The position numbers and the translations under genes were made by a program. Below, piece by piece: positions 1-64,000 of a DNA stretch of 64,000 nt; the first letter of the stretch is position 1, and every line of letters starts with the position of its first letter. The stretch spans positions 1,689,001 through 1,753,000 of the forward strand of contig NZ_CP035107.1 in the NCBI RefSeq assembly GCF_004088395.1. Reading direction: 5' to 3'. This stretch comes from Ornithobacterium rhinotracheale. Lineage in GTDB: Bacteria > Bacteroidota > Bacteroidia > Flavobacteriales > Weeksellaceae. The notes under the pieces are model-generated. The model worked only from the letters and a program-made list of their open reading frames with translations. It was not told where the DNA came from and searched no databases.

Positions 1-220
1 TGATTCCTTGCTCGCGCTCGTCTTTCAGCCCGTCGGTCAATAACGAAAAATCGATTTGCTCCAAACCTTTTTTGCGTGAGCTTGATTCCACTGCATTTAA
101 TTGATCTTGAAATATAGATTTAGAATCGTATAACAATCGCCCGATGAGTGTACTTTTTCCGTCGTCTACACTCCCTGCGGTTGTAAATCTTAATAATTCT
201 CTTTCAGTATTATTTGTCAT
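1..220 (-). CDS. cysN: Sulfate adenylyltransferase subunit 1 (CysN), N-terminal part, cut by window edge
   Basis: The 73 visible residues begin [20 protein letters not shown] and contain the GTPase P-loop GSVDDGKST at residues 16-24, followed by the switch region ending in DEREQGI at the edge. CysN is the GTPase subunit of ATP sulfurylase; with CysD it makes adenosine 5'-phosphosulfate (APS) from ATP and sulfate, driven by GTP hydrolysis. It is the last visible gene of the minus-strand operon cysQ-SLC13-cysC-cysD-cysN and starts 53 bp after the cysD stop. Only the N-terminus is visible, so I cannot tell whether it is a CysN alone or a CysNC fusion; a separate cysC upstream argues against a fusion. 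Confidence 0.93.
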
Positions 221-273
221 TTTTATTTTAAGCTTTTAATTATGATTGAAGAAATATTTTTTTGGCTAAAAAA

Positions 274-1176
274 TTAAAAATATCCTTCTTTTTTGCGATC
301 CTCCATTGCGGTATCGCTTCGCTTGTCATCGGCGCGGTTGCCTCTTTCTGTGCTGCGAGTAGTTGCCACTTCGTTTACAATTTTCTGTAAAGTATCAGCA
401 TCAGACTCGATTCCTCCTGTAATAGTGATGTCGCCAAGTGTTCTAAAGCGCACTTGCTTTTTCACGATTTCCTCGCCTTCTCTTAATTGTAAAAATTCTG
501 AATTGGGAATCCAAGAATTGTTTCGCCAAACGACTTCGCGCTCGTGCGCAAAATACATAGAGGGCAGGGGAATGTTCTCCTCCAAAATGTAATTCCAAAT
601 ATCCATCTCCGTCCAATTGGAAATGGGAAATACTCGAAAATGCTCGCCCATATTCTTTTTACCATTAAATAAATGCCACAATTCTGGTCGCTGATTTTTG
701 GGGTCCCATTGTCCAAAATCATCTCGGTGCGAGAAAAATCTTTCTTTGGCTCTGGCCTTTTCCTCATCGCGGCGGCCACCGCCCATGCAGGCATCAAACT
801 GGTATTCTTCTATCGTGTCGAGCAAAGTGGTGGTTTGCAATTTATTTCTACTAGCATTAATGCCCGTCTCCTCCTGCACGCGCCCCTCATCAATCGACTT
901 CTGCACAGAGCCCACAATGAGCTGCACGCCAAGCTCCTTGACTAAATTATCGCGGTACTCTATCGCCTCAGGGAAATTATGCCCCGTATCAATATGCACT
1001 AGCGGAAAGGGGATTTTGGCAGGCGAAAAGGCTTTTTTGGCTAAATGCGTCATCACAATGCTGTCTTTTCCGCCCGAAAAGAGAATGGCAGGATTATCAA
1101 ATTGCGCAAAAACCTCTCGAATTACAAATATGGATTCTGCTTCTAATTGCTTTAAATAGGATAGTTTATAGCCCAT
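274..1176 (-). CDS. cysD: Sulfate adenylyltransferase subunit 2 (CysD)
   Basis: This 300-residue protein is the catalytic ATP-sulfurylase subunit that adenylates sulfate to APS. The PP-loop pyrophosphatase motif SGGKDS lies at residues 34-39, and the family sequence GGGRRDEEKARAKERFFS is clear in the middle. Length matches CysD. It starts 4 bp after the cysC stop, so it is in the same operon, and it precedes cysN, its obligate partner. No reductases (cysH, cysI/J) are seen nearby. Confidence 0.96.
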   Translation of the reverse strand: MGYKLSYLKQLEAESIFVIREVFAQFDNPAILFSGGKDSIVMTHLAKKAFSPAKIPFPLVHIDTGHNFPEAIEYRDNLVKELGVQLIVGSVQKSIDEGRVQEETGINASRNKLQTTTLLDTIEEYQFDACMGGGRRDEEKARAKERFFSHRDDFGQWDPKNQRPELWHLFNGKKNMGEHFRVFPISNWTEMDIWNYILEENIPLPSMYFAHEREVVWRNNSWIPNSEFLQLREGEEIVKKQVRFRTLGDITITGGIESDADTLQKIVNEVATTRSTERGNRADDKRSDTAMEDRKKEGYF

Positions 1177-1180
1177 AATC

Positions 1181-1777
1181 TTATTGAATTTTCTCGAATG
1201 CCAAATGTACTAATTTTTTTAAGCTTTCGGCAGGTGTTTCAGTATCTGTTTTTATAATTAAATCATTTTGAGCAGGGATTTCAAAAGGCGCGGAAATGCC
1301 TGTAAAGTTTTGAATTTCGCCTCTTTTAGCCTTTTCATATAGCCCCTTAACATCGCGCTGAGCGCACACCTCCACGGGACAATCCACAAAAATGTGCACA
1401 AAATCCTGCTCCCCCACTATCTGGCGAAGGCTCTCTCGCTCTGCCTCGTATGGGGTGATGAAGGCTGCTAGCACTATAATGCCTGCATCTACAAAGAGCC
1501 TTGCCACTTCGCCTATGCGGCGTAGGTTTTCCTTTCGGTCTTCGGCACTGAACCCTAAGTCTTTGTTTAAACCAAATCGGATATTATCTCCGTCTAAAAC
1601 ATAGGTTTTAAAACCTTTTTGGTGCAATTCCACCTCAAGTAAATTGGCTAAACTTGATTTCCCTGAGCCTGAAAGCCCTGAGAACCAAAATACTTTTCCT
1701 TTTTGCCCATTGAGCGCCTCACGCTCAGTGCGGGTGATTTTATAATTTTGCTGAACTATATTTTCACTTTTAGTCAT
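1181..1777 (-). CDS. cysC: Adenylylsulfate kinase (CysC)
   Basis: APS kinase phosphorylates APS to PAPS, the donor used by sulfotransferases. The 198-residue protein has the Walker A motif GLSGSGKSS at residues 34-42, the substrate-binding stretch DGDNIRFGLNKDLGF, and the DVKGLYEKA element typical of CysC. It sits between an SLC13 permease (13 bp upstream) and cysD (4 bp downstream). A free-standing cysC together with cysQ suggests PAPS is an intended product; that is inference from gene content. Confidence 0.96.
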   Translation of the reverse strand: MTKSENIVQQNYKITRTEREALNGQKGKVFWFSGLSGSGKSSLANLLEVELHQKGFKTYVLDGDNIRFGLNKDLGFSAEDRKENLRRIGEVARLFVDAGIIVLAAFITPYEAERESLRQIVGEQDFVHIFVDCPVEVCAQRDVKGLYEKAKRGEIQNFTGISAPFEIPAQNDLIIKTDTETPAESLKKLVHLAFEKIQ

Positions 1778-1790
1778 AGCTTATTTGTCT

Positions 1791-3551
1791 TTAAATTAAT
1801 TGATAAATTATGGCAATGCTGATTAAGCACGCGAGGGAATAAATGATTGTTACGGGAACGCCGATTTTTACAAAATCTCTGAATTTATAGCCACCGACGC
1901 CGTAAATCATTAAATTCGTCTGATACCCAAACGGCGTAATAAAAGCACACGAGGCTCCAAAGGCTATTGCCAAAAACAAGGCTTGTGCTGGCATATCCAG
2001 CCCTCGACTGATTTCAAACGCAATGGGAAACACAATGGAAATCGCCGCTACATTGGTAACGAATGAGGTGAGCAACACCGTTAAAAGATACACGCCCACC
2101 AAAACACCGATTTTGCCATATTGCTGAAAAATACTGAGCACAAAATCGCCAATCCATTTGGCTCCTCCTGTGTCCATAAAGGCGGTGCCGATGGCGATGG
2201 AACTTCCTAAAATCAGAAATAAATCGATATTTAAATTATTTTTTAATTGTGTGGAATTATACATTTTAAGTGCGAAAAATGCGGAAAGAATGACCAAAAG
2301 CGACACAAAAAAGTCTAAAATCTTAAACACCGAAAGCCCTAAAGCCAAAACCGAAACGGCAAACAAAATGGCACTTTTCCAAAACGGAATTTTCTTGATT
2401 TCGTCTTTTTCCTCCAATACATAAATGTTGGTATTATTTTGCACCAACTGCGAAAAGTGTTCTCCTGTGGTGAGCATCAACAAGTCTCCGTATGCCAATC
2501 GGATTTCTCCTAATTTCCCTCGCAAGCGTTCTCCATTTCGGTGAATAGCGATTACGGCGGCATCGTATTTCTCACGGAAGCGGCTTTCCTTTAAAGTGCG
2601 ACCTGCCAAATTGGAATTATATGGGATTAAGGTTTCTACTACTTTTAAATCTCCATCTAGGTTAAATCTCTCTGTTTTAGGAAATACAAAACCGTTTTTC
2701 TCCTTCACGATTTCCACGATGTGCTGAGTGTCGCCCGCGAAGAATAATAAATCGTTGGGCTGTAAGATTTCTTGCGGCGAAACGGGCGAAATGCTACTCC
2801 CTTCGCGGTAAATTTCGAATAGATACACGCCAAGGAGATTTCTTAAACCTGCATCCTCCACCGTTTGCCCCACGGCTTGGGCTTCTGGCCTTAGAGAAAC
2901 TTCTACCAAATATTCTTTTAAATTTTCTTTGATGTCTATGGCACTTTTTCTTGCAGGTAAAATTTTATAAGCAAAAAATACAATAAAAATTAAACATGCC
3001 ACGCAGGTTACAAGTCCTGGCAGTAGGAAATCAAACATGGTGAAGGCTTTGATGCCTCGGCTTTCGATAAACCCGTTAAGCACCAAATTGGTCGAAGTAC
3101 CAATCGTGGTGAGCATCCCTCCCGTGATGGCGGCATAGGACAGCGGAATCAGGAATTTGGAAGGGGCCTGCCCGTGGCGTTTGCTCCAGTGCGTGATGTA
3201 GGGTGCCATGAGTGCCACAATGGGCGTATTGTTCATAAATGCAGAAATGAATGAGACCCAGCTCGTAGTCTGAAATAGGAAATATTTTGGCTTATTTTCT
3301 TGTGTAAATATTTTATCTAAATATTTGACGATATTATAGTTAAAATTAATCGCCGAAGTGAGCAAAATCAAAATGAAAATTATGGCAATAGACTTATTGG
3401 CAAAACTGCTCAAAAAAGTTTTGGAATCAAGCACATTAAACACCATCAGCACCAATGCTGAGAGCAGAAACAACATGGACGAACGCACTTTGTCGGTGGC
3501 TAAGCCCGCTACCAAAACTAACAGCACAATTATGACCAAATACATCTGCAT
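1791..3551 (-). CDS. SLC13-family anion permease with two central RCK_C domains
   Basis: This 586-residue membrane protein has N-terminal hydrophobic helices, a cytoplasmic middle section (roughly residues 205-380) resembling two RCK_C/TrkA-C domains (for example DLLFFAGDTQHIVEIV and DLLMLTTGEHFSQLV), and a C-terminal set of helices. The conserved signatures MNNTPIVALMAPYI and SFVTNVAAISIVFPIAFEI are typical of the divalent anion:Na+ symporter family. Members with this layout beside cys genes are usually sulfate or thiosulfate importers, so sulfate uptake for the downstream CysNDC enzymes is the likely role. It begins 4 bp after the cysQ stop. Substrate is inferred from context only. Confidence 0.88.
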   Translation of the reverse strand: MQMYLVIIVLLVLVAGLATDKVRSSMLFLLSALVLMVFNVLDSKTFLSSFANKSIAIIFILILLTSAINFNYNIVKYLDKIFTQENKPKYFLFQTTSWVSFISAFMNNTPIVALMAPYITHWSKRHGQAPSKFLIPLSYAAITGGMLTTIGTSTNLVLNGFIESRGIKAFTMFDFLLPGLVTCVACLIFIVFFAYKILPARKSAIDIKENLKEYLVEVSLRPEAQAVGQTVEDAGLRNLLGVYLFEIYREGSSISPVSPQEILQPNDLLFFAGDTQHIVEIVKEKNGFVFPKTERFNLDGDLKVVETLIPYNSNLAGRTLKESRFREKYDAAVIAIHRNGERLRGKLGEIRLAYGDLLMLTTGEHFSQLVQNNTNIYVLEEKDEIKKIPFWKSAILFAVSVLALGLSVFKILDFFVSLLVILSAFFALKMYNSTQLKNNLNIDLFLILGSSIAIGTAFMDTGGAKWIGDFVLSIFQQYGKIGVLVGVYLLTVLLTSFVTNVAAISIVFPIAFEISRGLDMPAQALFLAIAFGASCAFITPFGYQTNLMIYGVGGYKFRDFVKIGVPVTIIYSLACLISIAIIYQLI

Positions 3552-3555
3552 ACGC

Positions 3556-4338
3556 CTATACTTCTCCTACCAAAAAATAGGGATTTAATAGATTTTCTTT
3601 ATTATACGCTATTGGCTCTCCTATTTCAGCCTGAACTACGGGAGCGCCTGCAAATCGGCAAATGGCATGTCCCGCAGCAATGTCCCACTCCATAGTGGGC
3701 GAAAATCTAGGGTATATATGCGCCTTGGCTTCTGCGATGAGGCATAATTTCAGCGAACTTCCCATTGAAATTTTCTCTACGGAGGCATATTTGGCATTTA
3801 ATTTTTGGATAAAACTCTCCGTATCCTCATTCAGGTGTGAGCGGCTAGCCACTACGATTACATTATCCTTTGGCTTTTGGTAGCTTAACCTTTGGGCTAA
3901 GTGGGGCGAGTATTCCGAATAATGGGTAATTTCTTCTTGCTTAAAGCTCCCATTTTCATCGGCAAAATAGAGCCACTTTAAGTACGGGGCATAAATCACC
4001 CCTAGCTGTGGCACGCCGCCCTCAATCAAGGCGATATTCACGGTGAACTCTCCATTTCGGTTTACAAATTCCTTGGTTCCATCAAGCGGGTCCACTAGCC
4101 AAAAGCGATTCCATTCCTTTCGCACGGCATACTCCTCCTGCTGTGCCTCCTCACTGATGATGGAAATTTGCGTAGGAGCTAAATGCTCTAATATCACTTG
4201 ATTTGAGGCTAAATCTGCCTGAGTGAGTGGCGAGGCATCTGCCTTATGCTCTACGGCAAAATCTTGCTCATATATCTTTAAAATCTCCTGCCCTGCTTGC
4301 AAGGCTGCTTGTATTGCTTTTTGCAAAAGCTCATTCAT
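3556..4338 (-). CDS. cysQ: 3'(2'),5'-bisphosphate nucleotidase (CysQ)
   Basis: This inositol-monophosphatase-fold enzyme removes the 3' phosphate from PAP (and PAPS), the by-product of sulfotransfer. Starting at the Met at 4338 (MNELLQKAIQ), the protein is 260 residues. Visible metal-binding motifs are SEEA near residue 63, DPLDGT at 83-88, and a late WDIAAGHA. A longer reading from 4374 adds a Cys/Phe-rich leader (MHCVFLWCKPFF) that overlaps the upstream terminator hairpin and is unlikely. It heads the cys operon; a TATTTTTG -7 box lies about 20 nt upstream of the ATG. Confidence 0.93.
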   Translation of the reverse strand: MNELLQKAIQAALQAGQEILKIYEQDFAVEHKADASPLTQADLASNQVILEHLAPTQISIISEEAQQEEYAVRKEWNRFWLVDPLDGTKEFVNRNGEFTVNIALIEGGVPQLGVIYAPYLKWLYFADENGSFKQEEITHYSEYSPHLAQRLSYQKPKDNVIVVASRSHLNEDTESFIQKLNAKYASVEKISMGSSLKLCLIAEAKAHIYPRFSPTMEWDIAAGHAICRFAGAPVVQAEIGEPIAYNKENLLNPYFLVGEV

Positions 4339-4381
4339 AAAAAAAGGTTTACACCACAAAAATACGCAATGCAAACCTTTT
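4339..4381 (-). terminator. Intrinsic terminator of the 4405-4710 gene
   Basis: On the minus strand AAAAGGTTT (4373-4381) pairs with AAACCTTTT (4342-4350), followed by a run of T ending next to the cysQ ATG. The loop is long (22 nt) and contains the putative cysQ -7 box. It would end transcription of the upstream acidic-protein gene while cysQ starts from inside the loop. Confidence 0.6.
4357..4364 (-). promoter_or_regulatory. Putative -7 box TATTTTTG for the cys operon
   Basis: The minus strand reads TATTTTTG, matching the Bacteroidota -7 consensus TAnnTTTG, placed so that transcription would start about 10 nt before the cysQ ATG. No TTTG -33 partner is seen at the usual distance. Confidence 0.45.
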
Positions 4382-4404
4382 ATTATACATTAATTTTCAA
4401 AAAT

Positions 4405-4710
4405 TCACTCTTCCACCGCGCTAGGGTCTGGCTCCTCAAAAGTCACCTCATCATCAAAGAAAGGCTCTTCTTCGTCCTCAAACTCCCCCATTACGATTTC
4501 TAAACGCTGGCTGATTTTGACTAAATATATCGTGTCCTCCGTCTGTACTTCTACGGCCTCCACTGTTTCGCCTCTTGCATTTTTGAAAACGATTATGTCT
4601 TGATCCCCGTATCCATCTGGAAATTTTTCTACCAAAAGGCTTAAAATTTCGTTATTCAATTTTTTGTAATCTACAATTACTCGCTTCTTGGGGCATGGTT
4701 TCCTCCTCAT
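4405..4710 (-). CDS. Small acidic conserved-type protein, unknown function
   Basis: This 101-residue protein starts with a basic stretch (MRRKPCPKKRVIVDYKKLN) and ends in a strongly acidic tail (EFEDEEEPFFDDEVTFEE). The centre carries alternating hydrophobic strands (DIIVFKNARGETVEAVEV, DTIYLVKISQRLEIV). I do not recognise the family. It is followed by a hairpin terminator and preceded by the deoxyhypusine-synthase-like gene 38 bp away, so it may be co-transcribed with that gene. Confidence 0.75.
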   Translation of the reverse strand: MRRKPCPKKRVIVDYKKLNNEILSLLVEKFPDGYGDQDIIVFKNARGETVEAVEVQTEDTIYLVKISQRLEIVMGEFEDEEEPFFDDEVTFEEPDPSAVEE

Positions 4711-4747
4711 ATGTATCTCTCTTCTCTAAAAAATTTTGGTCAATTAT

Positions 4748-5713
4748 TTACATACCTAGCAAATAGGCAAACATCAATGGTGCTACGATGGTAGCATCTG
4801 ATTCCACAATGAATTTTGGCGTATCGATGTCTAATTTACCCCAAGTGATTTTCTCATTTGGCACGGCTCCAGAGTAGCTACCGTAGGAAGTGGTGGAATC
4901 TGAAATTTGGCAGAAATAGCTCCAAAATGGGGTATCTGTTCGCTCCAAATCCTGATAAAGCATTGGCACTACACAAATTGGGAAATCGCCTGCAATACCT
5001 CCGCCTATTTGGAAAAATCCGATTCCGTTTTGTGAATTTTCGGTATACCAATCGGCTAGGAATGTCATATACTCAATTCCTGATTTCATAGTGCTAGCTT
5101 TTAGCTCGCCTTTCATCACATAGCTGGCAAAGATATTGCCCATGGTGCTATCTTCCCAGCCTGGCACTACGATGGGTAGGTTTTTCTCGGCTGCGGCATA
5201 CATCCAGCTGTCTTTAATATCAATTTCATAGTACTGTTCTAGCACGCCAGAGAGTAGCATTTTGCACATAAATTCGTGCGGAAAGTAGCGCTCGCCTTTG
5301 TCCTCGGCATCTTTCCAAATTTCGAAGATATGTTTTTGCAATCTTCGGAAGGCTTCTTCCTCTGGAATGCAGGTATCTGTTACGCGGTTAAGCCCTTGGT
5401 CTAGCAGCTCTCGCTCCTCGGCTGGGGTAAGGTCGCGGTAGTGAGGCACTCTTTTGTAGTGTGAGTGTGCCACAAGGTTCATTATGTCCTCTTCTAGGTT
5501 GGCGCCTGTACAAGATACGATTTGCACTTTATCTTGGCGAATCATCTCGGCAAAGATTTTCCCAAGCTCTGCGGTACTCATAGCGCCTGCCATACTCACT
5601 AGCATTTTGCCGCCATTTTTAAGTTGTTCATCATAGGCTTTGGCTGCATCTACTAAGGTAGCGGCATTGAAGTGCAAATAGTATTTCTGAATAAAATCTG
5701 ATATTGCTCCCAT
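4748..5713 (-). CDS. Deoxyhypusine-synthase-family protein
   Basis: From the Met at 5713 (MGAISDFIQKYY) the protein is 321 residues, normal for the family. It shows the NAD-binding DHS-like core (MLVSMAGAMSTAELGKIFAEM, within it a GAMS motif), IPEEEAFRR, GGGIAGDFPICVVPM, and the catalytic-lysine region EKITWGKLD. Bacterial members are usually linked to polyamine metabolism (homospermidine or related aminobutyl transfer) because bacteria lack canonical eIF5A. The gene lies downstream of arginine decarboxylase, which fits a polyamine role, but the true substrate cannot be read from sequence. A start 14 codons upstream (5755) is possible but less family-like. Confidence 0.85.
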   Translation of the reverse strand: MGAISDFIQKYYLHFNAATLVDAAKAYDEQLKNGGKMLVSMAGAMSTAELGKIFAEMIRQDKVQIVSCTGANLEEDIMNLVAHSHYKRVPHYRDLTPAEERELLDQGLNRVTDTCIPEEEAFRRLQKHIFEIWKDAEDKGERYFPHEFMCKMLLSGVLEQYYEIDIKDSWMYAAAEKNLPIVVPGWEDSTMGNIFASYVMKGELKASTMKSGIEYMTFLADWYTENSQNGIGFFQIGGGIAGDFPICVVPMLYQDLERTDTPFWSYFCQISDSTTSYGSYSGAVPNEKITWGKLDIDTPKFIVESDATIVAPLMFAYLLGM

Positions 5714-6265
5714 TTTTGTAATTGTTTTTATTGTGTTTTTTGAATTTTGCCGCAAATTAAAATATTTTAATTTTTTTCTGCAACAATTAATTTGGCTTGT
5801 TTGCTTATTTTTTCGGCTTATTGTGCCCTAAGTCGTCCTTTTTACTTCATTTAAAGCTTCTCGTGGTTAAGTTTTGGCACGCTGCGCCGTTGTTTTTATA
5901 CCCCTACTACTCACTTTCCTACTCCTACCGCTCATTCTTCTATTCCTATAAGTCATTTTTTGAAAGATTCGCAAAAAAATGAGCTCCTACCTATCATTCT
6001 TCTACTCCTACCGGTCATTCTTGCGTTCCTACTGCTCATTCTTCTATTCCTACCACTCATTCTTGCATTCCTACTGATCATTCTTGGGCTCCTACTCGTC
6101 GTTCTTGTGTTCCTACCGTTCATTCTTCTATTCCTCACGACGATTTTTTGCGAATTTCGTAAAATGATGAGCTCCTCAAGGGCTTTTTTTGAAGATTTCG
6201 CAAAGATGGTGTGCAACGCAGGGGGAATATTGGGAAGAAGACTATGCTTTTATCCTTAAATGGTG
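5714..6265. other. Non-coding interval holding a 21-bp degenerate array, no convincing gene
   Basis: Between the DHS-like gene and arginine decarboxylase there are 550 bp without a recognisable gene. Several frames stay open across 5900-6250 only because the repeat length (21 bp) is a multiple of three: one strand gives a Leu/Ile-rich string, the other an Arg/Met/Ser/Asn-rich string, neither with family features. A segment TTGAAAGATTCGCAAA (5960-5975) that interrupts the array resembles TTGAAGATTTCGCAAA (6189-6204) beyond its end, and GAGCTCCT follows or precedes each. Confidence 0.6.
5903..6135. repeat. Degenerate 21-bp tandem array (CCTAC units)
   Basis: Units begin with CCTAC or CCTAT at 5903, 5924 and 5945; after an interruption they resume at 5986, 6007, 6028, 6049, 6070, 6091 and 6112, each exactly 21 bp apart, ending at about 6135. 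A typical unit reads CCTACCGCTCATTCTTCTA plus TT; TCATTCTT is its best kept core. Copies differ from each other at several positions, so this is an old, diverged array. There are no unique spacers, so it is not CRISPR. Confidence 0.85.
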
Positions 6266-7660
6266 CTATTTATAGCCTAGGATATGCATAAAATTCTCGG
6301 CGGATTGTTGTTTTGAGAATAGCTTGGTGGTGATGTTTCCGTCTTTATCTCTATCAATTAAAATATGTTTTGGCTTAGGGATTAAGCAGTGTTGCAGCCC
6401 TCCAAAACCGCCAATAGTGTCTTGATAGGCGCCCGTGTTAAAGAACCCGATGTAGAGGGGTTTATCTTTTTTAAATTTAGGCAGAAAGATGGCGTTTAAG
6501 TTTTGCTCCGAGTTGTAATAATCATCGCTATCGCAAGTCAGCCCCCCGAGGAGTACGCGCTCATACTCATCATTCCAGCGATTAATGGCGAGTAATACAA
6601 AACGCTTGCTTATCGCCCAGCTATCTGGCAAAGTGGTGATGAAAGAGGAATCTATCATATTCCACTTTTCGCGGTCATTTTGTTGTTTTTGGTAAAGGAT
6701 TTGGTATATCGCGCCACCACTTTCGCCCACGGTGAAGCTCCCGAATTCGGTGTACAAATGGGGGACTTCCACGCCTGCATTTTCGCAATATTGCTTAATT
6801 TGGTTCACGATTTCATTTGCCATATAGGCATAATCATAGGTAAAGTGAAGTGTGTTTTTAATCGGGAAGCCGCCCCCAATGTTAAGGCTATCAAGGGTGG
6901 GGCAAATTTTCTTTAAATCCACATACACTTTCAAGCACTTGGTAAGCTCGCTCCAATAGTAGGCGGTGTCTCTAATTCCTGTATTGATGAAGAAATGCAG
7001 CATTTTAAGGCTCACTTTCTTGTTATCTCTAAGCTCTTTTTTATAAAACGGAACAATGTCGCGGTACCCAATGCCTAAGCGGGAGGTGTAGAACTCAAAT
7101 TTTGGCTCCTCCTCCGAGGCTATACGGATTCCCACCTGATATTTACCTTTGATGGCTTCACTAAGGAGGCTTAATTCTTCATAATTATCAATGATGGGCA
7201 GGCATTTTTTATGCCCGTTATTAATCAATCGTGCGATGTTTTCAATATATTGGTCGCGTTTAAAACCATTGCACACAATCCAGTTTTTCTTTGTTATTTT
7301 TCCAGACTTCATCAGAGACTCCACGATATTGATGTCAAAGGCGGAGCTTGTCTCTATATGGATATCATTTTTAAGCGCCTCATTAAGCACAAAAGAAAAA
7401 TGCGAACTCTTGGTACAGTAGCAATAGTTGTAAGTGGCGCCATAATTATGTGCCTTAATAGCATCATTAAACCACTTTTTGGCCTTTTTTATATTCTCAG
7501 AGATTTTAGGCAAATAGGTAAACTTCAGTGGCGCTCCATACTCCTCAATCAAGCCCATTAAATCAATGCCGTGGAACTTTAAATTAGCCCCCTCTAAAGT
7601 AAACTCCTCTTGCGGAAAATAGTAAGTTTGGTCTATTAAATCAAAATACTTAATCTTCAT
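6266..7660 (-). CDS. Arginine decarboxylase (fold type III, PLP-dependent)
   Basis: This 464-residue protein resembles flavobacterial arginine decarboxylases of the alanine-racemase-fold group. Visible features are the PLP-lysine region NYCYCTKSSHF (residue ~80), the glycine-rich phosphate-binding stretch LNIGGGFPIKN, and the C-terminal substrate region GLTCDSDDYYN and GFFNTGAYQDTIGG. It would make agmatine from arginine, the first step to putrescine and spermidine. The DHS-like gene lies downstream on the same strand. Assignment to arginine rather than ornithine or diaminopimelate is from family resemblance. Confidence 0.85.
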   Translation of the reverse strand: MKIKYFDLIDQTYYFPQEEFTLEGANLKFHGIDLMGLIEEYGAPLKFTYLPKISENIKKAKKWFNDAIKAHNYGATYNYCYCTKSSHFSFVLNEALKNDIHIETSSAFDINIVESLMKSGKITKKNWIVCNGFKRDQYIENIARLINNGHKKCLPIIDNYEELSLLSEAIKGKYQVGIRIASEEEPKFEFYTSRLGIGYRDIVPFYKKELRDNKKVSLKMLHFFINTGIRDTAYYWSELTKCLKVYVDLKKICPTLDSLNIGGGFPIKNTLHFTYDYAYMANEIVNQIKQYCENAGVEVPHLYTEFGSFTVGESGGAIYQILYQKQQNDREKWNMIDSSFITTLPDSWAISKRFVLLAINRWNDEYERVLLGGLTCDSDDYYNSEQNLNAIFLPKFKKDKPLYIGFFNTGAYQDTIGGFGGLQHCLIPKPKHILIDRDKDGNITTKLFSKQQSAENFMHILGYK

Positions 7661-7768
7661 CTATTATTCTGTTCTTATTTGGAGGTGCAAATTTTTAAAA
7701 AAAAAATCACTTTCTAGTAGGTTTTGTACAATTATTTTTAATTATTTTTACTGCTCAGATACTTTTAT

Positions 7769-8863
7769 ATGAAAAAAATCGGAATCTTAGGCGGCGGACA
7801 GCTCGGCAGAATGTTCATTCAAAACGCCTTAAACTACCCCTACGAAATCTCTATCCTCGACCCAAACCCCGAGGCGCCTTGTAGCAAAATTGCTCACCGC
7901 TTTGTATGTGGCGACTTCAACGATTACCAAAGTGTCATAAACTTTGCCCAAGGGCTCGACATCATCGGCATTGAGATAGAGCATGTAAACCTCGATGCCC
8001 TCCGCCAGCTTAAAAAGCAGGGCAAAACCATTATTCCAGACCCCGAAGTCTTAGCCACTATTCAAGACAAGGGCAAGCAAAAAGACTTTTATTTAAAACA
8101 CAATATCCCCACCGCTCCGCTCAAAGCCCCCGACCAATTCCCCGTAGTGCAAAAGCTCTGCACTGGCGGCTATGATGGCAAAGGCGTACAGATTATACGA
8201 GATGAAAACACCCCCCTATGGCAGGAAAATTCTATATTTGAGAGCCTTGCCGACTTGAAAATGGAGCTTGCCGTAATCGTAGCCCAAAACGCACAAGGCC
8301 AGCGCGCCGTCTACCCCGTGGTGGAGCAAGTATTTAACCCCGAATATAATCTTTTAGACTACCTCATTACCCCTGCCCGAATATCACCCGAAGTGGAAGA
8401 AAAGGCAAAAGACATCGCGCTACAAGTGGTAAAAGCTTTTGATTCCCCAGGTATTTATGCCGTAGAACTATTCCTAAACCAAGACGGGAGTATCTGGGTT
8501 AATGAAACAGCACCCCGCGTGCATAACAGCGGACACGCCACCATCGAGGCGGCATACTCCTCACAGTTTGATATGATGCTCCGCACCTTAACCAATCTAC
8601 CCCTAGGCAATACCGATTTAAAGTGCAAGGCCGCTATGCTAAACCTCATCGGCGCACCGAACTACCACGGCGATAGCTACATCAAAGGGCTAGATAGTGC
8701 ACTCAAACTCCCAGCCTTCTCCATACACTGGTATGGCAAAAAGCAAACAAGCCCCGGGCGCAAAATGGGACACGCCACCTTCTGCGGAAATACTTGGGAG
8801 GACATCATCTCGCAGGTGGAAAAAGTTAAAAAAGAAGTACAAATCATTAGCCAAAACCCCTAA
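7769..8863 (+). CDS. purK: 5-(carboxyamino)imidazole ribonucleotide synthase (PurK)
   Basis: ATP-grasp enzyme that carboxylates AIR to N5-CAIR in purine synthesis. The 364-residue protein begins MKKIGILGGGQLGRM, the PurK dinucleotide-like loop, and carries the ATP-grasp block VQKLCTGGYDGKGVQII and the metal-binding VNETAPRVHNSGHATIEA. It is immediately followed by purE (3 bp gap), its pathway partner, as a two-gene operon. Confidence 0.96.
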   Translation: MKKIGILGGGQLGRMFIQNALNYPYEISILDPNPEAPCSKIAHRFVCGDFNDYQSVINFAQGLDIIGIEIEHVNLDALRQLKKQGKTIIPDPEVLATIQDKGKQKDFYLKHNIPTAPLKAPDQFPVVQKLCTGGYDGKGVQIIRDENTPLWQENSIFESLADLKMELAVIVAQNAQGQRAVYPVVEQVFNPEYNLLDYLITPARISPEVEEKAKDIALQVVKAFDSPGIYAVELFLNQDGSIWVNETAPRVHNSGHATIEAAYSSQFDMMLRTLTNLPLGNTDLKCKAAMLNLIGAPNYHGDSYIKGLDSALKLPAFSIHWYGKKQTSPGRKMGHATFCGNTWEDIISQVEKVKKEVQIISQNP

Positions 8864-8866
8864 ATT

Positions 8867-9385
8867 ATGCATATAGAAAACCCAATGGTATCCATCGTGA
8901 TGGGTAGCCAAAGTGATTTACCTAAAATGAAAGCCGCCGCAGACATTCTACAAGCGCTCGGCATCAGCTTTGAGCTTACCCTCGTATCCGCTCATCGCAC
9001 CCCAGAGCGTATGTTTAAATACGCCCAAACAGCTAGCCAACGCGGTATAAAAGTCATCATAGCTGGTGCAGGCGGCGCCGCACACCTCCCTGGTATGATT
9101 GCATCGCTCACCACCCTGCCCGTGATTGGCGTGCCTATCCATTCCAGTAACTCCATTGATGGCTGGGACAGCGTTTTAAGTATTCTCCAAATGCCTAACG
9201 GGATTCCCGTAGCTACCGTGGCACTCGACGCTGCTAAAAATGCCGGACTGCTCGCGGCAAGGATGGTAGGAGCTTTTGAGACTGAAGTGGCTAAAGCTGT
9301 GGCTGAATATCAGCAATCTTTGAAAGAGAAAGTGGAAGAAAACATCTTGGAAGTGAAAGGGCAATTCGCTAATGGATTTGACTAA
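8867..9385 (+). CDS. purE: 5-(carboxyamino)imidazole ribonucleotide mutase (PurE)
   Basis: Class I PurE converts N5-CAIR to CAIR. The 172-residue protein shows MGSQSDLPKM (substrate phosphate loop), SAHRTPERM with the catalytic-site His, IIAGAGGAAHLPGM and the GVPIHSSNSIDGWDS loop. The chosen ATG lies 3 bp after the purK stop; an internal Met at 8885 is an alternative. A hairpin terminator follows. Confidence 0.96.
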   Translation: MHIENPMVSIVMGSQSDLPKMKAAADILQALGISFELTLVSAHRTPERMFKYAQTASQRGIKVIIAGAGGAAHLPGMIASLTTLPVIGVPIHSSNSIDGWDSVLSILQMPNGIPVATVALDAAKNAGLLAARMVGAFETEVAKAVAEYQQSLKEKVEENILEVKGQFANGFD

Positions 9386-9410
9386 AATTTCCTTTTCTCC
9401 CTAAAACACA

Positions 9411-9444
9411 AAAAAGCCAATTTTCTAGAAAATCGGCTTTTTTT
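9411..9444. terminator. Bidirectional intrinsic terminator between purE and murF
   Basis: AAAGCCAATTTTCTAGAAAATCGGCTTT forms a near-perfect hairpin with an A run on the left and a T run on the right, so it can serve purE on the plus strand and murF on the minus strand. Confidence 0.85.
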
Positions 9445-9468
9445 AATATTTTTTTAACCCTTTTAAAA

Positions 9469-10749
9469 TTACAATTCTGGAAGGATTTTCTCCAATTGCA
9501 TACCGCGTGATCCTTTGATTAAAATGCTTTGCGATTGCACATGATTTTCTCGGATAAAGGCTAAAAATTTCTGTTTGGTCTTAAAGGTTAAGACCGCTAA
9601 TTCTGGATTGGTATTGGCACTAAAATTTTCTCCAATTAAAAAGATTTCGTCAAAATTTAAATCTTTTGCTAATTGAGCTATTTTCTGGTGTTCTTCGGCA
9701 GAAAACGCCCCCAATTCAAACATATCGCCTAGCACAACTGCCTTGGTGCCATCGTAATACGAAAAGTGTTTTAAGGCAACTTCCATACTGCTCGGATTGG
9801 CATTATAGGCATCCATAATAATTTTCTTGCCATTTTGTTCAATCGTCTGCGAGCGGTTAATTGTTGGGTTATAAGCTTCTATTGCTTTTTTAATTTCAGG
9901 CAATTCTACACCAAAATATCGTGCAATGGTTGTTGCCGCGGCGATATTGTTTTGGTTATAATTTCCCACCAAATTGGATTGAATCAGTATTTCGTCTGCC
10001 TCAACTCCGGCTTTTCCTTCTTTTAAAATTCGCTTGTATTGATAATCGGCTTCGTTTTCAAATGCAAAACTAATGGTCTCCATTCCATTGGTTTGCTTGA
10101 TTTGCTTTGCATCGTCTTTGTTAATGAATGCCTTTCCATTGTGCGCACGCAAGAAATCATACAACTCAGATTTTGCCTTTACCACACCTTCCCCGCTACC
10201 AAATCCCTCTAAATGTGCTTTTCCAAAATTGGTAATATAGCCAAAATTTGGTGCTGCAATTTCGCAAAGTTGAGCAATCTCTCGTGGATGATTTGCACCC
10301 ATTTCTACTACTGCCAAATCGTGTGATTTGTTTAGGCTTAACAAAGTAAGCGGCACGCCAATATGATTGTTTAAGTTTCCTTGCGTATAAGCGACCTTAT
10401 ATTTAGCGCCAAGGGCGTGGGCAATTAGCTCCTTGGTAGTTGTTTTCCCATTGCTTCCCGTAAGCGAAATGATTTTTATGCCTAATTCTTTTCTATGAAG
10501 GTGTGCTAAATCTTGTAAAAACTTCAAACTATTTTCCACCAAAAATATGTTTTTAGCTACATTTTCAAATGCTGCCTCGTCTACAATAGCGGCAACAGCT
10601 CCTTGCTCAATGGCTTTTTCGGCATAGGCGTTTCCGTTAAAGTTTTCTCCTTTTAGTGCGATGAAAATATCGCCTTTTTCGATTTTTCGGGAATCGGTCG
10701 AGATTTTTAATCCGTCTTTAAATTTATGATAGAAATCTTCTACTTTCAT
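9469..10749 (-). CDS. murF: UDP-MurNAc-tripeptide:D-Ala-D-Ala ligase (MurF)
   Basis: Cytoplasmic Mur ligase adding D-Ala-D-Ala to the peptidoglycan precursor. The 426-residue protein has the N-terminal MurF domain, the ATP-binding motif GSNGKTTTKE near residue 98, the central-domain stretch VVEMGANHPREIAQLCEIA, and the DAYNANPSSM signature of MurF. It follows gldJ, an order also found in other Flavobacteriia. A hairpin lies between the two genes, so transcription may be partly separate. Confidence 0.95.
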   Translation of the reverse strand: MKVEDFYHKFKDGLKISTDSRKIEKGDIFIALKGENFNGNAYAEKAIEQGAVAAIVDEAAFENVAKNIFLVENSLKFLQDLAHLHRKELGIKIISLTGSNGKTTTKELIAHALGAKYKVAYTQGNLNNHIGVPLTLLSLNKSHDLAVVEMGANHPREIAQLCEIAAPNFGYITNFGKAHLEGFGSGEGVVKAKSELYDFLRAHNGKAFINKDDAKQIKQTNGMETISFAFENEADYQYKRILKEGKAGVEADEILIQSNLVGNYNQNNIAAATTIARYFGVELPEIKKAIEAYNPTINRSQTIEQNGKKIIMDAYNANPSSMEVALKHFSYYDGTKAVVLGDMFELGAFSAEEHQKIAQLAKDLNFDEIFLIGENFSANTNPELAVLTFKTKQKFLAFIRENHVQSQSILIKGSRGMQLEKILPEL

Positions 10750-10766
10750 GTGTTTTTTATTTTATC

Positions 10767-10804
10767 AAAAAAAGAGATTCAATCTTATTTTGAACCTCTT
10801 TTTT
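10767..10804 (-). terminator. Hairpin between gldJ and murF
   Basis: On the minus strand AAAAGAGGTTCAA pairs imperfectly with TTGAATCTCTTTT and is followed by a T run, about 25 nt after the gldJ stop. It looks like an intrinsic terminator or attenuator ahead of murF. Confidence 0.6.
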
Positions 10805-10828
10805 CTATTGAATTTACATTCGATTGTT

Positions 10829-12466
10829 TTATTTTTGTTTTGTAATCCCTCTTTTAGTTCGGGTAGCCTCATTAGCTCCTGTGTAGTCTTGAGCTACGCG
10901 GAAGCCTATCCAAGAGGTTGCTGAGCCCTCGTCAAGGAATCGTCTTTGTCCTGGATCTAGCCAATAAATATTGTCTTTCCAAGATCCCCCTTTAATAACT
11001 CTGGTTCTATTACTAATTTCTGTATGTCTTTCTTTTGGATCTTTTTCCAATACTACACGACCATCGTCTGTTACTCTAAATTTTCTTACTGGAGAGTTAT
11101 ACATGTTTGGATCTGTTGCATTTGGCTCTGTTTCGGCCTTTCCTATATCCAAAGATGAACGATAATCACCATCTTCATAATCTCTAGCATCCTCAATAAC
11201 TTCCTTTTTATAAGCACCTGGCAAGGCTTTCGCTAGTAACTGACCATTATTCAAAGTATCATAAGCTACTTCGCCTTCCTTATATACTTCAAATTCGCTG
11301 TTACCATTTTTAATTTTGCGGGTATATATATTTCCTCTGAAATAGTTAAAATCGCTAGCTGTTTCGTCAATCAATGGTCTGTACACATCTGCTACCCATT
11401 CAGCAACATTTCCTAGCATTCCATAAAGACCAAACTCATTGGATGGGTATTGTTTGACATCATTTGTGATAGCTGAACCATCATTCCCCCAGCCTCCAAT
11501 ACCTGAATAATCTCCACGACCACGCTTAAAGTTTGCCATAAACTCTCCACGGTTTCTACCTTTCTGTTGTCTAATTTCGTTTTGAGCAATTGGCTTACCT
11601 TCATAGCTATTGTATGTTCTATCTCCAGGTAATGCTAATGCGGCATATTCCCATTCAGCTTCCGTAGGCAGTCTAAACGCTGGGACTAAACTAGCGTTCA
11701 TGCTTGAGCGATAGTTTATCCTAGAATTTTTAGTTTTGATTTTTAGCTTTTTCATAATTTTAGCTGAGTCAATCACACCATCTCCATTAAATACTTGCCC
11801 AGGATTTTGCTGAAATTTTTCGGTATTAAAGTGGTTTGCCCCTAAGTTTACTTCTTCGTTTAGGTACAAATCTTTACTAATGTAACCTTTGTCCATCATA
11901 GCTTTTTCGTTTGCCCGGTCTGTCAGCCAATCACAATAACGAACAGCCTGCAGCCAAGTTACCCCCACTACTGGATAGTAATCAAAAGATGGATTTCTTA
12001 AATACTCGTGCGAATACAAATCATTACGAGAAAGTTTATTTCCCCAAACCAAGGTATCTGGCTTGATACCATCGTTGATGTTTTTGTTCTCTGGATTTGT
12101 GGTAGGGAACACATAATTGATCCAAGACATGTATTCTCTATACGCGATGTTTGTAACCTCTGTGTCTCCCATGTAGAAGGAGCGCACCTGCATGCGGCGT
12201 GGGGTATTGTCCCAGTTACGCATCACATCGGTTTTCACTTGCCCCATGGTAAAAGTCCCCCCCTCGATGTAAACCATTCCTTGAGAGGCTTTTTGTTTTT
12301 CTTTTTTACCTTGGAAGAACCAACCTTTTTTATCATTTGGTTTCCAACCAGTACGGCTTGTATAGTTTTTGGTTCCGCCTCCTGATTTACGCCCACCACT
12401 ACTACAACTGGTAAAACTTAATACAGCTAAGACTCCCAAAACATAAATGAACTTATTTTTATTCAT
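10829..12466 (-). CDS. gldJ: Gliding motility / T9SS lipoprotein GldJ
   Basis: From the Met at 12466 the protein is 545 residues with a lipoprotein signal peptide (MNKNKFIYVLGVLAVLSFTSC, Cys at residue 21). The body is a formylglycine-generating-enzyme (SUMF1)-like fold: IEGGTFTMGQVKTD at the start, then FRLPTEAEWEYAA, YGMLGNVAEWVADVY and RVIKGGSWKDNIYWLDPGQRR. GldJ stabilises the gliding/type IX secretion machinery at the inner face of the outer membrane. The neighbours murF and porV favour GldJ over the paralogue GldK. It ends RTKRGITKQK; in Flavobacterium johnsoniae the extreme GldJ C-terminus is needed for gliding but not secretion (established knowledge). A start 9 codons upstream would spoil the signal peptide. 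Confidence 0.93.
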   Translation of the reverse strand: MNKNKFIYVLGVLAVLSFTSCSSGGRKSGGGTKNYTSRTGWKPNDKKGWFFQGKKEKQKASQGMVYIEGGTFTMGQVKTDVMRNWDNTPRRMQVRSFYMGDTEVTNIAYREYMSWINYVFPTTNPENKNINDGIKPDTLVWGNKLSRNDLYSHEYLRNPSFDYYPVVGVTWLQAVRYCDWLTDRANEKAMMDKGYISKDLYLNEEVNLGANHFNTEKFQQNPGQVFNGDGVIDSAKIMKKLKIKTKNSRINYRSSMNASLVPAFRLPTEAEWEYAALALPGDRTYNSYEGKPIAQNEIRQQKGRNRGEFMANFKRGRGDYSGIGGWGNDGSAITNDVKQYPSNEFGLYGMLGNVAEWVADVYRPLIDETASDFNYFRGNIYTRKIKNGNSEFEVYKEGEVAYDTLNNGQLLAKALPGAYKKEVIEDARDYEDGDYRSSLDIGKAETEPNATDPNMYNSPVRKFRVTDDGRVVLEKDPKERHTEISNRTRVIKGGSWKDNIYWLDPGQRRFLDEGSATSWIGFRVAQDYTGANEATRTKRGITKQK

Positions 12467-12618
12467 TCGTATAATTTTAATTACTAATTCCAATCAATGA
12501 TATAACCTTGCAAAGAAAAAAATTTAGTTTGAATATTGCAATTTTTCTCGCATATTTTAATATAGTGTGGAAAGAAAATTAATTCTTTCCTCCAACCTAT
12601 CTTATCACAAAATCTGTG

Positions 12619-12626
12619 CAAAGTTA
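12619..12626 (-). promoter_or_regulatory. Possible gldJ -7 box (TAACTTTG)
   Basis: Minus-strand TAACTTTG matches TAnnTTTG about 150 nt upstream of the gldJ start. No clear -33 TTTG partner, so support is weak. Confidence 0.3.
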
Positions 12627-12797
12627 TCAAATTTATTGATTTATTCTCCTTTTTAAAAAATTAAATCTTATTCTTTTTAAGATCCCTTTATTAGGAATCA
12701 TCGATCATGAAAAGATTAGGATAAATAAATTAAATCTAATTTTAAGCTATAAAATTTCATTCCGATGACATCAATTAGGGTTTTAAAAGTTTAAATG

Positions 12798-12829
12798 TTT
12801 GGCACATATGACTAAATATGGTATATTTG
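12798..12829 (+). promoter_or_regulatory. porV promoter: TTTG, 20 nt, TATATTTG
   Basis: TTTG (12798-12801), a 20-nt spacer and TATATTTG (12822-12829) match the Bacteroidota housekeeping promoter exactly. The -33 box lies within TTTGGCAC, which is repeated exactly 40 bp downstream at 12838, with an inverted TGTGCC in between, so a regulator site may overlap the promoter. Confidence 0.7.
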
Positions 12830-12909
12830 TGCCGAAATTTGGCACCAAAATGTTAAGGAATTTAATCTTTTATAAGCCAATTATTTAGTATCAAAAAAAT
12901 TAAATTGTA

Positions 12910-14088
12910 ATGAAAAAAATTTTAGCTTTAAGTTTAACGGCCTTTTTGGCTCTAAACACAAATGCACAAGAAAACAATCGCCCAGTAATTACGGGGGCAC
13001 CTTTTTTAAGAATTTCTCCAGATGCACGCGCTGGCGGTTTAGGAGATATGGGAGTCGCTACATCACCAGATGCTTTCTCTCAATATTGGAACCCTGCAAA
13101 ATATGTTTTTAGCGAAAATCATTCTGGGGTCGGCGTTTCATATACGCCATACTTGAGTAAAATAACAGATGATGTTTTCTTACTAAACGGAGCTTTCTAC
13201 ACTTATTTAGGCGAAGAAGAAAGAAGTACCCTAGGGGTAAGTATTTACTACTTTAACATAGGCGAAGTAAAACTAAACGAACAAGTTGCCAACGAAATCA
13301 TTTCTATGGGAAACGCAAAACCAAATGAATTTTCCTTGGATGTATCTTATGGTCTAAAACTTACAGATAACTTCGGTATGGCAGTTGCGGGACGATATAT
13401 CCGTTCTGATCTAAATAACAATGACAAAAACGCTACTACTAAAGCTGCCAACTCTTTTGCTGTGGATGTAGCTGGATATTATGAGTCTGAGCCTATGAAT
13501 ATAGGAAACATTGACGGACGCTTGCGCGCTGGTTTTAATATTAGTAACATTGGCCCTAAGTTGGATTACTCTGACTCTGAGGAATTAGAAAGTTTTTTAC
13601 CTACTAATTTAAGATTAGGAACTACTTACGCTTTCTTACTTGATGATGTAAATAAAATCACCGTAGGAGCTGAGTTTAATAAACTTCTAGTACCGACTCC
13701 AAGCGAAGCTGTTTACACAGATAACTCTGGCGAAAAAATAGCCTACTACAAAACTCCAAACAACGGAGTCGTTTCAGGAATTTTCAATTCTTTCAGCGAT
13801 GCCCCTGGAGGATTTTCTGAAGAATTAAAAGAAATTACTTGGTCCCTAAGTGCTGAATATATTTACAACAATGCATTTGCCTTTAGAACTGGATATTTCC
13901 ACGAAAGTTTAGAAAAAGGAGCCAGACAATATGCAACACTAGGTGCTGGAATCCGATTCAACGCATTTGGATTGGATCTATCTTACTTAATACCTACCAA
14001 TAGTATAAATAATGCCCTACAAAATACCCTTAGATTTGGATTGACTTGGGATTTTGGCGGGCAAACTTTCAACAGCAATTACAGATAA
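12910..14088 (+). CDS. porV: T9SS outer-membrane shuttle protein PorV
   Basis: This 392-residue protein has a Sec signal peptide (cleavage after about NAQ, residue 19) and the PorV/LptO start of the mature chain: PFLRISPDARAGGLGDMGVA, then FSQYWNPAKYVF. The rest is a FadL-type beta-barrel ending in FGLTWDFGG. PorV binds C-terminal sorting domains of T9SS cargo and delivers them to the PorU sortase. It is divergent from gldJ with its own promoter; porU, often adjacent, is not in this window. Confidence 0.94.
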   Translation: MKKILALSLTAFLALNTNAQENNRPVITGAPFLRISPDARAGGLGDMGVATSPDAFSQYWNPAKYVFSENHSGVGVSYTPYLSKITDDVFLLNGAFYTYLGEEERSTLGVSIYYFNIGEVKLNEQVANEIISMGNAKPNEFSLDVSYGLKLTDNFGMAVAGRYIRSDLNNNDKNATTKAANSFAVDVAGYYESEPMNIGNIDGRLRAGFNISNIGPKLDYSDSEELESFLPTNLRLGTTYAFLLDDVNKITVGAEFNKLLVPTPSEAVYTDNSGEKIAYYKTPNNGVVSGIFNSFSDAPGGFSEELKEITWSLSAEYIYNNAFAFRTGYFHESLEKGARQYATLGAGIRFNAFGLDLSYLIPTNSINNALQNTLRFGLTWDFGGQTFNSNYR

Positions 14089-14110
14089 TCTCCCCCGCCT
14101 AGCAAGCAAA

Positions 14111-14147
14111 AAAACGCAAGTTTAAAATTAAGCTTGCGTTTTTTTTG
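14111..14147 (+). terminator. porV intrinsic terminator
   Basis: AAACGCAAG (14112-14120) pairs with CTTGCGTTT (14133-14141), followed by eight T. Confidence 0.85.
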
Positions 14148-14362
14148 TTTATTTAAATTTTTTAATGTAATTTAAGGCTCTAAATAAAACAAAAAAAGGA
14201 AATAAATTAGAAATAATCATTTTTTTAGTCTAAAAACCTATGAAAATGCATTTTTCTAAGTAGATTTTCTGAACAAATCTATTTTTTAACAAAACTTATT
14301 CAGCGTAGCGAAATGTCTGAAAACAAAAACTAATAAAAATCAGATAATTTTCCGCTCAAAAA

Positions 14363-14395
14363 TTTGAAGATTTAATAATTTTAATCGTAAATTTG
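14363..14395 (+). promoter_or_regulatory. Promoter of the YceI-family gene
   Basis: TTTG at 14363-14366, a 21-nt spacer and TAAATTTG at 14388-14395 match the Bacteroidota consensus; the ATG is 45 nt further on. The preceding 200 bp of AT-rich sequence show nothing else. Confidence 0.6.
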
Positions 14396-14440
14396 AGTAT
14401 CAAAATAAAAAAAATACAAAATAACTAAAATTTTAATGTC

Positions 14441-14971
14441 ATGAAAAATTTAAACTTAAAAGCCGTTTTTTTCATTTTATTTTCAACTTTTGGCGTTCTA
14501 TTAAATGCACAAGCCTTAAAAACCTCTAGAGTTCAAATTCAGTTGAGTGGAACTTCCACTATTCACGATTGGCAAATGAACGCTTATCATGGAGACTTTT
14601 CAGGCACTGCTAACGGAAACGCGATAGAGAATGCTAAATTTGTAATGAAAGCCGAGGATTTACAAAGCAATCGTAAAGGAATGGACGCTAACGCCTACAA
14701 AGCACTCAATACGGCACAACATCCTAACATCACTTTCACTGCCAATCAATTAAGAAGCGGAGTTGTAAAAGGTAATTTAACCATAAACAATGTAACCCGC
14801 AGTATTGAACTACCTGTTGTAATTAAAAAGACTAAAGGGTTCTACACCGTTCAAGCAGAAAAAGATCTTTTGATGACTGATTTCAATATAACACCTCCTA
14901 CTTTCTACAATGCTGTAAAAACTGCAAACGAGGTTAAAATTGTCATCAATTTAATTTTAAAAGAAGCTTAA
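14441..14971 (+). CDS. YceI-family periplasmic lipid-binding protein
   Basis: The 176-residue protein has a signal peptide (MKNLNLKAVFFILFSTFGVL, ending LNAQA) and the YceI lipocalin-like pattern: SGTSTIHDWQM at the start, KFVMKAEDL, ALNTAQHPNITFTA and GNLTINNVTRSIELPV, ending VKIVINLILKEA. YceI proteins bind amphiphilic or isoprenoid molecules in the periplasm; the ligand here is unknown. It is a single-gene unit with its own promoter. Confidence 0.88.
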   Translation: MKNLNLKAVFFILFSTFGVLLNAQALKTSRVQIQLSGTSTIHDWQMNAYHGDFSGTANGNAIENAKFVMKAEDLQSNRKGMDANAYKALNTAQHPNITFTANQLRSGVVKGNLTINNVTRSIELPVVIKKTKGFYTVQAEKDLLMTDFNITPPTFYNAVKTANEVKIVINLILKEA

Positions 14972-15069
14972 TCTATTTTTTCATTCAAATAATTTTGAGA
15001 GAGCGAGGCCAGCAAAAGCACCTCGCTTTTCTTTTGGCTAAACGATTTTGAAATAAGTGCAAAAAAGTC

Positions 15070-15338
15070 TTTTCTAAACCCGTAGTGCATTATAAAAAAG
15101 GTTGCTCATGTGACGGAAGAATAGTGAATTTTACTGGTTTTCAATTAAATAAAATTACAAGCCGCCTAGGGACAAGTTGCAATTTTATTTTTATCTAAAA
15201 TTGAAAGGCTCGTTTGCAGCGAAGAAAACGAAAATTTTTCCTTTCTTTGGGAATATTGGCGAAAATGATCTTCCTGATTATCATTCAATATCACAATAAA
15301 TTAATCTCATTTGGATAATGCACTACGGGTTTTTCTAA
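15070..15338 (+). mobile_element. MITE copy 1 (253 bp) with 8-bp target duplication
   Basis: The element runs from 15078 to 15330 with perfect 16-bp terminal inverted repeats ACCCGTAGTGCATTAT and is flanked by TTTTCTAA (15070-15077 and 15331-15338). Its ends and several inner stretches match the IS982-family element at 58303-59539, but no transposase remains; it is a non-autonomous derivative. By eye it is identical to the reverse complement of 59212-59464. It sits about 50 bp upstream of the promoter box of the E2 gene. Confidence 0.92.
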
Positions 15339-15384
15339 ATAAATTAAATCACAAAACGAACGATTTTTTTAAACAAAAATTTAG

Positions 15385-15392
15385 TACATTTG
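15385..15392 (+). promoter_or_regulatory. -7 box TACATTTG of the E2 gene
   Basis: TACATTTG matches TAnnTTTG; the start codon lies 25 nt downstream. There is no obvious TTTG at -33. The MITE and its target duplication end 47 nt upstream, so the insertion could alter expression. Confidence 0.5.
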
Positions 15393-15417
15393 TAGAAATC
15401 AACCCAAAAATACAATT

Positions 15418-16737
15418 ATGGCAGAATATAAATTTTTACTTCCATCCATGGGAGAAGGCATTATGGAAGCCACCGTTACAGCATGGCTAAAGAATGTAGG
15501 AGATAGCGTTGAAGAAGATGAGGCGATTGTAGAAGTAGCTACCGACAAAGTGGATTCCGATGTTCCTTCCCCCGTAAGTGGTGTTTTAAAGGAAATCATT
15601 GTCCCTACAGATAGCGTTGCTAAAGTGGGCGAGCCAATGGCCATCATCACTACCGATGTCCACGAAGAGGAACCAGCCACTTCCGCTCCTAAACCTGAGG
15701 AATCAAGCTCCGAAATAGCACAAGCTGCAAAAGAGGCTGAAAAGGCTTTAAATGTAGTAAAAACGCCTGCTAGCATTGATTTGGGCGAAAGCGATAAATT
15801 CTTATCTCCACTAGTGCGTTCTATCGCTGCCAAAGAAGGAATTTCTGCCGAAGAGTTAAACAGCATTCAAGGTTCTGGGCAAAATGGTAGAGTGACTAAA
15901 GATGATATGCTTCGTTATTTGGAACAAAAAGACCAGCAACCAAGCACTTCCTCTGCTCCTGCCCCAGCAGCTTCAGCACCGCAAACACAAACTCCTAGCC
16001 CTGCCCCTAAAGCCATAAGCCTAGGTGCAAACGATGAAATCATCGAAATGGATCGCATGCGAAAAATCATCGCTCAACACATGCTAGACAGCAAGCAAAT
16101 TTCTCCGCATGTCACCTCCTTTGTAGAGGCAGATATGACGCGCATCGTTCAATGGAGAAATCGTGTAAAAAATGCTTTCCAAAAACGCGAGGGAGAAAAA
16201 ATCACCTTTATGCCAATCATCGTAGAGGCAATTGTGAAAGCTATTAAAGATTTTCCGATGATTAATGTTTCTGTAGATGGCGACAAAATCATCAAAAAAG
16301 CAAATATCAATATCGGTATCGCTGCTGCAAGACCAGACGGAAACTTGATTGTTCCTGTGATTAAAAATGCTGATCAACTGAATTTAATCGGTTTAGCTAA
16401 AAAAATCAATGATTTGGGATACCGAGCTAAAAATAATCAGCTTAAACCAGATGAAATCCAAGGAGGAACTTACACCGTTTCAAACATTGGTAGCTTTGGT
16501 AATTTAATGGGCACTCCAATCATCAATCAGCCACAAGTGGCGATTATGGCAATCGGAAATATCCAAAAGAAACCTGCCGTGATCGAAACGCCAGAAGGCG
16601 ATACCATAGGCATTCGCCACAAAATGTATCTTTCTCACTCCTACGATCACCGTGTGGTAGACGGGGCTCTAGGTGGAATGTTTGTGAAACGAGTGGCAGA
16701 ATATCTTGAATCATTTGACATCGACCGAGGCATTTAA
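15418..16737 (+). CDS. 2-oxo acid dehydrogenase dihydrolipoyl acyltransferase (E2)
   Basis: The 439-residue protein has an N-terminal lipoyl domain with the lipoylated lysine in ATDKVDSDV (K44), a Pro/Ala/Glu linker, an E3-binding domain at about 128-170 (FLSPLVRSIAAKEGIS), a second linker, and the catalytic acyltransferase domain with the active-site HRVVDG at 411-416. It is the E2 core of a branched-chain, 2-oxoglutarate or similar complex; the single lipoyl domain and DKVDSDVPSP loop favour the branched-chain/2-oxo acid type, but substrate is uncertain. No E1 or E3 gene is nearby. A hairpin terminator follows. Confidence 0.9.
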   Translation: MAEYKFLLPSMGEGIMEATVTAWLKNVGDSVEEDEAIVEVATDKVDSDVPSPVSGVLKEIIVPTDSVAKVGEPMAIITTDVHEEEPATSAPKPEESSSEIAQAAKEAEKALNVVKTPASIDLGESDKFLSPLVRSIAAKEGISAEELNSIQGSGQNGRVTKDDMLRYLEQKDQQPSTSSAPAPAASAPQTQTPSPAPKAISLGANDEIIEMDRMRKIIAQHMLDSKQISPHVTSFVEADMTRIVQWRNRVKNAFQKREGEKITFMPIIVEAIVKAIKDFPMINVSVDGDKIIKKANINIGIAAARPDGNLIVPVIKNADQLNLIGLAKKINDLGYRAKNNQLKPDEIQGGTYTVSNIGSFGNLMGTPIINQPQVAIMAIGNIQKKPAVIETPEGDTIGIRHKMYLSHSYDHRVVDGALGGMFVKRVAEYLESFDIDRGI

Positions 16738-16759
16738 TTAATAATTAACTAAATAAAAC

Positions 16760-16792
16760 TTAGAGGGAAATTTCGTTTTTCCCTCTTTTTTT
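16760..16792 (+). terminator. E2 gene intrinsic terminator
   Basis: AGAGGGAAA (16762-16770) pairs with TTTCCCTCT (16778-16786), followed by a long T run. Confidence 0.85.
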
Positions 16793-16922
16793 TTTATTTA
16801 ATTCAGCTAAAATTACTGATTTTATTCACAAATAACTAACATTTTATTCCGAAAGATTGATATAATTATTCAATTTGTATATATTCGCATCTTGAAACAA
16901 TGAAAAGTTATAGAAAAACAAC

Positions 16923-17438
16923 ATGAGCGGTACCATTAAATTCTTCCACCCAGAAGAAACTTTTGTTTACCAAGTAGACAAGTCATTTTGCAAGGTAGTT
17001 TATTTAAGAAAAAAGAATTGCCTAGTTCTTGAAATAGAATCAACCGAAAGCCTCGACCACTTGGCTGAAGATTCTCTACAAAACGAATTTCCAAAAGTAG
17101 TTTTTAGCGTTGATGATTTCCCAATTGATGTGGAAAACAAAAAGAAACTCCCTGGAAAAATTTACGAAATCCCAGAAAGCACCGTAGAGGTGGAAGACGA
17201 AGAGGGCGAAGTAGAAGAAGTTTTCTACACTAATCTAAGCGTGAACGAAGATGATTTTGAAATAAATAACAATGAATTGAAATTCGACACTAGTAAAAGT
17301 GGAAAACTACACCTTGTATGGACTGGAGAAGTGGAAGATTTCACCGAAGAAACCGATGAGCTTATTCGCTTTGAAGTAAAATGTAGCTTAATTGATAAAA
17401 AAATTGAATTGAGGGAAGAATCTTTTCACGAAGCTTAA
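16923..17438 (+). CDS. Acidic protein of unknown function
   Basis: The 171-residue protein is rich in Glu/Asp (for example STVEVEDEEGEVEEVFYTN) with no signal peptide and no motif that I recognise; the pattern suggests a soluble mostly-beta protein. It starts at the ATG at 16923. It lies at the edge of the decayed island, 28 bp before the recombinase stub, so it may be the last core gene or an accessory gene. Confidence 0.65.
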   Translation: MSGTIKFFHPEETFVYQVDKSFCKVVYLRKKNCLVLEIESTESLDHLAEDSLQNEFPKVVFSVDDFPIDVENKKKLPGKIYEIPESTVEVEDEEGEVEEVFYTNLSVNEDDFEINNNELKFDTSKSGKLHLVWTGEVEDFTEETDELIRFEVKCSLIDKKIELREESFHEA

Positions 17439-17442
17439 TTAA

Positions 17443-17715
17443 GATCATTCAGCAGTCTCCCAAAAAGTGTGTAAACTAAAAAGCAAGGGCTTGGAATTAT
17501 ATTCTGAGCCTTTCTTGAAAAATAAGCAGAAATACGCCTTACTGGGAACACACGCAGGGCGTAGAACCTTTATTTGCAATGCCCTTTCATTAGGCATACC
17601 ACCACAAGTTGTAATGAAATGGACGGGACATAGTGATTACAAAGCAATGAAACCCTATATCGATATAGCCGATGAAGTGAAAGCTTCGGCAATGGAAAAA
17701 TTTAATCAATTATAA
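17443..17715 (+). pseudogene. C-terminal stub of a tyrosine recombinase/integrase
   Basis: The readable stretch carries the second half of a phage-type integrase catalytic domain: the H-x-x-R box in THAGRRTF, the TGHSDYKAM box and the tyrosine nucleophile in KPYIDIAD. The N-terminal arm and core-binding domains and the first catalytic arginine are missing; a stop lies in frame at 17440 and only a GTG (17467) could start it. It is a remnant, most likely of an integrated element or of a recombinase that shuffled the nearby hsdS. Confidence 0.85.
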
Positions 17716-17726
17716 AAGATTTTCGT

Positions 17727-17734
17727 TATCTTTG
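17727..17734 (+). promoter_or_regulatory. -7 box TATCTTTG upstream of the Uma2 gene
   Basis: TATCTTTG fits TAnnTTTG and lies 26 nt before the ATG, inside the gap after the recombinase stub. Confidence 0.5.
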
Positions 17735-17759
17735 TGAAATAACTTAAACACTTGAAATT

Positions 17760-18350
17760 ATGGAAATAACAGATATCAATCAACTGGATTTAAACGGCAC
17801 TTATACCTATGCCGATTATTTAATGTGGAAATTTCAAGATCGTTTGGAACTCATCAAAGGTAAAATCTTTAAAATGAGTCCAGCACCTGCCGTAAATCAT
17901 CAAAGAATATCTATGAGCTTATCATTGGATTTGGGGAACTATTTTAGAAATAAAAAATGTGAGTTGTTTTTTGCCCCCTTTGATGTTCGATTGACCACAA
18001 AAGATAAGAAAAACAAAGAAGTAATCACAGTGGTTCAGCCAGATTTATGTGTGATTTGCGACCCTGAAAAATTAGATGAAAGAGGTTGTGTAGGTTCGCC
18101 TGATTTGATTGTAGAAATCCTTTCGCCTGGAAACACCAAAAAAGAAATGAAAATCAAATATGAGCTTTACGAGGAAAATGGCGTTACTGAATATTGGGTA
18201 GTGCGTCCTTACGATAAAACGCTTCAAATCTATGTTTTACAAAATGGAAAATACATAGGGCTAGCACCCCTCACAGACGAAGACATTGCGACCTCTGAAC
18301 AATTTCCTGAGCTGAAAGTTGATTTAAGCGAAGTTTTTAAGCAATCTTAA
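17760..18350 (+). CDS. Uma2-family (DUF820) putative endonuclease
   Basis: The 196-residue protein matches the Uma2/DUF820 restriction-endonuclease-like fold: YADYLMWKFQDRLELIKGKI at the start, VVQPDLCVICDP, the core SPDLIVEILSPGNTKKEM, then KYELYEENGVTEYWVV. The acidic residues of PDL and VEIL and the following lysines fit a PD-(D/E)xK-type centre. Biological role of the family is largely unknown. It sits between a recombinase stub and a broken type I restriction locus, which suggests an acquired region. Confidence 0.88.
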   Translation: MEITDINQLDLNGTYTYADYLMWKFQDRLELIKGKIFKMSPAPAVNHQRISMSLSLDLGNYFRNKKCELFFAPFDVRLTTKDKKNKEVITVVQPDLCVICDPEKLDERGCVGSPDLIVEILSPGNTKKEMKIKYELYEENGVTEYWVVRPYDKTLQIYVLQNGKYIGLAPLTDEDIATSEQFPELKVDLSEVFKQS

Positions 18351-18365
18351 TTTCTGAAATGAAAT

Positions 18366-18397
18366 AAAAAGTGATGTGAGATTTTACATTACTTTTT
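18366..18397. terminator. Bidirectional hairpin after the Uma2 gene
   Basis: AAAAAGT-G-ATGT pairs with ACAT-T-ACTTTTT around the loop at about 18377-18385, with A and T runs outside. The truncated hsdR frame ends inside it. Confidence 0.65.
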
Positions 18398-18638
18398 TTA
18401 TGATAGCTTGTGATATTATTTTGAAATCATCGTTGAAGAGTAGACTGGAAAGTTTAGTATCGTAAGGCTGGTTTAAATCCTCGTCTTGCTGGTAAAGCCA
18501 ATAGATTGCTTTTTCTAAAACAATACGACATGAAAGGGCCACATACTTTGGTGCCGTATAAGTGAATTGCTCGGCTTGGTGCACCTCATCATACCACAGG
18601 GGAAACTCTTTTTGTAGAAAAGCAAAATTGGTTCTCAT
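18384..18638 (-). pseudogene. hsdR: Truncated type I restriction endonuclease HsdR (N-terminal 84 residues)
   Basis: The peptide begins MRTNFAFLQKEFPLWYDEVH and continues with a DUF4145-like segment (ALSCRIVLEKAIYWLYQ), which is how many HsdR/DEAD-helicase restriction subunits start. After DDFK the sequence diverges from that pattern and stops at 18384 within a terminator hairpin. The whole nuclease and helicase part (normally several hundred residues more) is absent, so a deletion has removed it. Together with the broken hsdS, the system cannot restrict DNA. Confidence 0.75.
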
Positions 18639-18710
18639 GGCTTGTTTTAGTTTTTCAGCTTAACAAAAATACTAAATATTTTAAATTTGTTTTATACACT
18701 TATTAAAAAA

Positions 18711-19223
18711 TCACTCTTTTTTATTTTTGTACACAAATTTGAGTTTTGGCTTTTGTGCCCCTAGCACTTTTCCTGCTTGGCGTGCTTTGTTCTCTTCCCG
18801 TGCACCAAAAAGGAATGCAAAAAACACCGAAAAAGCTAATGCTAAATAAATATTGAAAAACACCCCCAACAAAAACCCTAAAAAACCACCTCGCCAGAAA
18901 TAATTCATAAATTTTTTATTAGGTGCTAGTAAACCAAACTCTGTTTTAATGTATTCTTGAAAATCACTAAGCACTGATAGATAATCGCCATAGCACACCT
19001 TTCCGTTGTTTTTAACAGGGAATTCCTGCACTACCCAAGAGAGATTTGTGTAAAATTCATTTTTGTTTCTATACTTCCAGCGGGGAGACTGCTCTATGAC
19101 CTCTAATAGGTAGTAAAAACCAGCATAATCTTTTTCGCTCTGCGAAAAGTCGTGCGCCTTTTGCAAGAGTCTTTTTTTCAGCTCTTCTAAATCCCGAGAT
19201 ATGTAAACGGTGTATTCTCCCAT
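18711..19223 (-). CDS. Hypothetical membrane protein inside the type I RM locus
   Basis: The 170-residue protein has a soluble N-terminal part (MGEYTVYISRDLEELKKRLL) and two adjoining hydrophobic segments at about 110-140 (GGFLGFLLGVFFNIYLALAF, then SVFFAFLFGA), ending in a basic tail. I recognise no family. It sits between hsdS and the hsdR remnant on the same strand, a position often taken by accessory genes in type I systems; function unknown. Confidence 0.65.
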   Translation of the reverse strand: MGEYTVYISRDLEELKKRLLQKAHDFSQSEKDYAGFYYLLEVIEQSPRWKYRNKNEFYTNLSWVVQEFPVKNNGKVCYGDYLSVLSDFQEYIKTEFGLLAPNKKFMNYFWRGGFLGFLLGVFFNIYLALAFSVFFAFLFGAREENKARQAGKVLGAQKPKLKFVYKNKKE

Positions 19224-19270
19224 AACTTAAAAAATATGAATTTAATGTATTTTTTCTAACTAAAACTTTC

Positions 19271-20244
19271 TTATAACAAGGTGGCAAACAAACGCTCACT
19301 TTTGGCTAATTCTTGCTCAGCAAGGGCTTTTTGCCTCTCGATTTCGGCTATATTTTCTGCAAACTGATTTTGTGACTCGATTGGGGGAGTTATAAATTTA
19401 AATTTTTTAAAATCTGACATTGGAGGAAAATTGGGAATACCCGCTCCTCTCGTCGAAGCAAAATATTTTTCTTTAAATCTTTTATAAGAAGAGAGATATA
19501 CAAAAAAAATATTATTCATTACATTTTGATTCAATGTCAACTTTAATAAGGCTTGATTTATTATTCCTCTCTTTGCTCCTTTTGGGACAATTGATAATTT
19601 ACCCAAATAAACACCAGAGCAACTTATGATTATATCACCTTCTTCTACTTCAAAGGACCTTTTTTAATTGAATTACTTTTTTCACTAACTGAATCTTCGA
19701 TAGTTTTAACCTCCCAGCCTTTTGGGTTGGTCACGGGGTCACCAAACATTTCTAAAAATAGGGATTGGATTAGGTTTTCGTATTTTTCTACAAGGGCTTG
19801 GCTTTTTTCGCAAAGCTTTTGAGTTAAATCTAATTTTTCCACGATTTTCTGCTGCGTTGCTAAATCGGGTAATGGGATTTTGATTTTAGAATATTTTGAA
19901 ATCCAATAACGCTTATGTTGTTTTGCATCAAACGACATCGTTTTCATTTTATAATAAAGATATTTTAAATTTGCTCTATCAGAGTCCTCTTTTAATAACT
20001 TCATAGCAGAAGACTTTACCTTAAATGGAAAATCCACATAATGAAATGCTGTTGTAAAATCATCAAAAATAATTACAGGATAGTTGTCATAAACATTATC
20101 TTTTTCATTAGTTTTTCCTAACAAAAATGATTTCCCTGCTGTTAATACTGGAGTTTCATAACGATCATCATAATCTCCTGAACTCACAATATATCTCGTT
20201 GGTTGTTCATAATTCAAAACATCTCTTAACTCAACTTTTTTCAT
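19271..20244 (-). pseudogene. hsdS: HsdS specificity subunit, disrupted in second recognition domain
   Basis: The 5' part (19645-20244) reads MKKVELRDVL through a first target recognition domain, the central conserved helix (ATQQKIVEKLDLTQKLCEKS) and the start of the second domain, ending SNSIKKGPLK and a stop. The 3' part (19271-about 19660, different frame) resumes as EVEEGDIIISCSGVYLGK and runs to the C-terminal helix (QFAENIAEIERQKALAEQEL). Compared with typical HsdS second domains, roughly 45-50 residues between the KKGP and the EVEEGDII segments appear missing, so this is a deletion that also shifts frame, not just a 1-base slip. The missing length is an estimate from memory of the family. 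Confidence 0.85.
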
Positions 20245-20247
20245 CTT

Positions 20248-21798
20248 TTAAATCTCTTTAATCAGTTGGGCTAATTGTTCTAGGGTTTGTAGGCGTTCTT
20301 GGCTTAGGGCTTGTATCTGGGCTATGATTTCCTTAGGTGGCTCGTAGGAAACGGCTTGGTAGACTACTTCTTTGTAGCGATTGATGCTTAGGTCGTAATC
20401 ATTTGCCACGATATCGGCTTTAGGCACTTTAAAGGATTTCTGCGTGCGATTTGTCCCCACTTGGCTGAATGCACCGTGATTCCATTGGTTCAAAATATTG
20501 GGAATATCGCATTTTTCTTCTAGCGTTTGTGCCACTTGGCTCGGCTCGTTGAAGCATTGCTCCAGCTCCTCCTCGCTCAAAAGTGGGGTGTGCTTATCGT
20601 CTAGGCTAAAGCCATCGGCTTGCATGTCATAGAACCAGACATCTTGTGTCTCGGCACCATTGGTTTTGGTAAAGAGAAGTATGGCGGTGCTCACGCCGGC
20701 ATAGGGTTTAAACACGCCGATCGGCATAGAAATTACGCCTTGCAATTGCTGATTTTCCACTAATTCTTTGCGTATTTTTTTGTGTGCATTGGCACCACCA
20801 AATAGCACGCCATCTGGAATGATGACGGCGGCACATCCTCCTATTTTTAGCATTCTTAAAATCAAGGAAAGGAAGAGCAATTCTGTTTTCTTGGTTTTAG
20901 TGATTTGCAGAAGGCTACTTTCTACTTCGTCGTAATCCAGTGTGCCTTTAAATGGTGGATTGGCTAAAATAAGCGAATATTTATCGATATCGTTTTGTTT
21001 TTCGGCGAGAGCACTCCCAATTTGCAAATTTGGATTTTCTATTCCGTGCAATTGCAAATTCATGGAGGCGATACGCATCATAGATGGGGCTATCTCTATC
21101 CCATTGAACATTTCTTTTTGGTAATGATCTCTAAAGGCTTGTTCCAGAAACCAATCGCCGTGCTTGTCGTGTAGATATTCGCTACAGGCGACCAAGAATC
21201 CTGCGGTGCCCATGGCAGGGTCGCAGATTTCATCGGTTTTTTGTGGCGGCATAAGCTCTACCATCATTCTTATGATGTGCCTTGGCGTGCGGAATTGCCC
21301 ATTGGTGCCTGCTTCGGCGATTTTGCTAAGCATGTATTCGTATAAATCCCCTTTGGTGTCTTTGGTAGAAAGCGGGAGCTTATCTATTTTTTGCACCACT
21401 CGATCGAGCAACTTAGCGGTAGGAATCATAAAAGTAGCTCCTTTCATATATTCCGAAAACTTTCCGCCTTGTGTTCCCAAACTTTTCATAAAATCAAAAG
21501 CTGTAATATTCCCAGCAGACTCATCGGGGCGAGTAAAGATTTGATACATAGTATCTGGATCTTTTTCCTTAAAGCTACTCCATCTCAGGCTTTTTTGAAA
21601 TGGGGCATAAATGGATTTTCTGGGCGAGCTTCCAAGCATGCTCATTTCTTTCTCAAACAGGATTTGCTTATCGTCTAGCTGCTTGAGGAATATAAGATAT
21701 GTGAATTGTTCTATCACAGTGAGCGGATTGGAGATTCCGCCCGTCGAGAAATCATTCCAGATACTATCTATTTGACTTTTTAATTCGCCTAGAATCAT
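20248..21798 (-). CDS. hsdM: Type I DNA methyltransferase subunit HsdM
   Basis: The 516-residue protein has the N-terminal helical HsdM domain (VIEQFTYLIFLKQLDDKQ), the SAM-binding motif I region EICDPAMGTAGFLVACSEYL and the catalytic motif IV ILANPPFKG, then VIIPDGVLFG. It is full length for the family and looks intact. Without a working HsdS it should have no target recognition, so it is probably an orphan. It abuts hsdS (3 bp gap). Confidence 0.93.
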   Translation of the reverse strand: MILGELKSQIDSIWNDFSTGGISNPLTVIEQFTYLIFLKQLDDKQILFEKEMSMLGSSPRKSIYAPFQKSLRWSSFKEKDPDTMYQIFTRPDESAGNITAFDFMKSLGTQGGKFSEYMKGATFMIPTAKLLDRVVQKIDKLPLSTKDTKGDLYEYMLSKIAEAGTNGQFRTPRHIIRMMVELMPPQKTDEICDPAMGTAGFLVACSEYLHDKHGDWFLEQAFRDHYQKEMFNGIEIAPSMMRIASMNLQLHGIENPNLQIGSALAEKQNDIDKYSLILANPPFKGTLDYDEVESSLLQITKTKKTELLFLSLILRMLKIGGCAAVIIPDGVLFGGANAHKKIRKELVENQQLQGVISMPIGVFKPYAGVSTAILLFTKTNGAETQDVWFYDMQADGFSLDDKHTPLLSEEELEQCFNEPSQVAQTLEEKCDIPNILNQWNHGAFSQVGTNRTQKSFKVPKADIVANDYDLSINRYKEVVYQAVSYEPPKEIIAQIQALSQERLQTLEQLAQLIKEI

Positions 21799-21812
21799 TT
21801 TTTGTCTATTTT

Positions 21813-21994
21813 TTATTTTCTCGCAAATTGCACCACGACACGCACTTGCTCCTCTGGGTGTGCGGTGGTATCTATCTGCTGAACTACTGCGTCAAATATG
21901 CCACTATATCCCATAATTAGCAATTTGTAAAAAAATTGGAAAAACATTGATCAAGTGCCTTATACCTTAATTGTGCATTTTTGTTTTGTGCCAT
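21813..21994 (-). pseudogene. Remnants of a probable WYL-domain transcriptional regulator
   Basis: The minus strand at 21994-21917 encodes MAQNKNAQLRYKALDQCF, then decays to a stop; this is the usual start of a group of WYL regulators. Immediately after, 21914-21813 encodes a 33-residue frame with HPEEQVRVVVQFARK, which resembles the C-terminal WYL-extension strand pattern. The middle of the gene (winged helix and WYL core) is missing. WYL regulators often sit upstream of defence loci, which fits hsdM directly downstream. The identification rests on short matches. Confidence 0.5.
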
Positions 21995-22089
21995 AGATTT
22001 TATGTTTTAGAAAACAGCAGTGCTCTAAAGATAAAAATTTAAACGCAAATTAAAAAATGGAATTTTGGCTTATTTTAGGAAAAAACGAC

Positions 22090-23988
22090 CTACCATCCGC
22101 CGCCGCCACCGCCACCACCGCCGCCGCCAGAGAATCCACCACCAAACGAGCCGCTTCCGAAACTGCCTGATGATGAAGATTGTGGTGGCGTTATAGAAGT
22201 TGTTACGCTTTGGGCTAATCCGCTATTTAAACCATAGGTAAAGGCATTGAAGTTATAGAAATTCCCTGCATACCAAGTGGGTTCATAGTCTTTTGGCACT
22301 ACGCCTGCTTCCACCATTTTTTGAAATTTCTTGCCCCAAACTCCATCTGTGCCAAGTACCATGGCATAAGGCAACATTTCCTCGAACACCTCTGGCGTTA
22401 ATTTCGGTGGGTTAAAATACTGCAACTTCTTTTCTTCGGCAAAGCCTAAATACATCCTTAGTCCTTTGATTAAGGATTGGATTTTAAGCAATTCTATGCT
22501 TGGTCGCTTAATCAAAATACGATAAAACAGCAAAACACTTAGCCCAATGCTCACAAGCAATCGCGGAATGCTTAAAAAGTAAAAGTCCTCTCCCATTCCC
22601 AATAAATACAAAACGGATACTCCTACTAAGAATATACTGGAAATGCTGTACAAAACAATCACTGCACTAAAATTTCGCACAAAGGCTGGAATAGTGAGCA
22701 AAAACAAAGTCGCAACTAGCGAAACGATTGAGAAACCTAGTGTATCCTCGAAACCTCCGTCTTTGTATTCATTGATGTAGCAAAATGCTATTAAGGCTAA
22801 ATTAAGCCCAAAAACCAATAAAATTGGCAAGGTTAAAAGTTTTAAATTTGCTCCTTTTCTGATTAAATAATCATTTTGAACAATCAACGAATCTCTAAAT
22901 GCTTGCACAGATTCGCTTAAATCTTTGTCATATTTCTTTCCGATGATTTTCTCAGTTTTGGAATGAAATAACTCTTCCATCAAATACTGCTCTTCATCGG
23001 GCAGATTTCCGTCGGGTTCTTTTAGTTGGATTAATTTATAGTATTTTTCGTCTGCAAAAAATCCTTTTTTTACGATTTCTTCGATTTTTAAATATCCTTT
23101 GATGGCTAAATGCACAATTGCAGCCGAATAAAAACTTGATTTAACCCTTAAATCATTAAACATTCCCACTGTGCCTGGCGACATATTATTGGGCACATTG
23201 AATTGTGGCACCACTACAGGACTGGGATAATCGCGCCCGTATTTGTCCCAAGTTCTATAACAATAGAAAAGTGTGGGAATCAATAGAATAATGGATAAAA
23301 TCGTAATCCCATATCGTTCAAGAAAACTAGGTGGCGCAGGTGCCATAACTACCCCTTTAGTAAAAGCCACAGCCACCGTTAGCCCCTCGCCTATGGATAG
23401 GTTTTCTGCTTTGTAGCTCACTGCTCCGTCTCTCGTTTCTATATCACAATCCTGCTTATCCTCTCCATAAGAGCCTGTGTAGCAAGCGGTGCTTTCCACT
23501 TTTACCCCATGAGGCAATACAATATTGGCTGAAACCTTATCTGTTGGAAAATCCCAATAGTTTCCGTTCACATTCCAATAAAACTCATCGTAGGTATCAA
23601 AATACCCAATTTGGTTATCTGCTGTGTAATTGATTTGATATTCATAATCTCCAGCTGGCAAAAAGTTGTTTTTACGACCGATGTAGATATAGAATTTCCC
23701 ATCTCGCACCTCGGTAGAATAAGGCTCCTCTACCCCATCTCTCAATACCGAGCTCACATGATAGTTTACTTTATAGTTTCCTGTATTTTTCTTGCGAATG
23801 GTGGGAAGCACTCTAAAAACTCCACGACGGATATTTATGTCCTCTGCATGCACTTTGATTTTTTCCTGCACCTGAATATCAGACGACGCCTCAATCTTTA
23901 TATCTGAATGAAAATTAAGGATTCGCTCCTGCTGAGCAAATACGGCTAAGCAGAGCAAGAAGAAAAATACAAAAAACCTATTTTTCAT
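22090..23988 (-). CDS. DUF2207-domain membrane protein with Gly-rich C-terminus
   Basis: The 632-residue protein has a signal peptide (MKNRFFVFFFLLCLAVFAQ), an extracytoplasmic DUF2207 beta domain (about 20-215, with DIKIEASSDIQVQEKIKV and FPTDKVSANIVLPHGVKV), a transmembrane helix near 230, a cytoplasmic part (YGRDYPSPVVVPQF), two to four further helices at about 380-490, and a tail of serine and glycine ending in an eleven-glycine run and Trp. It follows lemA by 14 bp; the LemA-DUF2207 pair is common in bacteria, but its function is not settled. The poly-Gly tail is normal for this family. Confidence 0.85.
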   Translation of the reverse strand: MKNRFFVFFFLLCLAVFAQQERILNFHSDIKIEASSDIQVQEKIKVHAEDINIRRGVFRVLPTIRKKNTGNYKVNYHVSSVLRDGVEEPYSTEVRDGKFYIYIGRKNNFLPAGDYEYQINYTADNQIGYFDTYDEFYWNVNGNYWDFPTDKVSANIVLPHGVKVESTACYTGSYGEDKQDCDIETRDGAVSYKAENLSIGEGLTVAVAFTKGVVMAPAPPSFLERYGITILSIILLIPTLFYCYRTWDKYGRDYPSPVVVPQFNVPNNMSPGTVGMFNDLRVKSSFYSAAIVHLAIKGYLKIEEIVKKGFFADEKYYKLIQLKEPDGNLPDEEQYLMEELFHSKTEKIIGKKYDKDLSESVQAFRDSLIVQNDYLIRKGANLKLLTLPILLVFGLNLALIAFCYINEYKDGGFEDTLGFSIVSLVATLFLLTIPAFVRNFSAVIVLYSISSIFLVGVSVLYLLGMGEDFYFLSIPRLLVSIGLSVLLFYRILIKRPSIELLKIQSLIKGLRMYLGFAEEKKLQYFNPPKLTPEVFEEMLPYAMVLGTDGVWGKKFQKMVEAGVVPKDYEPTWYAGNFYNFNAFTYGLNSGLAQSVTTSITPPQSSSSGSFGSGSFGGGFSGGGGGGGGGGGW

Positions 23989-24002
23989 ATATTTTTTAAG
24001 GT

Positions 24003-24560
24003 CTAAAATTTAACTTGTGGCACTTCTTTTTCGGCTGGGTTGTCCAACTCAAAGAATTGACTTTTAGTAAATTTAAAAATATTTGCAACAATATTGCTCG
24101 GGAAGCTATCTATCAAGATATTTTTCTCGCGCACAGTGCCATTGTAGTAATTTCTTGTTTTTTCGATATCATTCTCGATTTGAGTAAGCTGTTCTTGCAG
24201 GCTTAAAAAATTGGTATTTGCCTTTAAATCTGGATATCTTTCTGCCAAAGCAAATATACCACCCAGAGCCTTAGTGAGCATATTTTCTGCCTGCTCCTGC
24301 CCTTGCACACCATTAGCCTGCACTGCTTGATTTCTCGCTTGGATTACTTTTTCCAGAGTTCCGCTCTCGTGTTGTGCATATCCCTTCACGGTTTCCACCA
24401 AATTGGGGATTAAATCATGACGCTTTTTCAATGCTACATTAATGGCACTCCACGCCTCCTCTACAAGAGTTTTAAGGCTTACTAATTTATTGTAAATGCC
24501 CACGCCATATAATACAAACAAAATTAAGATGACTAGAATTATAATACCTACTGTTGTCAT
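24003..24560 (-). CDS. lemA: LemA family protein
   Basis: The 185-residue protein has one N-terminal transmembrane helix (TVGIIILVILILFVLYGVGI) and the LemA helical domain: YNKLVSLKTLVEEAWSAINV, KKRHDLIPNLVETVKGYA, FLSLQEQLTQIENDIEKTRN and YYNGTVREKN. Function of LemA is poorly known. First gene of a two-gene operon with the DUF2207 protein; a TATTTTTG -7 box lies about 30 nt upstream. Confidence 0.93.
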   Translation of the reverse strand: MTTVGIIILVILILFVLYGVGIYNKLVSLKTLVEEAWSAINVALKKRHDLIPNLVETVKGYAQHESGTLEKVIQARNQAVQANGVQGQEQAENMLTKALGGIFALAERYPDLKANTNFLSLQEQLTQIENDIEKTRNYYNGTVREKNILIDSFPSNIVANIFKFTKSQFFELDNPAEKEVPQVKF

Positions 24561-24590
24561 TTTTTACTATATTTTTTAAATCGTTTTCTA

Positions 24591-24598
24591 CAAAAATA
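24591..24598 (-). promoter_or_regulatory. -7 box TATTTTTG of the lemA operon
   Basis: Minus-strand match to TAnnTTTG, giving a leader of about 24 nt. It abuts the terminator of the dksA-like gene. Confidence 0.45.
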
Positions 24599-24634
24599 AA
24601 AAAAAGACTCAGAAATCAACTGCCTGAGTCTTCT
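24597..24634 (-). terminator. Terminator of the ileS-dksA unit
   Basis: AAGACTCAG (24604-24612) pairs with CTGAGTCTT (24624-24632); on the minus strand it is followed by a T-rich run, directly after the DksA/TraR stop. Confidence 0.85.
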
Positions 24635-24638
24635 TTTT

Positions 24639-25028
24639 TTAACGCTGTTTTTGTTTAGCCTCAATGCTTAAAGTAGCGTGCGGCACAAGCTTCAAGCGCT
24701 CTTTGCTAATCAGCTTGCCCGTTTCGCGGCAAATGCCATAGGTTTTATTCTCGATGCGCACCAAGGCATTTTTTAGGTTTTTGATGAACTTCTCCTGCCG
24801 GCTAGCAAGCTGCGCATTTTGCTCCTTGCTCATCGTTTCAGAGCCTTCTTCAAAGGCTTTAAAGGTGGGCGAGGTATCATCAGTCCCGTTATTTTGGTTA
24901 TTGATAAAAGATTCTTTAATCACTTTTAAATCTTTTTCAGCCTTAGCTATTTTTTCAAGAATTAGCTCTTTAAATTCTTCAAGCTCGGCATCGCTGTACC
25001 TTTTTTTACCAGTTTCTTCGTTACTCAT
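24639..25028 (-). CDS. TraR/DksA-family protein
   Basis: The 129-residue protein has a coiled-coil-like N-terminal part (AELEEFKELILEKIAKAEKD) and a C-terminal DksA-type finger region YGICRETGKLISKERLKLVP. Only one cysteine remains (in GICRETG), so the four-Cys zinc finger is degenerate; this is common in flavobacterial members. It would bind the RNA polymerase secondary channel. It starts 5 bp after ileS stops, so the two are co-transcribed. Confidence 0.9.
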   Translation of the reverse strand: MSNEETGKKRYSDAELEEFKELILEKIAKAEKDLKVIKESFINNQNNGTDDTSPTFKAFEEGSETMSKEQNAQLASRQEKFIKNLKNALVRIENKTYGICRETGKLISKERLKLVPHATLSIEAKQKQR

Positions 25029-25033
25029 ATTAC

Positions 25034-28000
25034 TTAAGGTTTTTGAATTGCTATTTTCGTTACAATGTAGTCAATTTCTACGATATTTGCAACATTTAGC
25101 GCCTCTAAAACTTCAATTTTTTCGGCCAAAGTTTCATTTGCGATATAATCATAATTATTTTCCACAGCTTGCTGAATCTCTGGCGTATATTGCAACTGAA
25201 CAATGATGCGGTCTGTTACCTCAAGGCCAGCCTCTTTTCTTAAATTTTGAATTCTATTCACTAGCTCTCTGGCAAGCCCTTCCGCTTTAAGCTCCTCGGT
25301 GAGTGTGGTATCGAGCGCCACGGTCAAGTTGCCGTCCACAGCAACCACCCAGCCTTGAATATCTTTTGTAATGATTTCAAAATCCTCGATTGGCAATTCG
25401 TGTTTCTCGCCATTTAGCTCAATACTAAATTTGCCAGCGCGTTCCAATTCGTTGATTTGCTCATTGCTCATTGCGCGGATTGCAGCGGCTACCTCTTTCA
25501 TATTTTTACCAAATTTTGGCCCAAGGGATTTAAAGTTTGGTTTTACTTCTTTTACCAAGATGCCCGCAGCTTCTTCATTGCTAAGGATTTTCACCTCTTT
25601 TACATTCACCTCGTGTTTAAGCAGCTCAGCGATAGATTCAAGGCGCTCTTTCATCACCTCATCAAGTGCCGGAATCATCACCTTGGTAAGGGGCTGCCTT
25701 ACTTTGATTTCAGCTTGTTTTCTAAGGCTAAATAGCATACTTGTTGCTTTTTGAGCTAAATGTGTTCTTTCTTGCAACTCATCATCAATTAAGCTTGTAT
25801 CGGCTTTTGGGAAGTCTGATAGATGGACTGACTGCGCTTCGCCCGCAATGCCTGTGAGGTCTTTATATAGCCTATCGCTAAAGAATGGTGCAATGGGCGA
25901 GGCTAGCTGTGCTACGACTTTAAGCACTTCATATAAAGTTTGGTAGGCAGCGATTTTATCCTCAGAATACTCACCTTTCCAGAAGCGTCTTCTATTCAGG
26001 CGCACATACCAATTGCTCAGATTATCGCCCACAAATTCCTGAATGGCTCTGGCGGCACGCGTAGGCTCATAGTCGGAGTAGAAGGCATCTACTTTTTCAA
26101 TGAGGGTGTTTAATTCAGAGAGTATCCAGCGGTCTAGCTCAGGGCGTTTTTCCACGGGCACGGTAGCCTCTTGGTTGGTAAAGCCGTCCACATTGGCATA
26201 CAGCGCAAAGAAGGAATAGGTGTTGTATAAGGTACCGAAGAATTTTCGGCGCACTTCCTCTATGCCTTCTAAGTCAAATTTTAGATTTTCCCACGGCTGT
26301 GCATTGGAAATCATATACCAGCGAGTGGCATCTGGGCCATATTTCTGAATAGTTTCAAACGGATCGATGGCGTTGCCTAAACGCTTAGACATTTTTTGTC
26401 CGTTTTTGTCTAAAACTAAGCCATTGGAAACAACATTTTTATAAGCAATTTGGTCAAAGACAAGGGTGGCAATTGCGTGTAGCGTGTAGAACCAGCCACG
26501 CGTTTGGTCCACTCCCTCAGCAATGAAATCAGCAGGAACGATTTGCTCTAATTTCTTATCGCAAGAGAATGGATAGTGCCATTGTGCATAAGGCATAGAA
26601 CCGCTATCGAACCAAACATCTATCAAATCAGATTCGCGTTTCATTGGCTTTCCTGCTGAAGACACCAATGTGATTTGGTCTACATAATTTTTGTGTAAAT
26701 CTAATTTTTCATAGTTTTCTTCTGAATAATCACCTGGCACAAAATCTTTGTATGGATTTTCGGTCATCACGCCTGCGGCAATGGCTTTTTCTATCTCATC
26801 CATTAATTCTTGGGCGGAGCCGATACATTTTACCTCAGCGCCATCTTCTGTGCGCCAGATAGGCAGTGGAATTCCCCAATATCTTGAACGGGAGAGGTTC
26901 CAATCTTTGGCCTCTGCAAGCCAGTTGCCAAAACGCCCTTCGCCAGTGGATTTAGGTTTCCAATTGATGGTTTTGTTAAGCTCTACGAGGCGACCTCTTT
27001 TATCGCTAATTTTGATAAACCAACTATCTAGCGGATAATATAAAATGGGCTTATCTGTGCGCCAGCAGTGCGGGTAGGTGTGGTTGTATTTTTGAACATT
27101 GAAGGCTTTGTTTTCTTCTTTTAACTGAATAGCAATTTCCACATCCACAGAACGCTCGGGTGCCTCGCCTTCGTTATAATATTCGTTTTTCACATATTTT
27201 CCAGCGTATTTTTTTGGAACATGCGAAGTGAATTTCCCTTGTAAATCTACGATTGGCACAGGGTTTCCGTGGTCGTCTAAAACGAGCATTGGCGGCACGC
27301 CGTTTTCCTCACTCACTTGGGCGTCATCAGCCCCAAAGGTAGCTGCAGTGTGCACGATACCTGTACCATCTTCTGTGGTTACGAAGTTGCCTGCAATCAC
27401 GCGGAAGGCTTGGTCTGCATCTTTGTATGGCAATGCCCAAGGCAATAATTGCTCATATTTAGCCCCTACTAAATCTGCTCCCGTAAAGGTTTTTAAGATT
27501 TGGTAAGGAATCTTTTTATCTTCGCTTTTATAATTTGCAAAATCCTCAGGATTATCGGTTTCTACGAATTTCCCGCCGAATTGCTTTTTCAATAATGGTT
27601 TTCCGATGATTACGGTAATTGGCTCAAAAGTATATTGGTTAAAAGTTTTTACCGCAACATACTCAATCTTCTTACCCACAGTGAGTGCTGTGTTCGATGG
27701 CAAAGTCCAAGGCGTGGTAGTCCAAGCAAGGAAATACACCGCGCCTTCAAGGTTTTGCAAGGCTGGGCAAGTTTCTTTTTTGGCTCTAAATTGTGCCACG
27801 ATGGTGGTGTCGCTCACATCTTTATAGGTGCCTGGCATATTTAGCTCGTGGGAGCTAAGCCCTGTCCCCGCTTTGGGCGAATATGGCTGAATGGTGTAGC
27901 CTTTATAAATTAAGCCTTGGTCATAGATTTGCTTTAAAAGCCACCACACGGATTCCATATATTTGGATTGATAGGTGATATATGGATTTTCCAAATCTAC

Positions 28001-28429
28001 CCAATACCCGATTTTGCGCGTTAAATCATTCCAAGCATCAGTATAGCGCATCACGGCCTCGCGGCAGGCTTTATTATAATCCTCCACCGAGATTTTCACC
28101 CCAATGTCCTCTTTGGTAATCCCTAATTCTTTCTCCACGCCCAGTTCCACAGGCAGCCCGTGCGTATCCCAGCCTGCTTTACGCTTAACTTGTTTGCCTT
28201 TTAAAGTCTGGTATCTACAAAAAATATCTTTGATTGAACGCGCCAATACATGGTGAATTCCAGGCATTCCGTTGGCTGAAGGTGGCCCTTCAAAAAACAC
28301 AAAAGTTTCGTTTCCTTCGCGAGTTTCGATACTCTTTTTAAAGGTATCGTCTTTCTCCCAAAAATCTAATTCTTCCGCGGCGACCTTTACCAAGTCCAAC
28401 TGCTTGTATTCTGGAAATTTATTATGCAT
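25034..28429 (-). CDS. ileS: Isoleucyl-tRNA synthetase, eukaryote-like type 2
   Basis: The 1131-residue class I synthetase charges tRNA-Ile. The HIGH-type motif reads GIHH at residues 57-60 (context PSANGMPGIHHVLAR), an altered form of HxGH, and the KMSKS loop is GQKMSKRLGNAIDP. Editing-domain and anticodon-binding regions (DRWILSELNTLIEKV) are present. The length and the long C-terminal extension (DFEIITKDIQGWVVA) mark the eukaryote-like IleRS2 class, which tolerates mupirocin; GxHH variants are reported as especially resistant (established knowledge, not tested here). Confidence 0.97.
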   Translation of the reverse strand: MHNKFPEYKQLDLVKVAAEELDFWEKDDTFKKSIETREGNETFVFFEGPPSANGMPGIHHVLARSIKDIFCRYQTLKGKQVKRKAGWDTHGLPVELGVEKELGITKEDIGVKISVEDYNKACREAVMRYTDAWNDLTRKIGYWVDLENPYITYQSKYMESVWWLLKQIYDQGLIYKGYTIQPYSPKAGTGLSSHELNMPGTYKDVSDTTIVAQFRAKKETCPALQNLEGAVYFLAWTTTPWTLPSNTALTVGKKIEYVAVKTFNQYTFEPITVIIGKPLLKKQFGGKFVETDNPEDFANYKSEDKKIPYQILKTFTGADLVGAKYEQLLPWALPYKDADQAFRVIAGNFVTTEDGTGIVHTAATFGADDAQVSEENGVPPMLVLDDHGNPVPIVDLQGKFTSHVPKKYAGKYVKNEYYNEGEAPERSVDVEIAIQLKEENKAFNVQKYNHTYPHCWRTDKPILYYPLDSWFIKISDKRGRLVELNKTINWKPKSTGEGRFGNWLAEAKDWNLSRSRYWGIPLPIWRTEDGAEVKCIGSAQELMDEIEKAIAAGVMTENPYKDFVPGDYSEENYEKLDLHKNYVDQITLVSSAGKPMKRESDLIDVWFDSGSMPYAQWHYPFSCDKKLEQIVPADFIAEGVDQTRGWFYTLHAIATLVFDQIAYKNVVSNGLVLDKNGQKMSKRLGNAIDPFETIQKYGPDATRWYMISNAQPWENLKFDLEGIEEVRRKFFGTLYNTYSFFALYANVDGFTNQEATVPVEKRPELDRWILSELNTLIEKVDAFYSDYEPTRAARAIQEFVGDNLSNWYVRLNRRRFWKGEYSEDKIAAYQTLYEVLKVVAQLASPIAPFFSDRLYKDLTGIAGEAQSVHLSDFPKADTSLIDDELQERTHLAQKATSMLFSLRKQAEIKVRQPLTKVMIPALDEVMKERLESIAELLKHEVNVKEVKILSNEEAAGILVKEVKPNFKSLGPKFGKNMKEVAAAIRAMSNEQINELERAGKFSIELNGEKHELPIEDFEIITKDIQGWVVAVDGNLTVALDTTLTEELKAEGLARELVNRIQNLRKEAGLEVTDRIIVQLQYTPEIQQAVENNYDYIANETLAEKIEVLEALNVANIVEIDYIVTKIAIQKP

Positions 28430-28588
28430 AATTCTTTAATTGTTCTATTTAAAATTCTCAAAAATTGAATGTCTGCGAAATTAAGCATTTTTTTCTAATT
28501 ATGGGATTAAATAACGCTGATTTTGAACACTTATTTAGATTTTCGGGAATTTTTTGGGTTAAATCCTCAAAATCGTTATCTTGCTCAC

Positions 28589-29896
28589 ATGAAAGATTAT
28601 GTAATTCACTGGTTTCGTAGAGATTTAAGACTAAAGGACAATACCGCACTACATCATGCCATTCAGCACAAAATACCCGTGAAATGCATTTTTATTTTTG
28701 ATGCCGAAATTCTAAAACATTTGCCCAAACAAGACAAGCGTGTCGCCTTTATCTTGCAGCAACTTTTAGCCTTAAAAAAATCCTTGCGAAAGCTTGATTC
28801 AGACTTGTTAATACTAAAGGGCTATCCCACCGAAATTTGGAAAGATTTAGCCCAAGATTCACATCTAAAGGCCGTTTTCACCAACCGTGACTATGAGCCC
28901 TACGCACTCCAGCGAGATGAAAAAGTGCAGCGACTTTTAGCCCAAAAAAATATCGAATTTCATACTTTTAAAGACCAAATTGTTTTTGAAAAAAACGAAG
29001 TGCTTACGCAAGCGGGAAAGCCTTATAAAGTGTGTACGCCCTACAAAAATCAATGGAAAAAGATTTTGGAACCCGATCGGAATTTAAAGGCCCTTCCCGT
29101 AGCTCTTAAAAAATTCCATTTTTATAGCTTTTTTAATGATGATTTCGAAACGCTGGAGAGCATAGGGTTTAAAAATGTGGAAAACCCCAATTTGCCCACC
29201 GATTTGCAAAATATTGACATCAATCATTACGAAAAAGAGCGAGATTTGCCTTATTTAGACAACGACACTTCCAAGATTGGCACAGCTTTGCGCTTTGGGA
29301 CTTTGAGCATACGAGAAGCCATGCGCTATGCCATGCAACACAACGAAACTTTCTGGAACGAATTGATTTGGCGCGAGTTTTTCAGTCAAGTTTTGGCACA
29401 TTATCCCGAAGTGGTTTCCAAGGCTTTTAAACCTAAATACGATTTTATCGCTTGGCGAAACAACGAAAAGGAATTTGAACGCTGGTGCCAAGGCAAAACG
29501 GGCATTCCCATTGTGGATGCAGGTATGCGAGAGCTGAACGCAACGGGCTTTATGCACAATCGTGTGCGCATGATTGTTGGGAGTTTTTTGGTTAAAAATC
29601 TCTTGATTGATTGGCGCTGGGGCGAGGCTTATTTTGCCGAGAAATTAATGGATTTTGACTTGACATCCAACAACGGAAATTGGCAATGGGTGGCAGGTTG
29701 TGGCACCGATGCTGCCCCATATTTTAGAGTCTTTAACCCCATTACGCAGGCAGAAAAGTTTGATCCGAATCAAAAATATATCAAAAAATGGATTCCTGAA
29801 TTGGGCACGGCTAAATACCCCGAGCCTATGGTGGATCTAAAATCTAGCCGACTGCGTTGTTTGGAAGTCTATAAAAAAGCGGTGAAAGAAATTTAA
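28589..29896 (+). CDS. Cryptochrome/deoxyribodipyrimidine photolyase
   Basis: From the ATG at 28589 the protein is 435 residues: an N-terminal photolyase alpha/beta domain (VIHWFRRDLRLKDN) and a C-terminal FAD-binding domain with GKTGIPIVDAGMRELNATGF, MHNRVRMIVGSFLVKNLL, DFDLTSNNGNWQWVAG and the YFRVFNP region. The pattern is that of class I photolyases/DASH-like cryptochromes that repair UV dimers; which subclass is not decided here. A TATCTTGC box ends 4 nt before the ATG, so the message may be nearly leaderless. A frame opening at 28523 uses TTG and is less likely. Confidence 0.9.
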   Translation: MKDYVIHWFRRDLRLKDNTALHHAIQHKIPVKCIFIFDAEILKHLPKQDKRVAFILQQLLALKKSLRKLDSDLLILKGYPTEIWKDLAQDSHLKAVFTNRDYEPYALQRDEKVQRLLAQKNIEFHTFKDQIVFEKNEVLTQAGKPYKVCTPYKNQWKKILEPDRNLKALPVALKKFHFYSFFNDDFETLESIGFKNVENPNLPTDLQNIDINHYEKERDLPYLDNDTSKIGTALRFGTLSIREAMRYAMQHNETFWNELIWREFFSQVLAHYPEVVSKAFKPKYDFIAWRNNEKEFERWCQGKTGIPIVDAGMRELNATGFMHNRVRMIVGSFLVKNLLIDWRWGEAYFAEKLMDFDLTSNNGNWQWVAGCGTDAAPYFRVFNPITQAEKFDPNQKYIKKWIPELGTAKYPEPMVDLKSSRLRCLEVYKKAVKEI

Positions 29897-29964
29897 TTTT
29901 TAATTTTTTTTAGCTAACTTGCATAAGATTTAATTCTAACACAAAAAACAATAATTATTTAGCA

Positions 29965-31107
29965 ATGAAAGTATATTTTGACAGCGCAGCCACTACGCAA
30001 CTACGAGATGAAGTGATTGATTATATGTTGACTCATATGCGTAGCCATTTTGGGAATCCCTCTTCTACGCATTTTTTCGGTAGAGATGCAAAAGCTTTGA
30101 TTGAAAACACCCGAAAAAGCATTGCCAAATATACTAATACCACGGGCGCAGAAATTATTTTTACATCTTGTGGCACCGAAGCTAATAATTTAATCATTCG
30201 TTCGTGCGTAGACTATCTCGGGGTAGAGCGCATCATCACCTCCCCTCTCGAGCATAAATGCGTGGCAGAAACGGTAAAAACGGTAGAACAAAACCGAAAA
30301 GCAGAAATTCAGAAATTGCATGTTTTGCCCAATGGAGATTTAGACCTAGAGCAGCTTGAAGAATTACTGAAAGATGAAAGCAAAAAAACACTCGTGAGCT
30401 TGATGCACGCCAATAACGAAATTGGGAATATCTATGATATAGAAAAAATTGGCAACTTGGCACATCAATACAATGCGCTTTACCATACCGACATGGTGCA
30501 AACTTTGGGACACTACCCTATTTCGTTGGGTGATTTGCCCGTAGATTTTGCGAGTAGTAGCGCGCATAAATATCATGGACCAAAAGGTGTAGGCTTTGCT
30601 TTTATAAGAAAAGGCACAGGGCTAAAAGCGCAAATCACAGGAGGCGGACAAGAACGAAATATGCGCTCGGGCACCGAAAACCTCATCGGCATCATCGGTA
30701 TGGGCAAAGCCTTTGAATTGGCCAATGAAGAATTTGAAAAAGACCAAAAATATATTTTAGAACTTAAAGAATATATGATTGCTCAACTGAAAGAAGCTTT
30801 CCCCGATATTATTTTCAACGGACGAAGCGAAGATTCATCAAAAAGCCTTTACGCTATTTTGAGCGTCCTTTTGCCGTTTAAAGACAGCCTCATTGGCTTT
30901 GAATTGGATTTAAAGGGAATTGCCGTTTCGCAAGGAAGTGCTTGTAGCTCTGGCGCCGCCAAAGTATCTGATGTGATTGATAGCATTGTGCCAGCCGAAG
31001 TGATTGAAAAAACCACCCCTTTGCGCATTTCGTTTAGCCACTTCAACACTAAGGAAGAAGTAGACTATTTTGTAGAAGTATTGAAGGAAATTGGTGAGAA
31101 ATACTAA
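29965..31107 (+). CDS. Cysteine desulfurase (NifS/IscS class)
   Basis: This 380-residue PLP enzyme removes sulfur from cysteine for Fe-S or thio-cofactor assembly. Seen are GNPSSTHFFGRDA, TSCGTEANNLII, the PLP lysine in SSSAHKYHGPKG (K202) and the catalytic-cysteine loop GSACSSGAAK near residue 325. The long SACSSGA loop places it in the IscS/NifS group I. No iscU or other Fe-S genes are adjacent; a hairpin terminator follows. Confidence 0.94.
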   Translation: MKVYFDSAATTQLRDEVIDYMLTHMRSHFGNPSSTHFFGRDAKALIENTRKSIAKYTNTTGAEIIFTSCGTEANNLIIRSCVDYLGVERIITSPLEHKCVAETVKTVEQNRKAEIQKLHVLPNGDLDLEQLEELLKDESKKTLVSLMHANNEIGNIYDIEKIGNLAHQYNALYHTDMVQTLGHYPISLGDLPVDFASSSAHKYHGPKGVGFAFIRKGTGLKAQITGGGQERNMRSGTENLIGIIGMGKAFELANEEFEKDQKYILELKEYMIAQLKEAFPDIIFNGRSEDSSKSLYAILSVLLPFKDSLIGFELDLKGIAVSQGSACSSGAAKVSDVIDSIVPAEVIEKTTPLRISFSHFNTKEEVDYFVEVLKEIGEKY

Positions 31108-31114
31108 AAAATTT

Positions 31115-31145
31115 AAAAGCTCAATCTTGGGAATTGAGTTTTTAA
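31115..31145 (+). terminator. Terminator after cysteine desulfurase
   Basis: AAGCTCAAT (31117-31125) pairs with ATTGAGTTT (31133-31141), followed by more T. Confidence 0.7.
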
Positions 31146-31764
31146 TTTAACAATTATTGAACTCTTATCGTTTGTTTTTTTACTAATTCTCCATTTTTAA
31201 ACAAAGTAGCATAATAAATACCTTTTGGCAAGTGCTTTAAACTAAATTTATTGCTCGTAGTAGTAAAAACTTTTATTCCTTGTGAATTATATATTTCTGT
31301 TTTCAAATTATTCAGTGATAAACTTCTATTTCTATACCCATTAGAGTTCTCTTTAACTAAGTAGACATTATCTTCGTAAGGTACTAAAATAATATCTGGC
31401 TCTAACAAAAATATTGTTTTCCCACTATATTTGCCACATTTATTAATTAAAGTATATTTAAATGTATTATTTCCTCTGTATGTACCGCTCTCTGATTGCA
31501 TTTTATAAAATGAACCCTCAATGCATTTGCCCCTATCTTTTTCAAAACCACAATAAAAATCACTTACCCCCATTACTGGAAAAGAGACAGGGCTAATAAA
31601 CCTATAATAAATTTTGCTTGAATCCTCCCAAATATCATAATACCCATTAGGCTTTCCCACCCATATTTCTTTAGTAATAGGAGACATTTCTGTATTAGGA
31701 AATTTAGCCGTAAGTTTAATTTCGCCTTGTGTTTTGTGGGGTTTGATTTGAATGTCGTTTGAGT

Positions 31765-32784
31765 TTTTAACCTGAGTTCGATTAATATTTTAAGGGAAAT
31801 AAGTTGTATAAAAAGAGAAATAGTTGTATTTTTAAGTTTTTAAAATTCAATTATTTAACAACTATTTCTCATGATTAATTACCACAAAATTACGGATATT
31901 TTTTGTATTGTTGATGACTTTTGTAATGATTTTGAAAAATTCACTCAACCTTTTCTTCTCGGAAAGCCTCCCAAAAAGAAACCCAAAATGAGTAACGCTG
32001 AAGTAATCACCATAATGATTCTTTTTCATCTAAGTGGCTTTAGAACTTTTAAGCATTTTTACATTTACTATGTTCAAAAGCATATGCAACAGGAATTTCC
32101 TCAAACGGTCTCTTATAACCGATTCACAGAACTTATGCAATCCAATATCATGGCTCTTACCATGTTTGCAAAAACCTGTGCTTTAGGAAGTTGTACAGGG
32201 ATTTCTTTTGTGGATAGTACGCCAATAAGAGTATGTGGAAACAAAAGAATTAAACGCAACAAAGTATTCAAAGACCTAGCTACAACGGGGAAATCTACTA
32301 TGGGTTGGTTTCATGGATTTAAACTCCATTTGGTCATTAATGATAAAGGCGAGATATTGAGTTTTTGCGTAACGCAGGCGAATGTAGACGATAGAGAACC
32401 ACTGAAAAATGAAGGCTTTTTGAAGCAAATTTTTGGTAAACTGTTTGGGGACAAAGGTTACATCTCTGAAAAGTTGAATCAATTACTCTTTGTGGATGGT
32501 ATTCAACTGATTACCAACATCCGAAACAACATGAAAAACTCTCTTATGACTATGTCTGACAAAATTTTGCTTAGAAAGCGCTCCATCATAGAGACAGTGA
32601 ATGACGAGCTAAAAAACATTTGCCAAATTGAGCACTCCAGGCATCGTTCAATAGGAAATTTTATGACCAACTTAGTGGCAGGGATTATTGCCTATCACTT
32701 TCTTCCTAAAAAACCATCATTAAAATATGAATCTCTGAAAACTAACCAATTAGCTATGTTTTATTAATCGAATTCAGGTTTTTA
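31765..32784 (+). mobile_element. IS982-family insertion sequence (31770-32779) with TTTTA target duplication
   Basis: Ends are ACCTGAGTTCGATTAA (left) and the complement of ACCTGAATTCGATTAA (right), 15 of 16 matching. Flanks TTTTA at 31765-31769 and 32780-32784 look like the target duplication. It carries one intact transposase whose stop lies just before the right repeat. It is inserted opposite in direction to the interrupted protease. Confidence 0.9.
31871..32767 (+). CDS. IS982-family transposase (intact)
   Basis: The 298-residue protein has the IS982 pattern: an N-terminal helical region (AEVITIMILFHLSGFRTFKH), then the DDE residues in SFVDSTPIRVCGNKRIKR, LFGDKGYISEKL and RKRSIIETVNDELKN. 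Catalytic positions appear intact, so the element may still be active. It is only loosely similar to the other IS982-type transposase in this window (58383-59219), so these are two distinct elements. Confidence 0.93.
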   Translation: MINYHKITDIFCIVDDFCNDFEKFTQPFLLGKPPKKKPKMSNAEVITIMILFHLSGFRTFKHFYIYYVQKHMQQEFPQTVSYNRFTELMQSNIMALTMFAKTCALGSCTGISFVDSTPIRVCGNKRIKRNKVFKDLATTGKSTMGWFHGFKLHLVINDKGEILSFCVTQANVDDREPLKNEGFLKQIFGKLFGDKGYISEKLNQLLFVDGIQLITNIRNNMKNSLMTMSDKILLRKRSIIETVNDELKNICQIEHSRHRSIGNFMTNLVAGIIAYHFLPKKPSLKYESLKTNQLAMFY

Positions 32785-33643
32785 GACACAATTTGAGCTC
32801 CCTCTACCGACCACTCCACTTCCTCATCTGTATTCTGAATGGTATAAGTAGCCACGCCCTCTGGGTTACACAATAAAGACTCGCCCACGATTTTTGGCTG
32901 AATATGAGAATAAATCCAATCTATATAATTATTTACTTTGGTATAAATTGTTGGACTTTTAGCTTTTGGATAAAAACCCCAACTTGAAACACCTATCAAT
33001 CTTGGTTTATTATTTCTAAAAATAACGGCAGGTCCTCCACTATCTCCCATAGCTACTCCATAACCATTTTTATAAAGTATAATAGATGAAATTTCATCTA
33101 CGATATTATATCTCTCATCAATTTCCACCGCTTGTTTTTTATTTATTATAGGCATTTCGACTCTCTTTAAACTTTTAGAGATAGCAAAATATTCATCAGA
33201 GGTTACCCCCCAGCCAGTAAGTGTTACTTCTGTTCCTATATTTACCCCCTCTGTATTCAGTTCAATATTTTTTATTTTTTCATCATATCTTAAAGGCTCT
33301 ACAAGTTCAATTAAGGCTATATCATTTTGAATATCATGTTGAACTTCTTTGAAGTCCTTATGAATAATAACTTTTTTAATTTCCCTCTGCTTGCCATGTT
33401 CATAAATATTAGATATTCCAGCTACAACTTTACTTATTCCAGAAGAACCTTTAAAACAGTGAGCTGCTGTAAGTATCCATCTTGGAGAGATAATACTCCC
33501 ACCACATGTATGATTGCCCGAAAAATCTTGTAAGGACACCTGCCAAGGCGTATTTTGCACTAATTCATCTTGCCCATTTATAATTCCATGAAACTGAGCT
33601 TTTACAGAAGATGAAATGACTAAAAATAAAGCAATTAACTTTT

Positions 33644-34237
33644 TCATAAATCTGAATATTTTTTTCTATAATACATATTCTTTATAAAATAAAGATTAAC
33701 ATTTGCTTTGTATTTTTCTGAATAAAAACTATACACATAACCAGGCTTATCTTCCTTATGAGATTTATATGGTAAAACTCTATAATCTTCGTTAAATAAA
33801 ATTTTATTCAGAGGTATCCATTTAGGTCTATCAGCGTCTGAATAAGGCGTATGCCCCCTATCAAAAGTATGCAAATATTCAAACTCTTTAGAGGTGCGTA
33901 AGTTGGGATATAATAATTTATTTTCACTTAAAACAGCAATTATCTGCTTGGTTTCTTTTACTTGAATATATGTTTTTCCATTTTCATTTTTCGTTTCCAA
34001 ATGCAAATCAGGCGAAAGAATTTCTTCTTTTAAATTCAGTTCGGCCCAGGCTATTGGGGTACTTAAAGCTCCCAAATTATGTTTTTCATCACTCAATGCA
34101 ATGATTAAAACTTGGTTTACTTCACTTGTAGGCTCTTCAACTACAATTTTTTCATCATCATCGTTTTTGCAACTCGTGATTGCTGTGCTTAGCAAGGCTA
34201 TCGCCATGCAGTAAGCTAAAATTTTTGTGATTTTCAT
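33644..34237 (-). CDS. Lipoprotein of unknown function, coupled to the protease
   Basis: From the Met at 34237 the protein is 197 residues with a lipoprotein signal (MKITKILAYCMAIALLSTAITSC, written here only in part elsewhere; Cys at residue 23) and a following KNDDDEK acidic spacer typical of exported Bacteroidota lipoproteins. The mature part (VNQVLIIALSDEKHNLGAL, FDRGHTPYSDADRPKWIPL) matches no family that I know. Its stop overlaps the protease start, so translation is coupled. A role as partner or inhibitor of the protease is possible but only inferred from position. Confidence 0.75.
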   Translation of the reverse strand: MKITKILAYCMAIALLSTAITSCKNDDDEKIVVEEPTSEVNQVLIIALSDEKHNLGALSTPIAWAELNLKEEILSPDLHLETKNENGKTYIQVKETKQIIAVLSENKLLYPNLRTSKEFEYLHTFDRGHTPYSDADRPKWIPLNKILFNEDYRVLPYKSHKEDKPGYVYSFYSEKYKANVNLYFIKNMYYRKKYSDL

Positions 34238-34376
34238 ATTTTTATTTTTTAATTTCGCTAAAATTATAAAAAATAAAAACACCAAACAAACAAAAAAGCT
34301 ATTTTCAATGTTAATTTAAAAATACATTAAAAATAGCTTAAAGAAATGCTATAAATTTTATATAAAATTCAAAAAT

Positions 34377-35588
34377 TTAAATCATTCGTTTTATTTTAGC
34401 CATATAAAATCCATCAAAACCTGATTGGCTTGGCAAGATTTTCTTTTCTTCAATTAATTCAAAATTAGGATTTTCGGCTAAAAATCGCTGAATTTGTTTT
34501 TCGTTTTCGGCAGGGAAGATAGAGCAGGTTGCATACACCATCAAACCGCCTTTTTTAAGCATTTTGGGGTAAGAAGCTAAAATTTTCGTTTGTTCGCTCG
34601 TTACGCGTTGCAAAAAATCTTGATTAATTTTCCATTTAGCATCGGGATTTCTTTTCAGAACACCCACTCCCGTGCAGGGCGCATCGATCAACACACGGTC
34701 AAACGAATTGTGCAATCTTTTAATTGTTTTAGAAGATTCAATTATTTTAGTCTGAATATTAAAAGCAGCATTTCTTTTGGCTCTTTTCTTTACTTCTTTC
34801 AATTTCCACGGCACAATATCCATTGCCAAAACGCTTCCTTTGTTTTGCAATAAAGCCGCCATGTGCAACGACTTTCCGCCACCGCCCGCACAGGCATCTA
34901 CCACACGCATTCCAGGCTCTAGCTCCAAGAACGGAGCCACCAATTGCGAAGATGCATCTTGCATCTCAAACCAACCATTTTTAAAAGCCTCTGTCTGGAA
35001 CAAATTTTTCTGATTCACCAATAAATATGCGTCTGGATAATCAGGGATTGCCTCGATTTCCACTTCCGCTTCTGCCAAAGATTTTCTCAGCATTTTTTCA
35101 TTAGCCTTTAAAGTATTTAGCCTTAAAATAGGGGGTGCAGGCTGGTTCATCGCATCGAGCTCTTGGTTCCAAGATTCCTCGCCCAATTGTTCCACACCCA
35201 ACTTGTATAAATTCGGAGAAACAGAATACCAAACATTCTGTATTTTTTTAGCTTTGAGATAATTAGATTTAATTTTATCGATATTATACCTTCCAAATTC
35301 CTCCAATTGCGGAATTTCTACATTACTTATAATAAAGTAAGTCGCGATTAAAGACCAATAATCTTTTCTCTTCAACGCACCATTTGATGCATAATCTATG
35401 AGCGATTTCCAGCGCACAATGTCGTACACGGTTTCGGCAACAAAGGCACGATCACGGCTTCCCCATTGTTTGTTTTGTTTAAAAGTACGCTCGATTTCCT
35501 TGTCGGTATAGCGATTTTGTTCAAAAACGGATTGAAGAATTTGCGTAATCCCAATATATAAATTTCTAAAAGGCAATGCTTGTTTCAT
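34377..35588 (-). CDS. RsmB/NOP-type rRNA or tRNA cytosine-C5 methyltransferase
   Basis: The 403-residue protein has an N-terminal NusB-like/RNA-binding region (RDRAFVAETVYDIVRWKSLI) and a SAM methyltransferase core: VVDACAGGGGKSLHMAALL, IDAPCTGVGVLKRNPDAKW with the TC/PC motif cysteine and YATCSIFPAENEKQ with the catalytic cysteine. This fits RsmB-like m5C methyltransferases; the exact RNA target cannot be assigned. A TAACTTTG box lies about 23 nt upstream. Confidence 0.92.
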   Translation of the reverse strand: MKQALPFRNLYIGITQILQSVFEQNRYTDKEIERTFKQNKQWGSRDRAFVAETVYDIVRWKSLIDYASNGALKRKDYWSLIATYFIISNVEIPQLEEFGRYNIDKIKSNYLKAKKIQNVWYSVSPNLYKLGVEQLGEESWNQELDAMNQPAPPILRLNTLKANEKMLRKSLAEAEVEIEAIPDYPDAYLLVNQKNLFQTEAFKNGWFEMQDASSQLVAPFLELEPGMRVVDACAGGGGKSLHMAALLQNKGSVLAMDIVPWKLKEVKKRAKRNAAFNIQTKIIESSKTIKRLHNSFDRVLIDAPCTGVGVLKRNPDAKWKINQDFLQRVTSEQTKILASYPKMLKKGGLMVYATCSIFPAENEKQIQRFLAENPNFELIEEKKILPSQSGFDGFYMAKIKRMI

Positions 35589-35610
35589 ATAAATAATGCT
35601 GAATAAACGG

Positions 35611-35618
35611 CAAAGTTA
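35611..35618 (-). promoter_or_regulatory. -7 box TAACTTTG of the RsmB-like gene
   Basis: Minus-strand match to TAnnTTTG giving a short leader of about 15 nt; no -33 TTTG recognised. Confidence 0.4.
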
Positions 35619-35771
35619 GTCATAAAATCTTAGTTTAAGCTTGATTTGTTATCCTTCTAATCAAAAAAATATTTTAGCTAAATTATGAGATTTGACATAA
35701 AATCACTTTTAATCTTCGTTTATAAATCGTATTTTTGGAGAAATTCAACCATTAAAAAATACTTTAAAATT

Positions 35772-37400
35772 ATGCCAAAAGGAAATTTTTATGTACCAGA
35801 AGCCTATAACGAGCCTGTAAAATCTTATGCTCCAGGCTCTCCTGAACGCGAATCTCTTCAAAAAAGATATGACGAATTATGGAACACCGTAACGCCTGTG
35901 CACCAAGTGATTGCAGGTGAGCGTATAGAAGGGACTAAAAAAGAACTTTTCTCTCCGCACGACCACAAACACTGTGTAGCTCATTACTACGAAGGCACGG
36001 GAGATGATGTAAAAAAAGCCATAGATAGTGCCCTCGCAGCAAAAGCTAAATGGGCAGCATTGCCATGGGAAGAGCGTGCAGCTATTTTCTTAAAAGCGGC
36101 TGAGTTAGTAGCAACCAAATACCGCGACACGCTGAATGCGGCAACCATGATTGGACAAAGTAAAACGGCTTTTCAAGCAGAAATTGATTCGGCTTGTGAA
36201 TTGACGGACTTTTTAAGATTCAATGTTCAATACATGACAGATATTTATGCTGAACAACCTAGCTCTTCTGAGGGAATCTGGAACCGAGTAGAATATCGCC
36301 CTGTGGAGGGATTTTTATATGCAGTAACTCCGTTTAATTTTACAGCCATTGCGGGGAACTTACCTTCTTGCATGGCATTGATGGGAAATGTAGTGGTATG
36401 GAAACCTGCTCATACGCAATTGCTTGCAGCTAAATTCTTGATGGATGTATTTGAAGAAGCTGGTTTGCCAAAAGGCGTTATCAATTTAGTAATTACAGAC
36501 GCCAAAGAAACTACCAAAATCTGTTTTGAACATCCAGATTTTGCAGGCGTTCACTTTACAGGTTCTACGGCAGTATTCCAAAGTTTCTGGACAGCCATTG
36601 GAAACAACATTCAGAAATATAAAACTTATCCAAGAATTGTAGGAGAAACTGGTGGAAAAGATTTTGTTCTTGCTCACCCTTCAGCAGATAAAAAGGCTTT
36701 AATCACAGCCTTGAGCCGTGGTGCCTTTGAATTCCAAGGGCAAAAATGTTCGGCAGCTTCTCGTGCTTATATACCGGCTAGCATTTACGAAGAAGTAATC
36801 GACGGCGTAAAAGCAGACTTGGCAAGTTTCAAAATGGGAACACCGAGAGATTTCTCAAACTTTATCACCGCAGTGATTGACAGAAAAGCTTTTGATAGAA
36901 TTACTAAATATATCGAACAAGCTAAATCTGATGCCGATGCAGAAATCGTGGCAGGAGGAAACTACGACGACAGCAAAGGTTATTTCATTGAACCAACCAT
37001 CATCAAAACCACCAATCCACATTATGTGAGCATGGAAGAAGAAATCTTCGGACCAGTGCTTACTATCTATGTATACGAGGATAAAGATTGGGCAAAAACT
37101 TTGAAATTGGTAGACGGCACTTCGGGCTATGCACTCACAGGAGCAATTTTCGCCCAAGACCGATACGCTATCACAGAAGCGACCAAAGCTCTAGAAAATG
37201 CAGCGGGTAACTTCTATGTAAACGACAAGCCAACGGGAGCCGTAGTGGGACAACAGCCATTTGGTGGTGCAAGACTTTCTGGAACCAATGACAAAGCAGG
37301 TTCTGCACAGAATTTATTGCGTTGGGTTTCTCCAAGATTGATTAAAGAAACCTTTGTTCCGCCTACAGATTATAGATACCCATTCTTGGCAGAAGATTAA
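35772..37400 (+). CDS. pruA: L-glutamate gamma-semialdehyde dehydrogenase (P5C dehydrogenase)
   Basis: From the ATG at 35772 (MPKGNFYVPEAYNEPV) the protein is 542 residues, typical of ALDH4-type enzymes. It oxidises glutamate semialdehyde/P5C to glutamate in proline breakdown. Visible: the NAD-site FTGSTAVFQSFW, the catalytic Glu region GETGGKDFVLAHPS, the catalytic cysteine in GQKCSAASRAYIP, and GPVLTIYVYED. An in-frame extension upstream to 35685 is a hydrophobic, Lys/Phe-rich leader that other family members lack. PutA (proline dehydrogenase) is not adjacent. Confidence 0.94.
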   Translation: MPKGNFYVPEAYNEPVKSYAPGSPERESLQKRYDELWNTVTPVHQVIAGERIEGTKKELFSPHDHKHCVAHYYEGTGDDVKKAIDSALAAKAKWAALPWEERAAIFLKAAELVATKYRDTLNAATMIGQSKTAFQAEIDSACELTDFLRFNVQYMTDIYAEQPSSSEGIWNRVEYRPVEGFLYAVTPFNFTAIAGNLPSCMALMGNVVVWKPAHTQLLAAKFLMDVFEEAGLPKGVINLVITDAKETTKICFEHPDFAGVHFTGSTAVFQSFWTAIGNNIQKYKTYPRIVGETGGKDFVLAHPSADKKALITALSRGAFEFQGQKCSAASRAYIPASIYEEVIDGVKADLASFKMGTPRDFSNFITAVIDRKAFDRITKYIEQAKSDADAEIVAGGNYDDSKGYFIEPTIIKTTNPHYVSMEEEIFGPVLTIYVYEDKDWAKTLKLVDGTSGYALTGAIFAQDRYAITEATKALENAAGNFYVNDKPTGAVVGQQPFGGARLSGTNDKAGSAQNLLRWVSPRLIKETFVPPTDYRYPFLAED

Positions 37401-37433
37401 AAAAATCAAATTTCGATTATTTTTTAATAAATG

Positions 37434-37462
37434 AAAAGGCACTCTATTTTGGGTGCCTTTTA
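37434..37462. terminator. Bidirectional terminator between pruA and the ABC-F gene
   Basis: AAAAGGCAC pairs with GTGCCTTTT around a CTATTTTGG-type loop, with A/T runs outside on both sides, at a convergent gene junction. Confidence 0.8.
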
Positions 37463-37466
37463 TAGT

Positions 37467-39335
37467 TTAAATAAATTCGCTTAGCTCTAGCCATCGCATT
37501 TCTTTTTCCTCTAAGGCCTCGGTAATTTGTTGTAATTCCGCTCCTATTTCTTTGATTTTCTCGTAATCGGTTTCGCCTAAAAGCTGATTGCTAAGCGCTT
37601 CTTTCTTTTCTTCTAATAGGGGAAGCTCTTTTTCTAGCTGCTCAAATTCTCTTTTTTCCTTAAAGCTTAATTTCTTTTTAGGCGCTTCGGCTTTGGCTAT
37701 GGAGGGCTTTTTGCGTGGTGCTTGCTCTCGCTGTTGCTGGGCTTTTTCCTTGGCTAATGCACGGTATTCGGTAAAGTTTCCCACGAAATCAGAGACTACA
37801 CCCTCTCCCTCAAAGACTAGGGTGTGCTCAATGATGCGGTCCATAAAATATCTATCGTGCGACACGATGATTAAACAGCCTTGATACTGCTGCAAGAAGT
37901 TTTCCAAGACGGTGAGAGTCTGCAAATCTAAATCATTAGTAGGCTCATCAAAAATTAAAAAATTAGGGTTTTGATAAAGCACATACATTAGGTGAAGTCT
38001 TCGCTTTTCGCCGCCTGAAAGTTTGGCTATGGGGGCATACTGCGTTTGGTCATCAAACAAAAATAAGCGCAAAAACTGTGAGGCAGAGAGGCTTCGCCCA
38101 TTGGCTAGGGGGTAATTTTCGGCTATTTCTTTTATAAAATCAATCACACGCTCCTCCTCTTTAAAGGCTAAGCCTTTTTGTGAGAAGTAGCCGATTTTAA
38201 TAGTCTCTCCTGTTTCGATTTCGCCAGAATCATAGGGTTCCAGCCCTTGTATGATGTTTAAAAAAGTGGATTTCCCTACGCCATTGCCTCCGATGATTCC
38301 TACTTTTTCGCCCCGCTGAAAGTTGTACGAAAAGTCTTTTAAAATCACCTTTTCGCCAAAGCTTTTATTTAGATTCTTAATGCTTAAAATCTTTTTCCCA
38401 AGCCGCTTCATCTCAAAATCAAGGTTAAGGTTTTCTTTTGCCACATTTTGCTTGGCTACTTTTTCCGTTTCGTAGAACGCCTCTATTCTGCTTTTGGATT
38501 TTCCTGTGCGTGCTTTGGGCTGGCGACGCATCCATTCTAATTCCTTACGATACAAATTATTAGCCTTATCAATATTTGCCTGTAAATTTTCTTCTCTTAG
38601 GGCTTTATTTTCTAAATAATCGGCGTAGGCACCGCGGTGAATGTACAATTTTTGGTCTTCCAGCTCCCAGATGATATCACAAATATTGTCCAGAAAATAC
38701 CTATCGTGCGTTACAAGAAGCAGTGTAACTTTTGCCATCGAGAGGTACTGTTCCAGCCACTCCACCATATCTACATCTAGGTGATTGGTAGGCTCATCCA
38801 TAATGAGCAGCGTATGCTTATGCTCTGCACGGATTTCGAGCAAAAGTTTTGCCAGCGCCACACGCTTCACCTCGCCTCCTGAGAGCTTTCCCATTGGCTT
38901 ATCAAGCGCCGTAATTTTCAATTGCCCCAAAATCTGCTTCATCTCAGATTCCAGCTCCCAAGCCTTATGCTGCTCCATTTCTGCAATCGCTTGGCTTAGC
39001 TTTTCAGCATTGCCCGAGTGCATATTTTTCTGGTAATTTTTAAGCGCCATAATGGGCGGAATCGCTAGCTGCATCATAAAATCCTCTACCGAGAGCGCTG
39101 GCTCAAATCGTATCTCTTGGTCAAAAAACACCGTTTGAATCTCCTTATTTATCAAAATCCTGCCCTCATCACTAGGCTCCATTCCCATAATGATTTTAAG
39201 CAAAGTAGACTTGCCCGAGCCATTTTTAGCCACCAAGGCAATTTTATCGCCCTCATTGATGTGAAACGAGATATCCTTAAAAAGGACTTTCAGCCCATAC
39301 GATTTGGTAAGATTTTCCGCCGTAATATAGTTCAT
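37467..39335 (-). CDS. ABC-F family ATPase (Uup/EttA-like)
   Basis: The 622-residue soluble protein has two ABC domains without membrane segments. First domain: GSGKSTLLKIIMG, signature KLSGGEVKRVALAK, TLLIMDEPTNHLD. Second: GGNGVGKSTFLNII, KLSGGEKRRLHLM, FLIFDEPTNDLD. Between them is the ABC-F linker (RKELEWMRRQPKARTGKSKS), and the C-terminus is a coiled coil (FEQLEKELPLLEEKKEALSN), as in Uup. Such proteins act on the ribosome; the linker is short, so it is more likely housekeeping than antibiotic resistance. A TACCTTTG box lies about 23 nt upstream. Confidence 0.93.
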   Translation of the reverse strand: MNYITAENLTKSYGLKVLFKDISFHINEGDKIALVAKNGSGKSTLLKIIMGMEPSDEGRILINKEIQTVFFDQEIRFEPALSVEDFMMQLAIPPIMALKNYQKNMHSGNAEKLSQAIAEMEQHKAWELESEMKQILGQLKITALDKPMGKLSGGEVKRVALAKLLLEIRAEHKHTLLIMDEPTNHLDVDMVEWLEQYLSMAKVTLLLVTHDRYFLDNICDIIWELEDQKLYIHRGAYADYLENKALREENLQANIDKANNLYRKELEWMRRQPKARTGKSKSRIEAFYETEKVAKQNVAKENLNLDFEMKRLGKKILSIKNLNKSFGEKVILKDFSYNFQRGEKVGIIGGNGVGKSTFLNIIQGLEPYDSGEIETGETIKIGYFSQKGLAFKEEERVIDFIKEIAENYPLANGRSLSASQFLRLFLFDDQTQYAPIAKLSGGEKRRLHLMYVLYQNPNFLIFDEPTNDLDLQTLTVLENFLQQYQGCLIIVSHDRYFMDRIIEHTLVFEGEGVVSDFVGNFTEYRALAKEKAQQQREQAPRKKPSIAKAEAPKKKLSFKEKREFEQLEKELPLLEEKKEALSNQLLGETDYEKIKEIGAELQQITEALEEKEMRWLELSEFI

Positions 39336-39357
39336 ACGCTATCCAATGAATTATTTG

Positions 39358-39365
39358 CAAAGGTA
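39358..39365 (-). promoter_or_regulatory. -7 box TACCTTTG of the ABC-F gene
   Basis: Minus-strand match to TAnnTTTG with a leader of about 15 nt. Confidence 0.45.
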
Positions 39366-39471
39366 TTAAAATTGCACCGTTTTCCTCCCCCCACTTTACA
39401 TAAAAACCACGCAAAACCTCAAAACGCCCCCACTGCCCCTCCTGCCCAAAGCGCCTATTTTGGGTAAAAGA

Positions 39472-39975
39472 GCGTTTTTTTTGATTAAATCAGTGAAAAT
39501 TTTGGACACCGAAGCCAAAAATTTCGATACCGCAGCCTTTTTTTTCGATATTCGAGGCAAAAAAATCGATATTCAAACTAAAAACTTCGATACCAAGCCT
39601 AAAAACTTCTCTGATTTAGCCAAACACTTCGCTAATTCAATCAAATAATGCCCTAATTTAGCCCAAAAATAGCCCTCAGCGAGCAAAAGTTTTATCTCTT
39701 AACCCAATTTTTTCGATACTGTGCCTAATTTTTTAGCCTTGCAACCTAAAAATTTAGACCACCGACCTAAATTTTTGAATACCCTGCCTAAAAATTTCGA
39801 TATTTGATGTAAAAATTTGGCTTCGGTATCCAATTTTTTTGATACTGCGCCTAAAAATTTCTCTGATTTACCTAAAATTTTGGATACTCTGCCTAAAATT
39901 TCACCCTCTCACCCTAAAAAATTAGCCCCACTCCCTAAAATTTTAGGTGATGAGGCTAAAAAATAAAATTGCCCT
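39472..39975. repeat. 24-unit degenerate 21-bp array with phased A/T tracts
   Basis: Unit starts fall exactly every 21 bp: 39472, 39493, 39514 and so on to 39955, 24 in all with no net indel. Each starts with a short GC-containing box (mostly CCT, GCC) followed by an A/T tract (AAAAATTT, ATTTTTT) and often CGATAC. Consensus is about cCTAAAAATTT, cGATAc, ctg. The region is between the ABC-F and fabH genes, which both run on the minus strand and face away from each other's promoters. The only open frame (39460-39648) is a by-product of 21 being divisible by three. No cas gene and no unique spacers are present. 21 bp equals two helical turns, so the tracts are in phase. Confidence 0.9.
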
Positions 39976-40015
39976 GAGCGGCATTCTTCTGCCACAGCGT
40001 GGCACGAAGGTTTTC

Positions 40016-41026
40016 TTAAAAATTCATCAGCACGCTACCCCAAGTGAAACCGCTCCCGAAGGCCGTCATACACACCAAGTCGCCTTGCTTAATGCGGCCT
40101 TGCTCCTTGGCCTCGGAAAGGGCAATTGGGATTGAGGCGGCGGTAGTGTTGCCATATTTTTGGATATTATTAAATACCTTTTCGCTCGGCAAGCCCATTT
40201 GTTTTTGGAGAAATTGACTGATTCTTAAATTGGCTTGATGGGGAATGAATAGGTCTAAATCCTCGAGCGGGATTTGCGCCTCTGTGAATGCCTCTTTGAT
40301 GGATTCTGCAAAACGCGTGATGGCGTGTTTGAAGACAAAGTTGCCGTTCATATGCGGGTATAGCAGGTGCGCATCAATGTTATGATTCTCTTCGAGCAAG
40401 GTATCTGCCCAGCCGTATTTGGTGCCGGGGAAGCCCATCATAAGCTCCTCGGCGTGTTTCCCATCGGAGTGAAGATTGGTGGCAATGATTCCGCGGCTTG
40501 GGTCTTCGCTAGGGCTCACAATTACAGCGCCTGCGCCGTCGCCAAAGATTACGGAGACATTTCGCCCGCGGGTTGTCATATCTAGCCCAAATGATTGCAC
40601 CTCTGCGCCCACTACGAGTATGTTTTTATATTTGCCCGCTTTGATGAAGGCCTCGGCGGTGGCTAATGCATAAACGAAGCCAGAACATTGATTTCTCACA
40701 TCAAGTGCTCCTACATTTCCTATGCCTAATTTATCTTGCAAAATCACACCACACCCAGGGAAATAGTAATCTGGACTTAAGGTTGCAAATATGATGAAAT
40801 CGATGTCTTGTTTATCAATCTGCGCATCTTCTATGGCTCTGAGTGCTGCTTGGTAGCCTAAATCGGCGCTAGTTTGCCCGCCGTGTTTTCCTACATGGCG
40901 GCGCTGCTCAATGCCTGTGCGCTCAACGATCCACTCGTTGCTGGTGTCCATTAATTTTTCTAAATCTGAGTTGGTAACTACTCGTTCAGGGACATAATGC
41001 CCTACTCCTTTTATAAATGCTTTCAT
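40016..41026 (-). CDS. fabH: 3-oxoacyl-ACP synthase III (FabH)
   Basis: The 336-residue enzyme condenses acetyl-CoA with malonyl-ACP to start fatty acid synthesis. It has the Cys active site NQCSGFVYALATA (C114), FIPHQANLRISQFLQ with the catalytic His, and KYGNTTAASIPIALSEA with the Asn. DTSNEWIVERTGIEQRR is the usual N-terminal signature. It runs on the minus strand, downstream of the PAP2 phosphatase gene. The array at 39472-39975 begins 41 bp past its stop. Confidence 0.95.
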   Translation of the reverse strand: MKAFIKGVGHYVPERVVTNSDLEKLMDTSNEWIVERTGIEQRRHVGKHGGQTSADLGYQAALRAIEDAQIDKQDIDFIIFATLSPDYYFPGCGVILQDKLGIGNVGALDVRNQCSGFVYALATAEAFIKAGKYKNILVVGAEVQSFGLDMTTRGRNVSVIFGDGAGAVIVSPSEDPSRGIIATNLHSDGKHAEELMMGFPGTKYGWADTLLEENHNIDAHLLYPHMNGNFVFKHAITRFAESIKEAFTEAQIPLEDLDLFIPHQANLRISQFLQKQMGLPSEKVFNNIQKYGNTTAASIPIALSEAKEQGRIKQGDLVCMTAFGSGFTWGSVLMNF

Positions 41027-41051
41027 TGTTTTATTCTTAGAGTAAATTTGT

Positions 41052-41666
41052 TTAATTATTTAATGTATTATTTTTAGCTTTTGGGTTAAAGAAATTTCGC
41101 TGGGCTAATGCTTGAAAAACTTTGTATAGCGCGTAGCCTATGCTACTGCCAAAGTATATCCCCACTAAAATATCCAGCGGATAATGCACGCCTATATAAA
41201 TTCGGCTATAAGATACCACGGCTGCCCAAAGGATTAAAAACAGGCTAAGTGCTTTGATTTTTTGCCTAAATAGCGCACCTAAATAAGTGGCTACTACAAA
41301 GGTATTGGCGGCGTGTGCCGAGAAAAATCCGTATTGCCCACCGCAGGACGGCTTCACATGGCGAATGTAGGGCGATACCAATGGCTCATAACACGGCCTG
41401 AGGCGCATAAAGAGTATGTTTTTAAATAGATTAGACAATTGGTCTGCCATAGTGATTCCCAGTGCAAGCATCACAAGTGCGAGGATTAGCTTCTTGGTAT
41501 CTAGCATTCGGTAGAGCATTCCCAGCAGAATTAGGTAGAGCGGTATCCAGCTGTATTTGCTGGTGATAAATAGCCAAAGGCTGTCCCAAGTGGGGCTGCC
41601 TAAATTGTTGAGTTTGATTAAAAGTTGCTGGTCTTGCGCTATAATTTGGTGTATGATTTCCTGCAT
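41052..41666 (-). CDS. PAP2-family membrane phosphatase
   Basis: The 204-residue integral membrane protein has the three PAP2 motifs: KX6RP (KNILFMRLRP), a SAH motif (FFSAHAANTF, Pro-Ser-Gly replaced by FSA) and SRIYIGVHYPLD. Hydrophobic helices cover most of the rest. It hydrolyses lipid phosphates, for example phosphatidate or undecaprenyl pyrophosphate; the substrate is not known. Its ATG abuts the stop of tatA. Confidence 0.9.
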   Translation of the reverse strand: MQEIIHQIIAQDQQLLIKLNNLGSPTWDSLWLFITSKYSWIPLYLILLGMLYRMLDTKKLILALVMLALGITMADQLSNLFKNILFMRLRPCYEPLVSPYIRHVKPSCGGQYGFFSAHAANTFVVATYLGALFRQKIKALSLFLILWAAVVSYSRIYIGVHYPLDILVGIYFGSSIGYALYKVFQALAQRNFFNPKAKNNTLNN

Positions 41667-41960
41667 TTACTCTTCTCTTTTCACGGGGCCCACGGCATCA
41701 TCAATTTCCTTTTTAGCCTCATTTATTTCATTCTGAATTTCTTTTACGGAATCTTTCACCTCCCTTGTAGGGTCTATCTCCTGTGCGGATGACATCACCT
41801 CGCGCTTAATCTCATCTGTAGCCTCACGCATCGCTCGCACGCCTTCGCCAAGCCCTCGTGCAATCTCAGGAATTTTGCTCGGCCCAAAGATTAAGACCGC
41901 TATAAAAATAATGAAAACTATTTCCTGAAACCCTATAAATGCAATAATGACTGAAAACAT
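41667..41960 (-). CDS. tatA: Twin-arginine translocase subunit TatA
   Basis: The 97-residue protein has an N-terminal hydrophobic helix (FQEIVFIIFIAVLIFGPSKI), the FGPSKIPEIARGLGEG hinge/amphipathic helix typical of TatA, and a charged tail rich in Lys/Glu. It forms the Tat pore. tatC is not in this window. A TAAATTTG box ends 5 nt before the ATG, so the message may be leaderless. The stop is directly followed by the PAP2 ATG. Confidence 0.9.
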   Translation of the reverse strand: MFSVIIAFIGFQEIVFIIFIAVLIFGPSKIPEIARGLGEGVRAMREATDEIKREVMSSAQEIDPTREVKDSVKEIQNEINEAKKEIDDAVGPVKREE

Positions 41961-41965
41961 AGGCG

Positions 41966-41973
41966 CAAATTTA
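41966..41973 (-). promoter_or_regulatory. -7 box TAAATTTG immediately before tatA
   Basis: Minus strand TAAATTTG, CGCCT, then ATG. The box is only 5 nt from the start codon. Confidence 0.5.
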
Positions 41974-41997
41974 AGATTATTTCTATGGATTACACAA

Positions 41998-42028
41998 AAA
42001 AAGCCACTCTATATTGAGCGGCTTTTCT
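41998..42028 (-). terminator. glmM-like gene terminator
   Basis: AAAAGCC-A-CTC pairs with GAG-C-GGCTTTT around TATATT, followed on the minus strand by a T-rich run. The hairpin also has a T run on the plus side. Confidence 0.75.
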
Positions 42029-42053
42029 TTTTTTCCTAATAAAATTTAATGTT

Positions 42054-43436
42054 TTAAATCAAAGCTTTTACCACTTCAATCATTTTCTGTGCCAATTGGT
42101 CAGCTTTTTCCTGAGAGGTACTCTCGGTATAAATTCTAATGATTGGCTCTGTATTGGATTTTCGCAAGTGCACCCACTCATCGGCAAAATCGATTTTTAC
42201 ACCATCGATGGTATTCACCTCCTCATTTTCATAATGTTTTTCCACTTTTTTGAGCAACTCATCTACATTGATTTCTGGCGTAAGCTGGATTTTATTTTTG
42301 CTCATAAAGTAAGCTGGGTACTCGGCGCGCAGTTCGCTCACTGTTTTTCCTTTTTTGGCTAAATGGGTTAAGAATAGCGCTACGCCTATCAAGGCATCTC
42401 TACCATAATGTAAGTCTGGGAAAATCACGCCACCATTGCCTTCGCCTCCGATTTTAGCGCCTTTTTCTTTCATTAATTCTACCACATTCACCTCGCCCAC
42501 GGCTGATGGGTAGTAGGCTTGGCCGTGTTTCTGAGCGATATCTCTTAACGCTCTTGATGAGGAAAGATTGGATACTGCGGCTGATTTTTCGTTTTCTAAA
42601 ACATAATCTGCCACTGAAACTAGGGTGTACTCCTCGCCAAACATTTCACCCTTTTCTGTAATGAGCGCCAAACGGTCTACATCTGGGTCTACCACGATTC
42701 CTAAATCTGCATTTTGCTCTTTTACAAGCGCCATCACATCTGCCAAATGTTCTTTTAGCGGCTCTGGATTATGCGGAAAATGCCCATTTGGCTCGCAATA
42801 GAGCTTGGTATAAGACACGCCTAGCGCATCAAGCAACTGAGGGATTGCCAGCCCTCCCGTAGAGTTTACCGCATCAATCACAACATTGAATCCTGCATTT
42901 TTGATGGCAGCCACATCGACCAATTTGTGTTTTAATATTTTATCAACATGGATTTTGATGGCATCTTGATTTACTGTATACTGCCCCAGCGCATCTACCT
43001 CTACATAATCAAACTTCTCGTCCTCAGCAATTTGTAATATTTCCGCACCATCTTGTCCAGAGACAAATTCGCCCTTTTCGTTCAAGAGTTTCAGCGCGTT
43101 CCACTGTTTAGGATTATGGCTTGCGGTGAGGATTATGCCGCCATCGGCTTTAAGCTCTGGTACCATAATTTCAATGGTGGGCGTGGTGCTGAGACCACAA
43201 TCAATGACATCTATGCCCACGCCTTGCAGGCTCGCGGTAACTAATTTATTTATCATCTCGCCAGAGATTCTAGCATCTCGCCCGATGACTACGGTTGTTT
43301 TCTCGTTTCCTTTTTTGCTTTTGAGCCAAGTACCGTATGCTGATGCAAATTTCACAGCATCAAGCGGTGTAAGATTCTCTCCCACAGCGCCTCCTATGGT
43401 ACCTCTGATTCCTGAAATTGATTTGATTAAAGCCAT
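42054..43436 (-). CDS. glmM: Phosphoglucosamine mutase/phosphomannomutase family (GlmM-like)
   Basis: The 460-residue alpha-D-phosphohexomutase has the phosphoserine loop TASHNPKQWNALKLL (S106), the metal-binding DPDVDRLALI, EGNGGVIFPDLHYGRD and the C-terminal phosphate loop RKSNTEPIIRIYTES. In Flavobacteriia the single gene of this type usually supplies glucosamine-1-phosphate for the cell wall, but phosphomannomutase activity is also possible. Confidence 0.88.
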   Translation of the reverse strand: MALIKSISGIRGTIGGAVGENLTPLDAVKFASAYGTWLKSKKGNEKTTVVIGRDARISGEMINKLVTASLQGVGIDVIDCGLSTTPTIEIMVPELKADGGIILTASHNPKQWNALKLLNEKGEFVSGQDGAEILQIAEDEKFDYVEVDALGQYTVNQDAIKIHVDKILKHKLVDVAAIKNAGFNVVIDAVNSTGGLAIPQLLDALGVSYTKLYCEPNGHFPHNPEPLKEHLADVMALVKEQNADLGIVVDPDVDRLALITEKGEMFGEEYTLVSVADYVLENEKSAAVSNLSSSRALRDIAQKHGQAYYPSAVGEVNVVELMKEKGAKIGGEGNGGVIFPDLHYGRDALIGVALFLTHLAKKGKTVSELRAEYPAYFMSKNKIQLTPEINVDELLKKVEKHYENEEVNTIDGVKIDFADEWVHLRKSNTEPIIRIYTESTSQEKADQLAQKMIEVVKALI

Positions 43437-43537
43437 TTTTCTTACTGCTTATATTGTATTTTTGGGGGATAAAATTAATCATTATTTATGAAAAAAATCC
43501 CTGATTTTTGTTCTTTATTTTATCTAAATGCAATTAT

Positions 43538-44392
43538 TTATTTTTCAGCCTCAATCATTCGCCAATTGCCCGAGATATCCTTTTTGGCCTCCACTTTGGA
43601 GAATTTTTGGGCTAAGATTTCTTGCGTTTCGTCCTTTAAATTTTGGTGAATTTCCACATAGAGCCGCACCCCTGGCTTGCTGCGCAAAGCGGCATATCGC
43701 CCAATGGCTTCATAGTAGAGCAAGGGCTCTTCCTCTGGGACAAATAGGGCTTTTTGCGGCTCAAAATTCACTACTTGGCGAGGCATTTCTTCCTTCTCGT
43801 TTTCTGGGATATATGGAGGGTTGCTCACTACTAAATCCCATCTTGGCAATTCTTTATCTATGGAGAGTTTAAAAATATCTCTCTCCAAGAAATTCACCTC
43901 GACCATATTAATGTCGGCATTTTTCTTTGCAATCTCTATCGCCTCTTTGCTTATATCAATACCATACACATTGGCATTTGGCAAATATTTTTTGAGCGAA
44001 ATGGCAATCGCACCGCTCCCTGTCCCGATATCCAAAATATTTCCTGAAAAATCTTCTGGATATTTTTCTAAAATCCACTCCACTAGCTCCTCAGTCTCTG
44101 GGCGCGGAATGAGCACCTCTCGATTTACAAAAAATGGGAGCTTCATAAATTCAGTTTTGGCTATTACATACTGGTATGGCTCGCCTTGTTTAAGCCTTGC
44201 CAGCGAGATATCGAATAGCATTTGGCTATGCACTAGCTCGACCCAGCTTTCATCTAGCCCTGCGCGTATGATGCTTTTCCCTTTTTTTAAATATAATTCC
44301 GCTAGCTCATAGAATATGATGTCTATTTCCTGAGGCGTGTATAAATCTTTTAGCTCTTCGTCGTATCTTTTCTTTAATATACGAATTGTCAT
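43538..44392 (-). CDS. prmC: Release factor glutamine methyltransferase (PrmC)
   Basis: The 284-residue protein methylates the GGQ glutamine of peptide release factors. It shows the N-terminal helical PrmC domain (REVLIPRPETEELVEWIL), the SAM site ILDIGTGSGAIAISL and the catalytic NPPYIPENEKE. The neighbouring Gfo/Idh-type gene starts 16 bp away on the same strand. Confidence 0.95.
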   Translation of the reverse strand: MTIRILKKRYDEELKDLYTPQEIDIIFYELAELYLKKGKSIIRAGLDESWVELVHSQMLFDISLARLKQGEPYQYVIAKTEFMKLPFFVNREVLIPRPETEELVEWILEKYPEDFSGNILDIGTGSGAIAISLKKYLPNANVYGIDISKEAIEIAKKNADINMVEVNFLERDIFKLSIDKELPRWDLVVSNPPYIPENEKEEMPRQVVNFEPQKALFVPEEEPLLYYEAIGRYAALRSKPGVRLYVEIHQNLKDETQEILAQKFSKVEAKKDISGNWRMIEAEK

Positions 44393-44407
44393 TTATTTAT
44401 ATTTTTT

Positions 44408-45376
44408 TTATTTATTAAATCTCTGAATAATTTGCAAAGCCAGTGCCAGCGCCTTAGCTCCATCTTCTAGGCTCACGGGGATTGGCTCATCATACATTAT
44501 TGCCTTGGCAAAACTTTCTAATTCATCTAAAATTGCATTATTTGCCGTGATTACGGGGTATTCAAACCAAATTTTCTTTTGCTGCTTCTCTGCATTTTCA
44601 AGGAGCATTGCAAATTCGTCGGTATCATTTTCAGATAAATCTTCCATACGAATGATTTCTGATTTCTTCTCTAAAAAGTCCACCGAAATGTAGGCATCTT
44701 TCTGAAAAAATCGCATTTTTCGCATATTTTTCATTGAGATTCGGCTCGTAGTGATATTGGCCACACAACCATTTTCAAAGGCTAAGCGCACATTAGCAAT
44801 ATCTGGCGTTTCGCTAATCACGGAGACACCACTGCTATGGATTTCCTTCACCTCAGATTTCACCACCGAGAGGATTACATCTAAATCGTGAATCATTAAA
44901 TCCAATACCACTGGCACATCTGTTCCTCTTGGATTAAACTCCGCTAAACGGTGCGCCTCTATAAACAAAGGTGTGCCTAAGCTGCTTTGCACCGCAGTGA
45001 ACGCAGGATTAAATCGCTCTACATGCCCCACCTGCCCTTTTACATTGTGCTTGCGCGCTAGTGCTATGATTTCCTGCGCCTCCTGCTCGGTTTTGGCAAT
45101 GGGTTTTTCTAAGAAAATGTGCTTCCCTTTGCTAATCGCTCTTTTGGCCACCTCGTAGTGCGACAGAGTGGGCGTTACAATATCCAAAACCTCCACGGCA
45201 TCAAGCAGCTCATCTAAATCCGAAAAATACTTATACCCAAATTTAGAGGCCACTTCCTCACCATTATTTTCGTCCGTATCATAAAAGCCCACTAGCTCAT
45301 ACAAGGGGGATTGCTGCAATAATTTTAAATGTATCTTGCCCAAATGTCCTGCCCCTGCGACACCTACTTTTAGCAT
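44408..45376 (-). CDS. Gfo/Idh/MocA-family oxidoreductase
   Basis: The 322-residue protein has the Rossmann motif VGVAGAGHLGKIHLKLL at the N-terminus and the family's EKPIAKTEQEAQEII motif, followed by VGHVERFNPAF. Such enzymes oxidise or reduce sugars or related compounds with NAD(P). The substrate cannot be read off. It is transcribed toward prmC. Confidence 0.88.
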   Translation of the reverse strand: MLKVGVAGAGHLGKIHLKLLQQSPLYELVGFYDTDENNGEEVASKFGYKYFSDLDELLDAVEVLDIVTPTLSHYEVAKRAISKGKHIFLEKPIAKTEQEAQEIIALARKHNVKGQVGHVERFNPAFTAVQSSLGTPLFIEAHRLAEFNPRGTDVPVVLDLMIHDLDVILSVVKSEVKEIHSSGVSVISETPDIANVRLAFENGCVANITTSRISMKNMRKMRFFQKDAYISVDFLEKKSEIIRMEDLSENDTDEFAMLLENAEKQQKKIWFEYPVITANNAILDELESFAKAIMYDEPIPVSLEDGAKALALALQIIQRFNK

Positions 45377-45459
45377 AATCTTCTTTGTTTTAATTTAAGA
45401 GCCTAAAATTAAATATAATTCGCTATATTTTTTTAATTTTTCGGTGTTTTTTTTCATTT

Positions 45460-46128
45460 TTGCAAAAAAATAGGGGATTGGAAGAGACTTTTAAACACAA
45501 AGGACTGAGAAAAAAATTAATTGACCTACTGAGGGCCAAAGGGATAAATGATGAATTGGTGCTTAATGCGATGAATAAAGTCCCAAGGCACTTGTTTATA
45601 GATTCTGCCTTTGAGTCGCACGCCTATGAGGATAAAGCCTTCCCTATTGCGGCGGGGCAAACGATTTCGCACCCGTTTACTGTGGCATTTCAGTCTTCAT
45701 TACTGCAAATTCAGCCAGGGGACAAAATTCTGGAAGTGGGTACAGGCAGTGGCTACCAAACCTCTATCTTGGTGGCGATGGGCGCCGAGGTGTATACCAT
45801 TGAGCGACAAAAAACATTGGTGGATTTTTCTAAAAATATTTTAAACAAAATCGGCTTCACCCCTAAGTACCAAACCTTTGGCGATGGCTACAAAGGGATG
45901 CCCACCTTTGCCCCTTTTGATAAAATCATCGTAACGGCGGGGGCGCCTATTTTGCCCAAAAAACTGCTCCGTCAATTGAAAATTGGGGGTATGGCTGTGA
46001 TTCCTATTGGAGAAAAGGAGCAGAAAATGTATACTTTCCTGCGCGTATCTGATAAGAAATTTGAGCAAATGAGCTTTGGGGATTATCGTTTTGTTCCTAT
46101 GTTAGAAAAAAAGGATATAGCGGATTAA
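45460..46128 (+). CDS. pcm: Protein-L-isoaspartate O-methyltransferase (Pcm)
   Basis: The 222-residue protein repairs isoaspartyl damage using SAM. Motifs: PRHLFIDSAFESHAYEDKAFPI, GQTISHPFTVAFQSSLL, the SAM site ILEVGTGSGYQTSILVAMGAEV and DKIIVTAGAPILPKKLL. There is no in-frame ATG at the N-terminus; the conserved start region (TFKHKGLRKKL) must be reached from TTG at 45460 or 45478. The end lies 4 bp short of overlapping the glycosyltransferase on the other strand. Confidence 0.92.
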   Translation: MQKNRGLEETFKHKGLRKKLIDLLRAKGINDELVLNAMNKVPRHLFIDSAFESHAYEDKAFPIAAGQTISHPFTVAFQSSLLQIQPGDKILEVGTGSGYQTSILVAMGAEVYTIERQKTLVDFSKNILNKIGFTPKYQTFGDGYKGMPTFAPFDKIIVTAGAPILPKKLLRQLKIGGMAVIPIGEKEQKMYTFLRVSDKKFEQMSFGDYRFVPMLEKKDIAD

Positions 46129-46366
46129 AAAAAAGAACTTTCTAATTTGTTTAATATTTTTAAAATCAAGCCCATCCCTCTAAATGATTTTTTATAAAAT
46201 AGCCCTCTCAAACGCATTACTGCGTAAAAAAGCGCAGCATTTGGTGCATTACAGAGTTCTAATTGGCAATACTTAGGTATAACTTTTTTATAATTATGAT
46301 AGAAATACTTGTAGCCAAATTTGCTACTTAGAGCAAATGCGTGAAGGATTATCTTGCGAATGAAGG
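46125..46366 (-). other. Out-of-frame C-terminal part of the phase-variable glycosyltransferase
   Basis: Past the AAGG tract a different frame stays open as KAFIRKIILHAFALSSKFGY and runs to a stop at 46125, with the helical, basic C-terminal look of GT2 family members. With one repeat unit fewer this frame follows the N-terminal domain directly and gives a 344-residue protein. Confidence 0.8.
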
Positions 46367-47163
46367 CCTTCCTTCCTTCCTTCCTTCCTTCCTTCCTTCC
46401 TTCCTTCCTTCCTTCCTTCCTTCCTTCCTTCCTTCCTTCCTTCCTTATCAACGAAGTAAATCATTTTATCTATCACAGAGACGGTATCATCTATGTGGGA
46501 TTTAGTCAGAGTTGAAGTAGCATTCTCCCCGTGCTTAAGATAAACATAGGTAACCTCACTTACTGCAAAAACTGACTTTACTCCATTAAACACCTGAAAA
46601 GAAAAGTACATATCTTCATTCATTTTAATACCAATGGGATATTTTATATCACGCTCTCTTAATAGAGATAGTTTATATAAGTTACTATGTATCTGATAAG
46701 ATGCATTTCTAAAGCAATAATCCCTAGCCGTATCCTCATCTCTTAAATCAACCTCTTTCCCCTTAGATAAAACTGGCTCTTTTCCCTCAAAAATCATAGC
46801 CTTATTGCCTAGCACTAAATCAAAATCGTATGATGATATAGGCGCCACAAGCTCTTTCAAGGCATTATTTCCCACTAAATAATCATCTGCATCTACAAAC
46901 ATTATATACTCCCCCTGAGCAATATCTATCCCTAAGTTTCGGGCAGATGACACCCCTCCATTTTCTTTTGACACTAATCTAAAACGCTCATCTTTACTTT
47001 GCCACCTCAAAGCTATTTCCTCAACATCATCAGGGCTACCATCATTTATAATTAAACATTCATAATCTTGATATGTTTGCTCATAAATTGACTGCAAACA
47101 TTTATCTAAAAACTTCTCCACATTATAACATGGAACAACAATTGAAATTAATGTTTTTTTCAT
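46324..47163 (-). CDS. Phase-variable glycosyltransferase family 2 (present frame truncated)
   Basis: The 279-residue product in the current frame has the complete GT-A nucleotide-sugar domain: ISIVVPCYNVEKFLDKCL, CLIINDGSPDD, GVSSARNLGIDIAQGEYIMF and the DxD-type motif FVDADDYLV. After FVDK it enters a KEGR repeat encoded by 20 AAGG units and then reads GLHSQDNPSRICSK and stops, instead of the expected C-terminal helix. Likely transfers a sugar to a surface polysaccharide or LPS; donor and acceptor unknown. It lies downstream of tsaC-like on the same strand. Confidence 0.9.
   Translation of the reverse strand: MKKTLISIVVPCYNVEKFLDKCLQSIYEQTYQDYECLIINDGSPDDVEEIALRWQSKDERFRLVSKENGGVSSARNLGIDIAQGEYIMFVDADDYLVGNNALKELVAPISSYDFDLVLGNKAMIFEGKEPVLSKGKEVDLRDEDTARDYCFRNASYQIHSNLYKLSLLRERDIKYPIGIKMNEDMYFSFQVFNGVKSVFAVSEVTYVYLKHGENATSTLTKSHIDDTVSVIDKMIYFVDKEGRKEGRKEGRKEGRKEGRKEGRKEGLHSQDNPSRICSK
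46367..46446. repeat. Tetranucleotide tract (CCTT)20 inside the glycosyltransferase gene
   Basis: Eighty uninterrupted bases of CCTT (AAGG in the coding strand). 80 is not a multiple of three, so copy number sets the reading frame: 19 copies joins the full-length C-terminus, 20 (here) reads a 14-residue wrong tail, and 21 stops after five extra residues (PSFAR). Confidence 0.97.
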
Positions 47164-47184
47164 ATTCTATTATAATATTTTTCT

Positions 47185-47745
47185 CTACGCTCTAATAACT
47201 TTCACCTGCCCATCTATACCGATCTTTATAATGGAGGAGCTCGTATATTTTGGCACAAAATCCTTGGCCTCAGGCAGAATATAATCTACTTTTTCTATGA
47301 TTTGGGGATTAATCTGTGCATAAGTCTCGGGGGCGGCCTCTCCTGAGATATTTACCGAGGTAGAGACGATAGGCTCGCGCACTTTACCAATGATTTTCTG
47401 CAAAGTAGGCTCTTTTACCATACGAATTGCCACTGTGCCGTCTGGCGACTGGGCATAGGTGGGCAGTGATAAAATTTTGTCATACACTATGCTCACTGGC
47501 TTTTCGCTTAAATCCATTATATCCCAAGCCAATTCAGGCACTTCCACCACTTGCTGCAAACGCGCGAGGGTATCTACTAAGAGGATAAAACTTTTATTTT
47601 TATGTCTTTGCTTAATATCAAAAATCTTATCAATAGCTGCTTGGTTTGAGACCAAGCAGCTTAACCCAAATGTGGTATCCGTGTGAGTAAGAATCACACC
47701 GCCCTCTTGCAAAATTGTGGCGACTTTGGCTATATCTGTATGCAT
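47185..47745 (-). CDS. tsaC: L-threonylcarbamoyladenylate synthase (TsaC/Sua5/YrdC family)
   Basis: The 186-residue protein catalyses the first step of t6A tRNA modification. It has the YrdC fold pattern: GGVILTHTDTTFGLSCL at the N-terminus, KSFILLVDTL, GTVAIRMVKEPTL and PIVSTSVNISGEAAPET. The C-terminal Sua5 extension is absent. It is the gene just upstream of the phase-variable glycosyltransferase (21 bp apart), which may be co-transcribed. Confidence 0.9.
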   Translation of the reverse strand: MHTDIAKVATILQEGGVILTHTDTTFGLSCLVSNQAAIDKIFDIKQRHKNKSFILLVDTLARLQQVVEVPELAWDIMDLSEKPVSIVYDKILSLPTYAQSPDGTVAIRMVKEPTLQKIIGKVREPIVSTSVNISGEAAPETYAQINPQIIEKVDYILPEAKDFVPKYTSSSIIKIGIDGQVKVIRA

Positions 47746-47758
47746 ATGGAGCTTTCTT

Positions 47759-48574
47759 TTACACGGCTACATTATTCTCTCGTAGCGCCTCGTTTAGAGA
47801 GGTCTTTTTATCGGTAGACTCTTTTCTTTGACCTATGATAAGGGCGCAAGGCACTTGAAATTCGCCCGCAGGGAATTTTTTAGGCATAGTCCCAGGGATT
47901 ACCACAGAGCGCGGTGGCACATAGCCTTTTAGCTCTTTAGGCTCAGCGCCTGTTACATCAATAATTTTGGTAGAGGAAGTGAGCGTAACGCCCGCACCTA
48001 TCACAGCTTCCGCGCCGATGTGCACCCCTTCTACTATGATGCATCTTGAACCGATGAATGCATTATCTTCCACAATTACGGGAGCCGCTTGAAGAGGCTC
48101 TAGCACGCCACCTATGCCCACGCCACCGCTTAGGTGTACATTTTTGCCAATTTGCGCACAGCTTCCCACCGTGGCCCAAGTATCTACCATAGTACCTGTT
48201 TGAACATGAGCGCCAATGTTTACATAAGAGGGCATCAGTACCACGCCACTTTCAAGGAACGAGCCGTGTCGTGCGATGGCGTGCGGCACCACGCGCACCC
48301 CCTTGTGAGCGTAGTCTCTTTTCAAAGGAATTTTATCGTGAAACTCAAATGGGCCTACCTCTATGGTTTCCATTTGCTGAATGGGGAAGTATAGCACCAC
48401 TCCTTTCTTCACCCATTCGTTCACTTTCCAGTCGCTACCATTTGGCTCAGCCACACGCACACGCCCAGCGTCTAATTCATCGATTAAATGTCTTATGGCT
48501 TGTTGTGTTTCTTTTTCTTTAAGCAATTCGCGCTCTTCCCATGCTTTTTCTATAAGGTTTTGTAAATCGGTCAT
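47759..48574 (-). CDS. dapD: Tetrahydrodipicolinate N-succinyltransferase (DapD)
   Basis: The 271-residue enzyme of the succinyl branch of diaminopimelate/lysine synthesis. It shows a left-handed beta-helix with hexapeptide repeats (VIVEDNAFIGSRCIIVEGV, HIGAEAVIGAGVTLTSS) and the VVPHAIARHGSFLESGVVLM block. The C-terminus ends in RENNVAV. A TATATTTG box lies 27 nt upstream; it is 13 bp from tsaC-like. Confidence 0.95.
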   Translation of the reverse strand: MTDLQNLIEKAWEERELLKEKETQQAIRHLIDELDAGRVRVAEPNGSDWKVNEWVKKGVVLYFPIQQMETIEVGPFEFHDKIPLKRDYAHKGVRVVPHAIARHGSFLESGVVLMPSYVNIGAHVQTGTMVDTWATVGSCAQIGKNVHLSGGVGIGGVLEPLQAAPVIVEDNAFIGSRCIIVEGVHIGAEAVIGAGVTLTSSTKIIDVTGAEPKELKGYVPPRSVVIPGTMPKKFPAGEFQVPCALIIGQRKESTDKKTSLNEALRENNVAV

Positions 48575-48600
48575 TTTTTCTAATTTTTGTATTTAAACTA

Positions 48601-48608
48601 CAAATATA
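48601..48608 (-). promoter_or_regulatory. -7 box TATATTTG of dapD
   Basis: Minus-strand match to TAnnTTTG; the leader would be about 20 nt. It likely drives dapD, tsaC-like and the phase-variable glycosyltransferase. Confidence 0.5.
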
Positions 48609-48633
48609 ATCAGTTTTTGGCAAAACTATCTTT

Positions 48634-49797
48634 TTATTTATAAATCTTATTTACGATTAAGGCAATTGCTCCATCACCTGTAACATTGCACGCCGTGCCA
48701 AAGCTATCCATCGCTATGTAAAGGGCAATCATCAGGGCTACGGCCTCTTGGTTAAAGCCCATCATACTTTGCAGGATTCCCACGGTGGCCATAATGGCGC
48801 CACCGGGCACGCCTGGGGCGGCAATCATCACGATGCCAAGCATCAGAATAAAGCCTGCAAAAAGCTGAAAATCATACGGCATTCCTTGCATAAGCATCAG
48901 CGCGATGGTACAGGCAACGATTTTCATAGTGCTGCCCGCTAGGTGTATGGTGGCGCACAGTGGCACGGTGAAGCCGGCAACATCTTCATCTACGCCATTG
49001 AGGCGCACTTGCCTAAGCGTTACGGGGATGGTGGCTGCGGAGGACTGGGTGCCGAGGGCGGTGAAGTATGCAGGGAGCATTACACCGAGGGCTTTGATGG
49101 GGTTTTTCTTGGTGATTAAGCCCGCAATTAGGTATTGCATTAAAAGTAAGCCTATGTGCATCAAGAAAATAACTCCTATGATTTTTAAAAATACGGATAG
49201 CACCGCTGCGACTTTTCCGCTAAATGCCATCTGCGAAAATATGCCTAAAATAAAGAAGGGCAACAGGGGAATAATGACGCGCTCTATGACTTTTACAATG
49301 ATTTCCTGAAAATCCTTAAACACACTTCCTAGCACTGAATTTCGCTTAAATGATAAGCCTAAACCTATCATAAAGGCCATCACTAGCGCCGACATAATGT
49401 TGATGACGGGCGGAATTTGAATTGAAAAATATGGCACGGCCTCTCTTGCATTCTCCGACAACTGGCTGACTTGGTAGTCTTGTGAGGAGATGAGCCTAGG
49501 AAACACAGCTTCGCTCACAAAATAAGTCATAAAACCGGAAAAAAAGGTAGAAGCATAAGCGATTAAAACCGTGATGATTAAAAGCTTACCCGCACTCTTG
49601 CCCAAATCAAAAATGGCGGGTGCCACAAGCCCTAAGATAATCAAGGGAATTGAGAAACTTAAAAACTCATTGAATAGGGCATTGAATGTTGCAAAAATTC
49701 TATTAAGCCACTCGGGCAGATACAGCCCCGAGAGTACCCCGAGAAGAATTCCTACAAAGACTTTAAACAAAAGGTTTGAAAATATTTTACGAGCCAT
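48634..49797 (-). CDS. Dicarboxylate/amino acid:cation symporter (DAACS family)
   Basis: From the Met at 49797 (MARKIFSNLLFKVFVG) the protein is 387 residues with about eight hydrophobic helices. Family motifs are FTVPLCATIHLAGSTMKIVAC (HP/TM region), ALGTQSSAATIPVTLRQV and AMDSFGTACNVTGDGAIALI. These importers take up glutamate, aspartate, serine or dicarboxylates; the substrate is not assigned. The longer reading from 49863 adds a basic extension that looks unlikely. Confidence 0.85.
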   Translation of the reverse strand: MARKIFSNLLFKVFVGILLGVLSGLYLPEWLNRIFATFNALFNEFLSFSIPLIILGLVAPAIFDLGKSAGKLLIITVLIAYASTFFSGFMTYFVSEAVFPRLISSQDYQVSQLSENAREAVPYFSIQIPPVINIMSALVMAFMIGLGLSFKRNSVLGSVFKDFQEIIVKVIERVIIPLLPFFILGIFSQMAFSGKVAAVLSVFLKIIGVIFLMHIGLLLMQYLIAGLITKKNPIKALGVMLPAYFTALGTQSSAATIPVTLRQVRLNGVDEDVAGFTVPLCATIHLAGSTMKIVACTIALMLMQGMPYDFQLFAGFILMLGIVMIAAPGVPGGAIMATVGILQSMMGFNQEAVALMIALYIAMDSFGTACNVTGDGAIALIVNKIYK

Positions 49798-49903
49798 AGT
49801 TTTATGCGTTTTTTCTAATTTAAAGACCACTTTTGGCCTTAGTTTTAAAAACAATCCTGACAAATGTACTAAAATTTTACTTTTTTATAATACTTAAATA
49901 CCT

Positions 49904-49911
49904 TACTTTTG
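49904..49911 (+). promoter_or_regulatory. -7 box TACTTTTG of the MarC-family gene
   Basis: TACTTTTG matches TAnnTTTG; the ATG at 49938 is 26 nt downstream. Confidence 0.5.
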
Positions 49912-49937
49912 CACCAAAACCTACGCTTATAATTATT

Positions 49938-50555
49938 ATGACAGATTTACTCACCTTTTCAGTTGGTGCTTTTGTGAGCATCTCCACTTTGACCAACCCG
50001 ATTACGAATGTACCGATTTTTCTTGGATTATTGGGCGACGAAGATGATGAGACACGCAAGCGAATTGCCCAAAAAGCATGCCTGATAGCTTTCTTTATCC
50101 TATCCTCCTTTGTGCTTTTAGGTACTTATATTTTTAGCATTTTTGACATCACAGTACCTTCCTTTAAAATCACTGGGGGGCTTCTTGTATTTTATGTAGG
50201 TTTTGAAATGTTGCTTTCTAAGAAATCCACCATCCGCAGCTCGGGGATTGAGAAGCCTGATGATGATGTAGCAATTTCTCCTCTGGCAATCCCTTTTGTA
50301 GCGGGGCCTGGTGCCATTGTAGCCTCTATGAACTCCGTCTCAAACGCCGATTTCTTCCGCGTTTTGATTGTGGTTTTAATCATTGCCTTAATTATGGCGC
50401 TAAATTACTACGCCTTTAATTTCAGCAGACTTATTATCAAAAGATTAGGGAAAAATATCATCAATGTTTTAGGCAAAATTATGGGGCTTATCATTGCCAT
50501 CATCGGGACCGATATGTTTATTCAAGGGATTAAGCTATCGTTTCATTTAAACTAA
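49938..50555 (+). CDS. MarC-family membrane protein
   Basis: From the ATG at 49938 (MTDLLTFSVGAFVSISTLTN) the protein is 205 residues with six hydrophobic helices and the family pattern LTNPITNVPIFLGL, KITGGLLVFYVGFEML and SPLAIPFVAGPGAIVASM. MarC-family proteins are integral membrane proteins of poorly known function. The open frame upstream of 49938 is a poor leader. Confidence 0.88.
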   Translation: MTDLLTFSVGAFVSISTLTNPITNVPIFLGLLGDEDDETRKRIAQKACLIAFFILSSFVLLGTYIFSIFDITVPSFKITGGLLVFYVGFEMLLSKKSTIRSSGIEKPDDDVAISPLAIPFVAGPGAIVASMNSVSNADFFRVLIVVLIIALIMALNYYAFNFSRLIIKRLGKNIINVLGKIMGLIIAIIGTDMFIQGIKLSFHLN

Positions 50556-50584
50556 AATTTCTAAAAAAACAAAGCATAAAAAAC

Positions 50585-50612
50585 GCTGAAAATATAAATT
50601 TTCAGCATTTTT
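50585..50612. terminator. Bidirectional terminator between the MarC-family gene and mltG
   Basis: GCTGAAAAT pairs with ATTTTCAGC around ATAA, with A and T runs on either side, at a convergent junction. Confidence 0.85.
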
Positions 50613-50630
50613 TTGTTTTTATTAAATTCA

Positions 50631-51662
50631 TTATTTAATGTTATTCTTTTTTAGCCATTGGCGATATTTGGCTGCATTTTTTTGATGCTCTGCATAGCTA
50701 TTGGTAAAATTATGATAGCCAGGACGGTCTGGATCGGCACAGAAAAAGATGTAATCGTGTTTTTCTGGTTTTAAAACCGCATCTATCGCCGTGGTGTTTG
50801 GCAAACAGATCGGTGCAGGGGGCAAACCATAATTCAAATATGTATTATAGGCAGAAAGCGTTTTTAGATGTTTTTGATAAACGCGCTGCACCTTTTGTGT
50901 GAAACCATGTTGCAATTTATAAGCATACACCGAAGTAGGATCGGCTTCTAGTTTTTTGCCTTGTTTTAAACGATTGAGATAAGCACCCGCCACACGAGCT
51001 TGCTCATCGGGTTTGGGCGATTCCATTTGCACGATAGAAGCTAGTGTGTAGACCTCAAGCTCAGTCATTCCAGAATCTTTGAGTTGTTGTTTTCTTTTAT
51101 CGTTCCAGAATTTGTCGTGTTCCTTCAGCATACGATCCACGAAATCTTTGCCCGATGTAATCCAAAAGAAATTATAGGTATCTGGAATAAAATAGATTTT
51201 GGCAGTTTCCATGTCTAAGCCATTTTCCTTCACACGCGGATTGTTTAAAATTGCCTCTACAATACTTGCAGAATCCGCCGTAATGTTTTTGGACGCATCT
51301 CTTGCCAAATGAAAAATCGTAGGCGAGTTAGGAATACGAATCTTTACCTCGGATTGTTTTCCGCTTTTTAAAACATTCACCAACTCTTCGTTGGACATTT
51401 CGGGCTTTAATTCATATTTTCCCGATTTTACATTTTTATCATAATCCTGCGTGCGCGCATAGGCATCAAACTGATTGATATTTTCTAGATGCGGCGCCAA
51501 AGAATCGAGCACGCTTTGGTAGGTTGCATTTTCTGGTATATATAGAAAGGCTTTTTCCTTAACCAAAGATTTAGATTTATAAAAATATCCACAACTTTGA
51601 AACAAAAGAAAGGAAAATAAAAAACCTAAAAAATATGTTTTTTTCATCATTTTTTTAATCAT
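50631..51662 (-). CDS. mltG: Endolytic transglycosylase MltG-like protein
   Basis: The 343-residue protein cleaves nascent peptidoglycan strands. YceG/MltG pattern: YELKPEMSNEELVNVLKSGKQ in the LysM-like region, TLASIVQMESPKPDEQARVAGAYLNRLKQG around the catalytic Glu, and NTYLNYGLPPAPICLP, GYHNFTNSYAEHQK near the end. The N-terminus reads MIKKMMKKTYFLGFLFSFLL, then FQSCG, so it may be lipid-anchored rather than a simple membrane protein. Its ATG overlaps the dapF stop (TAATG). Confidence 0.9.
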   Translation of the reverse strand: MIKKMMKKTYFLGFLFSFLLFQSCGYFYKSKSLVKEKAFLYIPENATYQSVLDSLAPHLENINQFDAYARTQDYDKNVKSGKYELKPEMSNEELVNVLKSGKQSEVKIRIPNSPTIFHLARDASKNITADSASIVEAILNNPRVKENGLDMETAKIYFIPDTYNFFWITSGKDFVDRMLKEHDKFWNDKRKQQLKDSGMTELEVYTLASIVQMESPKPDEQARVAGAYLNRLKQGKKLEADPTSVYAYKLQHGFTQKVQRVYQKHLKTLSAYNTYLNYGLPPAPICLPNTTAIDAVLKPEKHDYIFFCADPDRPGYHNFTNSYAEHQKNAAKYRQWLKKNNIK

Positions 51663-52435
51663 TAAATAGTAATCTCGCCTTGAAACACTTGCTTGGCAGG
51701 TCCCGTTAAAAATACTTGTACAAATTGCTTATCTGAGGGTTCAAATTCCACAAAAAGAGTTCCGCCGAGGGTTTCAATCTCGATTTTCTTTTGGTCGGTT
51801 TTATCATTGGCAAAATAAGCAATTGCCGAAGCCGTAACGCCCGTTCCGCAAGAATAAGTTTCGTCCTCCACCCCACGCTCGTAAGTTCGCACTTTTAGTT
51901 TTTTAGGCGAAAGGATTTCAACAAAATTCACATTAGTGCCTTCGGGGTACAATTCTGAATATCGGATTTTGGCACCTGCATTTTTCACATCCATTTCATC
52001 TGTATTATTGACAAATTCCACATGGTGTGGCGATCCTGTATTTAGAAATGTGTATTCTGGCTGAATTTTGATAGAAGCTACATCAATCATCTGCAAACGA
52101 ATATTTTCCCCAATAAACTCGGCAGAATGCCTACCATCGATGGCATTAAACTCCACCAAATCCCCATTTACTAAGCCTAAATCTTTCATAAACTGCGCAA
52201 AGCATCTACCGCCGTTTCCACACATAGTGCTCTCATTTCCGTCTGAATTGAAATAGCGCATTTGGTACATATTATCTTTTTCGAACAAAGTAATCAAGCC
52301 ATCTGCCCCCACTCCCATACGGCGTGTGCATAGACTTTCAATCGTTTTTTGGTTATAATTAAAGATAGTTTCTCGGTCGTCGATCATCACAAAATCATTG
52401 CCCGCTCCTTGATACTTATAAAAGTGTATTTTCAT
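51662..52435 (-). CDS. dapF: Diaminopimelate epimerase (DapF)
   Basis: From the Met at 52435 (MKIHFYKYQGAGNDFVMIDD) the protein is 257 residues. The two catalytic cysteines are in STMCGNGGRCFAQFM and DETYSCGTGVTASAIAY. It converts LL- to meso-diaminopimelate. It is translationally coupled to mltG, which uses peptidoglycan. A reading from 52492 adds a basic extension not expected in the family. Confidence 0.95.
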   Translation of the reverse strand: MKIHFYKYQGAGNDFVMIDDRETIFNYNQKTIESLCTRRMGVGADGLITLFEKDNMYQMRYFNSDGNESTMCGNGGRCFAQFMKDLGLVNGDLVEFNAIDGRHSAEFIGENIRLQMIDVASIKIQPEYTFLNTGSPHHVEFVNNTDEMDVKNAGAKIRYSELYPEGTNVNFVEILSPKKLKVRTYERGVEDETYSCGTGVTASAIAYFANDKTDQKKIEIETLGGTLFVEFEPSDKQFVQVFLTGPAKQVFQGEITI

Positions 52436-52669
52436 TTGGCTAAGATAAATATTTAGTGCTTTACGCCTTTTATTTTTTAATTGATTTAACACATTCTCTG
52501 CAAATATGATAATTTTAAAAGTATTTTGATTAGAGATAATCTACAAATACTACATGTAAATTTAAACTATTTTAACCCAAGTTAAAGATTGTTAAACATT
52601 TAGTTTCAGTGAAGTTTATGGTACCAAATTTGATTTTAACATCTTACGAACAAATAAAACTTTTATACA

Positions 52670-54226
52670 ATGAAAAATATACTAACCTATGCCTTGGTAG
52701 GAGTCGTGAGTGCTGGTACTACCTACGGATTGATTGAGTACTCACAAAACAACAACTTCATCTCAAATCAAAATATTACAACCTCTGCAAATGGTTCTGA
52801 CAATAATAATGGGCAATTTGCAACTTATAGCTACACTTCTGGCGGAACGGTGATGCCAGATTTCACAAAGGCAGCCAACGAATCGGTGAATGCCGTGGTG
52901 AGTATCACCAACTTGCAAGATGCTAGCCAGCGTTCTAGCCAGCAAGGAATAAATCCTTTTGATTTGTTTAATGATCCTTTCTTTGATCAATTCTTTGGCC
53001 CGAGAAATAAAAATCAAAGACAACCACAAAGACAAAATCAATCAGACAATGATCCAATTCCAGTAGGTGCTGGTTCTGGTGTAATTATTTCGTCTGATGG
53101 GTACATCGTAACCAATAACCATGTGGTGAAGGATGCTGCAAAATTGGAAGTAACTTTGAACAACAAACAATCTTATGTTGCTAAATTAATCGGAACAGAT
53201 CCAAACACAGATTTGGCTTTATTAAAAATTGATGAAGATAATCTTCCTTTCTTATCTTTCTTTAACTCAGACGATTTGCAAGTAGGAGAATGGGTACTTG
53301 CTGTAGGAAACCCGTTTGGTCTCACCTCTACCGTGACTGCAGGTATCGTGAGTGCAAAAGGGCGTGGAATTGGGATTTTAAGCAAAAATAGCGACCACCC
53401 TATTGAATCATTTATCCAAACAGATGCGGTGATTAACCGAGGAAATTCAGGTGGAGCACTTATCAATACCAATGGGCATTTAGTAGGAATCAACACGGCA
53501 ATTTTCTCTGAAACTGGTTCGTATGCAGGATACGGATTTGCTATTCCATCGAACTTGGTAAAAAAAGTAATCAACGATATTAAAAACTATGGAATGGTTC
53601 AGCGTGGATATGTAGGAATCCAAGGATTTGACCTTTCAGATGAAATGCGTGTAAAAGCTTATAACAAAGATAAAGGTACTAAATTAAGATCTGGAAGAGG
53701 CATCTATATAACCGATGTTACACCAGATGGAGGCGCGCAGCAAGCTGGTATCAAAGTAGGAGATATCATCGTAAAAGTAGATGGACAGCCTATCAACACT
53801 TTCTCTACTCTATCTTTTGCCGTAGGTAGAAAAAGCCCAGGCGACAAAGTGAGCGTAGAGGTATTGAGAGATGGTAGCAACAAAACTTTTGATGTTACGC
53901 TAAGAGATTTAAAAGGAAACGCAAAAATCCGTTCAAAACAAGATTTAAGCGTGTCTGAAAAGTTAGGAGCAAGCTTTAAAGCATTGACTGATAAACAAAA
54001 AATACAATATGGCATCAATAGCGGAGTGCTGGTAGAAAGCCTTCAGCCAAATAGCCAATTTGCCAAAATCGGAATCAACGAGGGATACATTGTCCTAAAA
54101 ATCAATGGAAAAGAAGTAAACAGCGAAAAAGACATCAACAAAATTTTGAAAAACTTTAAAGGAAATGTTTCTGTAAATTTTGTCGATCGATATGGTAGAA
54201 TTTATACGCAAGGTTTTTCAATGTAA
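52670..54226 (+). CDS. Periplasmic serine protease of the Deg/HtrA family
   Basis: The 518-residue protein has an N-terminal membrane-anchoring or signal helix (MKNILTYALVGVVSAGTTYG), a trypsin-like domain with triad residues in VTNNHVVKDA (His), NTDLALLKID (Asp) and NRGNSGGALINTNG (Ser), then two PDZ domains (about 305-400 and 420-515). It degrades or refolds misfolded periplasmic proteins. A low-complexity Gln/Asn/Arg stretch (RNKNQRQPQRQNQ) separates the N-terminal part from the protease. Confidence 0.93.
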   Translation: MKNILTYALVGVVSAGTTYGLIEYSQNNNFISNQNITTSANGSDNNNGQFATYSYTSGGTVMPDFTKAANESVNAVVSITNLQDASQRSSQQGINPFDLFNDPFFDQFFGPRNKNQRQPQRQNQSDNDPIPVGAGSGVIISSDGYIVTNNHVVKDAAKLEVTLNNKQSYVAKLIGTDPNTDLALLKIDEDNLPFLSFFNSDDLQVGEWVLAVGNPFGLTSTVTAGIVSAKGRGIGILSKNSDHPIESFIQTDAVINRGNSGGALINTNGHLVGINTAIFSETGSYAGYGFAIPSNLVKKVINDIKNYGMVQRGYVGIQGFDLSDEMRVKAYNKDKGTKLRSGRGIYITDVTPDGGAQQAGIKVGDIIVKVDGQPINTFSTLSFAVGRKSPGDKVSVEVLRDGSNKTFDVTLRDLKGNAKIRSKQDLSVSEKLGASFKALTDKQKIQYGINSGVLVESLQPNSQFAKIGINEGYIVLKINGKEVNSEKDINKILKNFKGNVSVNFVDRYGRIYTQGFSM

Positions 54227-54257
54227 TCTTGATTTAATAATTTTTAAAGTTAGAAAA

Positions 54258-54292
54258 GGAAAGCACTCAATCCGTGATTGAGTGCTTTTTTT
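54258..54292 (+). terminator. Deg protease intrinsic terminator
   Basis: AAGCACTCAATC pairs with GATTGAGTGCTT around CGT, followed by seven T. Confidence 0.9.
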
Positions 54293-54336
54293 GTATTAAT
54301 TCAGAAAATCAACACGCTATGGAAAATAAAAAATTT

Positions 54337-54344
54337 TATATTTG
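54337..54344 (+). promoter_or_regulatory. -7 box TATATTTG of the 54392 gene
   Basis: Exact match to TAnnTTTG; the ATG is 47 nt downstream. Confidence 0.5.
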
Positions 54345-54391
54345 CACACATTTATAAATAAAACAGACCTGATTATCTGAAGGATTTATCT

Positions 54392-54892
54392 ATGAAAAAA
54401 ATATATTTTTTAGGTATTTTTTGCTTTATTTCGTCTTGGCTCTCTGCCCAAGTGAAATACCAAGCGATAACGCCTTACACGGTGCTCAATATAGGCTATA
54501 CCTACCAGAATGCTAGCTTTTTAAGTACTGGTGTAGATGAATATTTGGTAATGCCAAACAATCACATCATCGATCTTGGTGCGAGTGTGGATATGGGGAT
54601 TTTAAGTAAAAAAATTACTGCAATTCCCAAAGTGAGTGTGGGCTACTTATTTAATGCCAAAAATAGCGTGGTAGACCCGTATTCCAGCAACTTTAATTCG
54701 GCTTTTTATGTATTGCGAGCGAATGTAACCCCTTGGAGCATAGAGCCTGAGGCAGGAATCACGATTCTGAGCCTTTTGGAGCTTACAGCGGGTTATGGTT
54801 TTGAGTTTCGTGAGCATAAAGAGGCTTCGCTAAATGGGTTAAAAATTGGGGTTAATGTAAAATTACCATTGTTGCTATTTTGTCATGATTAA
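54392..54892 (+). CDS. Small exported beta-rich protein, unknown function
   Basis: The 166-residue protein has a signal peptide (MKKIYFLGIFCFISSWLSAQ) and alternating hydrophobic/aromatic strands (VLNIGYTYQNASFLSTGVD, LTAGYGFEFREHKEASLNGL, KIGVNVKLPLLLF). The pattern suggests a small outer-membrane beta-barrel or barrel-like protein. I do not recognise the family. Confidence 0.75.
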   Translation: MKKIYFLGIFCFISSWLSAQVKYQAITPYTVLNIGYTYQNASFLSTGVDEYLVMPNNHIIDLGASVDMGILSKKITAIPKVSVGYLFNAKNSVVDPYSSNFNSAFYVLRANVTPWSIEPEAGITILSLLELTAGYGFEFREHKEASLNGLKIGVNVKLPLLLFCHD

Positions 54893-55010
54893 AAAATTTC
54901 AAGTATCATTTTAGCTAAAAAAACTGCTTATAATGGACATTTAAAACAAGAAATATGTCATATTAAGCATTTTAACGCAAATTAAAATTGTGAACAAACT
55001 TAACAAATGT

Positions 55011-55018
55011 TATATTTG
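55011..55018 (+). promoter_or_regulatory. secDF promoter -7 box TATATTTG
   Basis: TATATTTG preceded at 20 nt spacing by ATTG (54987-54990), close to the -33 TTTG. The leader is about 40 nt. Confidence 0.6.
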
Positions 55019-55058
55019 CGAGTTATTAAAAGAAAAATAAAAAGTAATTTAAAGAATA

Positions 55059-58037
55059 ATGCAAGGAAAAGGATTAGTTATCTCGTTTGCGATTGCCCTA
55101 GCGGTGCTAAGTGTGTATTACCTAAGTTTTACTTGGTACACCAGAAGCATTGAAGAAAAAGCAAACCGAGAAGTGGTTTACAAAATGGATTCGATTGAAA
55201 AGAAAAATCCGAATCTAACAGTTGCTGAACAAGAATCTTACGAAAATGAATTTAATCGTAAGGCACTGGATCAGTTGAGCAAGGATACCTTAAATTTAGG
55301 TTTCGTAAAATATACTTACGAAACAGCCAAAGACAAAGAAATCGCTTTGGGTCTGGATTTGAAAGGTGGTATGAACGTAATTTTGCAAGTTTCGGTAAAA
55401 GATTTATTAGAAGACTTGTCTGATCACTCTACCAATCCACAATTTAAGGAAGTGCTTGAAAAAACTGATGTAGCACAAAGAAGCAGCAACAGAGATTATT
55501 TAGATGATTTCTTCATTCAATACAATGATTTGAAGAAAACAAACGCTTCACTTCGTTTGGCATCTCCTGAATGGTTTGGTACTCGTAAAAACAGCGAAAA
55601 AATTGGCATCAATACTACGGATGATGAAGCTGAAAAAATAATCAGAGAATATGTAGAAGCAAAAGTAAGTACCGCTTATCAGGTAATCCGTGCGCGTATC
55701 GACCAGTTTGGTGTAACTCAGCCAGTGGTTCAGCAAGTAGGCGAAAAAGGTAGTGGTAGAATCTTGGTTGAATTACCAGGTATCAAAGACACCGACCGTG
55801 TGAAAAAATTATTGCAATCTACTGCAAAATTGGAGTTTTGGGAAGCAGTTCGTTTAGACGAAAACATCCACAACTACTTTGTGAGTTTAAGTCAAAAATT
55901 AGAAGCGGCTCAAATCGAAAATGGTAAAGATTCTCTGCAATCAGTTAGAAATTCATTAATTTCTAAAATGGCTCCAGCCGGTGAAAGCAACTCAATTTAT
56001 TATGTAAAAGTACAAGATACAGCAGCTGTAAATAAGGCACTTAAAAACCCTATAGCTAAAACTCTATTGCCAGCCAGCATGAGATATTTCAGATTCTTAT
56101 GGGGTAACAAAGCAACCGAAACTGCTGCAAAAGAATACATTTTGCCATTGTATGCCATCCGTGGAAATGCTAAAAACTTACCATTGCTTGATGGTGGTGT
56201 AGTTACAGAAGCAAGAGCGGAAAGACAAACTCAAACTTTTGCAAACAATGTGGCTGTTTCTATGCAAATGAACTCAAAAGGTTCGCAAGAATGGTTCGAA
56301 ATTACTAAAAAATTCAAAGGGCAACCTATTGCTGTAGTATTGGATGATTTAGTATATACTGCTCCAAATATTAACGAACCTATTTCGGGTGGCCGCTCTC
56401 AAATAACAGGACACTTTACCATGAACGAGGCTAAAGATTTAGCGAGTGTCTTGGCAGCAGGTTCACTTCCAGCTTCGGCTAAAATTATTCAAGTAGATGT
56501 TGTAGGACCTTCGTTAGGTAAAGAATCAATCCACAATGGTTTGGTATCGTTTGCGATTGCCTTGTTGGTAGTATTCATTTATATGATATTCTTCTACAAT
56601 GGCGCAGGATTTATTTCAGTAATTGGACTGTTGGCAAACATCCTATTCTTGATGGGTATTTTGGTGTCGTTTGGAGCGGTACTTACCTTGCCGGGTATTG
56701 CAGGTATCGTGCTTACAATGGGTATGGCTGTGGATGCCAATGTAATTATCTATGAAAGGGTAAAAGAAGAACTAAGCAAAGGTAAAGGACTAAAACAAGC
56801 ATTAGGAGATGCTTATACATGGAAAGGAGCATACTCAGCGATTATCGATGCGAACTTAACTACATTGATTACTGCTATCGTGTTGTTCTTCTTCGGTGAC
56901 GGACCAATCAAAGGTTTTGCCGTAACCTTAATCATCGGGGTATTTACTACTTTATTTACATCAGTATTATTGTGTAAATATTTCATCTACAGAAGAGTGG
57001 ACAACGGAAAATCAATTACATTTGGTAACAAGATGACGATCAACTTCTTGAAAAATGTAAACATTGATTTCTTCAAATTTAAAAAAGGAGCATTCATTCT
57101 ATCTTCTGTTCTAATTATAGCAAGTATTGTTTCTCTTGCCACGAGAGGCTTAAACCTAGGAATTGAGTTCCAAAATGGTAGAGAATACAAAGTACGATTC
57201 GACAAGCAAGTAAAAGCAAACGAAATTGCAGCAGATTTAGCAAAAGTATTTGTAGATGAAAATGGCACTAAATATTCTCCGAATGTTGTAACCATTGGAA
57301 ACGCAAACCAAGTAAAAGTTACTACTAAATATAAAAGTAACGACGACAGCCAAGCAGTGGATGTTGAAGTAGAGAAAAAATTATATGAAGGATTGAAACA
57401 GCACTTCCCTAACCTATCATTTGACCGATTTGTGAATGTGGGCGCAGGAAAAGGCGGTGCTTTGGGTATTGTGGAATATAGAAAAGTAGGTCCGTCCATT
57501 GCAGACGACATCACTTACAACTCATTCTACTCAGTAGCCATTGCATTGAGTTTAGTATTCCTTTATTTATTGCTTACATTCCGCAAATGGCAATTTAGTG
57601 CAGGTGCCGTATTAGCTACCTTGCACGACACCATTATCGTATTAGGTTTATTCTCAATTTTCTATGGAATTTTACCATTTTCATTAGAAGTAGATGTTGC
57701 TTTCATTGCAGCAATCCTTACCGTGATTGGTTACTCACTGAACGATACTGTAATCGTATTTGACAGGGTGAGAGAATTCATGGGAGATTTCAAGAACATG
57801 CCTATCAAAGATGTAATCAACAAAGCGGTAAACACTACTTTGACTCGTACATTGAATACTTCACTTACAACATTGTTTGTAATTTTAGTAATCTTTATGT
57901 TCGGTGGAGAATCTATCAGAAGCTTTATGTTTGCACTACTCGTAGGCGTGGGTGTAGGTACTTACTCTTCTGTGTTCGTAGCAAGTTTCTTGCTTTACCA
58001 ATTCTCAAACAAAAGAAAAGTAGAAAACAAAAAATAA
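55059..58037 (+). CDS. secDF: Fused protein translocase subunit SecDF
   Basis: The 992-residue protein joins SecD and SecF in one chain, as usual in Bacteroidota. SecD part: LGLDLKGGMNVILQVSVK, a large periplasmic P1 domain, FEITKKFKGQPIAVVLDDLV, and the helices with GIAGIVLTMGMAVDANVIIY and RVKEEL. SecF part: second domain from about 665 (LNLGIEFQNGREYKV) and VIGYSLNDTVIVFDRVREF. It uses the proton gradient to help complete Sec export. A palindromic terminator follows. Confidence 0.96.
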   Translation: MQGKGLVISFAIALAVLSVYYLSFTWYTRSIEEKANREVVYKMDSIEKKNPNLTVAEQESYENEFNRKALDQLSKDTLNLGFVKYTYETAKDKEIALGLDLKGGMNVILQVSVKDLLEDLSDHSTNPQFKEVLEKTDVAQRSSNRDYLDDFFIQYNDLKKTNASLRLASPEWFGTRKNSEKIGINTTDDEAEKIIREYVEAKVSTAYQVIRARIDQFGVTQPVVQQVGEKGSGRILVELPGIKDTDRVKKLLQSTAKLEFWEAVRLDENIHNYFVSLSQKLEAAQIENGKDSLQSVRNSLISKMAPAGESNSIYYVKVQDTAAVNKALKNPIAKTLLPASMRYFRFLWGNKATETAAKEYILPLYAIRGNAKNLPLLDGGVVTEARAERQTQTFANNVAVSMQMNSKGSQEWFEITKKFKGQPIAVVLDDLVYTAPNINEPISGGRSQITGHFTMNEAKDLASVLAAGSLPASAKIIQVDVVGPSLGKESIHNGLVSFAIALLVVFIYMIFFYNGAGFISVIGLLANILFLMGILVSFGAVLTLPGIAGIVLTMGMAVDANVIIYERVKEELSKGKGLKQALGDAYTWKGAYSAIIDANLTTLITAIVLFFFGDGPIKGFAVTLIIGVFTTLFTSVLLCKYFIYRRVDNGKSITFGNKMTINFLKNVNIDFFKFKKGAFILSSVLIIASIVSLATRGLNLGIEFQNGREYKVRFDKQVKANEIAADLAKVFVDENGTKYSPNVVTIGNANQVKVTTKYKSNDDSQAVDVEVEKKLYEGLKQHFPNLSFDRFVNVGAGKGGALGIVEYRKVGPSIADDITYNSFYSVAIALSLVFLYLLLTFRKWQFSAGAVLATLHDTIIVLGLFSIFYGILPFSLEVDVAFIAAILTVIGYSLNDTVIVFDRVREFMGDFKNMPIKDVINKAVNTTLTRTLNTSLTTLFVILVIFMFGGESIRSFMFALLVGVGVGTYSSVFVASFLLYQFSNKRKVENKK

Positions 58038-58055
58038 GTTTAAATACTGAATATC

Positions 58056-58085
58056 AAAAAGCCACTCAATTGAGTGGCTTTTTTT
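58056..58085 (+). terminator. secDF intrinsic terminator
   Basis: AAAAGCCACTCAATTGAGTGGCTTTT is an almost perfect palindrome with a T run after it. Confidence 0.85.
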
Positions 58086-58256
58086 ATTTTTAATGATTAA
58101 AAATAGAATATCCTATATTTTCACCCAAATAAGACTTGGTTAAATCCACCTAAATCACACACCTATAAAAGCATTTTTTAATAGCTAAAATCGTTTAAAA
58201 TACCAATTTTAGGGCTATTAAATAGGAAACCAGCCACAATGAATAGAAAATAAGTA

Positions 58257-58283
58257 AGGCTCATAATTAGATTTATGAGCCTT
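58257..58283 (-). terminator. Orphaned terminator of the BACON lipoprotein gene
   Basis: AAGGCTCATAA pairs with TTATGAGCCTT around TTAGA. On the minus strand it would have followed the stop at 59558 by about 25-50 nt before the IS at 58303-59539 was inserted between them. Confidence 0.6.
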
Positions 58284-58382
58284 TTACAATAAATTATATC
58301 TAACCCGTAGTGCATTATAAAAAAAGGTTGCCCATGAGCCTAAAGAAAAGTAAATTGCATTGGTTACCAATCAAATACAATT

Positions 58383-59219
58383 ATGAGCAACCTAGAGGCA
58401 AGTTACAATTTTATTTTGAATAAACTAATAGAAATTTCAGGAACTGAAAATTTCTATTTTAAACCAGTGAAACCAAAATTATCTGATATAGAGCTGATAA
58501 GCTTAATTATTTTAGCAGAATTTAAATCTATCGACTCTGAGTACCAGCTTTTTAGAGAGATAAAAGGTTGGGCTATTGAATCTAAAATTGAAAGGAGTGT
58601 TTACAACAGAAGAAAACGAAAACTCTTCCCTTTTCTTGAAGAAATTAGGTGCAAAATGGTGAAAAAGTTCAATGATTTTGAAAACTATTTTTTGGTGGAC
58701 AGCATGCCTTTAGAAGTGTGTAAATTATCCCGCTCTTCCAGAAGCAAAATCTGTAAAGAAAATAGCTTTTCAATGCCAAATAAAGGTTTTTGTGCTTCTC
58801 AAAATCTACACTTTTATGGTTACAAGCTACATGCGATCTGTTCTATTGCTGGTGTGTTCCAAAGTTTTGACTTATCTCCCGCCTCCGTTCACGACATTCA
58901 TTATTTGAAAGACATAAAACTTCAAATTTCTGATTGCGTGTTACTTGGAGACAGGGGCTATCTTTCTCAAACGGTTCAGCTTGACTTGTTCAATGAGGTG
59001 AAAATCCAGTTAGAAACCCCTAAAAGAAAAAATCAAAAAGATTACAAACCTCAGTTCTATCCATTCAGAAAGTATAGAAAACGTATAGAAACTTTATTCT
59101 CGCAGTTGTGTGACCAATTTATGATACGGCGTAATTATGCCAAATCTTTTGAAGGATTCAAAACAAGAATATTGGCAAAAATTACCTCCTTGACTACTAT
59201 TCAATATCTCAACCCGTAG
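58383..59219 (+). CDS. IS982-family transposase, C-terminus cut by MITE insertion
   Basis: The 278-residue protein keeps the DDE residues: FLVDSMPLEVCKLSRSSRSK, LLGDRGYLSQTV and RKRIETLFSQLCDQF, with a typical IS982 N-terminal region. It ends QYLNP because the MITE insertion brings in CCCGTAG. Across the MITE the ancestral frame continues as NKFVFHSNINN to a TAA in the right terminal repeat, so about 16-17 residues are lost. The catalytic domain looks complete, so some activity may remain. Confidence 0.9.
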   Translation: MSNLEASYNFILNKLIEISGTENFYFKPVKPKLSDIELISLIILAEFKSIDSEYQLFREIKGWAIESKIERSVYNRRKRKLFPFLEEIRCKMVKKFNDFENYFLVDSMPLEVCKLSRSSRSKICKENSFSMPNKGFCASQNLHFYGYKLHAICSIAGVFQSFDLSPASVHDIHYLKDIKLQISDCVLLGDRGYLSQTVQLDLFNEVKIQLETPKRKNQKDYKPQFYPFRKYRKRIETLFSQLCDQFMIRRNYAKSFEGFKTRILAKITSLTTIQYLNP

Positions 59220-59471
59220 TGCATTATCCAAATGAGATTAATTTATTGTGATATTGAATGATAATCAGGAAGATCATTTTCGCCAATATTCCCAAAGAAA
59301 GGAAAAATTTTCGTTTTCTTCGCTGCAAACGAGCCTTTCAATTTTAGATAAAAATAAAATTGCAACTTGTCCCTAGGCGGCTTGTAATTTTATTTAATTG
59401 AAAACCAGTAAAATTCACTATTCTTCCGTCACATGAGCAACCTTTTTTATAATGCACTACGGGTTATCTCA
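59205..59471 (-). mobile_element. MITE copy 2 (253 bp) in the IS, 7-bp target duplication
   Basis: Runs from 59212 to 59464 in inverted orientation relative to the copy at 15078-15330. Flanks are TATCTCA at 59205-59211 and 59465-59471. I found no difference from the first copy by eye, so both insertions are recent. Confidence 0.92.
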
Positions 59472-59557
59472 ATAAATTTGTCTTTCATAGTAACATTAAC
59501 AATTTAAAAATTAACCTCATTCGATAATGCACTACGGGTTATATCTATATTAGTTTT

Positions 59558-61067
59558 TTAAAAAATCCATATCTTAACAACCCATCCATAATTTTTATCT
59601 TTATACCACTTTAATCTCAATGTTTCTTTTGATACATTATTCTGAAAAAGATAAGTATCTGATGTTGCCAAATATCTGATAAAATCATAATTGTTCTGCT
59701 TCGCTAATTCTATAAACTCATTTGTTAAATAATACTTTCCGTCTTTTCCTTGATAAAATGCTATATTAGAATCAGTATAATAATTCGTTATCTGTACCAA
59801 TCCTTGCTTATCTTTAGAGGGATCTGATTCGTATACCCAATAATTTCTATTCAAAATATTTGTGTCTTCCTCTACTTCAAAATACAATTGATTCTTAATA
59901 TAGCCATTTTGTTCATATTTAAATCCAGATTTTTCTTCAATCAATTTACCACCATTTTGCAACTCATAAGCCTTCACCTCCTCGAGTGTTGCCCCTTTCT
60001 TAAAAAATGGGAATGTTTTTAAAGTAGCCTGAGGAGCCAACTGTTTAGGGAAATAAGTAGCTGTGTAATGATTATGCCCCTTATCATTCATAAACTCAAT
60101 TCGAACTTGTTTTTCTTCGTTTATAAAAACTTTTTTATCAATTTCATTCAAAGATAGTGTATTCTCAAACCCTTTAACTATTTTTTCAATAAAACCATTC
60201 TCTCGTAAATAGTTTTCAAAACTTTCTTGGTTTTCGTTTGATAAAGTTCCTCCTTTAGCGTAAATAGAAGATTTTACATATCTATTTAGATTAACTAAAT
60301 AAGACACCTCATCAAAAATATTATTCTTTAGTCTAAAATTTAAAAGTGTACCTGTATCTGTTTCTCTTGCCAATTCAGAATTTCTATCTTCTTCATAAAG
60401 TTTCATTTCAGCAGTATTTAACCCAAATTCAAAACTTGGCAAAATATAATTATCTGATTCACTTTTTTGTTTTATGACCAACTTCCCTACTACATTTCCA
60501 TTACTTATAAAAGAAATCTCGCCAGTTCTTGCCTCAGCACCATCATTTGCATTTACATGAAAAAAAACTTCACTATTCTCGTAATCAATCCTTATTCCAG
60601 AAATCCAGCTTACACTAGATAAGTATCTAAAATTATTTGTATTTGCTACAATCTGAACCGAGTAATCTCCTAAAGGTGATGCTACAATCAATTCCTCAGG
60701 GTTTGCCATAACTTTAACTGCCTCTCCTTCTTGAGTAATAGCAATGGTTTTCTTTATATCTTTGGCAACAACTTCAACATAACCACTTCTATCTCCTGCT
60801 TGATTGTTTTCATCAACTCTAATAATTAAAGAATTTTGAGAAAAGCTTGCGTGTATCCAACTATCAGAGACTAATATTTTCAAATCCTTAACATTTGTTT
60901 CAAGATTTAAAGTTTTCTCAATACCAGATTTAGGAACCAAAATATCTTTTTCTTTGATGAACAATTGCGGCACATCAACATTTTTATCATCATCTGAACA
61001 AGATGTTAAGCCCAAAGATGAGAGACTTAACAAAGAATAAAGCACCTCTAAAAAATAATTTCTTCAT
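59558..61067 (-). CDS. BACON-domain lipoprotein (apparent signal-peptide frameshift)
   Basis: The main frame (to 61045, 495 residues) opens with GTG and reads MLYSLLSLSSLGLTSC, a truncated lipoprotein signal with lipobox LGLTSC and a DDDK spacer. Two BACON-like repeats follow: about 25-115 (KDLKILVSDSWIHASFSQNS, TIAITQEG) and 115-200 (TNNFRYLSSVSWISGIR, KLVIKQKSES). The C-terminal 290 residues are of unknown fold. A few bases upstream, ATG at 61067 in another frame begins MKKLFF; dropping one T from a six-T run (six A at 61050-61055) joins it to give MKKLFLEVLYSLLSLSSLG, a standard signal peptide. So it is frameshifted, or GTG is used. Its terminator is separated by the IS downstream. Confidence 0.8.
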
Positions 61068-61182
61068 AAAAAGTTTATTTAAAATAATTAATCTAATTTT
61101 TGCGAGTGCAATATAGAAAATTTCTATTTAATAGAAAATTTTTCAATTTAGAAGATTGATTTTATAGAAATTTAAAGAAAAA

Positions 61183-61213
61183 AATCCACTCAACATATTC
61201 TATTGAGTGGATT
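61183..61213 (-). terminator. Sulfatase gene terminator
   Basis: AATCCACTCAA pairs with TTGAGTGGATT around CATATTCTA; the minus strand continues in a T-rich run. Confidence 0.85.
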
Positions 61214-61240
61214 AGCAAATATTATGAAAACAAAAACATT

Positions 61241-62755
61241 TTACTTAGTTTCTAAGACCTTTAATGCATCTTGGTCATCATATTTTAAAATTTGCTGTTT
61301 TAGCAATTCTTCCATATGTTTTTGCACTTTGGCATAGGCTGGGTTTCCGTACACATTTCTCAATTCGTGAGGGTCTTTTTTCAAGTCGAATAGCTCCCAA
61401 TTATTTACTCTTTTGTAATATCTTATGAGCTTAAAGCGCTCGTTTCTCACACCAAATTGTGGCGACACGGCGTGCTCTCCATTCTCATAATAGTGATAAT
61501 ACAATTGGTCTTGCACCTTGGCCTTTGGGTCTTTCAGCACTGGCACAAAGGAGATGCCTTGCATATCGGCAGGCACTTTTGCACCAGCTAATTGCAATAG
61601 AGTGGGTGCAATGTCTATGTTTGACATAAAGGCATTGGTTTCTGTCTTCGGTTTAATTAATTTCGGGTATTTAATCACGAAAGGCGTTCTGAAAGATTCT
61701 TCGTACATCCAGCGCTTATCAAACCAGCCGTGCTCTCCCATATAGAATCCTTGGTCTGAGGTATAAATTACGATGGTGTTTTCTGCCAGATTATTTTTTT
61801 CTAAGTAATCTAGTGCGCGCCCAATGTTTCGGTCGAGGGACACGGCGGTAGAGAGGTAATCATTCATATAGCGATTAAATTTCCACACGGCAAGGTTTCG
61901 CCCCTGTGGTTTTTCTTTTTCAAATGCTTCGCGAATGGGGCCATAGTATCGGTCATAGGCGGCGCGTTGTTCTGGCGTCATACGGGTAAAATTACCGTCG
62001 CGGGTGTCTTTTGGTAGCATTTTTAAATCATAGCCCATACGCATATCTTTGAGGATTGACATTTCCTGTTTTGCAGCAGCTGGGCGAGATTGGTAATCAT
62101 CATAAAAAGTGTTAGGAATTCTAAATTTCACACCATCAAATGCGCCTAAATCTGGCAAATCTGGCATCCAAGTGCGGTGCGTATTTTTATGCCCGATGAT
62201 TAAGCAAAAAGGCTTGTTTGGGTCTCGGTTATCAAGCCACTTTTCGGCCTCATCCTGCACTACATTGGCTACATAGCCCTGCTCCCGCACGCGCCCTTGC
62301 GCAGTGATGAAATCTGGGTTGAAATAATGCCCCTGCCCTACTAAGACTTTGTAGAAATCAAAGCCCTTAGGGTTGTGCCCTAGGTGATATTTCCCAATCC
62401 AAGCAGTTTGGTATCCTTCGTCTTGCAAAATATTTACAAATTGCTGTTGGCTACTATCGTAAGATGAATTTTCGTTGTCTTTGTAGCCATTTTTATTGCT
62501 TGTTTTCCCTGTAAGCAAGCAAGCACGGCTTGGTCCGCAAATTGAATTATTTACATAAGCGCGTTTGAAGAGCATTCCTTCATTGGCGATACGATCGATG
62601 TTCGGTGTCTGGATATATTTATCCTTGTGATTATACGCGCTAATTGTTTGGTACGCGTGGTCATCGGAAACGATGATAACGATGTTTGGTTTTTTACTTT
62701 GTGAGTAGCTCACACTCAAAATGAAAAAGTAAAAAATAATTAAATATTTCTTCAT
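61241..62755 (-). CDS. Formylglycine-dependent sulfatase (Cys-type), exported
   Basis: The 504-residue protein has a signal peptide (MKKYLIIFYFFILSVSYSQ) and an alkaline-phosphatase-like sulfatase fold. The site for formylglycine is ICGPSRACLLTGK with C73-x-P-S-R77, so the residue to be oxidised is cysteine. Metal-binding residues are in IVSDDHAYQT (D31, D32) and TIVIYTSDQGFYMGEHGW. It removes sulfate from a sugar or other organic ester, substrate unknown. A radical-SAM maturase is divergently encoded 111 bp away. It ends with a hairpin terminator. Confidence 0.93.
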   Translation of the reverse strand: MKKYLIIFYFFILSVSYSQSKKPNIVIIVSDDHAYQTISAYNHKDKYIQTPNIDRIANEGMLFKRAYVNNSICGPSRACLLTGKTSNKNGYKDNENSSYDSSQQQFVNILQDEGYQTAWIGKYHLGHNPKGFDFYKVLVGQGHYFNPDFITAQGRVREQGYVANVVQDEAEKWLDNRDPNKPFCLIIGHKNTHRTWMPDLPDLGAFDGVKFRIPNTFYDDYQSRPAAAKQEMSILKDMRMGYDLKMLPKDTRDGNFTRMTPEQRAAYDRYYGPIREAFEKEKPQGRNLAVWKFNRYMNDYLSTAVSLDRNIGRALDYLEKNNLAENTIVIYTSDQGFYMGEHGWFDKRWMYEESFRTPFVIKYPKLIKPKTETNAFMSNIDIAPTLLQLAGAKVPADMQGISFVPVLKDPKAKVQDQLYYHYYENGEHAVSPQFGVRNERFKLIRYYKRVNNWELFDLKKDPHELRNVYGNPAYAKVQKHMEELLKQQILKYDDQDALKVLETK

Positions 62756-62866
62756 ATGTTAGAATTTTGCCGTGCTAATTTAAGAATATTACGCCAAAAA
62801 AAGAGTGCAAATCAGCTAAAAACTAAAAAAAATCATATATTTAGCCTTTGAAAATAGATGATTGAT

Positions 62867-64000
62867 ATGAGCAGTAATTATAATCCATTAAACTTTGTAT
62901 TAGTAAAACCCGCTGGCCCAGATTGTAACTTAGGCTGCACCTATTGTTTTTATCTTGAAAAAGCGGAACTCTATAAAAACACCAAAAAGCACCGTATGAG
63001 TGATGAAGTTTTGGAGGAGCTAATAAAGCAAGGCGTAGCACAATCCAATGATTACATCAACTTCACTTGGCAAGGCGGAGAGCCTACGCTAATGGGGCTT
63101 GATTTCTTTAAAAAGGTAATTAAATTCCAGCAAAAATATGCACGAAACAAATCCGTGGCCAATGCCTTGCAGACAAATGGCGTGTTGCTCAACGATGAGT
63201 GGGCAAAATTCCTAGGGCAATGGCGCTTCCTCGTGGGGCTCTCGCTTGATGGGCCAGAGCATATTCACGATAAATACCGCTTCACCGCAGGAGGAAAACC
63301 CTCGTGGGAAAAGGTGATGCGCGCACACGAATTGCTCAAAAAATACAATGTAGACACCAATGCAATGTGCTGCGTTACGGATTATTCCGCTGATTATCCA
63401 GAGGAATTATACAACTTTTATAAAAGCCTTGGGCTTACTTGGATGCAGTTTATCCCCGTGGTAGAAACCGACAAAGAAGACCCAACCAAGGCGGCAGATT
63501 TCTCGCTCACACCCGAAAAATATGGCAAATTCCTAAATAAAATTTTTGATTTATGGCTAGCTGATTTCGATCGTGGCGAACCAACTACGGTGATTAGAAA
63601 CATAGAATCCGTATTCCACACTTATGTAGACATGCCTGCGCCTGAATGCACCCTGCTAGAACAGTGCGGCGTGTACCCCACCGTGGAGCACAACGGCGAT
63701 GTGTATAGCTGCGACTTCTTTGTGGAAGATGAGTGGCGACTAGGCAACATTATGCAAAAAGACCGATTGGTGGATATGATTAATTCCGCGCAGCAAAAGA
63801 AATTTGGGCGAATGAAAAAAGACCTCCCTCCCAAATGCCACACCTGCGAATGGTATAAGCACTGCTACGGCGGCTGCACCAAAGATAGAATCAAAGATGC
63901 GCGTGATAATGGAAATCCACGATTTTGCCAATCTACCATTGATTACCTAAAACATATAGACCCTACAATGAAGCGATTGGCTAAGCAATGGAAACAAAAT
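62867..64000 (+). CDS. Anaerobic-type sulfatase-maturating enzyme (radical SAM/SPASM), cut by window edge
   Basis: The 378 visible residues start MSSNYNPLNFVLVKPAGPDC and show the radical-SAM cluster motif CNLGCTYC (C20, C24, C27), WQGGEPTLMGLDFF, LSLDGPEHIHDKYRF and the auxiliary-cluster region VYSCDFFVEDEWRLGN followed by CHTCEWYKHCYGGCTKDR. It oxidises the sulfatase cysteine to formylglycine. It runs off the right edge before a stop codon. Divergent from the sulfatase, so probably jointly regulated. Confidence 0.93.
   Translation, partial: MSSNYNPLNFVLVKPAGPDCNLGCTYCFYLEKAELYKNTKKHRMSDEVLEELIKQGVAQSNDYINFTWQGGEPTLMGLDFFKKVIKFQQKYARNKSVANALQTNGVLLNDEWAKFLGQWRFLVGLSLDGPEHIHDKYRFTAGGKPSWEKVMRAHELLKKYNVDTNAMCCVTDYSADYPEELYNFYKSLGLTWMQFIPVVETDKEDPTKAADFSLTPEKYGKFLNKIFDLWLADFDRGEPTTVIRNIESVFHTYVDMPAPECTLLEQCGVYPTVEHNGDVYSCDFFVEDEWRLGNIMQKDRLVDMINSAQQKKFGRMKKDLPPKCHTCEWYKHCYGGCTKDRIKDARDNGNPRFCQSTIDYLKHIDPTMKRLAKQWKQN

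Follow-up and report, generated by a model that had tools for sequence, protein, structure and literature searches.

A 21-bp array between fabH and an ABC-F-type ATPase gene

The window analyzed here is a 64-kb stretch, positions 1689001–1753000, of the one-contig 2.25-Mb genome of Ornithobacterium rhinotracheale. At positions 39472–39975 it contains an intergenic tandem array made of 24 units of 21 bp, which is flanked on one side by fabH (3-oxoacyl-ACP synthase III; 40016–41026, minus strand; Pfam ACP_syn_III and ACP_syn_III_C), the array lying on the 3′ side of this gene, and on the other side by a gene for an ABC-F-type ATPase (37467–39335, minus strand; two ABC_tran domains, ABC_tran_Xtn and ABC_tran_CTD), the start codon of which the array precedes by about 140 bp. 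Terminator-like hairpins (39955–40010, minus strand) separate the 3′ end of fabH from the array; their sequence and RNA fold (−19.1 kcal/mol) suggest that they may terminate transcription, and the last of them has a T-run that overlaps the final unit of the array. On the ABC-F side, sequence comparison points to a candidate −7 promoter element, TACCTTTG (39358–39365, minus strand), which fits the consensus of the Bacteroidota −7 element, TAnnTTTG, and which is kept as TATCTTTG in sister species devoid of the array. Elsewhere in the window, 20 copies of CCTT (46367–46446) occupy the 3′ part of a glycosyltransferase-like gene (46324–47163, minus strand), which is a candidate phase-variable locus operating by slippage.

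The identity of the array with itself is 0.545 at a lag of 21 bp, 0.522 at 42 bp and 0.528 at 63 bp, compared to a mean of 0.280 at lag 21 (sd 0.021, maximum 0.356) for 1000 dinucleotide-preserving shuffles; the array and the region around 5840–6190 have the two strongest period-21 signals in the 64-kb window. The original prediction, made from the sequence alone, of 24 units following one another every 21 bp over 504 bp is borne out by these values. The absence of a net insertion or deletion, which it also claimed, holds as well, since the best local lag is 21 nearly everywhere; the exceptions (22, 20 and 20) are confined to a degenerate centre, around 39640–39700, within which small compensating shifts may have occurred. 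As to the conserved part of the unit, said to consist of a GC box plus an A/T tract, the latter stands, as an A/T box (AAAAATTT or variants) covering columns 4–11. The GC box is weaker: the remaining ~13 bases drift, and outside the A/T box only a C in column 2 and a G in column 13 recur in most units.

Related arrays in the genome and their turnover

BLAST detects relatives of the array at six other places in the genome. A search for the pattern AAWWWTT repeated four times at 21-bp steps, with at most two mismatches, gave 104 matches in the genome, compared to none for the reversed pattern. Among the matches listed, there are seven clusters, at about 58.0, 200.3, 242.0, 1530.6, 1534.7, 1728.7 (the array at 39472–39975) and 2132.0 kb, and a single match apart from them, at 120 kb. 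The seven clusters all occupy intergenic DNA: the 58-kb one sits just 5′ of a gene, and each of the other six immediately follows the 3′ end of one gene or more.

The arrays differ in their presence between related species. In the sister species G001 and G002, fabH and the ABC-F gene are also adjacent, with a gap of 156 bp and no array, versus 680 bp here; comparison with this syntenic locus reveals neither terminal inverted repeats nor target duplications at the 39472–39975 site. On the other hand, the 200-kb array has orthologs in both G001 and G002, and the 2132-kb array has one in G001. Within the 200-kb ortholog set, base differences in the array are about as frequent as at third codon positions, and there are no indels. 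The arrays at 1530 and 242 kb, which belong to unrelated loci, are 89% identical over 409 bp and differ by an 84-bp gap, equal to four units; the block common to both loci consists of a hairpin and the array. Taken together, this pair and the comparison with G001 and G002 indicate that arrays are gained or lost as blocks and that unit number varies by whole units. Arrays are apparently also copied as blocks.

Two gene clusters found next to such arrays resemble each other: RHS core fragments and candidate toxin/immunity genes lie between the 1530- and 1534-kb arrays (L009, 4600–7000), and an array of a more distant genome (G138, L174) is flanked by a polymorphic-toxin-like cluster of the same kind.

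Pairing of the arrays with small-protein genes

Two of the seven arrays of this genome (among the matches listed) lie directly 3′ of genes coding for ~165-aa proteins, 69% identical to each other, which belong to an uncharacterized family of helical proteins of ~160–165 aa, referred to as family A. Related arrays follow family-A homologs in G002 and in two further genera, represented by G100 and by G138, the protein of the latter being 37% identical; conversely, G003, the one sister species devoid of family A, is also devoid of matching arrays. A profile search detected family A in 56 of the 148 genomes and 16 of the 33 genera of the host's bacterial family; in the phylum as a whole its occurrence is sporadic (18 of 296 genomes).

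To assess the association, we examined 600 bp on either side of the gene at 70 family-A loci and noted which period in the range of 15–30 bp gave the strongest signal. Downstream, the best period is 21 at 47 loci and 22 at 12, i.e. 59 out of 70 (binomial p = 2.7e-42); upstream, it is 21 or 22 at 13 of the 70 loci, with 8.75 expected (p = 0.09). After clustering of the proteins at 70% identity, an array is still present beside 31 of the 43 clusters, and for distant family-A members, at the phylum level, 21 is the best period on one side in 11 cases out of 13 (p = 7e-9). About a sixth of the family-A loci have no clear array. As a background, 689 kb surrounding 80 fabH genes contain only two clear 21-bp arrays, one of which (L084) adjoins a frameshifted family-A gene. 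The pairing of family A with the arrays is thus strongly supported.

The other background array (L083, 5105–5440, Chryseobacterium sp. R2A-55) has another sequence and lies directly 3′ of fabH, in the same position as the array at 39472–39975; a distant genus and this genome both have a 21-bp array at this place. Two further period-21 matches, L070 8839–8943 and L078 8890–8992, were excluded from the background: they are AAAAGAT microsatellites of ~14 units, in which a 7-bp repeat mimics the 21-bp period, with a short lipoprotein-like gene just downstream.

Usually the array follows closely on the stop codon of the family-A gene, in many cases with a terminator-like hairpin before it; inspection by eye shows such hairpins separating gene and array in several loci, and some arrays (L191, L199) are closed by one. 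At L235, L251 and L191, either beside the gene or where the array ends, the units seem to double as a terminator-like hairpin (a unit and an inverted unit, then a T-run). At L205, ~180–340 bases behind the family-A gene, near-exact 43-bp repeats (~21 + 22) are found in place of diverged 21-bp units.

The units are wholly different between family-A clades (e.g. GTTCGGAACCGGGACGACGGG, GACCCTATAGGGTGTAAATTA and AAAATTTTAGGTCTTTCGGTT), and the GC content of the array stretches examined ranges from 26 to 59%. G138 alone has three family-A paralogs and three motifs. The period label clusters on the family-A tree (17 changes versus a shuffled mean of 28.2). Shared descent of the neighboring DNA alone could make the motif follow the protein clade.

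Properties of the family-A protein

Searches of Pfam, NCBIfam, PHROGs, PADLOC and PDB sequences gave no convincing match for family A, nor was a DNA-binding domain recognized in it. With a median pI of 5.3 and a net charge of −3, the proteins are acidic, which is untypical of DNA-binding proteins and counts against the idea that they bind the arrays. An HxH motif is present in one of 79 proteins, and no transposase or nuclease was found. AlphaFold2 models of two family-A sequences were unusable (pLDDT 43). We rejected the possibility that family A is mobile-element cargo, as phages, plasmids and viral contigs, including those of IMG/VR, yielded no member of it, and the possibility that it has operon partners, as no neighbor recurs beyond orthologous blocks; in particular, there is no recurrent ATPase, be it of the ParM/ParA type, among its neighbors. 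Between two genera (L177 and L171) with FabH proteins of ~65% identity, one family-A locus and its array show 82% DNA identity, suggesting horizontal transfer.

A second array in the window and the PQLLE family

The second 21-bp array of the window (5904–6180), located 3′ of gene 6266–7660 (minus strand), has a motif, TCCTACCnnTCATTCTTnTnT, that differs from that of the array at 39472–39975, and it has relatives at several further places in the genome. At L312, and at its G002 counterpart, L315, arrays of this motif are found just upstream of a gene for a 218-aa protein; the L312 product matches the NCBIfam 'PQLLE family'. The 5904–6180 array is an orphan of this PQLLE-linked array family. Across the phylum, 21 is the best upstream period at 13 of 17 loci of the PQLLE family and its remote relatives (p = 4e-13), in a test weaker than the family-A one because many matches fall below the family cut-off and some flanks are short. 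Placement is therefore not uniform, PQLLE arrays being upstream and family-A arrays mostly downstream. That family A and PQLLE might be one family was rejected, profile comparison giving this a probability of 0.2%.

A proposed DNA-level element read by its helical spacing

Our preferred reading, to which we assign a probability of roughly 0.45, is that the array at 39472–39975 is an orphan of a DNA-level element, belonging to the array family linked to family A, whose period would be engaged by a cognate protein at every second helical turn. Either by itself or assisted by a host factor, the family-A protein would engage the array on one face of the helix, with one contact per two turns (21 bp), and would bind cooperatively as a lattice. 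With such one-face lattice binding, indels would not be tolerated and base changes would be; engagement on one face, at the level of DNA, is suggested by the two-turn spacing found in unrelated sequences beside unrelated proteins. The terminator-like hairpins seen between gene and array in several loci, and the lack of RNA structure in the array at 39472–39975, likewise favor DNA over RNA. Orphan arrays, for instance at the 3′ end of fabH, would be copies made from the array DNA of home loci, and the family-A protein would serve them in trans. The likely outcome would be a nucleoprotein patch in intergenic DNA, acting either as a selfish repeat with its maintenance protein or as an architectural or insulating element at gene ends. 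We have moderate confidence in this mechanism, whereby the array is engaged by a putative binder. Several observations count against it: the near-neutral substitution in the 200-kb set, which speaks against selection on unit sequence over short times, the placement of the arrays, upstream of PQLLE genes and mostly downstream of family-A genes, and the family-A loci, about a sixth, that have no clear array.

The most serious competitor, which we nevertheless regard as unlikely, overlaps this reading and makes mobility, not architecture, the point of the system: as in REPINs, the protein or a partner would promote copying of the array, and the orphans would be non-autonomous offspring without host function. 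It would account for the copy-and-paste-like pair at 1530 and 242 kb, the presence or absence of arrays between species, the sporadic, multi-copy distribution of family A, the lack of recurrent neighbor genes and the home locus that is 82% DNA-identical across genera with FabH at ~65%. It fits poorly with a family devoid of any transposase, nuclease or HuH motif (HxH in 1/79) and not found on plasmids, phages or viral contigs, with a site, 39472–39975, at which neither terminal inverted repeats nor target duplications are seen, and with the drift of the units, which means that copies are not kept identical.

That the array acts as RNA, either as a repeat RNA working with the protein, as in type III toxin-antitoxin systems, or as a 3′ UTR structure, is improbable. 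The layout of the loci, with a terminator-like hairpin between a small protein gene and an array, does resemble type III loci, and the L191 and L199 arrays end in such a hairpin. Moreover, when 28 arrays were folded on both strands and compared with shuffles, many folded better than expected. However, they did so to a similar degree on both strands, as expected from palindromic DNA, and there was little or no excess structure in L186, L203, L206, L238 and the array at 39472–39975 itself (z = 0.2 and −1.0). Rfam contains no family matching at threshold, the one match below it, to the icaR 5′ UTR (32.4 versus 88 bits), being taken as due to chance. The 21-bp period and the near-neutral bases point to DNA helix spacing, and the arrays are placed downstream of family-A genes and upstream of PQLLE genes. 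Dyad symmetry itself is present in only part of the arrays: a permutation test supports one dyad per unit, mainly in A/T-box arrays, and we discarded the arrangement suggested by eye, two dyads per unit ~10.5 bp apart, since this distance is not clearly above chance.

A neutral minisatellite, made by slippage and keeping its period because indels are rarer than substitutions, is a distinctly improbable explanation. Substitution close to the third-codon rate in orthologous arrays and differences of whole units between paralogous ones speak for it, but it leaves unexplained both the recurrence of the same period in unrelated sequences, at different GC contents and with two protein families, and the concentration of arrays beside family-A and PQLLE genes. 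Furthermore, for the units to be only about half identical without a net indel over 504 bp, many substitutions would have had to accumulate in the absence of slippage.

The original prediction suggested phased A-tracts that bend the DNA, forming an intrinsically curved segment or a generic nucleoid-protein site, an interpretation that now has very little to recommend it. A-tracts do recur every 21 bp in the arrays of this genome, but the curvature predicted with a dinucleotide wedge model is ordinary: the array at 39472–39975 ranks 72nd among 252 window tiles and is at z = 0.4 above its own shuffles, and nearly all sister arrays have z-scores between −1.5 and 1.3, with one outlier, L238. Curvature is thus not the common property of the arrays, many of which have the same period without A-tracts, at up to 59% GC; nor is RNA structure. 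Bending put aside, the prediction as a whole is partly supported. Of the outcomes that it named as refuting it, ordinary curvature is observed, and a lack of further arrays is not. The other intergenic 21-bp arrays that it proposed to look for in the genome do exist, and its view that spacing is kept rather than sequence agrees with the recurrence of the period, in the genome and in the phylum, with unrelated unit sequences, and with orthologous arrays that gain substitutions at about the third-codon-position rate and no indels. What matters most, namely that such arrays are paired with the gene of a small protein, was not visible from the window.

Finally, a degenerate gene for a protein made of seven-residue repeats (21 bp being seven codons), suggested by KNFDTxP repeats in part of one frame, can be dismissed, as there are several in-frame stops and no convincing or long ORF through the array, arrays with a 22-bp period exist, and terminator-like hairpins separate gene and array.

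Coming back to the preferred reading, an array engaged through its helical spacing, its extension to the phylum has in our view an even chance of being correct: Bacteroidota would harbor an undescribed class of elements, in which long arrays conserved only in their two-turn spacing would belong to two or more mutually unrelated small protein families, the unit sequence varying by clade and orphans being scattered, and in which the lattice would be read by geometry more than by sequence. More generally, these arrays seem to represent a widespread and apparently undescribed type of bacterial element, made of loosely similar blocks two turns apart with home copies beside small-protein genes. Our literature search, whose coverage of subscription journals was thin, found no description of such arrays with these proteins, and their newness rests on absence from the databases and literature searched. 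If pairing reflects binding, the arrays offer a tractable case of DNA recognition in which helical spacing is what mainly counts, and for which nature provides many protein/array pairs that differ in sequence and share one period, as well as a handle for testing the function of two uncharacterized protein families. They would also explain a class of Bacteroidota intergenic arrays for which we found no annotation.

Comparison with known systems

The arrays are not CRISPRs, as originally stated: instead of near-identical repeats with unique spacers, they contain units that have diverged along the whole length, and there are no recurrent neighbor genes at the home loci. They also differ from curved DNA with phased A-tracts in that their curvature, according to the wedge model, does not exceed that of ordinary AT-rich DNA. 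Type III toxin-antitoxin loci (ToxIN and relatives) combine tandem repeats and a small protein gene, with a terminator-like hairpin in between. Family-A loci share these three components; the array, however, comes after and not before the gene, its period is 21, and searches of Pfam, NCBIfam and PADLOC gave no toxin match that would relate family A to ToxN, CptN or TenpN.

BrickBuilt elements of Porphyromonas gingivalis are minisatellite-bearing MITEs whose 23-nt units share one consensus, AGAYCATARTATCCTCTCRTRTG, and whose terminal inverted repeats resemble those found in an IS; the accessible part of their description notes no partner gene (PMC4596501). The arrays resemble them in being dispersed intergenic tandem repeats of similar unit length in a Bacteroidota genome, and differ from them by their period of 21, their sequences and the lack of terminal repeats at the 39472–39975 site. 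Identity with BrickBuilt MITEs, as characterized there, is ruled out by period and sequence.

As in ParR/parC, iterons and BldC, a cooperative direct-repeat binder (PMC5859096), direct repeats in helical register lie beside a small protein gene, and by analogy with centromere-type arrays and BldC this register would allow cooperative binding on one face. Unlike partition centromeres, the arrays are chromosomal and dispersed, their unit sequence is not conserved, the protein is unrelated in sequence, and no ParM/ParA-type partner recurs.

The closest parallel is with REPtrons, the association of REP/REPIN sequences with RAYT transposases, where repeats are both dispersed extragenically and clustered beside a chromosomal gene, where repeat types track protein lineages, and where several protein types may coexist in a genome (PMC3116915, PMC6006769). 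REP repeats are 20–40-nt palindromes with a conserved tetranucleotide, and the gene encodes a HuH/Y1 transposase (PMC3116915, PMC6006769). Here, the partner is a ~160-aa helical protein with no HuH/Y1 signature (HxH in 1/79; no Pfam or NCBIfam match), and the repeats are continuous head-to-tail 21/22-bp arrays of drifting sequence rather than tagged single palindromes. As there is neither a HuH transposase nor tagged palindromes, we do not file the arrays under REP/RAYT. Yet, as in REPtrons, one repeat type is found both beside the gene and dispersed extragenically, the unit type differs by family-A lineage, and several paralogs coexist in a genome. A REP/RAYT-like system built from unrelated parts would be useful for asking why bacteria keep dispersed repeats.
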